From contig WQZD01000020.1 of assembly GCA_009780915.1 (NCBI GenBank), forward strand, positions 1 through 45,000: 45,000 nucleotides of DNA, written 5' to 3'. The position numbers and the translations under genes were made by a program. This stretch comes from Propionibacteriaceae bacterium (GTDB lineage Bacteria > Actinomycetota > Actinomycetes > Propionibacteriales > Propionibacteriaceae). Shown piece after piece: positions 1-45,000 of the stretch (the stretch's first letter is position 1; each line of letters starts with the position of its first letter). Below the pieces are notes generated by a model. It was not told where the DNA came from and searched no databases. It was given only the letters and a program-made list of their open reading frames with translations.

Positions 1-1857
1 CGCCTGAAAATCATAGGTGATGCCCACCCACGTGCGGGTCATCATATGCAACGTGTTGAACGCGGCGATATTCCCCGACGTGACCCCATCGTCATACCCC
101 GCATACGGATACCCATTGTCCCCAATACTCATATTCGGAGCACCCTGCTCCACCCCCACCAACGACACCGCCGCCGGAGCGACATCCACCGTCGGATCAA
201 TCCTCACCGGGAACACCCGCCCAGGGTCAGCCAACCACGACTGATCCACACAGATCGTCGCCATCGCCGACACCCCCGAACCCGTCGTGACCATCGACAC
301 CCCCGACGACACCACGCCCGCCCCATCGACCATCGCCGGAGCCACCAAGGCGAACACCACATCACCCGACACGACACCCCCCGACGACCGTGTCGCCCGC
401 GCCGCCACCGTGCCCACCGCCTCCGACCCCACCACCAGGCCACTATCCGCCCTCACCGTGAACGAGACATCCGGAACCACGACCAAGTGGTTGACGACAA
501 TGTCCTCCTTGACCACCGACCCGACCAACGTGTACTGCACATCAATCCCCGCATACACATCATTGAACACAATCGCATTACCCCTCGCCACCGGACGAGA
601 ATAATCCCCACTGACAGGGATCACCTCCAACTCGTACCCACCACGAGCGAACACCACACCATGACCCGCATCCATCACCGCCGGAATCGACACCCGGAAA
701 TCATTCGCCGCATTCGTGAACGACACCACGCCGTTTTGATTGCCCGGCACCAAAGTGTTGTCCACCACCTGGGTCACACCATCAGCATCCACATACGTGG
801 CCTGCACCCCACCCAACACCGTCGAATACGACCGAGGCCCCGTCCGATACGTCACCGACCCGGCGTCAGCCGACACCACCGGCCCCGGCGCGACCGGGGC
901 AGAATAATACGGCTGAGGATCACGCAACACCACATCCACAGCCGACCCACCCACAGGCACACTGTTCGTCGCCGCCCCACCCGGCTGCGGAACCGCCGAC
1001 TCCACCGGCGACACCGCAGGAGCATCCACCGGTTTGGCATGCGCCACCCCAGACGGGCCCACACCCACCACCAACGCCACACCGACCACCACCACAACAC
1101 ACCCCATCACCACCCGACGAACAGGCCACACACCACCCAACGCCCGCGCCGGGCGAACCGCACGCCGAGCCCGCGACAACAACCAGACACCCATACCCGG
1201 GCCACCGGCACGAGCGAACACTGTCACGCTGACACACAAACCCACCCCCACCACGACAACCAACCCGACCACCCGGACAACCCACCACACCATGCCACTG
1301 CCCAGACTCGCGAGCCGCCACACCCCGACCGCCACAACAGACGTGACAACCACCACCAGCAACGGCGCATACACCCGACCCAGACGACGCACCGTCGCCC
1401 GTGACCAGACCCACACACCATCCATGCCCCACAACACGATCGACAACAACACCGGCACGACCAACACAGCCACCACCCACGCGACCAAGTCGACCACCAC
1501 ATGCAGCCTCGGCACCGGGACCCCGCCCACCATCCCCACCACCAGACCCGTCACACCAGTCACAGCACCCACCACAACCAGCAGCGCCACCGCCAACCCA
1601 ACCCCGCCCGCGACACGCGCAGGCCGCACCCGCCCCGACGTATGACGAAGACGACGAGACGCCGAACCCAGCACCCCCACAACCACAACCACCCCGACGA
1701 CAAGGAACCACGACCACCCGACCACCAACCACACCCGTCCCACCGCAACAGCCGCCAACAAACCAGGAAGACCGACCACACTGACCGACACCCCCACACC
1801 AGCCGCCACAAAACAGCACACAACAACAAACACGTCACGGAAAGCCAGCCTGACCAC
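1..1857 (-). CDS. Large surface protein with multi-membrane N-terminus and DNRLRE/RHS-type region (3' end outside window)
   Basis: The frame has no stop from a GTG at 1857 (purine-rich AAAGGGGG just upstream) to base 1, giving 619 codons and running off the left edge. Residues 1-270 carry about seven very Val-rich hydrophobic segments (roughly 10-30, 42-63, 85-112, 120-144, 163-180, 190-214, 249-268), ending in a signal-peptide-like stretch with an AHA site near 275. Residues 280-619 look extracellular and match, from memory, the region that precedes RHS/YD repeats in actinobacterial WapA-like and DNRLRE proteins (SFTNAANDFRVSIP, AGIDVQYTL, VKEDIVVN, FPVRIDPTVDV). I infer an exported wall protein, possibly a polymorphic toxin; the C-terminal part that would show this is missing. 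A shorter start at 1107 (ATG, before the signal-like stretch) would make residues 1-250 a separate membrane unit. Confidence 0.75.
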   Translation of the reverse strand, partial: MVRLAFRDVFVVVCCFVAAGVGVSVSVVGLPGLLAAVAVGRVWLVVGWSWFLVVGVVVVVGVLGSASRRLRHTSGRVRPARVAGGVGLAVALLVVVGAVTGVTGLVVGMVGGVPVPRLHVVVDLVAWVVAVLVVPVLLSIVLWGMDGVWVWSRATVRRLGRVYAPLLVVVVTSVVAVGVWRLASLGSGMVWWVVRVVGLVVVVGVGLCVSVTVFARAGGPGMGVWLLSRARRAVRPARALGGVWPVRRVVMGCVVVVVGVALVVGVGPSGVAHAKPVDAPAVSPVESAVPQPGGAATNSVPVGGSAVDVVLRDPQPYYSAPVAPGPVVSADAGSVTYRTGPRSYSTVLGGVQATYVDADGVTQVVDNTLVPGNQNGVVSFTNAANDFRVSIPAVMDAGHGVVFARGGYELEVIPVSGDYSRPVARGNAIVFNDVYAGIDVQYTLVGSVVKEDIVVNHLVVVPDVSFTVRADSGLVVGSEAVGTVAARATRSSGGVVSGDVVFALVAPAMVDGAGVVSSGVSMVTTGSGVSAMATICVDQSWLADPGRVFPVRIDPTVDVAPAAVSLVGVEQGAPNMSIGDNGYPYAGYDDGVTSGNIAAFNTLHMMTRTWVGITYDFQA

Positions 1858-1894
1858 GGTGGTCCCCCTTTGGATCATCCAGCGACAATCCTAT

Positions 1895-1920
1895 TATCAC
1901 GAACCCCACGATCCGTGATA
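1895..1920. promoter_or_regulatory. Interrupted dyad upstream of the surface-protein gene
   Basis: Seven-base arms TATCACG and CGTGATA face each other across 12 bases, 38 bases before the GTG start at 1857. On the minus strand the proximal arm runs into a GATAAT-like -10 element. It could be an operator; nothing identifies the regulator. Confidence 0.35.
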
Positions 1921-2054
1921 GCGCCACATTCATGAGACACACGACCTGCACACACTGGCGCCACTCGTGTACACCCACCTGAGGGGCGCCTAGTGACCAG
2001 CATCTGACAACGTGAAACGACCAGCCCACGACCGTCACCGCTGACAGAAGGAGC

Positions 2055-2083
2055 CTCCTGCCCGACCTGGGGTCACGCAGGAG
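2055..2083 (-). terminator. Possible hairpin at the end of the membrane gene
   Basis: CTCCTGC (2055-2061) pairs with GCAGGAG (2077-2083) across a 15-base loop, overlapping the stop codon of the gene ending at 2073. There is no T-run, so termination is only a guess. Confidence 0.25.
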
Positions 2084-2554
2084 CGACGAGCAGGAAGACC
2101 AGCCAGACGACGAACTGCACCGCCACGCAGGCCAGGGCCACCAGTCGGGCGTTTCGCACGCGCAGGCTCACCTCTCGGTCGGGCCGGCGGAAGCTCAGCG
2201 CGGCCGCCACCCCGGGGACGAGCAGGGCGGACCACGCCAGGTCTAGCAGGCTCGTCTGGATGACGAACTCCACCACGACCAGCATCGCCACGACGCTCCA
2301 GGCCGCCCATGCCCAGCTCAGACGCAGGACATAGGCGACGACGAAGAGCACGGCGGCGATCCCCGCGGAGACCACCAACCCCGTCGTCACAGGAAGACAG
2401 AACCCGGCCTGGTCGGCCCGGCAGGCCCCTGTGCTCTCGACGATGGGGGTGACGATCACCGCGAAGATCCCACCGATCAGCGCGGTCACGACCGCGCCGA
2501 GGTATGAGTAGGCGAACCTCGCAGCTCCCCACGGGGTCTCGCCCACTCGCAGTC

Positions 2555-2558
<4 letters not shown>
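2073..2558 (-). CDS. Small integral membrane protein downstream of aconitase
   Basis: A 161-residue protein starting [10 protein letters not shown]. Its ATG overlaps the aconitase stop by four bases (ATGA), so the two are probably translationally coupled; longer upstream starts would lie inside aconitase. About five hydrophobic segments are seen (near residues 18-40, 56-78, 80-102, 106-124, 140-159), with a short loop after the first containing two Cys ([13 protein letters not shown]). A basic stretch ([15 protein letters not shown]) lies near 125-140. I do not recognise the family and assign no function. Co-transcription with acn is the only contextual hint and may be simple read-through. 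Confidence 0.7.
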
Positions 2559-5143
<2,585 letters not shown>

Positions 5144-5214
5144 AGTTGTCCTTCCTGACTGACATCCTACTGGGTGGGACACCCTGCGAGCATCATTGGG
5201 ATACCACTCATTCT

Positions 5215-6387
5215 TCAGGAGCGTGAGCCCCGCCTGGTGAGGAGCGCCACGCACTCCACATGATGGGTCAAGGGGAACAGGTCGAAGGCCCGCAACCCCT
5301 CCAGGTCATATCCCGCCTGGGCGAACAGGCTCACATCGCGGGCCAGGGCGGCCGGGTCGCAGGCCACATAGACGACCCTCGCCGGCGCCAGGCGGGAGAT
5401 CTCCGCCACGGCCTTCGCGCCCGCGCCCGCCCTCGGAGGGTCGCACACCACGACGTCGACGTCTGGGATGTCCAGGGTCGGCAGGACCCGCGCGACGTCC
5501 CCGTCGAGGCACCTCACCGACAAGTCCCGGGTGTTACGACGCAGGAAGGAGACAGCCCGCGAGGATCCCTCGACTGCGGTCACCTGGTCGCGGGCGACGC
5601 AGGCCAGGGGCACGGTGAACAGCCCCGCGCCCGCGTAGAGGTCCACGACCCGGCCATGGATCTCGCCCACCGCGTCCAAAACGGCGTCGACTAAGACCTC
5701 GGGAGCGTGGCGATGCACCTGCCAGAACCCGTCGGCGGCCACCTCGAACGTCCACGACCCCGCTCGAGCGTGGACGACCTCGGTCACCGTGGCGGACTCC
5801 GGGGCGTCGACGAGCAGGCCCGATCCCGAGGACCGCACGTAGGACCGCGTCCCGTCCGCGCCCGGCGCCCCCGTGGAGATGTCGCGGGCCACCGCCTGCT
5901 GGATCTCCTCGTGGGCCAAGGGCATCTGGTCGATGTCGACGACCCGGTGGGACTTGGCCTCGTACATCCCCAGACGGTGGTCGCGGACCTGGACGGTCAC
6001 ACGGGTGCGCCAGGACAGGCCATGGCGCTCATCGTCCCCCGGCGCGGCCTCCACCTCGACCGGGACGTCCACATGGGCGATCCGTTGCATTTGGGCCGAG
6101 ACGACGTGGGCTTTCCACCGACGGGACGCCTCCAGGCTGACATGGCCCAGATCCACTCCCCCGATCCCCTCGCGCTCGGCCAGGGGCCACACGTGCGGGA
6201 CGCGGTCCGGGGAGGCGGAGCGCACCCCCACGGTGCGCCCGTACCACATCTTCGCCCGTCGGCCCGTGATCTCGACGTCGACGACCTCCCCGGGCAAGGC
6301 GCCGGTGACGAACACGACCATCCCGTCGTGGCGGGCCACGCAGTAGCCTCCGTGGGCGATGTCGGTCGGTGTGAGGGTGAGTGTCAT
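5215..6387 (-). CDS. TrmA/RlmD-family uracil-C5 RNA methyltransferase
   Basis: A SAM-dependent RNA m5U methyltransferase, 390 residues from [14 protein letters not shown]. The ATG overlaps the permease stop by four bases (ATGA). An N-terminal TRAM-like segment (about 1-55, with [15 protein letters not shown] and [12 protein letters not shown]) precedes a central domain and a Rossmann methyltransferase domain with [11 protein letters not shown] (SAM site), [13 protein letters not shown] and [13 protein letters not shown] (catalytic Cys). I see no iron-sulphur Cys cluster of the RlmD type. The pairing with an APC permease and ceoB/ceoC matches mycobacterial Rv2689c. Whether the target is tRNA or 23S rRNA cannot be told from sequence alone. 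Confidence 0.88.
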
Positions 6388-8387
6388 GAGCGCGAGTCCG
6401 TTCCAGGGGAGTAGTGCGGGTCGATTCGGCGGATGCGACCTTCCGCCAGCGCCGAACTGTCGAGTTGATAGGGAACCGAGATCACCATGACCCTCGGCAG
6501 GAGGTGGAGGCGGGCTTTGACCATCAGGGGACTCTGATCGTGCAGCACGCGCTCCCACCAGTGGCCCACGACCAGTTCGGGGACGAACACGCAGACCACG
6601 TCCCGGGGATTGGCCGATCGTATGGACCGGATGTAGTTCACGAGGGGGCTCGTGACCTCGCGGAAGGGCGACGCCAAGACTTTCAGGGGCACGGGGAACT
6701 TCTGGGCCTCCCACGCGGTGAGCAGCTCTTCCGTTTCCTCGGGGTCCACCGACACGGTGACGGCCTCCACGTCCGCCAGGCGCATGGCCCGCGCGACGGC
6801 CACGGCTCGGGCCAGGGGCTTGTCCACGTCGAGGACCCACACCACGGCGCGCACCCGGCTCGGCAAGGCGGTGTCCTGGGGGGTACGCAGCCGTACCTCG
6901 TCCCGGACCCGACCATAGTGACGATGGATGGCTTTCATCAGCACGAAGAGGCAGACCATGGCGAGGATGGCCAGGTAGGCCCCATGGATGAACTTCGAGA
7001 TCAGCACCACCACGAGCACGATCGACGTGCAGGTGAACCCGATGGCGTTGATGACGCGGCTGCGCAGCATCACCGCCCTCGCCGCCTGGTCGGTCTCGAT
7101 CCGCAGGTGCCGGGTCCAGTGCCGCATCATCCCCGCCTGGGAGATCGTGAACGACACGAAGACTCCGACGACGTACAACTGGATGAGCGCGGTGACCGAT
7201 GCGTTGAAGACCAAGACGAGCGCGGCAGCGGCCACCCCCAGCATCATGATCCCGTTGGAGTACGCCAAGCGGTCACCGCGGGTGTGCAGGGCGCGAGGCA
7301 GGAACCCGTCGCGGGCGAGCACCGACCCCAGCGTCGGGAAGCCGTTGAAGGCGGTGTTGGCGGCCAGGAAGAGGACGACCATGGTGGACAAGATGACGAC
7401 CCACATGGCAGGAGGGAAGTCGTGGAAGACCCCTTGGGCGAGTTGCGCCATGACCGTCGGAGTCGGCACGGCGACCGGGCGTCCGTCGAGGGTCAGCGTC
7501 GCGCCGGAGGCCGGATCGACGACTTTCGCCCCCGTCAGACCCGCCAAAGCGATGATCCCCATGAGCATGGTGATGGAGATCCCGCCGAGCAAAGCCAGGG
7601 TCGTGGCCGCGTTGCGGCTCTTGGGAGGCTTGAAGTTCGGGACCCCGTTGGAGATGGCCTCCACGCCGGTCAGGGCCGCGCATCCGGACGAGAAGGCTCG
7701 CGCGACCAGGAAGACGACGGCGAACCCGGTGAACCCCGAGTACGCCGGCGCGGGGGACAGGGAGTACGCGGCCATGGGTCCGGAGATGTCGGCGTGCAAG
7801 ACGTAGTGACGGAAGAGCCCCCAGGCCGAGGTGCCCAAGACGGAGACCATGAACAGGTAGGTCGGGATCGCGAAGAACCGACCCGATTCCTTGACCCCTC
7901 GCAGGTTGATGGTCATGATCGTGAGGATGACCACGGCGGCGGCGATCCCCTCGTGCCCGTGGAGCCAGGTGAGCATCGACTTCGCGTTCTGGATCCCCGA
8001 GGACACCGACACGGCGACGGTCATCACATAGTCCACCAGGAGGGCGCTGGCCACGATCAGCCCCGAGTTCTGCCCGAAGTTGGCCGTCGCCACCTCGTAG
8101 TCCCCTCCGCCGTTCGGGTAGGCGTGGACGGTCTGGCGGTAACTCATGACGACGATGAACATGACGAAGGCGACCATGATCGCGATCTTCCAGTCGAAGA
8201 CCATGCCGGCCATTCCGGCGAGCGACAAGGTGATCAGGATCTCGTCGGGAGCGTACGCCACGGAACTCAGGGCGTCCGAGGCGAAGATCGGCAGAGCGAT
8301 CTTCTTGGCCAACTGCGTCCGCCCCGTCTGGCTGCTCTTCAGCTTGCGTCCGACCAGCACTCGTTTCAGCACGTCCGTAAATCCCAC
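6384..8387 (-). CDS. APC-superfamily permease (Rv2690c-like)
   Basis: A 667-residue integral membrane transporter. The N-terminus has KKIALPIFASDALSSVAYAP, typical of this APC subgroup, then about 12 hydrophobic helices to roughly residue 480, and a soluble C-terminal domain of about 170 residues. It lies divergently beside two TrkA-N/TrkA-C regulators, as in mycobacteria, so it may be the membrane partner they gate; potassium or amino-acid transport are both possible. The annotated start is GTG at 8387 with a poor ribosome site; a second GTG five codons in (V-LKRVLVGRK) resembles the usual family start. The gene ends in an ATGA overlap with the methyltransferase. Confidence 0.88.
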   Translation of the reverse strand: MGFTDVLKRVLVGRKLKSSQTGRTQLAKKIALPIFASDALSSVAYAPDEILITLSLAGMAGMVFDWKIAIMVAFVMFIVVMSYRQTVHAYPNGGGDYEVATANFGQNSGLIVASALLVDYVMTVAVSVSSGIQNAKSMLTWLHGHEGIAAAVVILTIMTINLRGVKESGRFFAIPTYLFMVSVLGTSAWGLFRHYVLHADISGPMAAYSLSPAPAYSGFTGFAVVFLVARAFSSGCAALTGVEAISNGVPNFKPPKSRNAATTLALLGGISITMLMGIIALAGLTGAKVVDPASGATLTLDGRPVAVPTPTVMAQLAQGVFHDFPPAMWVVILSTMVVLFLAANTAFNGFPTLGSVLARDGFLPRALHTRGDRLAYSNGIMMLGVAAAALVLVFNASVTALIQLYVVGVFVSFTISQAGMMRHWTRHLRIETDQAARAVMLRSRVINAIGFTCTSIVLVVVLISKFIHGAYLAILAMVCLFVLMKAIHRHYGRVRDEVRLRTPQDTALPSRVRAVVWVLDVDKPLARAVAVARAMRLADVEAVTVSVDPEETEELLTAWEAQKFPVPLKVLASPFREVTSPLVNYIRSIRSANPRDVVCVFVPELVVGHWWERVLHDQSPLMVKARLHLLPRVMVISVPYQLDSSALAEGRIRRIDPHYSPGTDSRS

Positions 8388-8441
8388 GAGGATGCATCTT
8401 ACGCCGTCGAAGGCTCGCCGTACGAGTGGTCGCGAGCAGAG

Positions 8442-8455
8442 CCGGTGCGCACCGG
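8442..8455. promoter_or_regulatory. 14-base perfect palindrome between divergent permease and ceoB genes
   Basis: CCGGTGCGCACCGG is self-complementary and sits in the 118-base divergent intergenic region, 50 bases before the ceoB start. It could be an operator serving both directions. GC-rich palindromes also arise by chance in such DNA. Confidence 0.3.
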
Positions 8456-8505
8456 TGGTTCTACGCTACTCTTGTGGATGACAGCCCGCGCTCAAGAAGG
8501 GGATC

Positions 8506-9168
8506 ATGCATTACGTCATCATGGGATGTGGACGAGTGGGGTCCAGCCTGGCCCGAGGCCTGGAGAATCGAGGCCACACGGTCGCGGTGATCGATGTGGT
8601 CGTGGACGCTTTCCGCCGCCTGGGACCGAGTTTCCACGGCACGACCGTCAAGGGGGTCGGTTTCGACAGGGATGTGCTGATCACAGCCGGCATCCAACAC
8701 GCCGACGGTTTCGCCGCGGTGTCCAACGGTGACAACTCCAACATCCTGGGCGCCCGTGTGGCCCGGGAGAACTTCGGCGTCGCCAACGTCGTCGCCCGCA
8801 TCTACGACCCGTCGAGGGCGCAGGTGTACGAACGTCTGGGGATCCCGACGGTGGCCACCGTGAGATGGGCCGCCGAGCAGATCATGGGACGGCTGATCGA
8901 TCTGGGACCCGAATTCTTGTGGCGCGACCCGTCGGGGGCTGTGCGCCTCATCCGCGTGTCCTATCACCCCGACTGGGTGGGGACCCCGATCTCGGTGATC
9001 CAGAAGCGCCTGCGCACACCCGTCCCAGCGCTCGCACGTTTCGGCACGGCCATCACCACGGACGACACGACGGTCCTCCAAGAGCATGATCTGCTGTACA
9101 CCATGGTCGACCAGTCCCGGCTCGAGCAGTGCCGTGCCCTGTTGGCCAACCCACCTGACAAGAACTGA
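8506..9168 (+). CDS. ceoB: TrkA-family K+ uptake regulator, CeoB-like
   Basis: A 220-residue cytosolic regulator. The N-terminal Rossmann TrkA-N domain carries MGCGRVGSSLARGLENRGH (NAD(H)/nucleotide loop) and AVID (acidic residue after beta-2). A TrkA-C domain covers about 140-215. The ATG has an AAGGGG ribosome site. The second TrkA protein follows 12 bases later, and the permease is divergent. CeoB/CeoC pairs are the actinobacterial equivalent of the two-lobed TrkA, binding a membrane K+ or cation transporter and sensing NAD(H) or cyclic dinucleotides. The ligand here is unknown. Confidence 0.9.
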   Translation: MHYVIMGCGRVGSSLARGLENRGHTVAVIDVVVDAFRRLGPSFHGTTVKGVGFDRDVLITAGIQHADGFAAVSNGDNSNILGARVARENFGVANVVARIYDPSRAQVYERLGIPTVATVRWAAEQIMGRLIDLGPEFLWRDPSGAVRLIRVSYHPDWVGTPISVIQKRLRTPVPALARFGTAITTDDTTVLQEHDLLYTMVDQSRLEQCRALLANPPDKN

Positions 9169-9180
9169 GGTGAGACCCCT

Positions 9181-9948
9181 ATGCGCGTGTCTATCGCAGG
9201 CGCCGGCAATGTCGGACGCTACATCGCCCGTGAACTGGTCGAGAACGGTCACCAGGTGCTCTTGATCGACCGGGATCCGAACGCCATCAAGCAGGCATCC
9301 GTGCCCCAGGCGGAATGGCTGCTCGCCGACGCCTGCGAGTTGGACTCGATCACCGAGGCGCATCTGGAGACCTGTGACGTGTCCATCGCCGCCACCGGAG
9401 ACGACAAGGCCAACCTCGTCCACTCGCTGCTGGCGAAGACGGAGTTCGGCGTGCCGCGTACCGTGGGCCGGGTCAACCACCCCGGCAACGAATGGCTCTT
9501 CGACGATGTGTGGGGGGTCGACGTCGCCGTGTCGACTCCGCGCATCATGTGCGCCTTGGCGGAGGAGGCTGTCACCGTGGGCGACCTGGTGCGCCTGTTC
9601 ACCTTCACCAAGGGGTCCACCGACATGGTGGAGATGACCCTGCCGGACTCCAGCCCTCGCCTGGGAATGACCATCGCCGAGATCTCGTGGCCCGGCGAGG
9701 TGGTCCTCGTGGCGTTGATCCGCGACGGGCGCGGCATGGCGCCCCAGCCCGACGTGACCCTGGAAGCTGGCGACGAGTTGCTCTTCCTCGTCCCGCAGGA
9801 GACGGAGAAAGAACTGGCCCGCTTCCTGTCCCCCACAGGCGAGGTGCGCCGCCAGGAGATCACCCCGTTGAGCCCGGGCCCCCATACCCCCTTGCCGGCC
9901 AAAGATCGCCACGCCATCTACGAAGACAGTGTGGACTACGTCTTATAG
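9181..9948 (+). CDS. ceoC: TrkA-family K+ uptake regulator, CeoC-like
   Basis: A 255-residue partner of CeoB. The TrkA-N domain begins MRVSIAGAGNVGRYIAREL (GxGxxG) with DRD after the second strand. The TrkA-C domain lies at about 140-215 (LGMTIAEISWPGEV, LEAGDELLFLVPQETEKEL). A Pro/Arg-rich tail of about 30 residues follows and ends YEDSVDYVL. It sits 12 bases after ceoB behind GAGGTGAG, so the two are surely co-expressed. No TrkH/KtrB channel is in the window; the divergent APC permease is the nearest membrane candidate. Confidence 0.9.
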   Translation: MRVSIAGAGNVGRYIARELVENGHQVLLIDRDPNAIKQASVPQAEWLLADACELDSITEAHLETCDVSIAATGDDKANLVHSLLAKTEFGVPRTVGRVNHPGNEWLFDDVWGVDVAVSTPRIMCALAEEAVTVGDLVRLFTFTKGSTDMVEMTLPDSSPRLGMTIAEISWPGEVVLVALIRDGRGMAPQPDVTLEAGDELLFLVPQETEKELARFLSPTGEVRRQEITPLSPGPHTPLPAKDRHAIYEDSVDYVL

Positions 9949-9984
9949 GGAGTCAGACATCCATGTGAGCTTCTGCGCATACCC

Positions 9985-9990
9985 TATGAT
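9985..9990 (+). promoter_or_regulatory. -10 element for a probably leaderless transcript
   Basis: TATGAT ends six bases before the ATG at 9997 and no Shine-Dalgarno sequence lies between. This fits the leaderless transcripts common in Actinobacteria. The -35 region is poor. Confidence 0.45.
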
Positions 9991-9996
9991 GATGTC

Positions 9997-10629
9997 ATGA
10001 CACAACCTCCTTATGGCCAAGACGGGGGCAACCCCCCGGGCACGCCGCAGTACCCATCTGCACAACCGCCGTATCCCGGCACGTCCTCCGCGCCCTCGTA
10101 CCCGTCGGCGCCCCCTGCCTACCCCTCCGCTCCTCCCCTGTCGACGGGCTACCCCTCCGCGCCGCCCGCGTACCCCTCCGCGCCGACGTACTCCCCCGAG
10201 CCCGCTTATCCGTCGACACCGACGTACGCGTCCGCCCCTGTCCCGGCGTACACGGCGCCGCAGAAGAAGTCGAGCGTGTTGGGTTTCGTCGGGTTGGGCT
10301 TGGTCGTGGTCGCCGGTGTCGTCTTCTTCTTGTGCGGCTTGGCGCTGTACAACACGATCTTCAACATCGCCGGGACAGGTTGGGTGGACAACGGGTCGGT
10401 CGCGTCCATGCCCACGCTGACTCAAGAGCAGGCGAATCAAGTCGCGGGCCCTGGCATCGGCTTGTTGCTCTCGAGCTTGGTGGGGATCACTGGTTTCATC
10501 TTGTCCATCGTGGCGACGGTGCAGAACAAGGGCCGCGTCGCAGCTATCATCGGGATCATCCTGGGCGTCATCGCCCCGTTCACCATCGTGATCGCAGCAG
10601 CCATCTCCATCGCCGCTCACACGGCGTGA
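9997..10629 (+). CDS. Pro/Tyr/Ser-rich membrane protein, DUF4190-like
   Basis: A 210-residue protein. Residues 1-88 form a low-complexity cytosolic or surface tail with repeats of YPSAPPAYPSAPP type. Two membrane hairpins follow: helices near 94-118 and near 150-170 and 180-205, separated by a loop with NGSVASMPTLTQEQA. The layout (Pro-rich tail plus DUF4190/DUF4064-like hydrophobic domain) is common in Actinobacteria, where such proteins have no assigned role. It is probably expressed from its own leaderless promoter just upstream. Confidence 0.75.
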   Translation: MTQPPYGQDGGNPPGTPQYPSAQPPYPGTSSAPSYPSAPPAYPSAPPLSTGYPSAPPAYPSAPTYSPEPAYPSTPTYASAPVPAYTAPQKKSSVLGFVGLGLVVVAGVVFFLCGLALYNTIFNIAGTGWVDNGSVASMPTLTQEQANQVAGPGIGLLLSSLVGITGFILSIVATVQNKGRVAAIIGIILGVIAPFTIVIAAAISIAAHTA

Positions 10630-10678
10630 GACCTCCGGCGCCCAGTCGCGCTGATCGGAGACGGTCGGGTCGGCGCGA

Positions 10679-11059
10679 TCAGGCGTCGACTTCGATCGTG
10701 TACGCGGGGTTGTAGACCACCAGGCTCTGCCCCCACGGCGCGGCCCTGCCCCAGACGCGGAGGGTCGTGCCGACCGTCACTCCCCGGATGTGGGGACGTC
10801 CCATCCATGCCAAGGTGATGTGTCCCGTGCCGTCGAAGAGGTCGGCCTGGAAGCCTTGGGCGCACCCGGCGGGTCCCAACGTCACCGACGCGATCTCGCC
10901 TCGCAGATGGACTCGCTCGCGGCTCTTGACGGACTGGATGGGCTGAGCCCCTGAGGCGATCGTGGTCTCGGCCATCTCCTCGGCCACGAGATCCTCGTCA
11001 CTGGACATGACCCGCGTCACGAAGCCGCGGATCCTCGCCACTGGTCCCCTAGGCGTCAT
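10679..11059 (-). CDS. OB-fold nucleic-acid-binding protein (Rv2694c-like)
   Basis: A 126-residue protein. Its ATG overlaps the DUF3710 stop (ATGA). Residues 40-125 have the strand pattern of an OB fold (VHLRGEIASVTLGP, AGCAQGFQADLFDGTGHITLAWMGR, TTLRVWGRAAPWGQSLVVYNPAY), which in RecG and aminoacyl-tRNA-synthetase-type OB domains binds single-stranded nucleic acid. The N-terminal 40 residues are probably helical. Actinobacterial genomes carry this gene next to DUF3710 and dut. The precise role is unknown; RNA or ssDNA binding is inferred from fold only. Confidence 0.8.
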   Translation of the reverse strand: MTPRGPVARIRGFVTRVMSSDEDLVAEEMAETTIASGAQPIQSVKSRERVHLRGEIASVTLGPAGCAQGFQADLFDGTGHITLAWMGRPHIRGVTVGTTLRVWGRAAPWGQSLVVYNPAYTIEVDA

Positions 11060-11799
11060 GCCTGGTCGCCGGACGTCAACGGCACGATCGAGCCGGGGAC
11101 CATCGCCTGGTCGCCCCGGCGCACGATGATGTTGCGGACGAACTCTTCGAACTCGCCGGCGAGCCCCTCGCCTTGCGAGTCGAGGGCCGCCTGGCCGATC
11201 AGACGGGCGTTCAGCACCCAGCGAGGACCGCCGATGAACCAGTCGCGCAGTGGCGCGAAGCCCTCGTGGCCCTCCTCGTTCGTCACGGCCAGCACTCGCC
11301 GCAGTTCGGTGCCGAAAGGCCCCGGCGCCATGTCGATGGACGTGGCGTCAGTGCTCTGGTCGATCAACTGCTGGCGGGCGCGAGCGCAGTAGTCGCCGGT
11401 GGAGGGCGCCGCCAGCAACGTCAGCTGCAGGGCGGACTGCGGCGCGTTCTCGACGACCACATGCATGACAGCCTGGGTCTCAGGATCGGCCACCAGGGTG
11501 ACCTTCATCCCGTCCTCAGGGGTGATGATCAGAGCGCCCACGTCGACACGCTCGACCTCGTCGGCGCTCAGGTCGACCTCTGTGATGTCGAAGGGACCGT
11601 CGAAGCGCCAGTCTTGGCTGCGATCCAGCCGATCCCATTGGTCCAGGTCGTCGTCTACGTCTGGATCGTCGCCTTCCGCGTCCGCCTCGCCCTCCTCGTC
11701 TATGTCGACGAGAGCTTCGTCGGCTCCCTCAACCTCCTGCTCGTCGAGCCGAGAGGCGGTCTTCTTACTACGTCCAAATAACACGTCGGTCCTATCCAT
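11056..11799 (-). CDS. DUF3710 family protein
   Basis: A 247-residue protein. An acidic, disordered N-terminal segment (about 15-60, with EEGEADAEGDDPDVDDDLDQ) precedes the conserved DUF3710 body (GPFDITEVDL, ATSIDMAPGPFGTELRRVLA, GPRWVLNARLIGQAA). The start is uncertain: ATG at 11799 lacks a good ribosome site, and a GTG five codons in (11784) would give the family-like N-terminus V-LFGRSKK. It is coupled to the OB-fold gene by a four-base overlap and lies 83 bases downstream of dut on the same strand, forming a dut-DUF3710-OB operon as in other Actinobacteria. Its function is unknown. Confidence 0.85.
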   Translation of the reverse strand: MDRTDVLFGRSKKTASRLDEQEVEGADEALVDIDEEGEADAEGDDPDVDDDLDQWDRLDRSQDWRFDGPFDITEVDLSADEVERVDVGALIITPEDGMKVTLVADPETQAVMHVVVENAPQSALQLTLLAAPSTGDYCARARQQLIDQSTDATSIDMAPGPFGTELRRVLAVTNEEGHEGFAPLRDWFIGGPRWVLNARLIGQAALDSQGEGLAGEFEEFVRNIIVRRGDQAMVPGSIVPLTSGDQA

Positions 11800-11882
11800 C
11801 TATGTGTCGCCTCGACACAGCGTACTCCTTGCTGGAACGAACTGCTGCCCGCTCGCAGCCCCTGGCCCCGTCGGGGTCCTCC

Positions 11883-12347
11883 TCAGGCTGTGGCCCCCCA
11901 CGCGGCCACCCCGCCGGACGACCCGTACCCGCCCGTGCCGCGCTGCGACGGAGGCAGGTGGTCGACCTCGACGAACTCGGCACGGACGATGGGCGCGATG
12001 ACCATCTGAGCGACGAGATCGCCCTTCGCCAGGGTGATCGGCGTCCGGGTGTCGGTGTTGATCAGACAGATGCGGACCTCTCCTCGATAGCCCGCGTCGA
12101 TCACCCCGGGGCTGTTGACCATCGACAGCCCGCAGCGCGCGGCCAGGCCCGAGCGCGGGTAGACGAAGCCGGCGTGTCCCTCTGGGATGGCCACGCCCAC
12201 GCCGGTGCCCACCGTGACCCGTTGCCCGGGTTCGATGGTGACATCCTCGATGACGGCCAAGTCGGCGCCGGCGTCGTCGGGGTGCGCGTACACGGGCAGA
12301 CGGGCATCCCCGTCCAGCTTGGTCATGAGGACTCGTTGGTCGTGCAT
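11883..12347 (-). CDS. dut: dUTP diphosphatase
   Basis: Hydrolyses dUTP to dUMP and PPi, keeping uracil out of DNA and feeding thymidylate synthesis. The 154-residue length fits a trimeric dUTPase. All five motifs are present: I (AHPDDAGADLA), II (PRSGLAARCGL), III (GVIDAGYRGEVRI), IV (KGDLVAQMVI) and V (RGTGGYGSSG) at the C-terminal arm. The ATG at 12347 follows AGGAGAG. It is first in a leftward operon with DUF3710 and the OB-fold protein and diverges from the DUF4235 gene. Confidence 0.97.
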   Translation of the reverse strand: MHDQRVLMTKLDGDARLPVYAHPDDAGADLAVIEDVTIEPGQRVTVGTGVGVAIPEGHAGFVYPRSGLAARCGLSMVNSPGVIDAGYRGEVRICLINTDTRTPITLAKGDLVAQMVIAPIVRAEFVEVDHLPPSQRGTGGYGSSGGVAAWGATA

Positions 12348-12404
12348 CGTCTCTCCTGGTCGGTGTCGCCGTCTCGTTGCGGCGACTTTAGCTCACGGGG
12401 ATAC

Positions 12405-12410
12405 TAGACT
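12405..12410 (+). promoter_or_regulatory. -10 element (TAGACT) before the DUF4235 gene
   Basis: TAGACT matches the actinobacterial TANNNT -10 pattern, 60 bases before the ATG at 12471, leaving a leader with an AGGAGAG-like site. The -35 region is weak. Confidence 0.4.
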
Positions 12411-12470
12411 ACCTGACAGGTTCCGGGCACGAGCTGCGGAACCGACCATCGGTGACACGAAGGAGAGCGC

Positions 12471-12719
12471 ATGGACAAGGTCATTGTGGAGAAGGTGTAC
12501 ACAGCCCTCATGTCCGCGGCGGTCACCTTCGCGGCGGGTTTCGTGCTGAAAAAGGCCTGGAAACTGACCACAGGCGCCGAGCCGCCCGATCCCGAGGATC
12601 CGTCAGTGCCCACGCACCGTGCTGTCATCTGGTTCCTGGCCTCGGGAGTCGGCGTGGGAATGGCCCAGCTGTTCTTCCACCGCGCGGCGGCCAAGCGCCG
12701 TGCTCTTCCCCGCTCGTGA
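12471..12719 (+). CDS. DUF4235 small membrane protein
   Basis: An 82-residue protein with two hydrophobic helices (about 10-26 and 48-66) around a charged loop (KAWKLTTGAEPPDPEDP). This is the DUF4235 layout found beside dut and DUF4193 in Actinobacteria. The ribosome site is AAGGAGAG. The tail is basic (HRAAAKRRALPRS). No function is known. It converges on DUF4193 with a strong hairpin between them. Confidence 0.85.
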   Translation: MDKVIVEKVYTALMSAAVTFAAGFVLKKAWKLTTGAEPPDPEDPSVPTHRAVIWFLASGVGVGMAQLFFHRAAAKRRALPRS

Positions 12720-12791
12720 CGCCGCGCGACACGCGCACACGCCGATCACACGCCACCACATCGTGGCGATGAGCCCATCCCCCCAGGGAGG

Positions 12792-12830
12792 GTGATCGGT
12801 GGATCAGCTCGCGCCGGATCCACCGATCAC
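12792..12830. terminator. Bidirectional terminator hairpin between DUF4235 and DUF4193 genes
   Basis: A perfect 14-base inverted repeat (GTGATCGGTGGATC at 12792-12805, GATCCACCGATCAC at 12817-12830) with an 11-base loop lies between two convergent genes, 12 bases from the DUF4193 stop. No U-tract is needed for many actinobacterial terminators. Confidence 0.75.
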
Positions 12831-12842
12831 GCAACGACTGCG

Positions 12843-13139
12843 TCAGACGCAGTCAACGCAATATTCTTGCCCGTTTCGCATTGCCGCGATCTGGCTCCGG
12901 TTCTTCACCAAGAAGCAGCCCGCGCATGTGAACTCGTCAGCCTGACGGGGAATCACGCGAACAGTCAGCTCCTCGTTAGACAGATCCGCTCCCGGCAGCT
13001 CGAAGCTCTCGGCGGCTTCCGCCTCGTCCTCATCAACGGAACCAGAATTCTTGTCATTACGACGAGTTTTCAACTCCTCGATGCTGTCTTCGCTGATCTC
13101 CTCATCGGACTTCCGGGGGGCATCGTAGTCGGTCGCCAT
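12843..13139 (-). CDS. DUF4193 family protein
   Basis: A 98-residue acidic protein beginning MATDYDAPRKSDEE. The C-terminal half holds a CxxC pair (TCAGCFLV) and a second pair at the very end (EYCVDCV), suggesting a zinc-ribbon-like site. The family is widespread and highly conserved in Actinobacteria; I know of no established role. An acidic linker (EELKTRRNDKN, EDEAEAAESFELPG) precedes the metal-binding part. The start has a GTGAGG-like site 8-10 bases upstream. It is divergent from sepH across a 198-base A/T-richer region that should hold both promoters. Confidence 0.9.
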   Translation of the reverse strand: MATDYDAPRKSDEEISEDSIEELKTRRNDKNSGSVDEDEAEAAESFELPGADLSNEELTVRVIPRQADEFTCAGCFLVKNRSQIAAMRNGQEYCVDCV

Positions 13140-13337
13140 ATATCAACCTCACCTCTCATGTACATCTTCGACCGCACATGTGTATCACAAACTGAGCGAC
13201 TTCGCCACTTCATCCCCGCGTGTCTGGACAAAACTCTCAATCTCAGGTTTTCTGTGAGTCTCATTCACCACGGCTAGGCTTGGTGGAGGATAATAAGGCT
13301 GAGGTTTCTTGCGCGCAAGGAGAACGGGATTGAGAGG
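13140..13337. promoter_or_regulatory. A/T-richer divergent region between DUF4193 and sepH genes
   Basis: The region has no open frame resembling a gene and is more A/T-rich than its surroundings. It contains AGGATAATAAGG (about 13287-13298), a plausible -10 area for sepH, and on the other strand GATACACATG, possibly for DUF4193. I searched the frames here for the missing SepH N-terminus and found none. Confidence 0.4.
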
Positions 13338-14192
13338 ATGACAATGGAGGCCAGTATGACGCCACGCGATATCCAGTTGAGGATTCGTTCTGGCGAGTCC
13401 TTGGCTGACGTCATCGCAGCATCTGGCTTGCCGGCCACCCGCGTGGAGGCGTTCGCCGCCCCCATCCTCGCCGAGCGCGAGCACACGACGGCGACCGCCT
13501 TGTCGTCCACCGTGCGTCGTCGCGGAGAGACGGCGTCCGCCCGACGCCTCAACCAGACCGTGGCCGAGGCGCTGCTGGACGCCGGTCAAGACATCGACTT
13601 CGTCACCTGGGACTCCTGGCGCCGATCCGATGGGCGCTGGATCCTCCAGGGGACCTGGCGCAACCAGAGCAAGGACATGTGCGCCCGCTTCATCTTCGAC
13701 CCCAAGGGCCGCTTCTCCATCGCCGAGAACGACCAGGCCCGCCTCCTCGTCTCCGACCTGCCCTTGATGGCCCCGGTCGACGTCGAATCCGAGCCCACGG
13801 AGAACATCGTCCCGCACTTGGCGCTCGTCCAATCCGATCTCGCCGAAGAGACGACTCTGGGACTGCGCCGAGACATGGACGACGACGAGTTCGAGAGCTT
13901 CGACGAGGATGACGAGTCCGACGAGGAAGAATCCCTGCGCTCGGACATCGACCTCCTCTACGACATGATCTCGGTCATCGACGAGGACTCCGTGCGGATC
14001 TTCCGCGGACTGCGCCAACCCTTGCCTCCCCACGTCGAGTCGCCCCCCGCGCAACCCAGCCTGATGGACGACGTGACGACGCCGGCCCCCGACACCGAGC
14101 ATCCGCCGGCCGCAGAGCCCTCGCCGCGCAAGGGCCGCAAACGTGCGTCCGTCCCCTCCTGGGACGACATCATCTTCGGCGGACAGTCCTGA
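13338..14192 (+). CDS. sepH: SepH-like cell division protein, short N-terminus
   Basis: SepH promotes FtsZ assembly at division sites in Actinobacteria. The helix-turn-helix part of its DUF3071 domain is clear (TPRDIQLRIRSGESLADVIA, then PILAEREHTT), followed by TWDSWRRSDGRWILQGTW, an acidic linker (about 175-200, DDDEFESFDEDDESDEE) and a basic end (RKGRKRASVPSWDDIIFGG) that is the conserved C-terminal FtsZ-linked motif region. The usual 45-60 residues before the HTH are absent; an in-frame stop lies at 13275. ATG codons at 13338, 13344 and 13356 compete; 13356 (GGAGG, 5 bases) and 13344 (GAGAGG, 6 bases) have the best spacing. The longest is 284 residues. The stop is four bases from the convergent gene. 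Confidence 0.85.
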   Translation: MTMEASMTPRDIQLRIRSGESLADVIAASGLPATRVEAFAAPILAEREHTTATALSSTVRRRGETASARRLNQTVAEALLDAGQDIDFVTWDSWRRSDGRWILQGTWRNQSKDMCARFIFDPKGRFSIAENDQARLLVSDLPLMAPVDVESEPTENIVPHLALVQSDLAEETTLGLRRDMDDDEFESFDEDDESDEEESLRSDIDLLYDMISVIDEDSVRIFRGLRQPLPPHVESPPAQPSLMDDVTTPAPDTEHPPAAEPSPRKGRKRASVPSWDDIIFGGQS

Positions 14193-14196
14193 CCCG

Positions 14197-15321
14197 TCAG
14201 TCGATCAGGATGGGGACTGACCTCTCCTGCGAGGTCCAGCCTCCATGCATCCCCACCAGATAGAACTCCCCCGGAAAGCTGCGGGTCAGGTACGCGCCCG
14301 TGGAGGTCGGCTGGACCACCACGTCCCCGATCCGAGGGGCGTACGCGGGGTCGACACGTCCGAAGATCCCCGCCTCGACAGCCTCGCCCCTGGTCATCAC
14401 GCTCGCCCGGTCCTGGAGACGGTCGCGCCACCTGCGCGCCACCTGGTCGGGCTGATCGGTGTACAGGTGCCGGAACCGGGCTTCACCGCCGACCAGACGC
14501 ACACCGTCCCTCAAGACGGGATCGTCGTCGATGACGACGCGGTCCTCCGGGGCCACGTCGACCATGCCGTGGTCGCCGGTCACCAGCACGGTCACGTCGT
14601 CGTCGAGCAGCTGGCGCAGGTCGAAGAGGAAGTCGTCGATGATCGCCAGGGTCGCGCGCCACTGGTCCGAGGCGACGCCGTACTTGTGCCCGACCTGGTC
14701 CAGCCGAGGCTCGTAGACGTACACCAGGCTCCGCTGCCCCCGGCGTGAGGCCTGCTGGATCTCGCGGCATCGGGAGTGCGGCTTGGAGATGTCCACGCCG
14801 ATCATGTGCGCCGCGCGCGTCCCCATCCTAGTCAGGCCGCTGGCGACGTGCTCAGCGGGGACCACGCAGCTCACGGCGACGCCGGCGTCGACCATGCGAT
14901 CCATGACGGGAGGCAGGCTGGGCACGGGCTCCTCGACGAACAGGGGGGTGATCACCTGGGAGGGCTGCGAGCGGCGTGAGGGGCGATCCAGTTCGAAGGA
15001 GAACCCCACGATCCCGTGCTCCCCCGGCGACGCGCCCGTCCACAAGCTCATCAACGAGGCCGCCGTCGTGGTCGGGCGGCACACGTCCACCCTGACCGCG
15101 TCCCCGATGACACCGGCCGCGTAGGGGGCGTCCACGCACGCGCGCATCAGGAGGTCCCACCCCAGACCGTCGACGAGGACGACGACGTACCGGCTCGCAG
15201 GCGGCAAGCCGATGAGGTCCTGATCCAGGCCTGGCACCCCCAGATGCGCCCCCACACTCGGGAGCAAATCCGACAAGTGAGGGCCGTCCCCGTTTGTAAA
15301 GTCGTTCACATATGACATCAT
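14197..15321 (-). CDS. Alkaline-phosphatase-superfamily protein (nucleotide pyrophosphatase/phosphodiesterase type)
   Basis: A 374-residue metal-dependent phosphohydrolase. Near the N-terminus VVVLVDGLGWDLL gives the first metal Asp, and RPTTTAASLMSLWTG supplies the nucleophilic Thr. Later come EPRLDQVGHKYG (Asp and His) and VLVTGDHGMVDV (Asp-His), the standard NPP-family metal ligands. There is no clear signal peptide, so it is probably cytosolic. Synteny beside sepH is common in Actinobacteria. The start ATG-ATG at 15321/15318 lacks a Shine-Dalgarno site; a GTG at 15309 is an alternative. Its substrate is unknown. Confidence 0.85.
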   Translation of the reverse strand: MMSYVNDFTNGDGPHLSDLLPSVGAHLGVPGLDQDLIGLPPASRYVVVLVDGLGWDLLMRACVDAPYAAGVIGDAVRVDVCRPTTTAASLMSLWTGASPGEHGIVGFSFELDRPSRRSQPSQVITPLFVEEPVPSLPPVMDRMVDAGVAVSCVVPAEHVASGLTRMGTRAAHMIGVDISKPHSRCREIQQASRRGQRSLVYVYEPRLDQVGHKYGVASDQWRATLAIIDDFLFDLRQLLDDDVTVLVTGDHGMVDVAPEDRVVIDDDPVLRDGVRLVGGEARFRHLYTDQPDQVARRWRDRLQDRASVMTRGEAVEAGIFGRVDPAYAPRIGDVVVQPTSTGAYLTRSFPGEFYLVGMHGGWTSQERSVPILID

Positions 15322-15366
15322 GGCAGATGGAGAACATGCCACCAACCAGCCTGCGGAGAGGAATGC

Positions 15367-16416
15367 GTGCGTAAACGTCCGTTCATAGCTGCTCGCATCG
15401 AGAAGCAACTCAATCGCCGCATCGCGACCACCCTGCGCCGCTTCGGATGGCGTGACACGGTCGTGGCGTACACGGGGTACGGCTCGCAAACCCGGCTGCG
15501 CGTCCTGGGACGCGTCATCCTCTCCCCCAAGAACTCCCCAGCCATCACGGCCAGCCGCGAGGAGGTCTGGGCCCTTCGCCGTGGCTGGCGCAACTTCATC
15601 TGCGTCCCGGCGGTCAACCGCGCGGTCCAGGTCAGCGTGGGCGGGCACGTCACCGACGCCCTCACCGACCGCAACGGGTACGTCGACATCGCCGTCGCGC
15701 GACACGGGCTCACGCCGGGGTGGCACCACGTCCACATCTCCACCGGCGACAGCGCGCCCACCGTGGCCCCGGTGCTGATCATCGGCGACGACGTGCGGTT
15801 CGGCATCGTCTCGGACATCGACGACACGATCATCACCAGCTACCTCCCGCGTCTGATGATCGCCGCGTACAACTCCTTCGTCTTGCGGGAGTCCGCCCGC
15901 GTGCCCGTCGCCGGGATGGCCGCGATGTACGGCGCCCTCCTGCGCCAGCACCCGGGCGCCCCGCTGATCTACGTGTCCACGGGGTCCTGGGACACCCAGC
16001 CCTTCCTCGAACGCTTCATCGGGCGCCACGGCTATCCGTCCGGGCCCATGCTCCTCTCCGACTGGGGACCGACCAACACCGGCTGGTTCCGGTCGGGTCC
16101 CGCCCACAAACGCGCCTGCCTGGACACCCTGGCCCGCGACTTCCCCCACATCCGCTGGCTGCTGGTCGGCGACGACGGTCAGCATGATCCGGGGCTGTAC
16201 GCCGAGTTCGCCATGCGCCACCCCGAGCAGGTGGCCGGAATCGCGATCCGCGAGCTTCCCACCGTGGAGCAGGTCCTCGCCCACGGCAGCCCCTCGACGA
16301 TGTCGCTCTTCCCCACCTTGACCCCGGCGCAGGTGCGTCAGGTACGCGCCCCCGACGGGCACACCCTGCTCCCCTTGGTCCACTCCCTGCTCGCCGATCC
16401 CGGCCCGGGCCTCTGA
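15367..16416 (+). CDS. App1-type (DUF2183) HAD-like phosphatase
   Basis: A 349-residue protein. The N-terminal half (about 1-130) is a beta-rich domain. The C-terminal half is the App1 catalytic domain with FGIVSDIDDTII (the DxDxT nucleophile motif), PLIYVSTGSWD (motif II Thr/Ser), HKR and LLVGDDGQHDPGLY (acidic metal-binding motif). Yeast App1 is a phosphatidate phosphatase; the bacterial substrate is untested. The start is GTG at 15367 with GGAGAGG upstream. It is divergent from the phosphodiesterase gene, separated by 45 bases, so the two promoters must overlap. Confidence 0.87.
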   Translation: MRKRPFIAARIEKQLNRRIATTLRRFGWRDTVVAYTGYGSQTRLRVLGRVILSPKNSPAITASREEVWALRRGWRNFICVPAVNRAVQVSVGGHVTDALTDRNGYVDIAVARHGLTPGWHHVHISTGDSAPTVAPVLIIGDDVRFGIVSDIDDTIITSYLPRLMIAAYNSFVLRESARVPVAGMAAMYGALLRQHPGAPLIYVSTGSWDTQPFLERFIGRHGYPSGPMLLSDWGPTNTGWFRSGPAHKRACLDTLARDFPHIRWLLVGDDGQHDPGLYAEFAMRHPEQVAGIAIRELPTVEQVLAHGSPSTMSLFPTLTPAQVRQVRAPDGHTLLPLVHSLLADPGPGL

Positions 16417-16438
16417 CCAGCCCCCCAAGACCGTCCGA

Positions 16439-16464
16439 CGGCGGCGATATCGGTCGTGCCGCCG
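16439..16464 (+). terminator. Weak hairpin after the App1 gene
   Basis: CGGCGG (16439-16444) pairs with CCGCCG (16459-16464) around a 14-base loop, 23 bases past the stop. The stem is short and there is no T-run. Confidence 0.25.
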
Positions 16465-16533
16465 CGCGCTGAGCGTGTCTGGAGACGGGGACTGTGCTCG
16501 ACGCGGTAGCATATCCCGGTTGAAGGAGCTAGT

Positions 16534-18978
<2,445 letters not shown>

Positions 18979-19005
18979 GCGCGGCTCACCGTCCCCTCCT
19001 CGGGC

Positions 19006-19030
19006 GTCCGCCTGAGGAGGTCAGGCGGAC
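19006..19030. terminator. Bidirectional terminator between parC and ddl
   Basis: GTCCGCCTGA (19006-19015) and TCAGGCGGAC (19021-19030) form a perfect 10-base stem with a GGAGG loop, between the ends of two convergent genes. It should serve both directions. Confidence 0.8.
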
Positions 19031-19041
19031 AGGCGGTCAGC

Positions 19042-20226
19042 TCACCGCTTGGCCCCCTTGGCCCCCTTCATCCCCAGGGACGCCCCTGCCAGGATGTTGG
19101 TGTCGAAGGCGTAGGTGAGATCCTCGGCGGCGCGCTGGCGCTTCAGGGCCAGGCCGATCAAGCGGTCCAGGAGGTCGGGGTACGACACCCCGACGGGCTC
19201 CCAGAGGTAGAAGGACAACGACCCGGGGATGGTGTTGACCTCGTTGATCCAGATCTGGGACGTGGTCGTGTCCATGAGGAAGTCCACGCGGGTGACCCCG
19301 CACAGGTCGAGGTAGCGGAAGGCGCCGACGGCCAGGGAGCGGACATGCTCGCGCTGCTCGGGCGTCAGGTCCGCGGGGATCCGGCGCTTGAGGGAGGCCA
19401 TCCCCTTGCCCGCGCTCCCCTTGCCGGCCGACACGTACTTGTCCTCGTAGGAGAGGATGGCGTCCGTCATGACGGGCTCCTCGCACTCCGACGCCTCGGC
19501 GGAGTCGGCGTCGCCCACGACGGAGCAGTTGATCTCGCGCAGATCCACCACGGCGGGCTCCACGAGCACATGGCGGGCGAACGAGAAGGCGAGGTCGAGG
19601 CTGTCCCTCAGTTCCTCGGCGTTCACCGCCTTGCTGATCCCCACCGAGGAGCCCAGGTTCACGGGCTTGACGATCACCGGGTAGGCGAACTCCTGCTCGA
19701 CCCTGGCGCGGATGGTCTCCGCTCGCCAGTCCGCCATGGAGAACCTCAGCCCGTCGAGGACGGGGAACCCGCCCCGGTCGAGCATCACCTTCATGGTGAA
19801 CTTGTCCATGCCCACGGCCGAGGCCAGCACGTTCGGGCCGACGTACGGCAGGTTGACGGTCTCCAGGAAGCCCTGCAGAGCGCCGTCCTCGACGTTCGTG
19901 CCATGGACGATGGGGAAGGCCACGTCGATCAGGATGGAGGTCTTCTTCCCCCACGCCTTGCCGCCCTCGGCCTCCAGGAAGGTCCTGGTTCCGCGCACAT
20001 GGAATCCGACGCGCTGACACGTCTTCAGCAGGGCGGGGATGTCCGTGTAGGCCTCCATCCGCGTCAGCGCCTCGCCGTGCCACATCTCATTGTTCTTGGC
20101 GATGTAGACGGGGACGATCGCGTACCGCTCCTGGTCCAGACTCGCCATCGCCTGCACAGCCGAGATGACCGACACTTCATGTTCCACGCTCTTGCCGCCG
20201 AAGAGCACCGCCACGGAAATTTTCAC
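19042..20226 (-). CDS. ddl: D-alanine--D-alanine ligase, Firmicutes-like
   Basis: An ATP-grasp ligase joining two D-amino acids for the peptidoglycan stem peptide. The 394-residue protein has LFGGKSVEHEVS (Glu of subsite 1), YPVIVKPVNLGSSVGIS (ATP loop), and INEVNTIPGSLSFYLWEP (metal and product loop). The omega loop keeps Lys-Tyr (SYEDKYVS), the Tyr that favours D-Ala over D-lactate, and carries a Gly/Ser/Lys insert (SAGKGSAGKG). The wording resembles clostridial Ddl more than mycobacterial Ddl, as I remember them. The start is GTG, probably leaderless (TAGACT ends 8 bases before). It is last in a three-gene leftward set with a Mur ligase and a hydrolase. Confidence 0.93.
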   Translation of the reverse strand: MKISVAVLFGGKSVEHEVSVISAVQAMASLDQERYAIVPVYIAKNNEMWHGEALTRMEAYTDIPALLKTCQRVGFHVRGTRTFLEAEGGKAWGKKTSILIDVAFPIVHGTNVEDGALQGFLETVNLPYVGPNVLASAVGMDKFTMKVMLDRGGFPVLDGLRFSMADWRAETIRARVEQEFAYPVIVKPVNLGSSVGISKAVNAEELRDSLDLAFSFARHVLVEPAVVDLREINCSVVGDADSAEASECEEPVMTDAILSYEDKYVSAGKGSAGKGMASLKRRIPADLTPEQREHVRSLAVGAFRYLDLCGVTRVDFLMDTTTSQIWINEVNTIPGSLSFYLWEPVGVSYPDLLDRLIGLALKRQRAAEDLTYAFDTNILAGASLGMKGAKGAKR

Positions 20227-20234
20227 GAGTCCAC

Positions 20235-20240
20235 AGTCTA
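20235..20240 (-). promoter_or_regulatory. -10 element for ddl (TAGACT)
   Basis: On the minus strand TAGACT ends eight bases before the GTG start of ddl at 20226, with no Shine-Dalgarno site. This suggests an internal, leaderless promoter in addition to read-through from the Mur ligase gene. Confidence 0.45.
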
Positions 20241-20317
20241 GTGGGTGAGGCCAAGCGGTGACCGCCCGCGCGCGCCGTCACCGACGCACGCCCGCCGGGA
20301 CACCGCGGGACCGAACC

Positions 20318-21853
20318 TCAGTAGTTGTCCGGCAGGTCGTTCTCCAGCAGGATGACCTTCTCGCCCGGGCTGGGAAGGGCATGCGCCCGCGCCAGGGCGT
20401 CTTTGACGTCCTCGACGACAGTGAGCTTGGCCGGGTCGTAACCGGTGTCCAGGAGCCCCTTCGCGATGGGGCGGGTCTGTTTGGCCCCCACCAGGAAGAC
20501 ATGGTCGCAGACGGCCGCCTGGGCGCCGAACGCCTCGTTGAGGGCGTCCTGGCGCTCGCCCAGCTCCACCATTCCGGGAGTGATGAGGATCCTCGTCGCG
20601 TCGAAGAGCATGAGGGTGTCCAGGGCCGCCTTGGCCCCGGCGGGGTTGGAGTTGTACGCGTCGTCGATGATCGTGACGCCGCCGCTTCGCGACATAGCCA
20701 GCCGGTGTGGGGCTGGCGCCAGCTTCTTCAACTGCGCGCGCAACTCGTCCGGGGTGACCCCCAGGTCGAGGGCGACGGCGGCCGCGCCGGCCACGTTGAG
20801 GATGGCGTGCGTCCCGATGAGGGGAGTCGACAGCCCGGTGATCCGGCTCCCCTTGTGCGACAAGGAGAAGGTCGTCCCCGAGGAGTGGACGTCGACGTCG
20901 TAGGCGTACGTGTCACTATCCGTACGAAGTCCGTACAACTGTCGGTCCTGGTCGGGCTGGTTCGCTCGCAAGATCTCGTTGTCACCATTGAGGTAGAGCA
21001 TCCCCTTGCCGCGCACGGCCTGGGCGAGTTCCATCTTCGTCTGCAGGATCGCGGCCTGCGAGCCGAAGGTGACCAGGTGCTGCTCCCCGATGGCGGTGAT
21101 GACCCCGATCTGGGGATCGACCAGGTCGCAGTCGGCTGCGATCTCCCCGATGCGTTCGGCCCCCATCTCGCAGACGAACACCTCGTGGGTGGCCCGTAAC
21201 TCGGCCCGGATGGTCTTCGTGATCCCCATGGGGGTGTTGTAGGACTCCGGCGTCATCAGGACGTTGAAATGGCCCTTGAGCAGGGTGGCCAGGTAGTACT
21301 TCACCGAGGTCTTGCCATAGGACCCCGTGATGCCGATGCGGATCAGGCGCGGATGGGAGGCCAGCAGACGCTTGGCCTCGTCGAGGTAGCGCTGGCGCAC
21401 CCCCGCCTCGATCGGGGAGTTCACCGCGTTGGCGATGATGACCCACACGGGGCTGAGGACGTACGGCAGGATGGCGACCAGCGTGAGGGCCCGGGTCGGC
21501 ACGACGAGCCCGAGCAGCAGGACGAGGACCACCAGGACGCCCACAGCGACCAGCATGCGGATGACGCGCGAGGTGAACACCAGCGGCTTCTTGGCCTGGG
21601 CCGCCTTGGGGCGATTCGCCCACAGGGCGATCAGCAGCCACACGATCGCGATGACGCCGGCCCCCACGCCCCACACCAGAGCGAGCGCGCCGATCAGCAC
21701 GGCGACGATCTGCGGGATCCACGAGGAGCGGTGGTCGGCGAGCCAGGACGCCTGGGTACGTGTGACGTACTGGTTGAGCTGGAACATGTGCATGTGCCGA
21801 CGCACCGCGAAACCGGTTGCGACGACGCTCAGCACCAGGACAGCGATCCACAT
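20318..21853 (-). CDS. MurF-like ligase with N-terminal membrane domain
   Basis: A 511-residue protein. Residues 1-145 contain about five hydrophobic helices (1-18, 46-64, 66-84, 100-122, 126-144). A Mur-ligase core follows: IRIGITGSYGKTSVKYYLA (ATP P-loop), MTPESYNTPMGI, VFVCEMGAERIGEI, NVAGAAAVAL, and the MurF-type DDAYNSNPAGAKAAL. MurF adds the D-Ala-D-Ala dipeptide to UDP-MurNAc-tripeptide. Ordinary MurF is soluble and about 450 residues; a membrane-anchored form next to Ddl and this hydrolase is the arrangement I recall from Firmicutes. It may be an auxiliary MurF; the standard murF would be in the dcw cluster elsewhere. It starts 5 bases after the hydrolase stop. Confidence 0.85.
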   Translation of the reverse strand: MWIAVLVLSVVATGFAVRRHMHMFQLNQYVTRTQASWLADHRSSWIPQIVAVLIGALALVWGVGAGVIAIVWLLIALWANRPKAAQAKKPLVFTSRVIRMLVAVGVLVVLVLLLGLVVPTRALTLVAILPYVLSPVWVIIANAVNSPIEAGVRQRYLDEAKRLLASHPRLIRIGITGSYGKTSVKYYLATLLKGHFNVLMTPESYNTPMGITKTIRAELRATHEVFVCEMGAERIGEIAADCDLVDPQIGVITAIGEQHLVTFGSQAAILQTKMELAQAVRGKGMLYLNGDNEILRANQPDQDRQLYGLRTDSDTYAYDVDVHSSGTTFSLSHKGSRITGLSTPLIGTHAILNVAGAAAVALDLGVTPDELRAQLKKLAPAPHRLAMSRSGGVTIIDDAYNSNPAGAKAALDTLMLFDATRILITPGMVELGERQDALNEAFGAQAAVCDHVFLVGAKQTRPIAKGLLDTGYDPAKLTVVEDVKDALARAHALPSPGEKVILLENDLPDNY

Positions 21854-21858
21854 GACGG

Positions 21859-22629
21859 TCAGCCTATCTGCAGGAAGGATTCCAGGACCTTACGGAAGGT
21901 GTACGCCTGGTCGAGGAAGGAATAATGACCGGCGCCAGGCAGGACCACCAGCCCCGCGCCGGGGATGGCCTTCTCCATGGTCTGACCGTCGCTCAGCGGG
22001 GTGTCGGCGTCCAACTCCCCCCACACCAGGAGGGTCTCGGCGGTGATCGACCCCAGGAGGGGCTCGAGATCGGCGTTGACGACCTTGACCAGACTGGCCC
22101 GCATGACAGGCGACGCGGCGGAGTAATCGGTCGACCCCATGTGCGACTGGAACCGTGCCAGAGCGTCGGGGAACATGGCCGCGACCGGCGGGGACGACAG
22201 GACCGCCTTGCCCGCCTTGTAGGTGCGCACGCGCACGTGGTACATGAATGATCGCGCGGGCAGGATGCCGGCGGAGTCGACGAGGACCATCTTCGTCACC
22301 GTGAACGGCAGCCCGGGGTCGGTCGCCAGACGGATGGCCACGCGACCGCCATGAGAATGCCCCACGAGGATGATCTCATCAGGTGAGAACGAGGAAATGA
22401 CGCTCGCCGTGAATCGGACGTACTCGTCCATCCCCCACGGCTCGTCGGGCTCGTCCGTGCCTCCACACCCGGGGAAGTCCAGGCTGACCACGCGGTACCG
22501 GGCGGAGAGAGTGTCCGCCACGTCGCGGAACAGACTGAGATTGGATCCCCATCCGTGCAGGAGGAAGACATAGGGGCCGTCTCCTTGGACCTCGTAATGA
22601 ACGGTCAACCCGCCCACGACCATCTCCAC
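21859..22629 (-). CDS. Alpha/beta hydrolase in the Ddl-Mur cassette
   Basis: A 256-residue protein with no signal peptide. It has an oxyanion HGWG (near 25), the nucleophile elbow GHSHGG, the acid in GELDADTP, and the His in GAGHYSFLDQ, a complete Ser-Asp-His triad. The cap region includes STDYSAASPVMRASLVKVVN, wording I recall from Firmicutes homologues in the same three-gene set. The start is GTG at 22629 with AGGAGG 6 bases upstream. A role in trimming or recycling an acyl-D-Ala or peptide is possible from context only. It is first in the leftward cassette. Confidence 0.82.
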   Translation of the reverse strand: MEMVVGGLTVHYEVQGDGPYVFLLHGWGSNLSLFRDVADTLSARYRVVSLDFPGCGGTDEPDEPWGMDEYVRFTASVISSFSPDEIILVGHSHGGRVAIRLATDPGLPFTVTKMVLVDSAGILPARSFMYHVRVRTYKAGKAVLSSPPVAAMFPDALARFQSHMGSTDYSAASPVMRASLVKVVNADLEPLLGSITAETLLVWGELDADTPLSDGQTMEKAIPGAGLVVLPGAGHYSFLDQAYTFRKVLESFLQIG

Positions 22630-22670
22630 TGCCGACCTCCTGAAAACCTCGGGTAGTCTACCATAGGGGT

Positions 22671-23165
22671 ATGCGGATCACTTCGACACTGACCTTCACC
22701 GCTGCCGGCGACAGGGTCGCCGACATGCTCGTCAACCCCGACTTCGCCCAGTTCGTCGGCACGAATCTCAATGCGGTGAACACCACGACCTCAGCGATCG
22801 ATGGTGGCCTGACAACCGTGATGACCCTTGTCTCCCCCGATGGCATGAGCGTCTTCCTCGGCGCGCACATGAGCATCACCCAGACGACCACGTGGGAGGC
22901 CCCGCTGCCGGACCACACGCGCACAGGCCGTATGACGCTGTCCGTGGCGGGGATGCCGGCGTTCATGGACGGCGTTCTCAACCTGACACCTGCCCCCACC
23001 GGGTGCGTGGTCGTCTACGACGCCGACTTCACCGTCAGGATCCCGTTGCTGGGCAAGAAAGCCGAGATGATGGCCGAGGGCTACATGGAACGAGTCCTCA
23101 CCGCGTCCGAGAGGCTGGGCAACCAGTGGCTGATGGAGCGCGACGCGACGTCGGCCCGCGCCTGA
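22671..23165 (+). CDS. DUF2505 family protein
   Basis: A 164-residue protein matching the DUF2505 pattern (START/Bet v1-like fold): MRITSTLTFTAAGDRVADML, TTWEAPLPDHTRTGRMTLSVAG, and YDADFTVRIPLLGKKAEMM near the C-terminus, where the long helix follows (EGYMERVLTASERLGNQWL). The family is actinobacterial and uncharacterised; the fold suggests binding of a hydrophobic ligand. It diverges from the hydrolase gene with 41 bases between, including a short palindrome GGTAGTCTACC (22652-22662) that may serve both promoters. Confidence 0.85.
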   Translation: MRITSTLTFTAAGDRVADMLVNPDFAQFVGTNLNAVNTTTSAIDGGLTTVMTLVSPDGMSVFLGAHMSITQTTTWEAPLPDHTRTGRMTLSVAGMPAFMDGVLNLTPAPTGCVVVYDADFTVRIPLLGKKAEMMAEGYMERVLTASERLGNQWLMERDATSARA

Positions 23166-23172
23166 CGCCAGG

Positions 23173-24069
23173 TCAGGCGAAGATCTCCCCTGTCACGGCC
23201 AGGCCGTCCTCGGTGGTCCGTAGACCGATGAAGACGGGACGCTCGTCCGGTGTCGAGTTGGGGGTGTGGATGGCCAGGAACAACCGCGAGTCCGGCCCGG
23301 CGAACACCATGCCATGGCCCCCGTCGGCCTCGTACAGGGGCTGGTCCGACTGGGTCCACGGCCCGTCCAACACCCCGGACCGCGAGCGGGCCACGCCGAT
23401 GCAATACTTCCCGTCCACCCCGAAACTGCTCCAGAGGATCAGCAGAGCTCCCGACGGGTGCCGGACGACGTACGGACCGTCCGTGACGTAGCTGCCCGGC
23501 GCCCGATCCCTCAGCGGGGCCGCCCAGGGCGCCTGGGAGGCTGTGAACAGCACCCGTGGCGCCCCACAGGCCCGCCTCAGAGTCGCATCCATGGGCATGG
23601 CGCACACCTGGCCGTCGCCCACCTGGGTCCATTCGTGACAGAAGACCATCCACGGTCGGGCGTCCACGTCGACGAAGAAGGTCCCGTCCAGGCATTCCCA
23701 CTCGGGCGGGGTGACCGGGCCCTCGCTCCAGGGGACGTACGGCCCCATCACCCGCTCGGAGCGCAGCACGGCCGTGCCTCGTCGTCCGTGGACGGGCTGG
23801 AAGCTGGCGAACATGAAGAAGGCGCCGTGGTGGGCGTGGACCTCGGGCGCCCAGAAATTCGTCGTGGACCAGAACCCCGCCGGTGGACGGAACGCGGGGA
23901 AGGGCCCCTCGAAACTGGTGAACTCCCCCGGCCTGGATCCCCGGTACACGTCGAACCCCACGCCGGGACCGTGCCAGATGTCCTTGTCCGTGGACCCGAA
24001 CAGGTAGTACACCTGGTCCTCGCACACGAGGAAGGGGTCGCGTATCTGAATCTCAGCCAATCGACGCAT
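23173..24069 (-). CDS. GH43-like glycoside hydrolase
   Basis: A 298-residue single-domain five-bladed propeller enzyme. AEIQIRDPFLV near the N-terminus gives the general-base Asp; TNFWAPEVH, VFCHEWTQVGDGQV, YVTDGPYVVRH and GGHGMVF are blade motifs of the GH43 clan. The usual catalytic Glu before GP is Asp here (TDGP), as I recall from one GH43 subgroup in which another Glu (in CHEW) may act; this is inference. No signal peptide, so an intracellular substrate such as an arabino- or xylo-oligosaccharide is likely. The start at 24069 has GAGAGGACC upstream; the open frame continues further without a better start. No sugar transporter is adjacent. Confidence 0.8.
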   Translation of the reverse strand: MRRLAEIQIRDPFLVCEDQVYYLFGSTDKDIWHGPGVGFDVYRGSRPGEFTSFEGPFPAFRPPAGFWSTTNFWAPEVHAHHGAFFMFASFQPVHGRRGTAVLRSERVMGPYVPWSEGPVTPPEWECLDGTFFVDVDARPWMVFCHEWTQVGDGQVCAMPMDATLRRACGAPRVLFTASQAPWAAPLRDRAPGSYVTDGPYVVRHPSGALLILWSSFGVDGKYCIGVARSRSGVLDGPWTQSDQPLYEADGGHGMVFAGPDSRLFLAIHTPNSTPDERPVFIGLRTTEDGLAVTGEIFA

Positions 24070-24179
24070 GGATGGTCCTCTCCCCCTGCAGCGCACGAGC
24101 CGCCGCAGGCCACCGGATGCCTCCACGCTATCACCGGCCCGCCGGACGAGGCGGCATCCACAGCACCGTCCGGAAGAAG

Positions 24180-24188
24180 TTATCCACA
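24180..24188 (+). other. Single perfect DnaA-box sequence
   Basis: TTATCCACA lies in the 172-base gap between two divergent genes, flanked by short inverted GAAGA/TCTTC arms. A lone box is not an origin; it could be a DnaA-titrating or regulatory site, or chance. The rest of the gap shows no gene. Confidence 0.35.
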
Positions 24189-24241
24189 TCTTCCGTCCGT
24201 CCCCCTTGCGAGCCTGGTCCACACGCGTGAAAAGTGGAGTC

Positions 24242-24790
24242 ATGCGCGACCCGTCCACCGCCCAGTGCTTCCTCGTCGACTCCCCCACCCGACCCCCCGG
24301 CTGGAGGTGGGACCCTGACACCGGTTCCGCACGGTTCCACGCGGATCTCCCGGCGTGGGCCCAGCACGCCGATGGCGACTGTCACGGCGCCGTGACCGCC
24401 CTCGCACCCGGCGCGACTGCGGCCCAGGCGGATGTCCACGACCGACCCCCGCCCGTGTCAGCGGTCGTGTGCAGCCAGGAGCACTACCGTGTCTTGCACA
24501 TGAAGTCGACGCAGTACGGACACATCATCGCCGAGACCTTGGACGGGCAGCGACGCCTGACGCAGATCCGGACCTGGTTCGATCCGCCCTCGTTCACGGT
24601 GCTCGCCGAGCGGGCGCCACGGTTGCGCGGAGCACGCGTACGCCTGGGGTCCGTGCACGTGCAACCCACCTCGCCCACCTGCGGGGAGGTCACCGCCCGG
24701 CTGACCACAGACCGCACTGATCACGCGCTCGCCATGCGAGTCGACTTCCGTGACGAGCGATGGCTCGGAGTGGACCTCGTGATCGGGTGA
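24242..24790 (+). CDS. Conserved-looking hypothetical protein beside secA
   Basis: A 182-residue protein starting MRDPSTAQCFLVDSP at an ATG preceded by GTGGAG. I do not recognise it. There are no membrane segments and no signal peptide. Visible features are an N-terminal WRWDPDTGSARFHADLP, a central HYRVLHMKSTQYGHIIAETL, RLTQIRTWFDPPSF, and a C-terminal FRDERWLGVDLVIG. The alternation of short charged strands suggests an all-beta or OB-like fold. It is convergent with secA (10 bases between stops). Codon use looks like that of neighbours. Confidence 0.65.
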   Translation: MRDPSTAQCFLVDSPTRPPGWRWDPDTGSARFHADLPAWAQHADGDCHGAVTALAPGATAAQADVHDRPPPVSAVVCSQEHYRVLHMKSTQYGHIIAETLDGQRRLTQIRTWFDPPSFTVLAERAPRLRGARVRLGSVHVQPTSPTCGEVTARLTTDRTDHALAMRVDFRDERWLGVDLVIG

Positions 24791-24800
24791 GGCGGGCGGA

Positions 24801-27536
24801 TCACCGCTTCTTCTTGTTACGCCTCCCGGACGCGCCCGGACGCGACTCGCGCAACGAGGCGGTCTGCGCCGACTGCACGGACGCCGTGGCCTTCGCCGTG
24901 ACGATCTGGCTGCGCTGGGTGGCGGGGGCCAGGATGCCGTCGGCGGTCAGGTGGATCTCGGAACGGGCGGCCGCCTCTTCAGCCGCGAGAGCTTGACGAG
25001 CGGCCCGACGCACGTCGCGACGAGTCTTCTCTTCCGGCTTCTCGACGACGGGGGCGGGTTCAGGCGTGCGGACCTCGATCCGGAACAGGAAGGACACGAC
25101 CTCCTCCATGACGGAGTCCATCATCTCGGCGAACATCCCCGCGCCTTCGCGCTGGTACTCGATCAGCGGATCCCGCTGAGCCATGGACCGCAGCCCGATG
25201 CCCTCGCGGAGGTAATCCATCTCGTACAGATGCTCGCGCCATTTGCGATCGAGGACCGTGAGCAGGACCTGACGCTCGACGACGCGCATCGTGTCCTCGC
25301 CGATCTCCTCCTCGCGGTGGTCGTAGGCGGCCTGGGCGTCCTCGACGAAGGCGTCGACCAGCGCGTGCTGGTTCACGTCGTCGTCCTCGAAGGCCGCCAG
25401 GGACAGCTTGACCGGGTAGAGGGTCTTCATCTGCGCCCACAGTTGGTCGAGGTCCCACTCCTCCGAGAAGCCCTCGGTGGCGCCTTCGACGTACTCGGTG
25501 ACGACCTCGGTCACCCTCGTGCGCAGTTGGTCCTCGATGTCGACCCCTTCGAGCACACGGCGGCGGTCCTGGTACACGACGAACCTCTGGCGGTTCATCA
25601 CGTCGTCGTACTTCAGGACGTTCTTACGAGTGTCGAAGTGTTGCGCCTCGACCTGCTCCTGGGCGTTCTGGATCATCTTGGTAATCCGCTTGTCCTCGAT
25701 GGGCACATCGTCGGGCACCTTGAGGGCCCGCATGAACCAGTCGACCATGTCGCCCTTGAACAGGCGCATCAGGTCGTCTTGGAGGGACAGGTAGAACCGG
25801 GATTCGCCGGGGTCGCCCTGACGACCCGAGCGGCCACGTAACTGGTTGTCGATCCGTCGGGCCTCGTGGCGTTCGGAGCCGACGACGTACAGGCCGCCCG
25901 CGGCCACGACCTCGTCGTGCTCGGCGGACACCTGCTCGGTGATCTCCTCGACGGCCTGCGGCCAGGCGGCCTCGTACTCGTCCGGAGTCTCCACAGGGTC
26001 CAGCCCGCGCTCGCGCAGCAAGGCGTCGGCCAGGAACTCGGGGTTGCCGCCGAGGATGATGTCGGTGCCACGGCCAGCCATGTTGGTCGCGACCGTCACC
26101 GCGCCCTTGCGCCCGGCCAGGGCCACGATTGCAGCCTCACGCGCGTGCTGCTTGGCGTTCAACACCTGGTGGGGAACACCGGCCATCTTCAACCGGCGGG
26201 ACAACTCCTCGGACTTCGCGACCGAGGCCGTGCCGATCAGGACCGGCTGGCCCTTGTCGTTGCGGGCGACCACGTCGGTGACGATCGCGTCGAACTTGGC
26301 GGTCTCCGTGCGGTAGACGAAGTCTTTCTTGTCGTCGCGGACCATGGGCAGGTGGGTACGGATGGGCAGGACCCGCAGCCCGTAGATCTTCTGGAACTCC
26401 GATTCCTCGGTCTTGGCCGTGCCTGTCATGCCGGACAGCTTGTCGTACATGCGGAAATAGTTCTGCAAGGTGATCGTGGCCAGGGTCTGGTACTCGGCCT
26501 TGATCTCGACGCCTTCCTTGGCCTCCAGGGCTTGGTGCAGGCCCTCGGAGTAGCGCCGACCGATCAGTGTGCGCCCCGTGAACTCGTCGACGATCAGCAC
26601 GTCCCCGTCCGTGACGACGTAATCCTTGTCCCGCTTGAAGAGTTCCTTGGCCTTGATGGCGTTGTTGAGGAAGGAGATCAGCGGGGTGTTGGCGGATTCG
26701 TACAGGTTCTCGATCCCCAACCTCTGCTCGACGGCGGTGATCCCCGGTTCCAGGACCGCGACCGTGCGCTTCTTCTCATCCACCTCGTAGTGCAGGTCCA
26801 CGCGCAACGACTCCGCGATGCGGGCGAACTCCGGATACCACTGGTTGTTCTCCTCTGAAGGCCCGGAGATGATCAGGGGGGTACGGGCCTCGTCGATCAA
26901 GATGGAGTCGACTTCGTCCACGATGGCGAAATGGTGGCCGCGCTGGACGCAATCCTCCAGGCGCAGGGCCATGTTGTCACGCAGATAGTCGAAACCGAAT
27001 TCATTGTTAGTACCGTACGTGATGTCGGCCCCGTACGCCACCCGCCTCTCGGCAGGAGTCATCTGCGCCAGGATCACACCGGTCTCCATGCCCAGGAAGT
27101 GGTGGATACGGCCCATCTGCTCGGACTGGAACTTGGCCAGGTAGTCGTTGACGGTGACCACGTGCACACCGCCCCCGGACAGGGCGTTGAGGTAGGAGGG
27201 GAGGACCGCCACGAGGGTCTTGCCTTCACCGGTCTTCATCTCGGCGATGGTGCCCATGTGGAGGGCGGCGCCGCCCATGATCTGCTCGTCAAAGTGGCGT
27301 TTGCCGAGGACTCGACGAGACGCCTCCCGAACGGTCGCGAACGCCTCCGGCATGAGGGAGTCGAGGGTCTCACCGTTCTCGATGCGAGTGCGGAACTCCC
27401 CGGTCTGCGACTTCAGCTCGTCGTCGCTCATCGCGAGGTAGTCGTCTTCGATACTCGAAACCTGGTCGGCCACGTGCTGCAACCTCTTGATGAGCTTGCC
27501 CTCTCCCATGTGGAGGATCGTGTCCAGAAGATTCAT
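24801..27536 (-). CDS. secA: Preprotein translocase ATPase SecA
   Basis: The motor that pushes secretory proteins through SecYEG. The 911-residue protein starts [20 protein letters not shown]; the upstream open frame has no family match. Nucleotide domain 1: [13 protein letters not shown] (Walker A at about 103-107), [16 protein letters not shown] (DEAD-like). The preprotein-binding domain, then NBD2 with [13 protein letters not shown] and [18 protein letters not shown], followed by the helical scaffold and wing domains. The C-terminus is Ala-rich and ends basic (RRNKKKR); the zinc-binding CxC tail of SecB-using bacteria is absent, as usual in Actinobacteria. It resembles housekeeping SecA1 rather than the shorter SecA2. 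Confidence 0.97.
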
Positions 27537-27641
27537 CGTGTCCCCGGCTCTCTCCTCGCGTGGTCGCGAGGTCCATAATCTCAACCATTCTAGGGGATCA
27601 GGAGGCCTGCACTATGTCGCCGGGCCGACTGGCGTGCCATG

Positions 27642-28583
27642 TCATTGTGCCCTGGGATGCGACTCGCGATACACCTCACGCAGGTGATCGACCGTGACCA
27701 GGGTGTAGATCTGAGTGGTGGACACCGACGCGTGGCCCAACAATTCCTGGACCACCCGCACATCGGCCCCGGCGTCCATCAGGTGCGTGGCGAACGAATG
27801 CCGCAAGGTGTGCGGGGAGACCTCCTGGGCGATCCCGGCCTTCTCGCCCAGCGCCTCGATCCGGTTGAACACGCTCTGACGCGACATCCGCCCTCCCCGG
27901 TGGTTCACGAACAGGGCGGGCGTCGACCGAGCGGTGCGTCCCGCCAGCTGGGGACGCCCGCGCACCAGCCACGCCTCAAGGGCCTCGCGCGCGTACGACC
28001 CCACCGGCACGAGCCTCTCCTTGCTCCCTTTGCCCATCAGCGTGAGCCCCATCGTCGGATCGGCGAGCATCCGCGTCGCGTCGTCGACGTCGAGCGCCAC
28101 GATCTCCGACACTCGCGCGCCGGTGCCGTACAGGGTCTCGACGAGGGCGCAGTCGCACAGGTGCTCCGGGGCCGCTCCGGCGTGGCGCCCGCCTGTGGCG
28201 TCGATGAGCGCCTCGACCTGTTGGATGCTGAGCGCCTTGGGCAGTCGTCGTCCGGGGGTGGGAGGCGCGACGTCACTGGACGGGTCCTGGTCCGACACCC
28301 CCTCGTCCTGCCAGAAACGATGCAACCCGCGTACGGCCACGGTCATCCGGCCGACCGAGGCTGTCGCGAGGCCGGAGGAGGTCAGGACGACGGGGAAGTC
28401 CGCCACGTCCACGGGTGTGACATCTTTCGCATGGTGGATCCCCCTCGCCCGCAGGTGGTCGACGTACCGGGCCACGTCGCGGGCGTAGGCGGAGACGGTG
28501 TGGTGGGACAACCCCCGCTCGGCCTTCAGATGGTCGAGGTAGGACTTCACGAGCGGGTCGAAGTCGTCGGCACTGGTTGTCAT
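27642..28583 (-). CDS. xerD: Site-specific tyrosine recombinase XerD
   Basis: Resolves chromosome dimers at dif with XerC. 313 residues. The N-terminal SAM-like domain (SYLDHLKAERGLSHHTVSAYARD) is followed by the catalytic domain with all active-site residues: Arg (YGTGARVSE), Lys (MGKGSKERLVPVG), His-x-x-Arg (SPHTLRHSFATHL), His (ELLGHASVSTTQIYT) and the Tyr nucleophile in the same stretch. It lies downstream of pyrG and NUDIX as in mycobacteria (Rv1701), with a membrane protein gene between, and upstream of secA. There is a GGAGG directly before the ATG. Confidence 0.95.
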   Translation of the reverse strand: MTTSADDFDPLVKSYLDHLKAERGLSHHTVSAYARDVARYVDHLRARGIHHAKDVTPVDVADFPVVLTSSGLATASVGRMTVAVRGLHRFWQDEGVSDQDPSSDVAPPTPGRRLPKALSIQQVEALIDATGGRHAGAAPEHLCDCALVETLYGTGARVSEIVALDVDDATRMLADPTMGLTLMGKGSKERLVPVGSYAREALEAWLVRGRPQLAGRTARSTPALFVNHRGGRMSRQSVFNRIEALGEKAGIAQEVSPHTLRHSFATHLMDAGADVRVVQELLGHASVSTTQIYTLVTVDHLREVYRESHPRAQ

Positions 28584-28679
28584 TCCTCCACTCTAGGCCC
28601 CCGTCTGGTCCCGTGTCGGTCTCCCATGGCCGCCATCGCCCGGTTCAGTGCAGAGGCTCCTCGGCAGGGATCGCTCCCA

Positions 28680-29750
28680 TCACGCCCCGGCGCGAGCCTG
28701 CCATGCGGTCCGGTCGCGATACACCAGGTGCGAGATGATCGGCAGGACGGGGGTCGTGACGGCGATGACCGCGCAGATGATGAGCAGTTCGACCATCAGG
28801 GGGACGATGATCTGGGTCAGATCGAGACCGGGGCCCGTGCTTGAGACCATCACCGGAGTCAGGAGGAGACTGACGGGGGTTTGGATCACGGAGGTGGCGA
28901 AGCCCAGCGCCAGGCCGACCACGAGGATGAGGAGGAAGATGATGCCACGCGACCCCCGGGTGACGCGCGCGCTGCGCGACCACGCCCGTGTGACGGAGAC
29001 GCGCTCGACCACCATGACGGGCAGGGTGACGAACCACATGACCTGGAGGACGTAGGCCACCACCGTGATGACGAGGCAGACGAGAGCGAAGACGAGCATG
29101 CCGACCACCAGTTGTCGCACGATGATGGTGTTCGAGGTGGTGGCGCCCACGGACATCACCAGGAGGGACACCATCCCGCCCAGGGCGAACCACAGCACCA
29201 CACCGACGATGACGGCCGCCACCAGGGACCACACCCACAAGGAGGACAGACGGGGGAAGGTGGCGCGCAGGGCGTGGCCGACGCTCAGCTTGTGCCCGTA
29301 CAGCGCGGCGTCCGTGACGGCGCACACCGCACAACTCGTCCACCACTGGGCGATCATGGAGATCGCGATCATGACGCCGAACAGGAGAATGAGCACCAGA
29401 CCCGAGCCCACGGTGACGGGAGTGTCGCCAGTGGACATGGCGTCGCCCAGGGACACCGCCCACATCGCCCCGAAGCCGACGATGACGGCCTCGACGACGA
29501 AGAGGATGACGGCCATGAAGGCGCCGATGCCGAAGAAGGCGCCGAAGTGGTCCTTGTACATCCGAAAGGTGGCCGAGAACACCGTCCCGAAGTTCAGCGG
29601 GGGCACCAGGACGGGCTGTGGCCCCGGGCCGGGGGGATAGCCCTGAGGACCAGGCGCATACCCTTGTGGACCGGGAGGATACCCCTGGGAGTCTGACGGA
29701 TCGCCCTGGGGACCGGTGGGCCGCCCTTCAGGGTCATACGGCTGCTGCAT
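28680..29750 (-). CDS. Multi-pass membrane protein with Pro/Gly/Tyr-rich N-terminal tail
   Basis: A 356-residue protein. Residues 1-50 repeat the unit GYPPGPQGYAPGPQ. About six or seven hydrophobic helices follow (around 72-95, 118-142, 175-205, 212-238, 260-285, 305-345). It resembles the glycerophosphoryl-diester-phosphodiesterase membrane-domain/DUF7847-type proteins of Actinobacteria, with no enzyme residues. The low-complexity tail is shared in style, not sequence, with the DUF4190-like protein at 9997. It sits between NUDIX and xerD, an insertion relative to the mycobacterial order. Function unknown. Confidence 0.78.
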   Translation of the reverse strand: MQQPYDPEGRPTGPQGDPSDSQGYPPGPQGYAPGPQGYPPGPGPQPVLVPPLNFGTVFSATFRMYKDHFGAFFGIGAFMAVILFVVEAVIVGFGAMWAVSLGDAMSTGDTPVTVGSGLVLILLFGVMIAISMIAQWWTSCAVCAVTDAALYGHKLSVGHALRATFPRLSSLWVWSLVAAVIVGVVLWFALGGMVSLLVMSVGATTSNTIIVRQLVVGMLVFALVCLVITVVAYVLQVMWFVTLPVMVVERVSVTRAWSRSARVTRGSRGIIFLLILVVGLALGFATSVIQTPVSLLLTPVMVSSTGPGLDLTQIIVPLMVELLIICAVIAVTTPVLPIISHLVYRDRTAWQARAGA

Positions 29751-29835
29751 GTCACCCAGCTTAGGTCCAAACCCTCACCCACCCTTGCCCCTCTCGGCCA
29801 GCGAGAGGAGGCGCAGGGTGCTGCGACAGGCCCGA

Positions 29836-32066
<2,231 letters not shown>

Positions 32067-32113
32067 TCAGCTTATCGGATTCTCCACCTTGCGCGCCACC
32101 GGCGATGTATGCG

Positions 32114-33826
32114 TCAGGCGCTCGACGGAAGGCCCCTGATCATCGTTTGCGCTTGATCGAGCAGCTCTTGGGCATGGGCGGACGATGATGCGGATTGGCC
32201 GAGACCTCCCATCATCCGGGCGAGTTCCGCCAACCTCGTCCCCGGCGTGAGCAGAGCCAACCCGGACGCCGTCACTTGTCCGTCGTCCGTCTTGGACACC
32301 ACGTAGTGCGTGTCGGCGAAGGCGGCGACCTGGGCCAAGTGGGTGACCACGATCACCTGTCCGCGTTGAGCCAGCCGGGCGAGACGAAGGCCCACTTGGA
32401 GCCCGACGGCCCCGCCGATCCCGGCGTCGACCTCATCGAAGACGAAGGTCTGCCGCGACGAGGAATCCGCGAGCACCACTTCGATGGCCAGCCTCACCCG
32501 GGACAGTTCCCCGCCCGACGCGACTTTCCCCAAGGGCGCCGGCTCGCTGCCAGGATTGGCGGTGAACATCAAGGCGACCGCGTCGCCGCCCCAGGGACCC
32601 AGGTCCGCGAGAGGGGTCACCAGGAACTCCACACGGGCGTGCGGCATGGCCAACGCCCCCAGTTCCTGCGCCACCTGGGCCGCGAATCGGGTCGCCGCGT
32701 CCGCCCTCATCCGTGTCATCGACGCGGCGAGGTCCGTCACCTCGCCGGTGAGAGACTCGATGCGCTCGGCCAACTCGGAAATCCTGGAGTCGGATCCCTC
32801 CAACTGGGCCAGCCGATTCTGTGCCTGTACGGCCCACTCACGCACCGCGGTGGCGTCCGGGCCGTACTTGCGCGTGAGGGACGACAACTCGGCCAGTCGG
32901 GTCTCGATCCATTCCAATCGGATCGGATCGGCCACCAGATCGGCCAAGTAGCTGGAGACCTGGCCGGCCAGATCTGTCACCAGCGCCGACGCCTCGTCTG
33001 CCTGCACAGCCAGGGCTTGCGCCTGGGTGTCCTGCTGGGCCGCATGCCCCAACGCCCGTCTCACCTGGCTCAGCAAGGTGAGGACGGGAAGGCCGTCAGC
33101 GTCCATGTCGTCGCCGGCCAAAGCCACCACCGCAGTCAGCGCGTGGGACCGCAGGTCGTCGGCGTCCTGGAGGCGCCTGGCCTCGTCCCTCAGCGCCTGG
33201 TCCTCGCCCTCCTCAGGCGCGATCTTCGCGATCTCCGCGACCCCGAAGGCCAGCATGTCCGCTTCCCGAGCCCGCTCCTGGGCCGACCGTGTGAGGTCGT
33301 CCAGCTCCTGGACGAGCGCTTTGCGCTGATCGTAGAGGGCACGGTACGCGTCCAGCGCGGCGGCCATCTGTGGGCCCGCCGCCCGGTCCAAGACCTGGCG
33401 CTGTCGTTCGGCCGTTGACAGTCGCACTTGGTCCGCCTGTCCGTGGATGGTGACCAAGTCCGACCCGATGCGCACAGCGACCGCCTGCGTCACACTGGCG
33501 CCGCCGATCCAACTCCTGCTGCGTCCCGACGCCGCGACCTGTCTCGCCACCAACAACTCGCCGTCGTCGACCGTTCCACCGGCCGAGTCCACCTCGTCGG
33601 CGCACTCCGGGCCGATGTCGATGAACCGCGCGTCGACCTGGGCGGATCCTTCGCGGTTCCTGACCACGGCCGAGTCCGCCCGCACCCCGGCCACCAGGCC
33701 TAGGCCTTGGACCACCATGGTCTTCCCTGCGCCGGTCTCGCCCGTCACCACGGTCAGCCCCGGCCCCGGGGAGAACGTGGCGTCTTCGATCACCCCCACG
33801 TTGCGGATCGTCAACTCCGTCAGCAT
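32114..33826 (-). CDS. recN: DNA repair protein RecN
   Basis: An SMC-like ATPase that aids double-strand break repair. 570 residues from MLTELTIRNVGVIEDATF, with GGGAAGG upstream; the longer frame lies over nadK and is excluded. Walker A GETGAGKT is at 29-36. Coiled-coil arms fill the centre. The C-terminal half has the signature SGGELSRVRLAIEVVL and Walker B FVFDEVDAGIGG, then VIVVTHLAQVAAFAD. It sits 14 bases after nadK and 53 before pyrG, the conserved actinobacterial order. Confidence 0.97.
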   Translation of the reverse strand: MLTELTIRNVGVIEDATFSPGPGLTVVTGETGAGKTMVVQGLGLVAGVRADSAVVRNREGSAQVDARFIDIGPECADEVDSAGGTVDDGELLVARQVAASGRSRSWIGGASVTQAVAVRIGSDLVTIHGQADQVRLSTAERQRQVLDRAAGPQMAAALDAYRALYDQRKALVQELDDLTRSAQERAREADMLAFGVAEIAKIAPEEGEDQALRDEARRLQDADDLRSHALTAVVALAGDDMDADGLPVLTLLSQVRRALGHAAQQDTQAQALAVQADEASALVTDLAGQVSSYLADLVADPIRLEWIETRLAELSSLTRKYGPDATAVREWAVQAQNRLAQLEGSDSRISELAERIESLTGEVTDLAASMTRMRADAATRFAAQVAQELGALAMPHARVEFLVTPLADLGPWGGDAVALMFTANPGSEPAPLGKVASGGELSRVRLAIEVVLADSSSRQTFVFDEVDAGIGGAVGLQVGLRLARLAQRGQVIVVTHLAQVAAFADTHYVVSKTDDGQVTASGLALLTPGTRLAELARMMGGLGQSASSSAHAQELLDQAQTMIRGLPSSA

Positions 33827-33840
33827 CGCCGTACCTTCCC

Positions 33841-34737
33841 CTACCCGCGCCCGCGCCAACCCTCGACCGGCAAAGCGAATTTCTTGACCAGACGAGACGT
33901 GAACGGCTGCTCCGACAAGCGGGCGACCGTCAGGTCGTGCTCGTAGCGCCGGATCTCCAGCCGCGACCCGGCGGGCACGTCCTCGACTCGACCGCCGTCG
34001 CAGCACACCACCGCAGGAACGTCGGCCAACACGTCCAACTGGACCCGCGAGTCGGGCGCCAAGACCATGGGGCGCGCGAACAGGGCGTGCGCGGCCAACG
34101 GGACGATCTGGTACGCCTCCAACTGCGGCCACATGACAGGCCCTCCCGCGGAGAAGGCGTAGGCCGTGGAACCCGTCGGGGTGGACACGAGAATCCCGTC
34201 ACAGGCCCACCGCGACACCGGGAGACCGTCGATGGAGACCAGGCAATCGATCATCATCATCCGCGAGGCCTTCTCCAACGACACCTCGTTGATCGCCACC
34301 GACGACCAACTGGGCTTTTCTTCGTCGCCCTTGAAGAGGTCGATCTGGATGGTCATGCGCCGCTCGAGAAAGAAATCCCCGGTGACCACGTGGTGGACCA
34401 GCTCGGGCATCTGGGACATCTCCAGTTCGGCCAGGAAACCCACGTGGCCCAAGTTGACGCCCAGGACGGGGATCTCCGACTCCAGCGCACGCTCCGCCGC
34501 GCGCAGAATCGTCCCGTCGCCGCCGAAGACGACCACGACTTCCGCCGAGCGCAGGGAGGTGGACGTGATGTCCGCCAGCCGCGCCCCCGGCACACGGGCA
34601 TGGATGTCCTCACGCGCCTCGGGCACCACCAGGCATTCGACGCCGGTCGGCAGCTCCTCGATGAAGCGGCAGGCGGCCTCCAGCGCTGGGAGGCGAGAGG
34701 CGTGTATCCACACCGCAATTCTTCGAGAGCTCTTCAC
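33841..34737 (-). CDS. nadK: NAD kinase
   Basis: Phosphorylates NAD to NADP. About 298 residues from GTG (V-KSSRRIAVWIHAS). Motifs: VVFGGDGTILRAAERAL (GGDGT phosphate loop), GVNLGHVGFLAE (NAD site), NEVSLEKAS and CDGILVSTPTGSTAYAFSAGGP. An ATG at 34767 is an alternative start without a good ribosome site; the GTG at 34737 has AGGGG very close upstream. It precedes recN by 14 bases. In other Actinobacteria tlyA comes directly before it; here an ABC cassette and a nicotinamidase intervene. Confidence 0.95.
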   Translation of the reverse strand: MKSSRRIAVWIHASRLPALEAACRFIEELPTGVECLVVPEAREDIHARVPGARLADITSTSLRSAEVVVVFGGDGTILRAAERALESEIPVLGVNLGHVGFLAELEMSQMPELVHHVVTGDFFLERRMTIQIDLFKGDEEKPSWSSVAINEVSLEKASRMMMIDCLVSIDGLPVSRWACDGILVSTPTGSTAYAFSAGGPVMWPQLEAYQIVPLAAHALFARPMVLAPDSRVQLDVLADVPAVVCCDGGRVEDVPAGSRLEIRRYEHDLTVARLSEQPFTSRLVKKFALPVEGWRGRG

Positions 34738-34809
34738 AGCCCCTACTGTAGTGCGCCCCTGCGACATTTTTGGCACGGATCCGTGATCTCCCCTCGTCAC
34801 TGGCCCGAC

Positions 34810-35490
34810 TCAGATCTCTTTCCTGGTGTAGATCACCGTGGAGACGACCCCCGAGACCACCAGGAAGACCGCCGAGCCCAGGATGCCGATCAAGGGGATC
34901 AGGTAGAAGTTGTCCGTGAAGAAGCTCTGGACCTGCTGGATGAGGCTGATCGCGTTCTGGATCCCGTTCTTCACGTTGTTGCGCACGAGAAGCATCCCGA
35001 GGAGCATGACGATGTACAGGGGCACCATCGTGAAGATGTACGCCTTGGAGAAGGTGAACTTGAAGTAGATCGGGAAGGCGATCCCCGTGGCGAAGAAGTA
35101 GTAGAGGAAGGCGACGGCCAAGACCCCCCAGAACACGACCGGGTCCATGGGAGAGCCTTGGACCCGGGAGATGATCCACCCCATCAGACCCGACGCCACA
35201 GTGGCCGCCACGCCGATGATGAGGGTGTACAGATACCGGCCGATGATCATCTCCGACTTGCGCAAGGGCAGCAGGCCGTACAACCTGTCGGAGTGGTTGC
35301 GCTCATGCATCGAGAAGACGTACCCTCCGAAGAAGACGGCCAGGACGATCATGAGGATCATTCCGATCTCCGGGATCTTGGCCACGAGCCCGATGGCGCC
35401 GGCGAGGACGAGCCCGACGGCCGCGCCCATGATCAGATAACTACGCCCAGTGTAAAAGTCCAGCTTCGTGGCGTTCCAAATCCTACGCAT
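34810..35490 (-). CDS. ABC-2 type exporter permease
   Basis: A 226-residue permease with six hydrophobic helices (about 18-34, 38-56, 82-104, 116-140, 146-165, 196-220) and the ABC2_membrane_5-like FSMHERNHSDRLYGLLPLRKSEMIIGRY loop. The start MRRIWNATKLDFY overlaps the ATPase gene end by eight bases. With the ATPase it makes a simple exporter resembling Firmicutes antibiotic/lantibiotic ABC pairs of the YtrB/BcrA type. It is inserted between nadK and tlyA. No substrate can be named. Confidence 0.85.
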   Translation of the reverse strand: MRRIWNATKLDFYTGRSYLIMGAAVGLVLAGAIGLVAKIPEIGMILMIVLAVFFGGYVFSMHERNHSDRLYGLLPLRKSEMIIGRYLYTLIIGVAATVASGLMGWIISRVQGSPMDPVVFWGVLAVAFLYYFFATGIAFPIYFKFTFSKAYIFTMVPLYIVMLLGMLLVRNNVKNGIQNAISLIQQVQSFFTDNFYLIPLIGILGSAVFLVVSGVVSTVIYTRKEI

Positions 35491-36349
35491 GTTTGTTGAT
35501 GCCTCCCTTGCTGATGTGGACCAAGATTTCATCGATGGTGGGTGTGACCGTCTCGAGCCCCGGCGGCAGGCCTGTGGCATCGCTGGCCCGGATCATGCCG
35601 GTGAAACCGACACTCGTCGTGGCGGCGCCGATGATCTGCCCTGTCAGGTCGGCGGTCAGCGCGGACCGATCTCCCCTGATGATCAGGAAGTGGTCGAGCA
35701 GCCCGTCCTTGGTGCCCGTGTAGAAGATCTTTCCGTGCTCGATCACGGTGATGTACTCGGCGACGCGCTCCAGATCCGAGGTGATGTGCGTGGAGAAGAA
35801 GACGCTGCGTTCCCCGTCCGAGATGTAGCGCTGAAGGATGTCCAGCAACTCGTCGCGGGCCACGGGGTCCAAGCCCGAGGTGGGCTCGTCGAGTATCAGC
35901 AGTTTCGCCCCATGGGACATGGCCACCGCCAGCATGAGCTTCATCTTCATACCACGCGACAGCTCTCGCACCCTCTTCCCCGTCGTCAACTCGAACTCGT
36001 CGAGGAACTGGGCGAAGAGGGCGGTGTCCCATCCGCGATAGAACCCGCGCACGACTTTCTCCACCTCGCGGATCCGCCAGGAGTCGACGAAGAAGATCTC
36101 GTCGAAGACTGCGCCCAGCTCCTGTTTGATCGCGAGCTCGTCGGCGATGTTGTCCAAACCGAACACGTGAACCTCGCCGCTGTCGCGGGTGGCCATGTTC
36201 AAAATGGTACGAATCGTGGTGGTCTTGCCGGCGCCGTTCTGTCCGACGAACCCCATGATCTTCCCCATCGGCAGGGCGAAAGACACCGAATCGAGTTTGA
36301 AACCTGGATAGCTCTTACAGAGGTTCTGAATCTCAAGGGCATTGCTCAT
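35483..36349 (-). CDS. ABC exporter ATP-binding protein
   Basis: A 288-residue ATPase. Walker A GFVGQNGAGKTTTIRTIL, ABC signature LSRGMKMKLMLAVA, Walker B KLLILDEPTSGLDP and the H-loop FFSTHITSDLE are all present. The last 60 residues form a small regulatory beta domain. It has GGGAGG upstream. The signature LSxGMKxKL and general wording resemble Firmicutes YtrB/BcrA-like ATPases. The 293-base upstream gap is A/T-rich and contains a palindrome; the expected GntR (YtrA) repressor gene is not adjacent. Confidence 0.9.
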   Translation of the reverse strand: MSNALEIQNLCKSYPGFKLDSVSFALPMGKIMGFVGQNGAGKTTTIRTILNMATRDSGEVHVFGLDNIADELAIKQELGAVFDEIFFVDSWRIREVEKVVRGFYRGWDTALFAQFLDEFELTTGKRVRELSRGMKMKLMLAVAMSHGAKLLILDEPTSGLDPVARDELLDILQRYISDGERSVFFSTHITSDLERVAEYITVIEHGKIFYTGTKDGLLDHFLIIRGDRSALTADLTGQIIGAATTSVGFTGMIRASDATGLPPGLETVTPTIDEILVHISKGGINKHA

Positions 36350-36517
36350 CTGTGCTTTCCTCCCATAGTCGCTGAAAGAGATGATGTATGTGGGCGTGTG
36401 ACAGTCTCGCGGTCCTCGCGGCGCCGGTCCTTGCTACGAAGGTCTCCCCGATCCCCCTCTGACCTCAGATCCCTGATGATCGCCAACGACCCCTGTCGTT
36501 TATAGTCATTTGTCTTT

Positions 36518-36527
36518 TATGTACATA
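36518..36527. promoter_or_regulatory. Palindrome TATGTACATA in the divergent ABC/pncA region
   Basis: A perfect ten-base palindrome inside the most A/T-rich stretch of the window (about 36490-36545). GntR/YtrA-type repressors often bind such TGTACA-centred sites. The 36350-36642 gap has no gene-like frame. Confidence 0.4.
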
Positions 36528-36642
36528 TAGCATAGTAACACTCGGGATATCGTCAGCCAATCACACGTCCCACCCATCACGACGACCTGGTCGGGCATGA
36601 CAGGATGGTGGGAGAGGACAGTTCACGTGAAAGAGAGGAATC

Positions 36643-37209
36643 ATGGCCACAGCGCTGATCGTCGTCGACGTGCAGAGGGACTTCTGCGAGGGTGGGGCCT
36701 TGGCCGTGACAGGGGGGTCCGCCGTGGCCCGCCTCATCAGCGAGCACGCGGCACGCCACCCGTACGACATGGTCGTCGCGACCCGGGACGCGCACGTCGA
36801 CCCCGGCGCCCATTTCTCCCCCGCTCCTGACTTCGTCGACACTTGGCCCCCGCATTGCCGCGTGGGAACCCCCGGGTGGCGCCTGCACCCCGAACTCACC
36901 CTTCCCCGCATCGACCTCCTCGTCGACAAGGGGTTCTTCTCGCCCGCCTATTCGGGATTCGAAGGCGAGGACCCGTGGGGCCAGCCCCTCGACCTCCTCC
37001 TGCGCGCCCACGGCGTCGAGGTGGTGGACATCGTCGGCATCGCCACCGACTACTGTGTGAAACACACCGCCTGGGACGCCGCCCGGCTCGGGTACGACAC
37101 GCGCGTCCTCATGGACCTCACGGCGGCGGTCGATCCTGACGCCGTCCCGCACCTGCGTCTGGACTTCGCGCAGCGAGGGATCGTCGCGCTCGACTCATGC
37201 GCTGTCTGA
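36643..37209 (+). CDS. pncA: Nicotinamidase (isochorismatase family)
   Basis: Converts nicotinamide to nicotinate for NAD salvage. 188 residues: LIVVDVQRDFCEGG (catalytic Asp), TRDAHVDPGAHFS (metal ligands Asp and His), LLVDKGFF (Lys) and GIATDYCVKHTAWDA (nucleophile Cys). The triad Asp-Lys-Cys is complete. It is convergent with tlyA and their ends overlap by 15 bases. It lies in the same block as nadK, a neighbourhood with a shared NAD theme although the strands differ. It is probably transcribed from the A/T-rich region upstream. Confidence 0.93.
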   Translation: MATALIVVDVQRDFCEGGALAVTGGSAVARLISEHAARHPYDMVVATRDAHVDPGAHFSPAPDFVDTWPPHCRVGTPGWRLHPELTLPRIDLLVDKGFFSPAYSGFEGEDPWGQPLDLLLRAHGVEVVDIVGIATDYCVKHTAWDAARLGYDTRVLMDLTAAVDPDAVPHLRLDFAQRGIVALDSCAV

Positions 37210-37959
37210 CTCGTGCGCGGTTGAGGACTCACCGTCCGCCTCTCCGCGCCGGAACAGGCAGAACACCTCCTGGTTGCCCTTCTCCCCGATCACGGCGCTA
37301 GGGGCCGACCAGGCGAGAGACCACCCCGCGTCGCGGGCGCACGCGACGACGGCCGCCACCGCGCGGGCACGGTGGTCGTCATCCACGACCACCCCGTGGG
37401 AGTCCAGGCCACCGCGGCCCACTTCGAACTGCGGCTTGACCAGGACGAGGGCGGCCCCGTCGGCGGCCACCACGGCCAGAAGCCGGTCGAGGATGAGTCT
37501 CAGCGAGATGAAGGACACGTCGGCCACGACCAGATCGACCCGGTGGCCGCCGACCGTGTCCAGATCGAGGTCTTTGAGGTTCACACCCTCCCGCAGGACC
37601 ACCCGGGTGTCGTCGCGGAGGAGTCCCGCCATCTGACCATGCCCGACGTCGACGGCGTACACCTGGCGCGCGCCGCGCTCGAGGAGCACCTGGGTGAAAC
37701 CGCCCGTGGAGGCGCCGGCGTCCAGGACACGGCCTGCCACCGACAGCCCGCACTCGTCGAGCGCATGGACGAGTTTGTGGGCGCCACGGGAGACATAATG
37801 GTCCAGGAGCACGTCGATGACGGCGTCCTCGCCGACCTGGGTCGACGCGCGCACCCGCGACACGCCGGCGACGCGCACGCGATCGGAGTCGATGAGTTGG
37901 CGGGCATGGCTGCGAGAGCGCGCCGACCCACGGTCCACGAGGGCCAGATCAAGACGCAT
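37195..37959 (-). CDS. tlyA: 16S/23S rRNA 2'-O-methyltransferase TlyA
   Basis: Methylates rRNA ribose; loss in mycobacteria gives capreomycin resistance. 254 residues from MRLDLALVDRGSARSRSHAR, an S4 RNA-binding domain (1-60), then a Rossmann domain with LDAGASTGGFTQVLLERGA (SAM site), VVADVSFISLRLIL and VLVKPQFEVGRG (catalytic Lys/Asp region). The start overlaps the small gene before it by 11 bases and the end overlaps pncA by 15. The tail (ESSTAHESDSA) is outside the core. Confidence 0.95.
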   Translation of the reverse strand: MRLDLALVDRGSARSRSHARQLIDSDRVRVAGVSRVRASTQVGEDAVIDVLLDHYVSRGAHKLVHALDECGLSVAGRVLDAGASTGGFTQVLLERGARQVYAVDVGHGQMAGLLRDDTRVVLREGVNLKDLDLDTVGGHRVDLVVADVSFISLRLILDRLLAVVAADGAALVLVKPQFEVGRGGLDSHGVVVDDDHRARAVAAVVACARDAGWSLAWSAPSAVIGEKGNQEVFCLFRRGEADGESSTAHESDSA

Positions 37960-38110
37960 CGCGGCGCAAGAGGGTGTCGAGGGCGTCGTGAGCGGCACGC
38001 AGGACGTCCGCGTGGTCCTCCAGGGGCAGATCGCCCAGGCGAGCCACCTGACGCAAGGCTTCGTCGACGGTCTCATCTCCGGTCGTCGGAGGCTCCTCCA
38101 CAGAACTCAT
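37949..38110 (-). CDS. Small conserved protein preceding tlyA (Rv1693-like)
   Basis: A 53-residue, mostly helical protein (MSSVEEPPTTGDETVDEAL, then RQVARLGDLPLEDHADVLRA and HDALDTLLRR). A similarly small gene stands at this place in mycobacteria. It overlaps tlyA by 11 bases, so it is translationally coupled. A TATACT -10 element ends seven bases before its ATG, with no Shine-Dalgarno site, indicating a leaderless start for the operon. The role is unknown. Confidence 0.75.
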   Translation of the reverse strand: MSSVEEPPTTGDETVDEALRQVARLGDLPLEDHADVLRAAHDALDTLLRRDAS

Positions 38111-38117
38111 GCCTGCC

Positions 38118-38123
38118 AGTATA
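38118..38123 (-). promoter_or_regulatory. -10 element for the tlyA operon (TATACT)
   Basis: On the minus strand TATACT ends seven bases before the ATG at 38110. An inverted repeat occupies the spacer/-35 area. Confidence 0.5.
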
Positions 38124-38128
38124 GGACC

Positions 38129-38152
38129 CTCGCGTCCCCCCAGGGACGCGAG
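38129..38152. repeat. 24-base inverted repeat overlapping the tlyA-operon promoter
   Basis: CTCGCGTCCC and GGGACGCGAG form a perfect 10-base stem with a four-base loop. It lies between two divergent transcription units, so it is not at the 3' end of either. It covers the expected -35/spacer region of the tlyA-operon promoter, so it may be an operator. Confidence 0.5.
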
Positions 38153-38216
38153 CGAGACGTTCACGCCAGGCGCCAGGTGAGGGCGACGACAGGCGGACGA
38201 CCGGCCCGGCGATGAA

Positions 38217-38246
38217 TTGAAGATCCTCGAAGAGCGGTCCTAGACT
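38217..38246 (+). promoter_or_regulatory. Promoter of the biotin transporter operon
   Basis: TTGAAG and TAGACT (38241-38246) are about 18 bases apart. The transcript would start near the ATG at 38253. Confidence 0.5.
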
Positions 38247-38252
38247 GGGAAC

Positions 38253-38375
38253 ATGAAGCTGACGAGGGATGACATCCGCCATCCGGTGGCGTCCCTCGTG
38301 GGTTCCCACAGACCGCCGGTGGTGTCCACACGTCATATCGCCTCGACCCGTGAGGCGCGGATCGATCCATGCTGA
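38253..38375 (+). CDS. Candidate 40-residue leader ORF before ecfT
   Basis: MKLTRDDIRHPVASLVGS opens a 40-codon frame rich in His and Arg. Its ATG lies six bases after a TAGACT -10 element (leaderless), and its stop TGA overlaps the start region of ecfT, so it may couple transport-gene translation. I recognise no homologue. It may be non-coding 5' leader. Confidence 0.3.
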   Translation: MKLTRDDIRHPVASLVGSHRPPVVSTRHIASTREARIDPC

Positions 38376-39049
38376 GCCTGTACGTCCCCGGAGACTCGCT
38401 CATCCACCGGACCCCCGCCTGGCTCAAGCTCCTGGTGTTGTGTGTGTGCGGAACCGCTGTCATGATCATCCCCTCTCCCGTGGCGTTGGCTGTCGGATTG
38501 GCGCTGGTCGTCGTCTCGTACGCCGTCGCCGGCATCGGCGTCCGCGTCGTGTGGCGCGCCTCGCGTGCCATCCTGGTCTTCGTCGTCGTCATCACCGCGT
38601 TCCAGTGGTTGTTCAGCTCGTGGGCTCTCGCCCTGGTCGTCGGCGAGAGGATCCTCTTCCTCGTCGCCGCAGCCAACCTCCTCACCGTGACCACCACCAT
38701 GTCGGACCTGATCGCGACGGTGGAGTCTCTCCTGACCCCTTTCGCCCGGTGGGGCGTACGCCCCGACAGGGCCGGCATCGCCATCGCCCTGGCTTTGCGG
38801 TTCATCCCCACTCTGGTCGAGCAAGGGGCTCTCATCCGTGAGGCGCAAGCCGCCCGAGGGGTGAAGGCGCCGTTCACCTATCTGGCCCCGCTGATCATCC
38901 GGGCCCTCCGCATGGCGGACGGAGTCGGCGAGGCCCTGGAGGCACGCGGCCTGGGCGCGGCCCCCGTACGGCCCCTGGGCGCCACCGGGCCCGACCCGGG
39001 GGCCACTGACCCGCCTGCCATCGCTCACCCCCCGACTGACAAGGAGTGA
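38369..39049 (+). CDS. bioN: ECF transporter transmembrane protein EcfT/BioN
   Basis: The scaffold of the energy-coupling-factor biotin importer. 226 residues with about five or six hydrophobic helices (17-40, 42-60, 68-88, 90-105, 145-170) and the two conserved Ala-Arg-Gly coupling motifs (EAQAARGVKA and LEARGLG) that engage the ATPase. The start MLSLYVPGDSLIHRTPAWLK is typical for EcfT. It ends overlapping the region of bioY (AAGGAGTGA). The C-terminal tail is Pro-rich. Confidence 0.92.
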   Translation: MLSLYVPGDSLIHRTPAWLKLLVLCVCGTAVMIIPSPVALAVGLALVVVSYAVAGIGVRVVWRASRAILVFVVVITAFQWLFSSWALALVVGERILFLVAAANLLTVTTTMSDLIATVESLLTPFARWGVRPDRAGIAIALALRFIPTLVEQGALIREAQAARGVKAPFTYLAPLIIRALRMADGVGEALEARGLGAAPVRPLGATGPDPGATDPPAIAHPPTDKE

Positions 39050-39051
39050 CT

Positions 39052-39609
39052 GTGCGACCGAAAGACATCGCCCTCATCGCCCTGTTCGCGGCCCTGACCT
39101 GCACCCTCGGTCTCACCCCGCTCATCCCCCTGCCCCTGATCGGCGCCACGTTCGCCCTGCAAACCCTCGGGATGCTGCTCGCGGGAGGGATCCTGGGCGC
39201 CCGACGCGCGACGGCGTCCATGGCGCTGGTGATCGCCCTCGTCGCCATCGGTCTGCCCGTCCTGACCGGAGGACAGGGCGGACTGGGCAAACTGGTCGGC
39301 CCCACCGCGGGCTTCATCTGGTCCTGGCCCATCGGCGCCTGCCTGACGGGACTGATGATCCAGCACTGGTGGGAGAAGCTCACCCCGGCGCGAGCCTTCG
39401 TCGCCGCGATCATCGGTTCGGTGAGCTTGTACGTCCTGGGCCACTCGTGGCTGGCCTTCAGCCTCCACGTCCCGTGGTCCGTCGCATGGTGGTCGTGGGT
39501 GGTGTACCTGCCCGGCGACATCGTCAAGTCCCTTCTCGCCGCGGTGGTCATCGTCACCGTGAAGAAGGCCTATCCCCTGATCACCCCTCGTACCCGGGCG
39601 GCCTCATGA
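39052..39609 (+). CDS. bioY: Biotin-binding S component BioY
   Basis: 185 residues. GTG at 39052 has AAGGAG with a five-base gap, which is better than the GTG at 39046. Six helices; characteristic BioY pieces are IPLPLIGATFALQTLGMLLAGG, GARRA, GPTAGFIWSWPIGA and YLPGDIVKSLLAA. It binds biotin with high affinity in the membrane and hands it to EcfT. Its stop overlaps the ATPase start (ATGA). Confidence 0.95.
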   Translation: MRPKDIALIALFAALTCTLGLTPLIPLPLIGATFALQTLGMLLAGGILGARRATASMALVIALVAIGLPVLTGGQGGLGKLVGPTAGFIWSWPIGACLTGLMIQHWWEKLTPARAFVAAIIGSVSLYVLGHSWLAFSLHVPWSVAWWSWVVYLPGDIVKSLLAAVVIVTVKKAYPLITPRTRAAS

Positions 39610-40277
39610 TCCAGATCGACTCAGTCAGCCACGTCTACGGGCGGCGCGAGGTGCTCAGCGAGGTCTCGTTGGACCTGGCCGAGCGCCGCATCGGCATCGT
39701 CGGGGGCAACGGGTCGGGCAAGTCGACGCTGCTGCGCCTGTGCAACGGACTGATCCTGCCCACGCGCGGACGGGTCCGGGTCCTCGGCCACGACACTGCT
39801 CGGGAGCTGTCGGTCGTACGTTCCCTCGTGGGTTTCGTCTTCCAGGACCCCGACCTGCAGATCATCATGCCGACTGTCGCCGAAGACCTCGCCTTCTCCT
39901 TGCGCCCGGCTCGCTTGTCCCGCCAGGAGGTCGCCGCCCGCGTCGATCTCTGGCTGGACGCCTACGGACTGGCGTCTCACAAGGACCACCCCGCACATCT
40001 GCTCTCCGGCGGCCAGAAACAACTCCTGGCCATCGCCGCCATCCTCATCACGCGACCGCAGATCCTGGTCTTCGACGAGCCCACCACACTGCTCGACCTG
40101 CGCAACACACGCCGGGTCATGGACGTGGTGTCAGGCCTGGACCAGCAGGTGATCGTCGCGACCCATGATCTCGACTTCCTCGCGGACTTCGACCGGGTGA
40201 TCGTCCTAGACGAGGGACGAGTCGTGGCGGACGACTCCCCCGCCCCCGCCCTGGCCGCCTACCGGCGTCTCGTGTGA
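39606..40277 (+). CDS. bioM: ECF transporter ATPase EcfA/BioM
   Basis: A 223-residue ATPase starting MIQIDSVSHVYG. Walker A VGGNGSGKSTLL, Q-loop FVFQDPD, signature LLSGGQKQLLAIAAIL, Walker B ILVFDEPTTLLD and H-loop ATHD are all present. A single ATPase gene (homodimer) is what dedicated BioMNY systems use. The gene order here is EcfT, BioY, EcfA. No biotin-synthesis genes are in the window, so uptake is the only biotin function seen. Confidence 0.94.
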   Translation: MIQIDSVSHVYGRREVLSEVSLDLAERRIGIVGGNGSGKSTLLRLCNGLILPTRGRVRVLGHDTARELSVVRSLVGFVFQDPDLQIIMPTVAEDLAFSLRPARLSRQEVAARVDLWLDAYGLASHKDHPAHLLSGGQKQLLAIAAILITRPQILVFDEPTTLLDLRNTRRVMDVVSGLDQQVIVATHDLDFLADFDRVIVLDEGRVVADDSPAPALAAYRRLV

Positions 40278-40293
40278 GCGACTGGAAGATCGC

Positions 40294-40299
40294 TAGACT
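40294..40299 (+). promoter_or_regulatory. -10 element (TAGACT) before the ParC-CTD-like gene
   Basis: TAGACT stands 49 bases before the ATG at 40348, inside the 70-base gap after bioM. It suggests a separate promoter; the -35 is weak. Confidence 0.35.
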
Positions 40300-40347
40300 C
40301 GTGTAGCAGAGCCCCGGACTAGGTGGGACGGGGTGGAAGGAGCGGTG

Positions 40348-41226
40348 ATGAACCAGGTGATCCTGTCCTCGACCGGGAGATTGGCGTGTGTCGACGTGCC
40401 GGAACCGGTGGGAAGGGCGCGCATGGGCCAGACCACCGCCCGCGCCGACCATGACGTGGTCGCGTCGAGCGCCGTGAGCATGGACGGGGCTGTCGGCGCC
40501 GTCACCAGTTCCGGACACGCGTTCCGCGTCGAGGTCGCGGATCTGCCGACTCTGCCTCCCGGCGGCCCTTGGTCGCTGTGGGACGGCCCCAAGGCCGATG
40601 ATCTGAACCCGGCATCCGGTCACGTGGTGGGCCTGTTCTGCCTCGACCGCGACGCCGCTCCCCTGGCTCTGGCCACATCGACTGGCGCCGTCAAACGTGT
40701 CGTCCCCGAGTACAAGGGGTGGACCACCTGGGAGGTCATGTCGGTCAAGGAGGACGACACGGTCGTGGGAGTCCATCACGCCTGGGACGGCGACGACCTG
40801 GTGTTCGTCACCCGGGACGCCCAGTTGCTGCGGGTGTCCGCCCGGGAGGTACGGCCCCAGGGCCGTCCAGCCGGCGGCATGGCCGGAATCCGACTGGCCG
40901 AGGATTCGGAGGTGATCTTCTTCACCGCCGTGGCCAAGGATGACGCCGAGCAGACCATCGTCGCCACCATGGCCGTGGGCCCGGAGTCGGTCTCCACGGT
41001 GAAGACCACGCCACTAACCGAGTACCCGTCCAAGGGACGTTCCACCTCGGGTGTGCGTACCCAGCGCTTCCTCAAAGGACAGGACAGACTGGCCCTGGCC
41101 TGGGTCGGCCTGCCTCCTGTGCGCGCCTGCGACTCGGCCGGATCGCCACGCAATCTTCCCTCCACGCACGACCGCCGTGACGGGACCGGCGCCAAAGTCT
41201 ATGGCCCCTTCGCCGCCTTCGGATGA
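40348..41226 (+). CDS. Stand-alone ParC/GyrA-type C-terminal beta-pinwheel protein
   Basis: 292 residues from an ATG with GGAAGGAG five bases upstream. The whole chain matches only the DNA-wrapping C-terminal domain of type IIA topoisomerase A subunits. Blade motifs parallel ParC at 16534: VRPQGRPAGGMAGIRL against VRPQGRSGGGMAGISL, TEYPSKGRSTSGVRTQRFL against ELYPSKGRATGGVRSHRFL, then LAWVGLPP and a shared ending RRDGTG. The N-terminal cleavage domain, the catalytic Tyr and the coiled coil are absent, so it cannot cut DNA. It could bend or wrap DNA, or bind ParC partners. It is followed by DUF1810 18 bases later. An alternative GTG at 40333 is less likely. Confidence 0.88.
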   Translation: MNQVILSSTGRLACVDVPEPVGRARMGQTTARADHDVVASSAVSMDGAVGAVTSSGHAFRVEVADLPTLPPGGPWSLWDGPKADDLNPASGHVVGLFCLDRDAAPLALATSTGAVKRVVPEYKGWTTWEVMSVKEDDTVVGVHHAWDGDDLVFVTRDAQLLRVSAREVRPQGRPAGGMAGIRLAEDSEVIFFTAVAKDDAEQTIVATMAVGPESVSTVKTTPLTEYPSKGRSTSGVRTQRFLKGQDRLALAWVGLPPVRACDSAGSPRNLPSTHDRRDGTGAKVYGPFAAFG

Positions 41227-41244
41227 TCGCCCTGCGGACCTCCC

Positions 41245-41661
41245 ATGACGGACCCTCGTCTGACCCGCTTCCTCACCGCCCAGGAGGGCGTCTACCCGCG
41301 GGCTTTGGCGGAGGTGCGCGCCGGACGCAAACGCACTCACTGGATGTGGTTCATCTTCCCGCAGATCGCTGGCCTGGGCGTCAGCCCCATGTCTCAGACG
41401 TACGCCATCCACGATCTGAGCGAGGCCCAGGCCTACGCGGCTGATCCGACTCTGGGCTCACGGTTGGTGGAGATCACGACGGCTCTGCTGGATCTGACGC
41501 CTGACCCGGAGGTCGTCTTCGGGTATCCCGACGACCTCAAACTGCGCAGTTGCATGACACTGTTCTCCGCCGTGCCGGGCGCCGATCCCGTCTTTCAGCG
41601 GGTCCTGGACGAGTGGTTCTCCTCCTGCGCCGACGAGGCGACCCTCCGACTCCTCGGCTGA
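41245..41661 (+). CDS. DUF1810 family protein
   Basis: A 138-residue helical protein with the family's core wording: RTHWMWFIFPQIAGLG, SPMSQTYAI, EAQAYAADPTLGSRL, and GYPDDLKLRSCMTLFS. No function is established. It starts 18 bases after the topoisomerase-domain gene and converges on the HAD phosphatase gene, with 22 bases between stops. Confidence 0.93.
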   Translation: MTDPRLTRFLTAQEGVYPRALAEVRAGRKRTHWMWFIFPQIAGLGVSPMSQTYAIHDLSEAQAYAADPTLGSRLVEITTALLDLTPDPEVVFGYPDDLKLRSCMTLFSAVPGADPVFQRVLDEWFSSCADEATLRLLG

Positions 41662-41683
41662 GGAGCACGCCGATCCTCGATCC

Positions 41684-42505
41684 TCACCCCTGTGAGTCGA
41701 CCTGTGTCGGGCATGGGGCCACGAGGCAGGTCAGGTCAGGTCCGATGTACGTGGGTCGCTGGGACGGGGGCGCGACCTCGAGGTCCGCCATCGAATGGGA
41801 CCCCGACAGGACGAACAGCGAGTCCCAACCGGCGAGGGTCGCGCCTTCGACGTCGGTGTCCAGCCTGTCGCCCACGAACAGCAACCTCGTGCCGCCGAGG
41901 CGGCGCACCGTCTCGTCGAACAGGGGTTGTGCGGGCTTCCCACCCATGCGGGGGGCGAGGCCGGGCAGGGCCTCGCCCATAGCCTTCAGGATCCCACCCA
42001 TGCCGATGGCCAGGCCTTCGGGGGCGGGACGGTTCAGGTCGTTGTTGCAGGCGTACCACGTGGCCCCGTCTTGGACGGCGAAGCACCCCTCGTTGAGCTG
42101 CTCCCAAGTCAGTCCGGGATGATAGCCCACGCAGATGGCGCGTGTGTCCGCCGACCGGGTCTCCACAGGGCTCAGCCCCACCGCGGCGATCTCGTCGACG
42201 AGCGCCTGCGTCCCGAGCACGAAGACCTCCGCCCCGGCCGGCAGGCGCTCTGCCATGACCCGGGCTGTGGCCTGCGCCGAGGTGACGACGTCCTCGGGAG
42301 CGCAGGGGATGCCCAGGCGGCTCAGGTGCTCCGACACCGCCTGGGGTCCACGCTGCGCGTTGTTGGTGACGAACCCGACCTTGATGCCGCGTCGACGGAT
42401 CTCTGCGATCGTGGACGCCGCGCCGGGCACGGCCTCGGGGCCTGTGTACACGACCCCGTCCAAGTCGAAGCCGACGAGGTCGTACCCGTCCACCAGATCT
42501 GCCAT
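41684..42505 (-). CDS. HAD IIA family phosphatase (NagD-like, Rv1692-like)
   Basis: A 273-residue HAD-superfamily phosphatase, cytosolic. Motif I FDLDGVVYTG (nucleophile Asp), motif II FVTNNAQRG, a large C2-type cap (about 75-175), motif III Lys in GGKPAQPLFDETVRR, and motif IV LFVGDRLDTDVEGATLAG. Mycobacterial Rv1692 is described as a glycerol-3-phosphate phosphatase in lipid recycling, so that is the best guess. The start is four bases after the stop of the TPR gene, with GAGGACTGAGG as ribosome site, forming an operon as in mycobacteria. Confidence 0.9.
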   Translation of the reverse strand: MADLVDGYDLVGFDLDGVVYTGPEAVPGAASTIAEIRRRGIKVGFVTNNAQRGPQAVSEHLSRLGIPCAPEDVVTSAQATARVMAERLPAGAEVFVLGTQALVDEIAAVGLSPVETRSADTRAICVGYHPGLTWEQLNEGCFAVQDGATWYACNNDLNRPAPEGLAIGMGGILKAMGEALPGLAPRMGGKPAQPLFDETVRRLGGTRLLFVGDRLDTDVEGATLAGWDSLFVLSGSHSMADLEVAPPSQRPTYIGPDLTCLVAPCPTQVDSQG

Positions 42506-42509
42506 GGCC

Positions 42510-45000
42510 TCAGTCCTCGTCGGTCTGGGCCTCGATGTCCTGCGTCGGATGGAGGTCCTCAGTAGTCTCGGCGTCAGTAGTCTCGGCTAGATCAGAGTCG
42601 TCCGCATCAGAGTCGTCCGCATCAGGGTCGACTTCGACGGACTCATCTTCATCCGAGTCCGCCTCGACAGACTCAGCCTCAACGGACTCAGCCTCATCCG
42701 AGTCACCCTCGGCAGACTGATCCTCGGCAGACTCATCCTCGGCAGACTCATCCTCAACGGACTCAGCCGCATCGTCGGACTCATCGATGTCGATGTCCTC
42801 CTCGTCGTCCAGCATCTCGGACTCGTCGTCCAGCATCTCGCGGTCCTCGGACTCGGCGTCCTCTGCCACATCATCCTCACGCTCATCCAGATCGTCATCA
42901 CTGTCGTCCTCAAGCTCGTCCAGGTCATCTTCGAATTCGTCCTGGTCGTCCTCAAGGTCGTCCTCGAACTCGTCCTGGTCGTCCTCGTCGTCCTCAAGGT
43001 CGTCCTCGGATTCGTCCAAGTCGTCCTGGTCGTCGATCTCCTCGTCCATGAACTCGCTCTCATCCACGTCGAGCGTGATGCCGTCGAACTCGTCCAGGCG
43101 GTCCAGGGCGGCCGTCTCCCCCTCAGGGTCGATGCGGGCAGCCATGGCGAAACCTCGGTAGGCGTTGGCCATGTCGCCGGCCTGCGCGAGCAGATCCGAG
43201 TAGGCGTACAGCAGGCGCGCCTGCGCCACGCGAGGATGACGGATGGTCGGGCGCTCGATCTCGCGACGCAGAAGACGCATCGCCTCCTCGCGCTGACCCA
43301 TGTCCACGCGCACCCCGGCCGTGACGATCAGCAGTTCCAGGCGCATCGAGGGATCCTCGATCTCCTTCTCGCCCTCGGCGGACAGTTCCAGCGCCTCGCG
43401 GTACTTGGACTGTGCCCGCAGGCAATCCACCATCACGGGGATGAGATCGGCGGATCCGGTCATACGCCGTAAGGTGCGGTACTGGGACAACGCCTCATCG
43501 TACAGTCCGGCCGCGTACGCGGTCTCGGCGGCCACCTCGCGGGTGATGGGCAGTCGTGCCGCACGGCGGCGCGCCGCCTCGGCGTGCCGGTGCGCCAATT
43601 GCGGATCCTGGTCCATCATCATGCCGGCCATCATCAGGTGTGCGCCGACCACGCGGGCGGTGTCCGCCGACAAGCTGCGCAATTCGGCCTTCATGCCCCG
43701 AGGCATCTTCACGTCGTCGGGCAGAACAGGGGTCTCCGGTTCGTCTGGTCGAGCCTCGAGCCCCGGAGGCGGGGTCGGACGCTCCTCCTCGTCCCAGGAC
43801 CTGGTCGAGAAGCGGTTCCCCCCGTCCCGGTCGTGAGACGACGAGCGGAAGTCCCGGTCACCGGATCCACGACGGTCGCCATCGCGGCGCTCGTAGGACC
43901 CGTACCCACGCCGATCGCCGTCGCGACCCGAGTCCGAGCGGAAACCGCGCGAACCACCATTACGCCCACGATCAGAGCCATACCGGGGACGATCGCCGCC
44001 ACGATCCTGATCAGAGCCATAGCGGGGACGGTCACCATCACGCCCACGGTCGGAACCATAGCGGGGACGGTCACCGCCACGATCCTGATCAGAGCCATAG
44101 CGGGGACGATCACCATCACGCCCACGGTCGGAACCATAGGACGGACGATCCTCGCCCCGACCACGTGGCGATCCGTATCCGCCGCGGTCACGGTCAGAGC
44201 CGAAGTCACGACGGCCACCGTCGCGACCCGCGCCGGACCCACGGCGATCACCGTCACGACCCCAACCGGAGTCGCTGCGGCGGCGATCATCGCCGCCTCG
44301 GCCTCCGCGGAACTCGCGGTCGCCCTGACCACCGTTCCCGAAGGACCGGCGATCCTCGCCGCCACGGTTCCCGAAGGACCGCTGATCGTCACGGCCGCGG
44401 TCCGAGCGATAGTCGCCGCGTCCTGCGCTCCTGGACCCCTCCTGGCCTTCGACGTCGCCAGTGCGCTCCCGATCGTCGAACCGCTTGGTGAAGGGACGAG
44501 AACCACCGCGGCGGTCGGCGTCGCCGCGATCCTCGCGCCATGGGCGGCTGGCGCCATCGCGCCCGCCACGGAAGCCCGAGTCGCGGGAATCACGGGTGTC
44601 TCTGCCGCGGCCAGCGTCATGACCACCGCGGTGGTCCGCGCGGCCGGCGTCACGTCCGTACCCCCCACGGGAGTCAGACGACCAACGGGTCGACGTCGCG
44701 TCGCGGTCCTGGTCTGGTCCGCCGGGGCGACGTTGGAAAGAATCACGGCGGGGCTCGCCATCGCGAGAACCCCGGGACTGGAAGGAGCCGCGACCACCGT
44801 CACGTCGAGAATCGGAGCCGAAACGACCCTCCCCTTGGGATCGGCCAGAGTCTCGGCCACCACGATAACCCTCTCGGTTGCCCTGGTAACCCTCTCGGCC
44901 ACCTGCGTCCGACCTGTAGGACGGTGTGGAATCTGAACGGGGGCGGCGATCCTCGCCGCGAGGAGTCCAGCCCTCACGATCGCGGGGAGCGTCGTCACGT
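42510..45000 (-). CDS. RG-rich / TPR-like / acidic-tail protein (5' end outside window)
   Basis: The frame is open without a stop from the right edge to 42510, about 829 visible residues, although the start is not visible. The first 430 are low-complexity, rich in Arg, Gly, Asp, Ser and Tyr (RGG-like), including four tandem 13-residue units. Around 430-640 is a helical TPR-like region (AETAYAAGLYDEALSQYRTL, VDCLRAQSKYREALEL, AYSDLLAQAGDMANAYRGF), the counterpart of Rv1691. The final 185 residues are nearly all Asp/Glu/Ser. The tail's extreme negative charge opposes the basic N-terminus. Actinobacterial TPR proteins with similar tails exist, but their role is unproven; RNA binding and condensate formation are inferences. 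A short-form start at 43712 (GTG) is possible but would leave the in-frame upstream part unexplained. Confidence 0.82.
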   Translation of the reverse strand, partial: RDDAPRDREGWTPRGEDRRPRSDSTPSYRSDAGGREGYQGNREGYRGGRDSGRSQGEGRFGSDSRRDGGRGSFQSRGSRDGEPRRDSFQRRPGGPDQDRDATSTRWSSDSRGGYGRDAGRADHRGGHDAGRGRDTRDSRDSGFRGGRDGASRPWREDRGDADRRGGSRPFTKRFDDRERTGDVEGQEGSRSAGRGDYRSDRGRDDQRSFGNRGGEDRRSFGNGGQGDREFRGGRGGDDRRRSDSGWGRDGDRRGSGAGRDGGRRDFGSDRDRGGYGSPRGRGEDRPSYGSDRGRDGDRPRYGSDQDRGGDRPRYGSDRGRDGDRPRYGSDQDRGGDRPRYGSDRGRNGGSRGFRSDSGRDGDRRGYGSYERRDGDRRGSGDRDFRSSSHDRDGGNRFSTRSWDEEERPTPPPGLEARPDEPETPVLPDDVKMPRGMKAELRSLSADTARVVGAHLMMAGMMMDQDPQLAHRHAEAARRRAARLPITREVAAETAYAAGLYDEALSQYRTLRRMTGSADLIPVMVDCLRAQSKYREALELSAEGEKEIEDPSMRLELLIVTAGVRVDMGQREEAMRLLRREIERPTIRHPRVAQARLLYAYSDLLAQAGDMANAYRGFAMAARIDPEGETAALDRLDEFDGITLDVDESEFMDEEIDDQDDLDESEDDLEDDEDDQDEFEDDLEDDQDEFEDDLDELEDDSDDDLDEREDDVAEDAESEDREMLDDESEMLDDEEDIDIDESDDAAESVEDESAEDESAEDQSAEGDSDEAESVEAESVEADSDEDESVEVDPDADDSDADDSDLAETTDAETTEDLHPTQDIEAQTDED
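43978..44133 (-). repeat. Tandem 39-bp coding repeats in the RG-rich region
   Basis: Units begin at 43978, 44017, 44056 and 44095, with a partial one from 44134. They encode DRPRYGSD followed alternately by QDRGG or RGRDG, giving two near-identical 78-bp higher units. They are in frame with the large minus-strand protein, so they are coding repeats, not a CRISPR array. Confidence 0.9.

Follow-up and report, generated by a model that had tools for sequence, protein, structure and literature searches.

The gene and its product

The window, that is, the whole stretch of 45,000 nucleotides analysed here, is contig C20 in a genome assembly of 2.78 Mb and 45 contigs. It carries a gene for a free C-terminal DNA-wrapping domain (CTD) of the ParC type and, as had been noted from the sequence, a parC gene about 21 kb away, which is intact. 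The features considered below are the following.

16534-18978, plus strand: intact parC, the paralogue (814 aa), its CTD at about 18091-18960
38369-39049, plus strand: ecfT-like gene, CbiQ family
39046-39609, plus strand: bioY
39609-40277, plus strand: ABC ATPase gene (ecfA-like), directly 5' of the free gene with a gap of 70 nt
40294-40299, plus strand: TAGACT, a -10-like element 54 nt 5' of the ATG, putative promoter
40337-40342, plus strand: AAGGAG, resembling a ribosome-binding site and ending 5 bases 5' of the ATG
40348-41226, plus strand: gene for the free ParC-type CTD (292 aa, ATG start)
41245-41661, plus strand: DUF1810 gene
41684-42505, minus strand: gene for a HAD-type hydrolase, the next conserved gene past the free gene

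The sequence-only reading had taken 40348-41226 for a stand-alone wrapping domain lacking the cleavage domain, and Pfam agrees: the protein matches PF03989 only, in two stretches and with 60 bits against a cut-off of 27, and no PF00521 breakage-reunion domain was found by Pfam in its 292 residues, the gene 5' of it being that of the ABC ATPase. The ParC of the same genome carries both PF00521 (504 bits) and PF03989. By BLASTP the free protein and this ParC share 121 of 296 positions (41%, E 2e-52, ParC residues 520-809) in an alignment that is collinear up to the last residues, C-terminal tail included, and the blade motifs pointed out earlier (VRPQGRxxGGMAGI, YPSKGRxTxGVRxxRFLKG and LAWVG) are present in both. 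The claim that the protein aligns only with ParC was too narrow; the collinearity stands, but GyrA CTDs match too, and the NCBIfam scores are alike, 59.3 bits with the GyrA model and 58.0 with the topoisomerase IV model, both far below the cut-offs (654 for the whole-protein model of topoisomerase IV subunit A, NF004044). In whole-genome searches GyrA was clearly a weaker match than ParC, and the nearest solved structures by sequence are GyrA CTDs. Structure prediction gave the expected pinwheel as the likely fold of the free protein.

That 40348-41226 is a real gene for a free ParC-type CTD is nearly certain, and chance is ruled out as the origin of the open reading frame by orthologues in 12 further genomes of the genus. 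It is paralogous to the last third of parC and has become a separate gene. An APP1-type phosphatase-domain gene lies 5' of parC in the window (15367-16416, plus strand, by Pfam) and in genome G065 (L099, 13337-14428, minus strand, recognised by eye).

Distribution, selection and neighbourhood in the genus

The free gene occurs in 13 of the 19 genomes of the window's genus and is not peculiar to this strain: besides the window's own genome (G000) it was found in G001, G003, G004, G007, G008, G009, G010, G012, G013, G015, G016 and G018. A first scan of the genome contigs had returned no relative. The copy of G012 is interrupted by two contig ends, and the 11 full-length relatives show 47-70% identity to the window's free protein (P0001). 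For the sole close pair, G016 and G018, dN/dS (NG86) is 0.063 for the free gene vs 0.074 for the ParC CTDs; all other pairs have dS of at least about 0.67 and only rough dN/dS values, from 0.11 to 0.65 where defined. The free gene is under purifying selection, and it evolves faster than the ParC CTD, as nonsynonymous change was greater in the free gene in all 45 pairs for which both were computed.

Orthologues had been expected beside bioY and DUF1810, which proved right for the former in about half of the carriers and for the latter hardly at all. The ecfA gene of the bioY cluster is directly 5' of the free gene in seven of 13 genomes (G000, G001, G010, G013, G015, G016 and G018), but DUF1810 adjoins it, among the stretches searched, in two only (G000 and G013). 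The HAD gene follows the free gene in G000, G001, G003, G010, G013 and G015, and the contigs of G016 and G018 stop less than 1.5 kb from the free gene on that side. Different neighbours surround it in G004, G007, G008, G009 and G012. The distance to parC, 21 kb in the window, is about 45 kb in G001, and elsewhere in the genus the two genes are on different contigs.

The homologous place was located in the six genus genomes without the gene, and the free gene is absent from it. In G011 ecfA and HAD adjoin, their matches about 140 nt apart; in G002 and G006, which have no HAD match, a TPR-like gene comes after ecfA; HAD adjoins bioY in G005 and G017; and in G014 a gene for a DUF4139/DUF4140 protein (L191, 3672-5264, minus strand) stands between HAD and ecfA, the site that the free gene occupies in other genomes. 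Absence is least sure in G014 because the genome is 88% complete. The free gene does not belong invariably to the biotin transporter operon. Since the neighbours differ between genomes, neither the bioY cluster nor DUF1810 looks like a functional partner, and a function shared with biotin uptake or DUF1810 was not favoured.

The TPR-like protein, named by eye and without a Pfam match, is encoded in the window at 42510-43712 (minus strand) and has a long Asp/Glu-rich tail; both in relatives that carry the free CTD and in those that lack it, its gene adjoins ecfA or the HAD gene. In G018 (L087, 3979-7242) the matches to ecfT and bioY stand about 3.3 kb apart; in the other genomes the two are adjacent.

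Elements upstream of the start

The proposal of a dedicated gene with its own start signal fits the ATG and AAGGAG of the window and a promoter-like -10 element, either TAGACT or TANNNT, at nine of the 13 starts of the genus, all candidate signals read from sequence. TAGACT lies 32-54 nt 5' of the start in six of the eight genomes of the window's subclade (G000, G001, G003, G010, G013 and G015) and is absent at that place in the other two, G016 and G018. TANNNT was found 12-14 nt 5' of the start in G007, G009 and G012 and, at 12-13 nt, in the three free genes of a second genus, g15 (G065, G151 and G163), which makes 6 of 16 starts examined with both genera pooled; such spacing would suit leaderless transcripts. 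As background, TAGACT occurs 22 times in 385,918 positions of the same loci, and the binomial chances of the two elements, about 4e-14 and 3e-10, serve only as a guide because the motifs were picked post hoc and orthologues are not independent. G008 has TATGAT at -29 and G016 two other TANNNT, and no -10-like element was found 5' of the start in G004 or G018. Starts were chosen by eye, and that of G004 is unsure.

A second set and the origin of the free domain

The family was searched in 147 genomes, five of which were looked at more closely. In g15, another genus of the family, 15 genomes were sampled and three had a free ParC CTD, as proteins of 334, 337 and 338 aa. In all three the gene follows parC in the same orientation; it is 3 nt from the convergent parE in G065, the stop codons of the two genes overlap in G163, and the contig of G151 ends at that point. 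The model of the G151 protein (336 aa used; pLDDT 89.7) predicts a 36-residue helix followed by a pinwheel. The N-terminal helix of the second set resembles the ParC coiled coil by eye, but BLASTP left its first ten residues unaligned and placed the rest on another stretch, which does not support that origin. The same convergence of parC and parE is seen in G095, G108 and G119, where no CTD match separates them. In G163 the free CTD gene is about 2.3 kb away from parC (L101, 2901-5187). The parE of G065, used as a query, gave no match in the window at E 1e-10; in several other genera parC and parE are convergent.

Five family genomes, 59-84% complete, gave no match whatever. Short frames in G024, G095, G108, G119 and G136 turned out to be ordinary ParC with the frame broken or cut by contig ends. 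Among the best 80 of 558 relatives, 78 are in frames running at least 400 aa upstream, taken as ParC, and two are free genes. No second ParC-type CTD outside the family was found in a draw from the order (147 genomes, 97 outside the family) or from the class (158 genomes, 104 matching at E 1e-25), with the best 15 or 16 candidates scored per genome; the draw from the phylum was weak, 9 of 158 genomes matching at all. The ParC of G024 (L023; 8.2 Mb, one contig) is split between two reading frames that join in the middle of the gene, which reflects either a frameshift or an error of sequencing.

A tree of 68 rows, drawn with a midpoint root, unites the 12 free proteins from the window's genus in a single clade (100/100) with a long branch and the three of g15 in another (100/100), the latter nested in g15 ParC and joined to the ParC of G163 (85/81). 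Neither a single clade of all free proteins (p-AU 0.20) nor a grouping of the first set with the ParC of its own genus (p-AU 0.22) was rejected. The free CTDs may have two independent origins, or one ancient origin followed by many losses. A phage or plasmid origin was not supported: no PHROGs family matched, and the seven phage and six plasmid records that match do so at below 60% identity. The match in the best phage record (MT837316, 8268 bases) lies 769 bases from one end of that record, which may therefore hold a fragment of a bacterial parC.

Residues of the free and attached domains

Free and attached domains differ at two neighbouring positions (P0001 numbering, alignment A2). At 125 all 31 ParC rows have K or R, and the 12 full-length free proteins from the genus uniformly have W; at 123 the ParC rows have L, V or I, and 11 of these 12 free proteins have K (N in the other). 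The g15 free proteins have Q, Q and D at 125 and R, R and K at 123, an alignment made less sure by one extra loop residue. Position 125 is probably in blade 3, as it is beside the residue aligned with R667 of S. Typhi, and 14 of the 15 full free proteins of both sets have a basic residue just ahead of this lost basic site. N269 is likewise common to both sets, the position being mostly D or E in ParC. Conserved K134, R166, Q245, D262, R268 and K283 belong to the first set and are not shared by g15, except for one K at 283. Changes common to both sets fit either common origin or convergence.

Most of the mapped DNA-contact arginines are retained in the free forms. Of five arginines mapped from S. 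Typhi two are lost, R667, one of two pivots, being replaced by T126 and R612 by P71, and the first third of the domain also lacks the basics of ParC at 43, 46, 57 and 92. The free protein has a pI of 5.9 and a net charge of -4, and the CTD of its own ParC a pI of 5.5 and -5; the mean charges, -3.7 for free vs -3.3 for ParC domains, are unchanged overall. Overall charge does not decide against a basic face, as the CTD of its own ParC is equally acidic. For the same reason, and with rim arginines kept, mimicry of DNA by an acidic protein was not favoured.

Function and relation to known systems

By analogy, the most likely function of the free pinwheel, with a probability of roughly 0.5, is that of a DNA-bending nucleoid-associated protein similar to Gac of Borrelia. 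It would bind duplex DNA along its rim and bend it without cutting, and a small DNA bender of this kind may also influence transcription, as Gac does with the GyrA CTD. The analysis itself establishes homology, a predicted fold, conservation of the gene, purifying selection, promoter-like elements and the keeping of several DNA-contact arginines; expression, DNA binding, bending and a cellular role are what we infer for the free protein. Counted against it are the net negative charge, the loss of the R667 and R612 equivalents and of several basic residues in the first third, and the six of 19 genus genomes that do without the gene.

The main rival is a modulator of topoisomerase IV (or gyrase), in which the free pinwheel would compete with the ParC CTD for the passed DNA segment or for a protein partner and so tune decatenation. 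This is somewhat unlikely. In its favour is the position of the g15 genes: three of three follow parC on the same strand, and in the two contigs long enough to include parE they stand where that convergent gene ends, an arrangement that may point to a role with topoisomerase IV rather than a general one. The E. coli ParC CTD also touches the MukB hinge, according to PMC3950513. However, G095, G108 and G119 have convergent parC and parE with no free CTD between them, so that the g15 position may only mark the birth of a tandem copy, and in the window's genus the gene is far from parC or on another contig, among varying neighbours.

A protein-binding scaffold, with the propeller kept, DNA abandoned and the surface re-used for another ligand, is improbable. 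It could account for the conserved non-basic residues specific to the free proteins (Y122, W125, Q245, D262 and N269) and for the missing basics at 43, 46, 57 and 92, but R169, R173, K219, K229, R231 and R237 are invariant throughout A2 and new basics have become conserved, K123 in 11 of 12 genus proteins and K134, R166 and R268 in all 12. A functionless, decaying fragment of a duplicated parC, or an assembly artefact, would agree with the absence from six genomes and with the faster change than in the ParC CTD. Such an explanation is hard to hold against purifying selection and was rejected as very improbable, given the open frames in 12 other genomes (one cut by two contig ends), the low dN/dS of the close pair, the conserved signature and the known genes that flank the gene on both sides in several genomes.

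To our knowledge, free CTDs had been known only as an internal gyrA product in Borrelia, and no report of a dedicated ParC-type CTD gene was found in the literature searched, most subscription-journal papers lying outside the search. We tentatively suggest that the wrapping domain of topoisomerase IV was freed in one family, twice or once anciently with many losses, and that the loss, in both sets, of the blade-3 basic residue universal in the ParC rows, nearly always with a basic residue just before it, would mean a changed wrapping path and a class of nucleoid proteins derived from a topoisomerase. The dedicated, conserved ParC-type gene is a natural test of a topoisomerase wrapping domain acting alone, and of whether wrapping domains feed the nucleoid protein pool.

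The comparison with Gac, drawn earlier as a different route to a similar protein, is supported by sequence and predicted fold. Gac of Borrelia burgdorferi is a free GyrA CTD made from an internal promoter inside full gyrA; it represses ospC, wraps DNA and complements HU in some features, and its authors stated in 2023 that it was not known whether this case is unique (PMC10127594). Both are free pinwheel CTDs of a type IIA topoisomerase, of about 30-35 kDa and with start signals of their own, recognised here in the sequence alone. Unlike Gac, the free gene is a separate locus of the ParC type whose parent gene is intact elsewhere. It resembles the ParC CTD in fold, collinear sequence, several rim arginines and C-terminal tail, and differs from ParC in lacking the breakage-reunion domain, in the displaced blade-3 basic residue and in the conserved motifs PEYKGW (PE-x-L-G-K in ParC), KGQ and RNLP; in genome searches its sequence is nearer to ParC than to the GyrA CTD. 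Another paralogous A subunit of a type IIA enzyme with an altered CTD is the shortened GyrA paralogue of Tuwongella immobilis, which, according to PMC8567305, is a GyrA homologue with fewer CTD repeats and not a free CTD.
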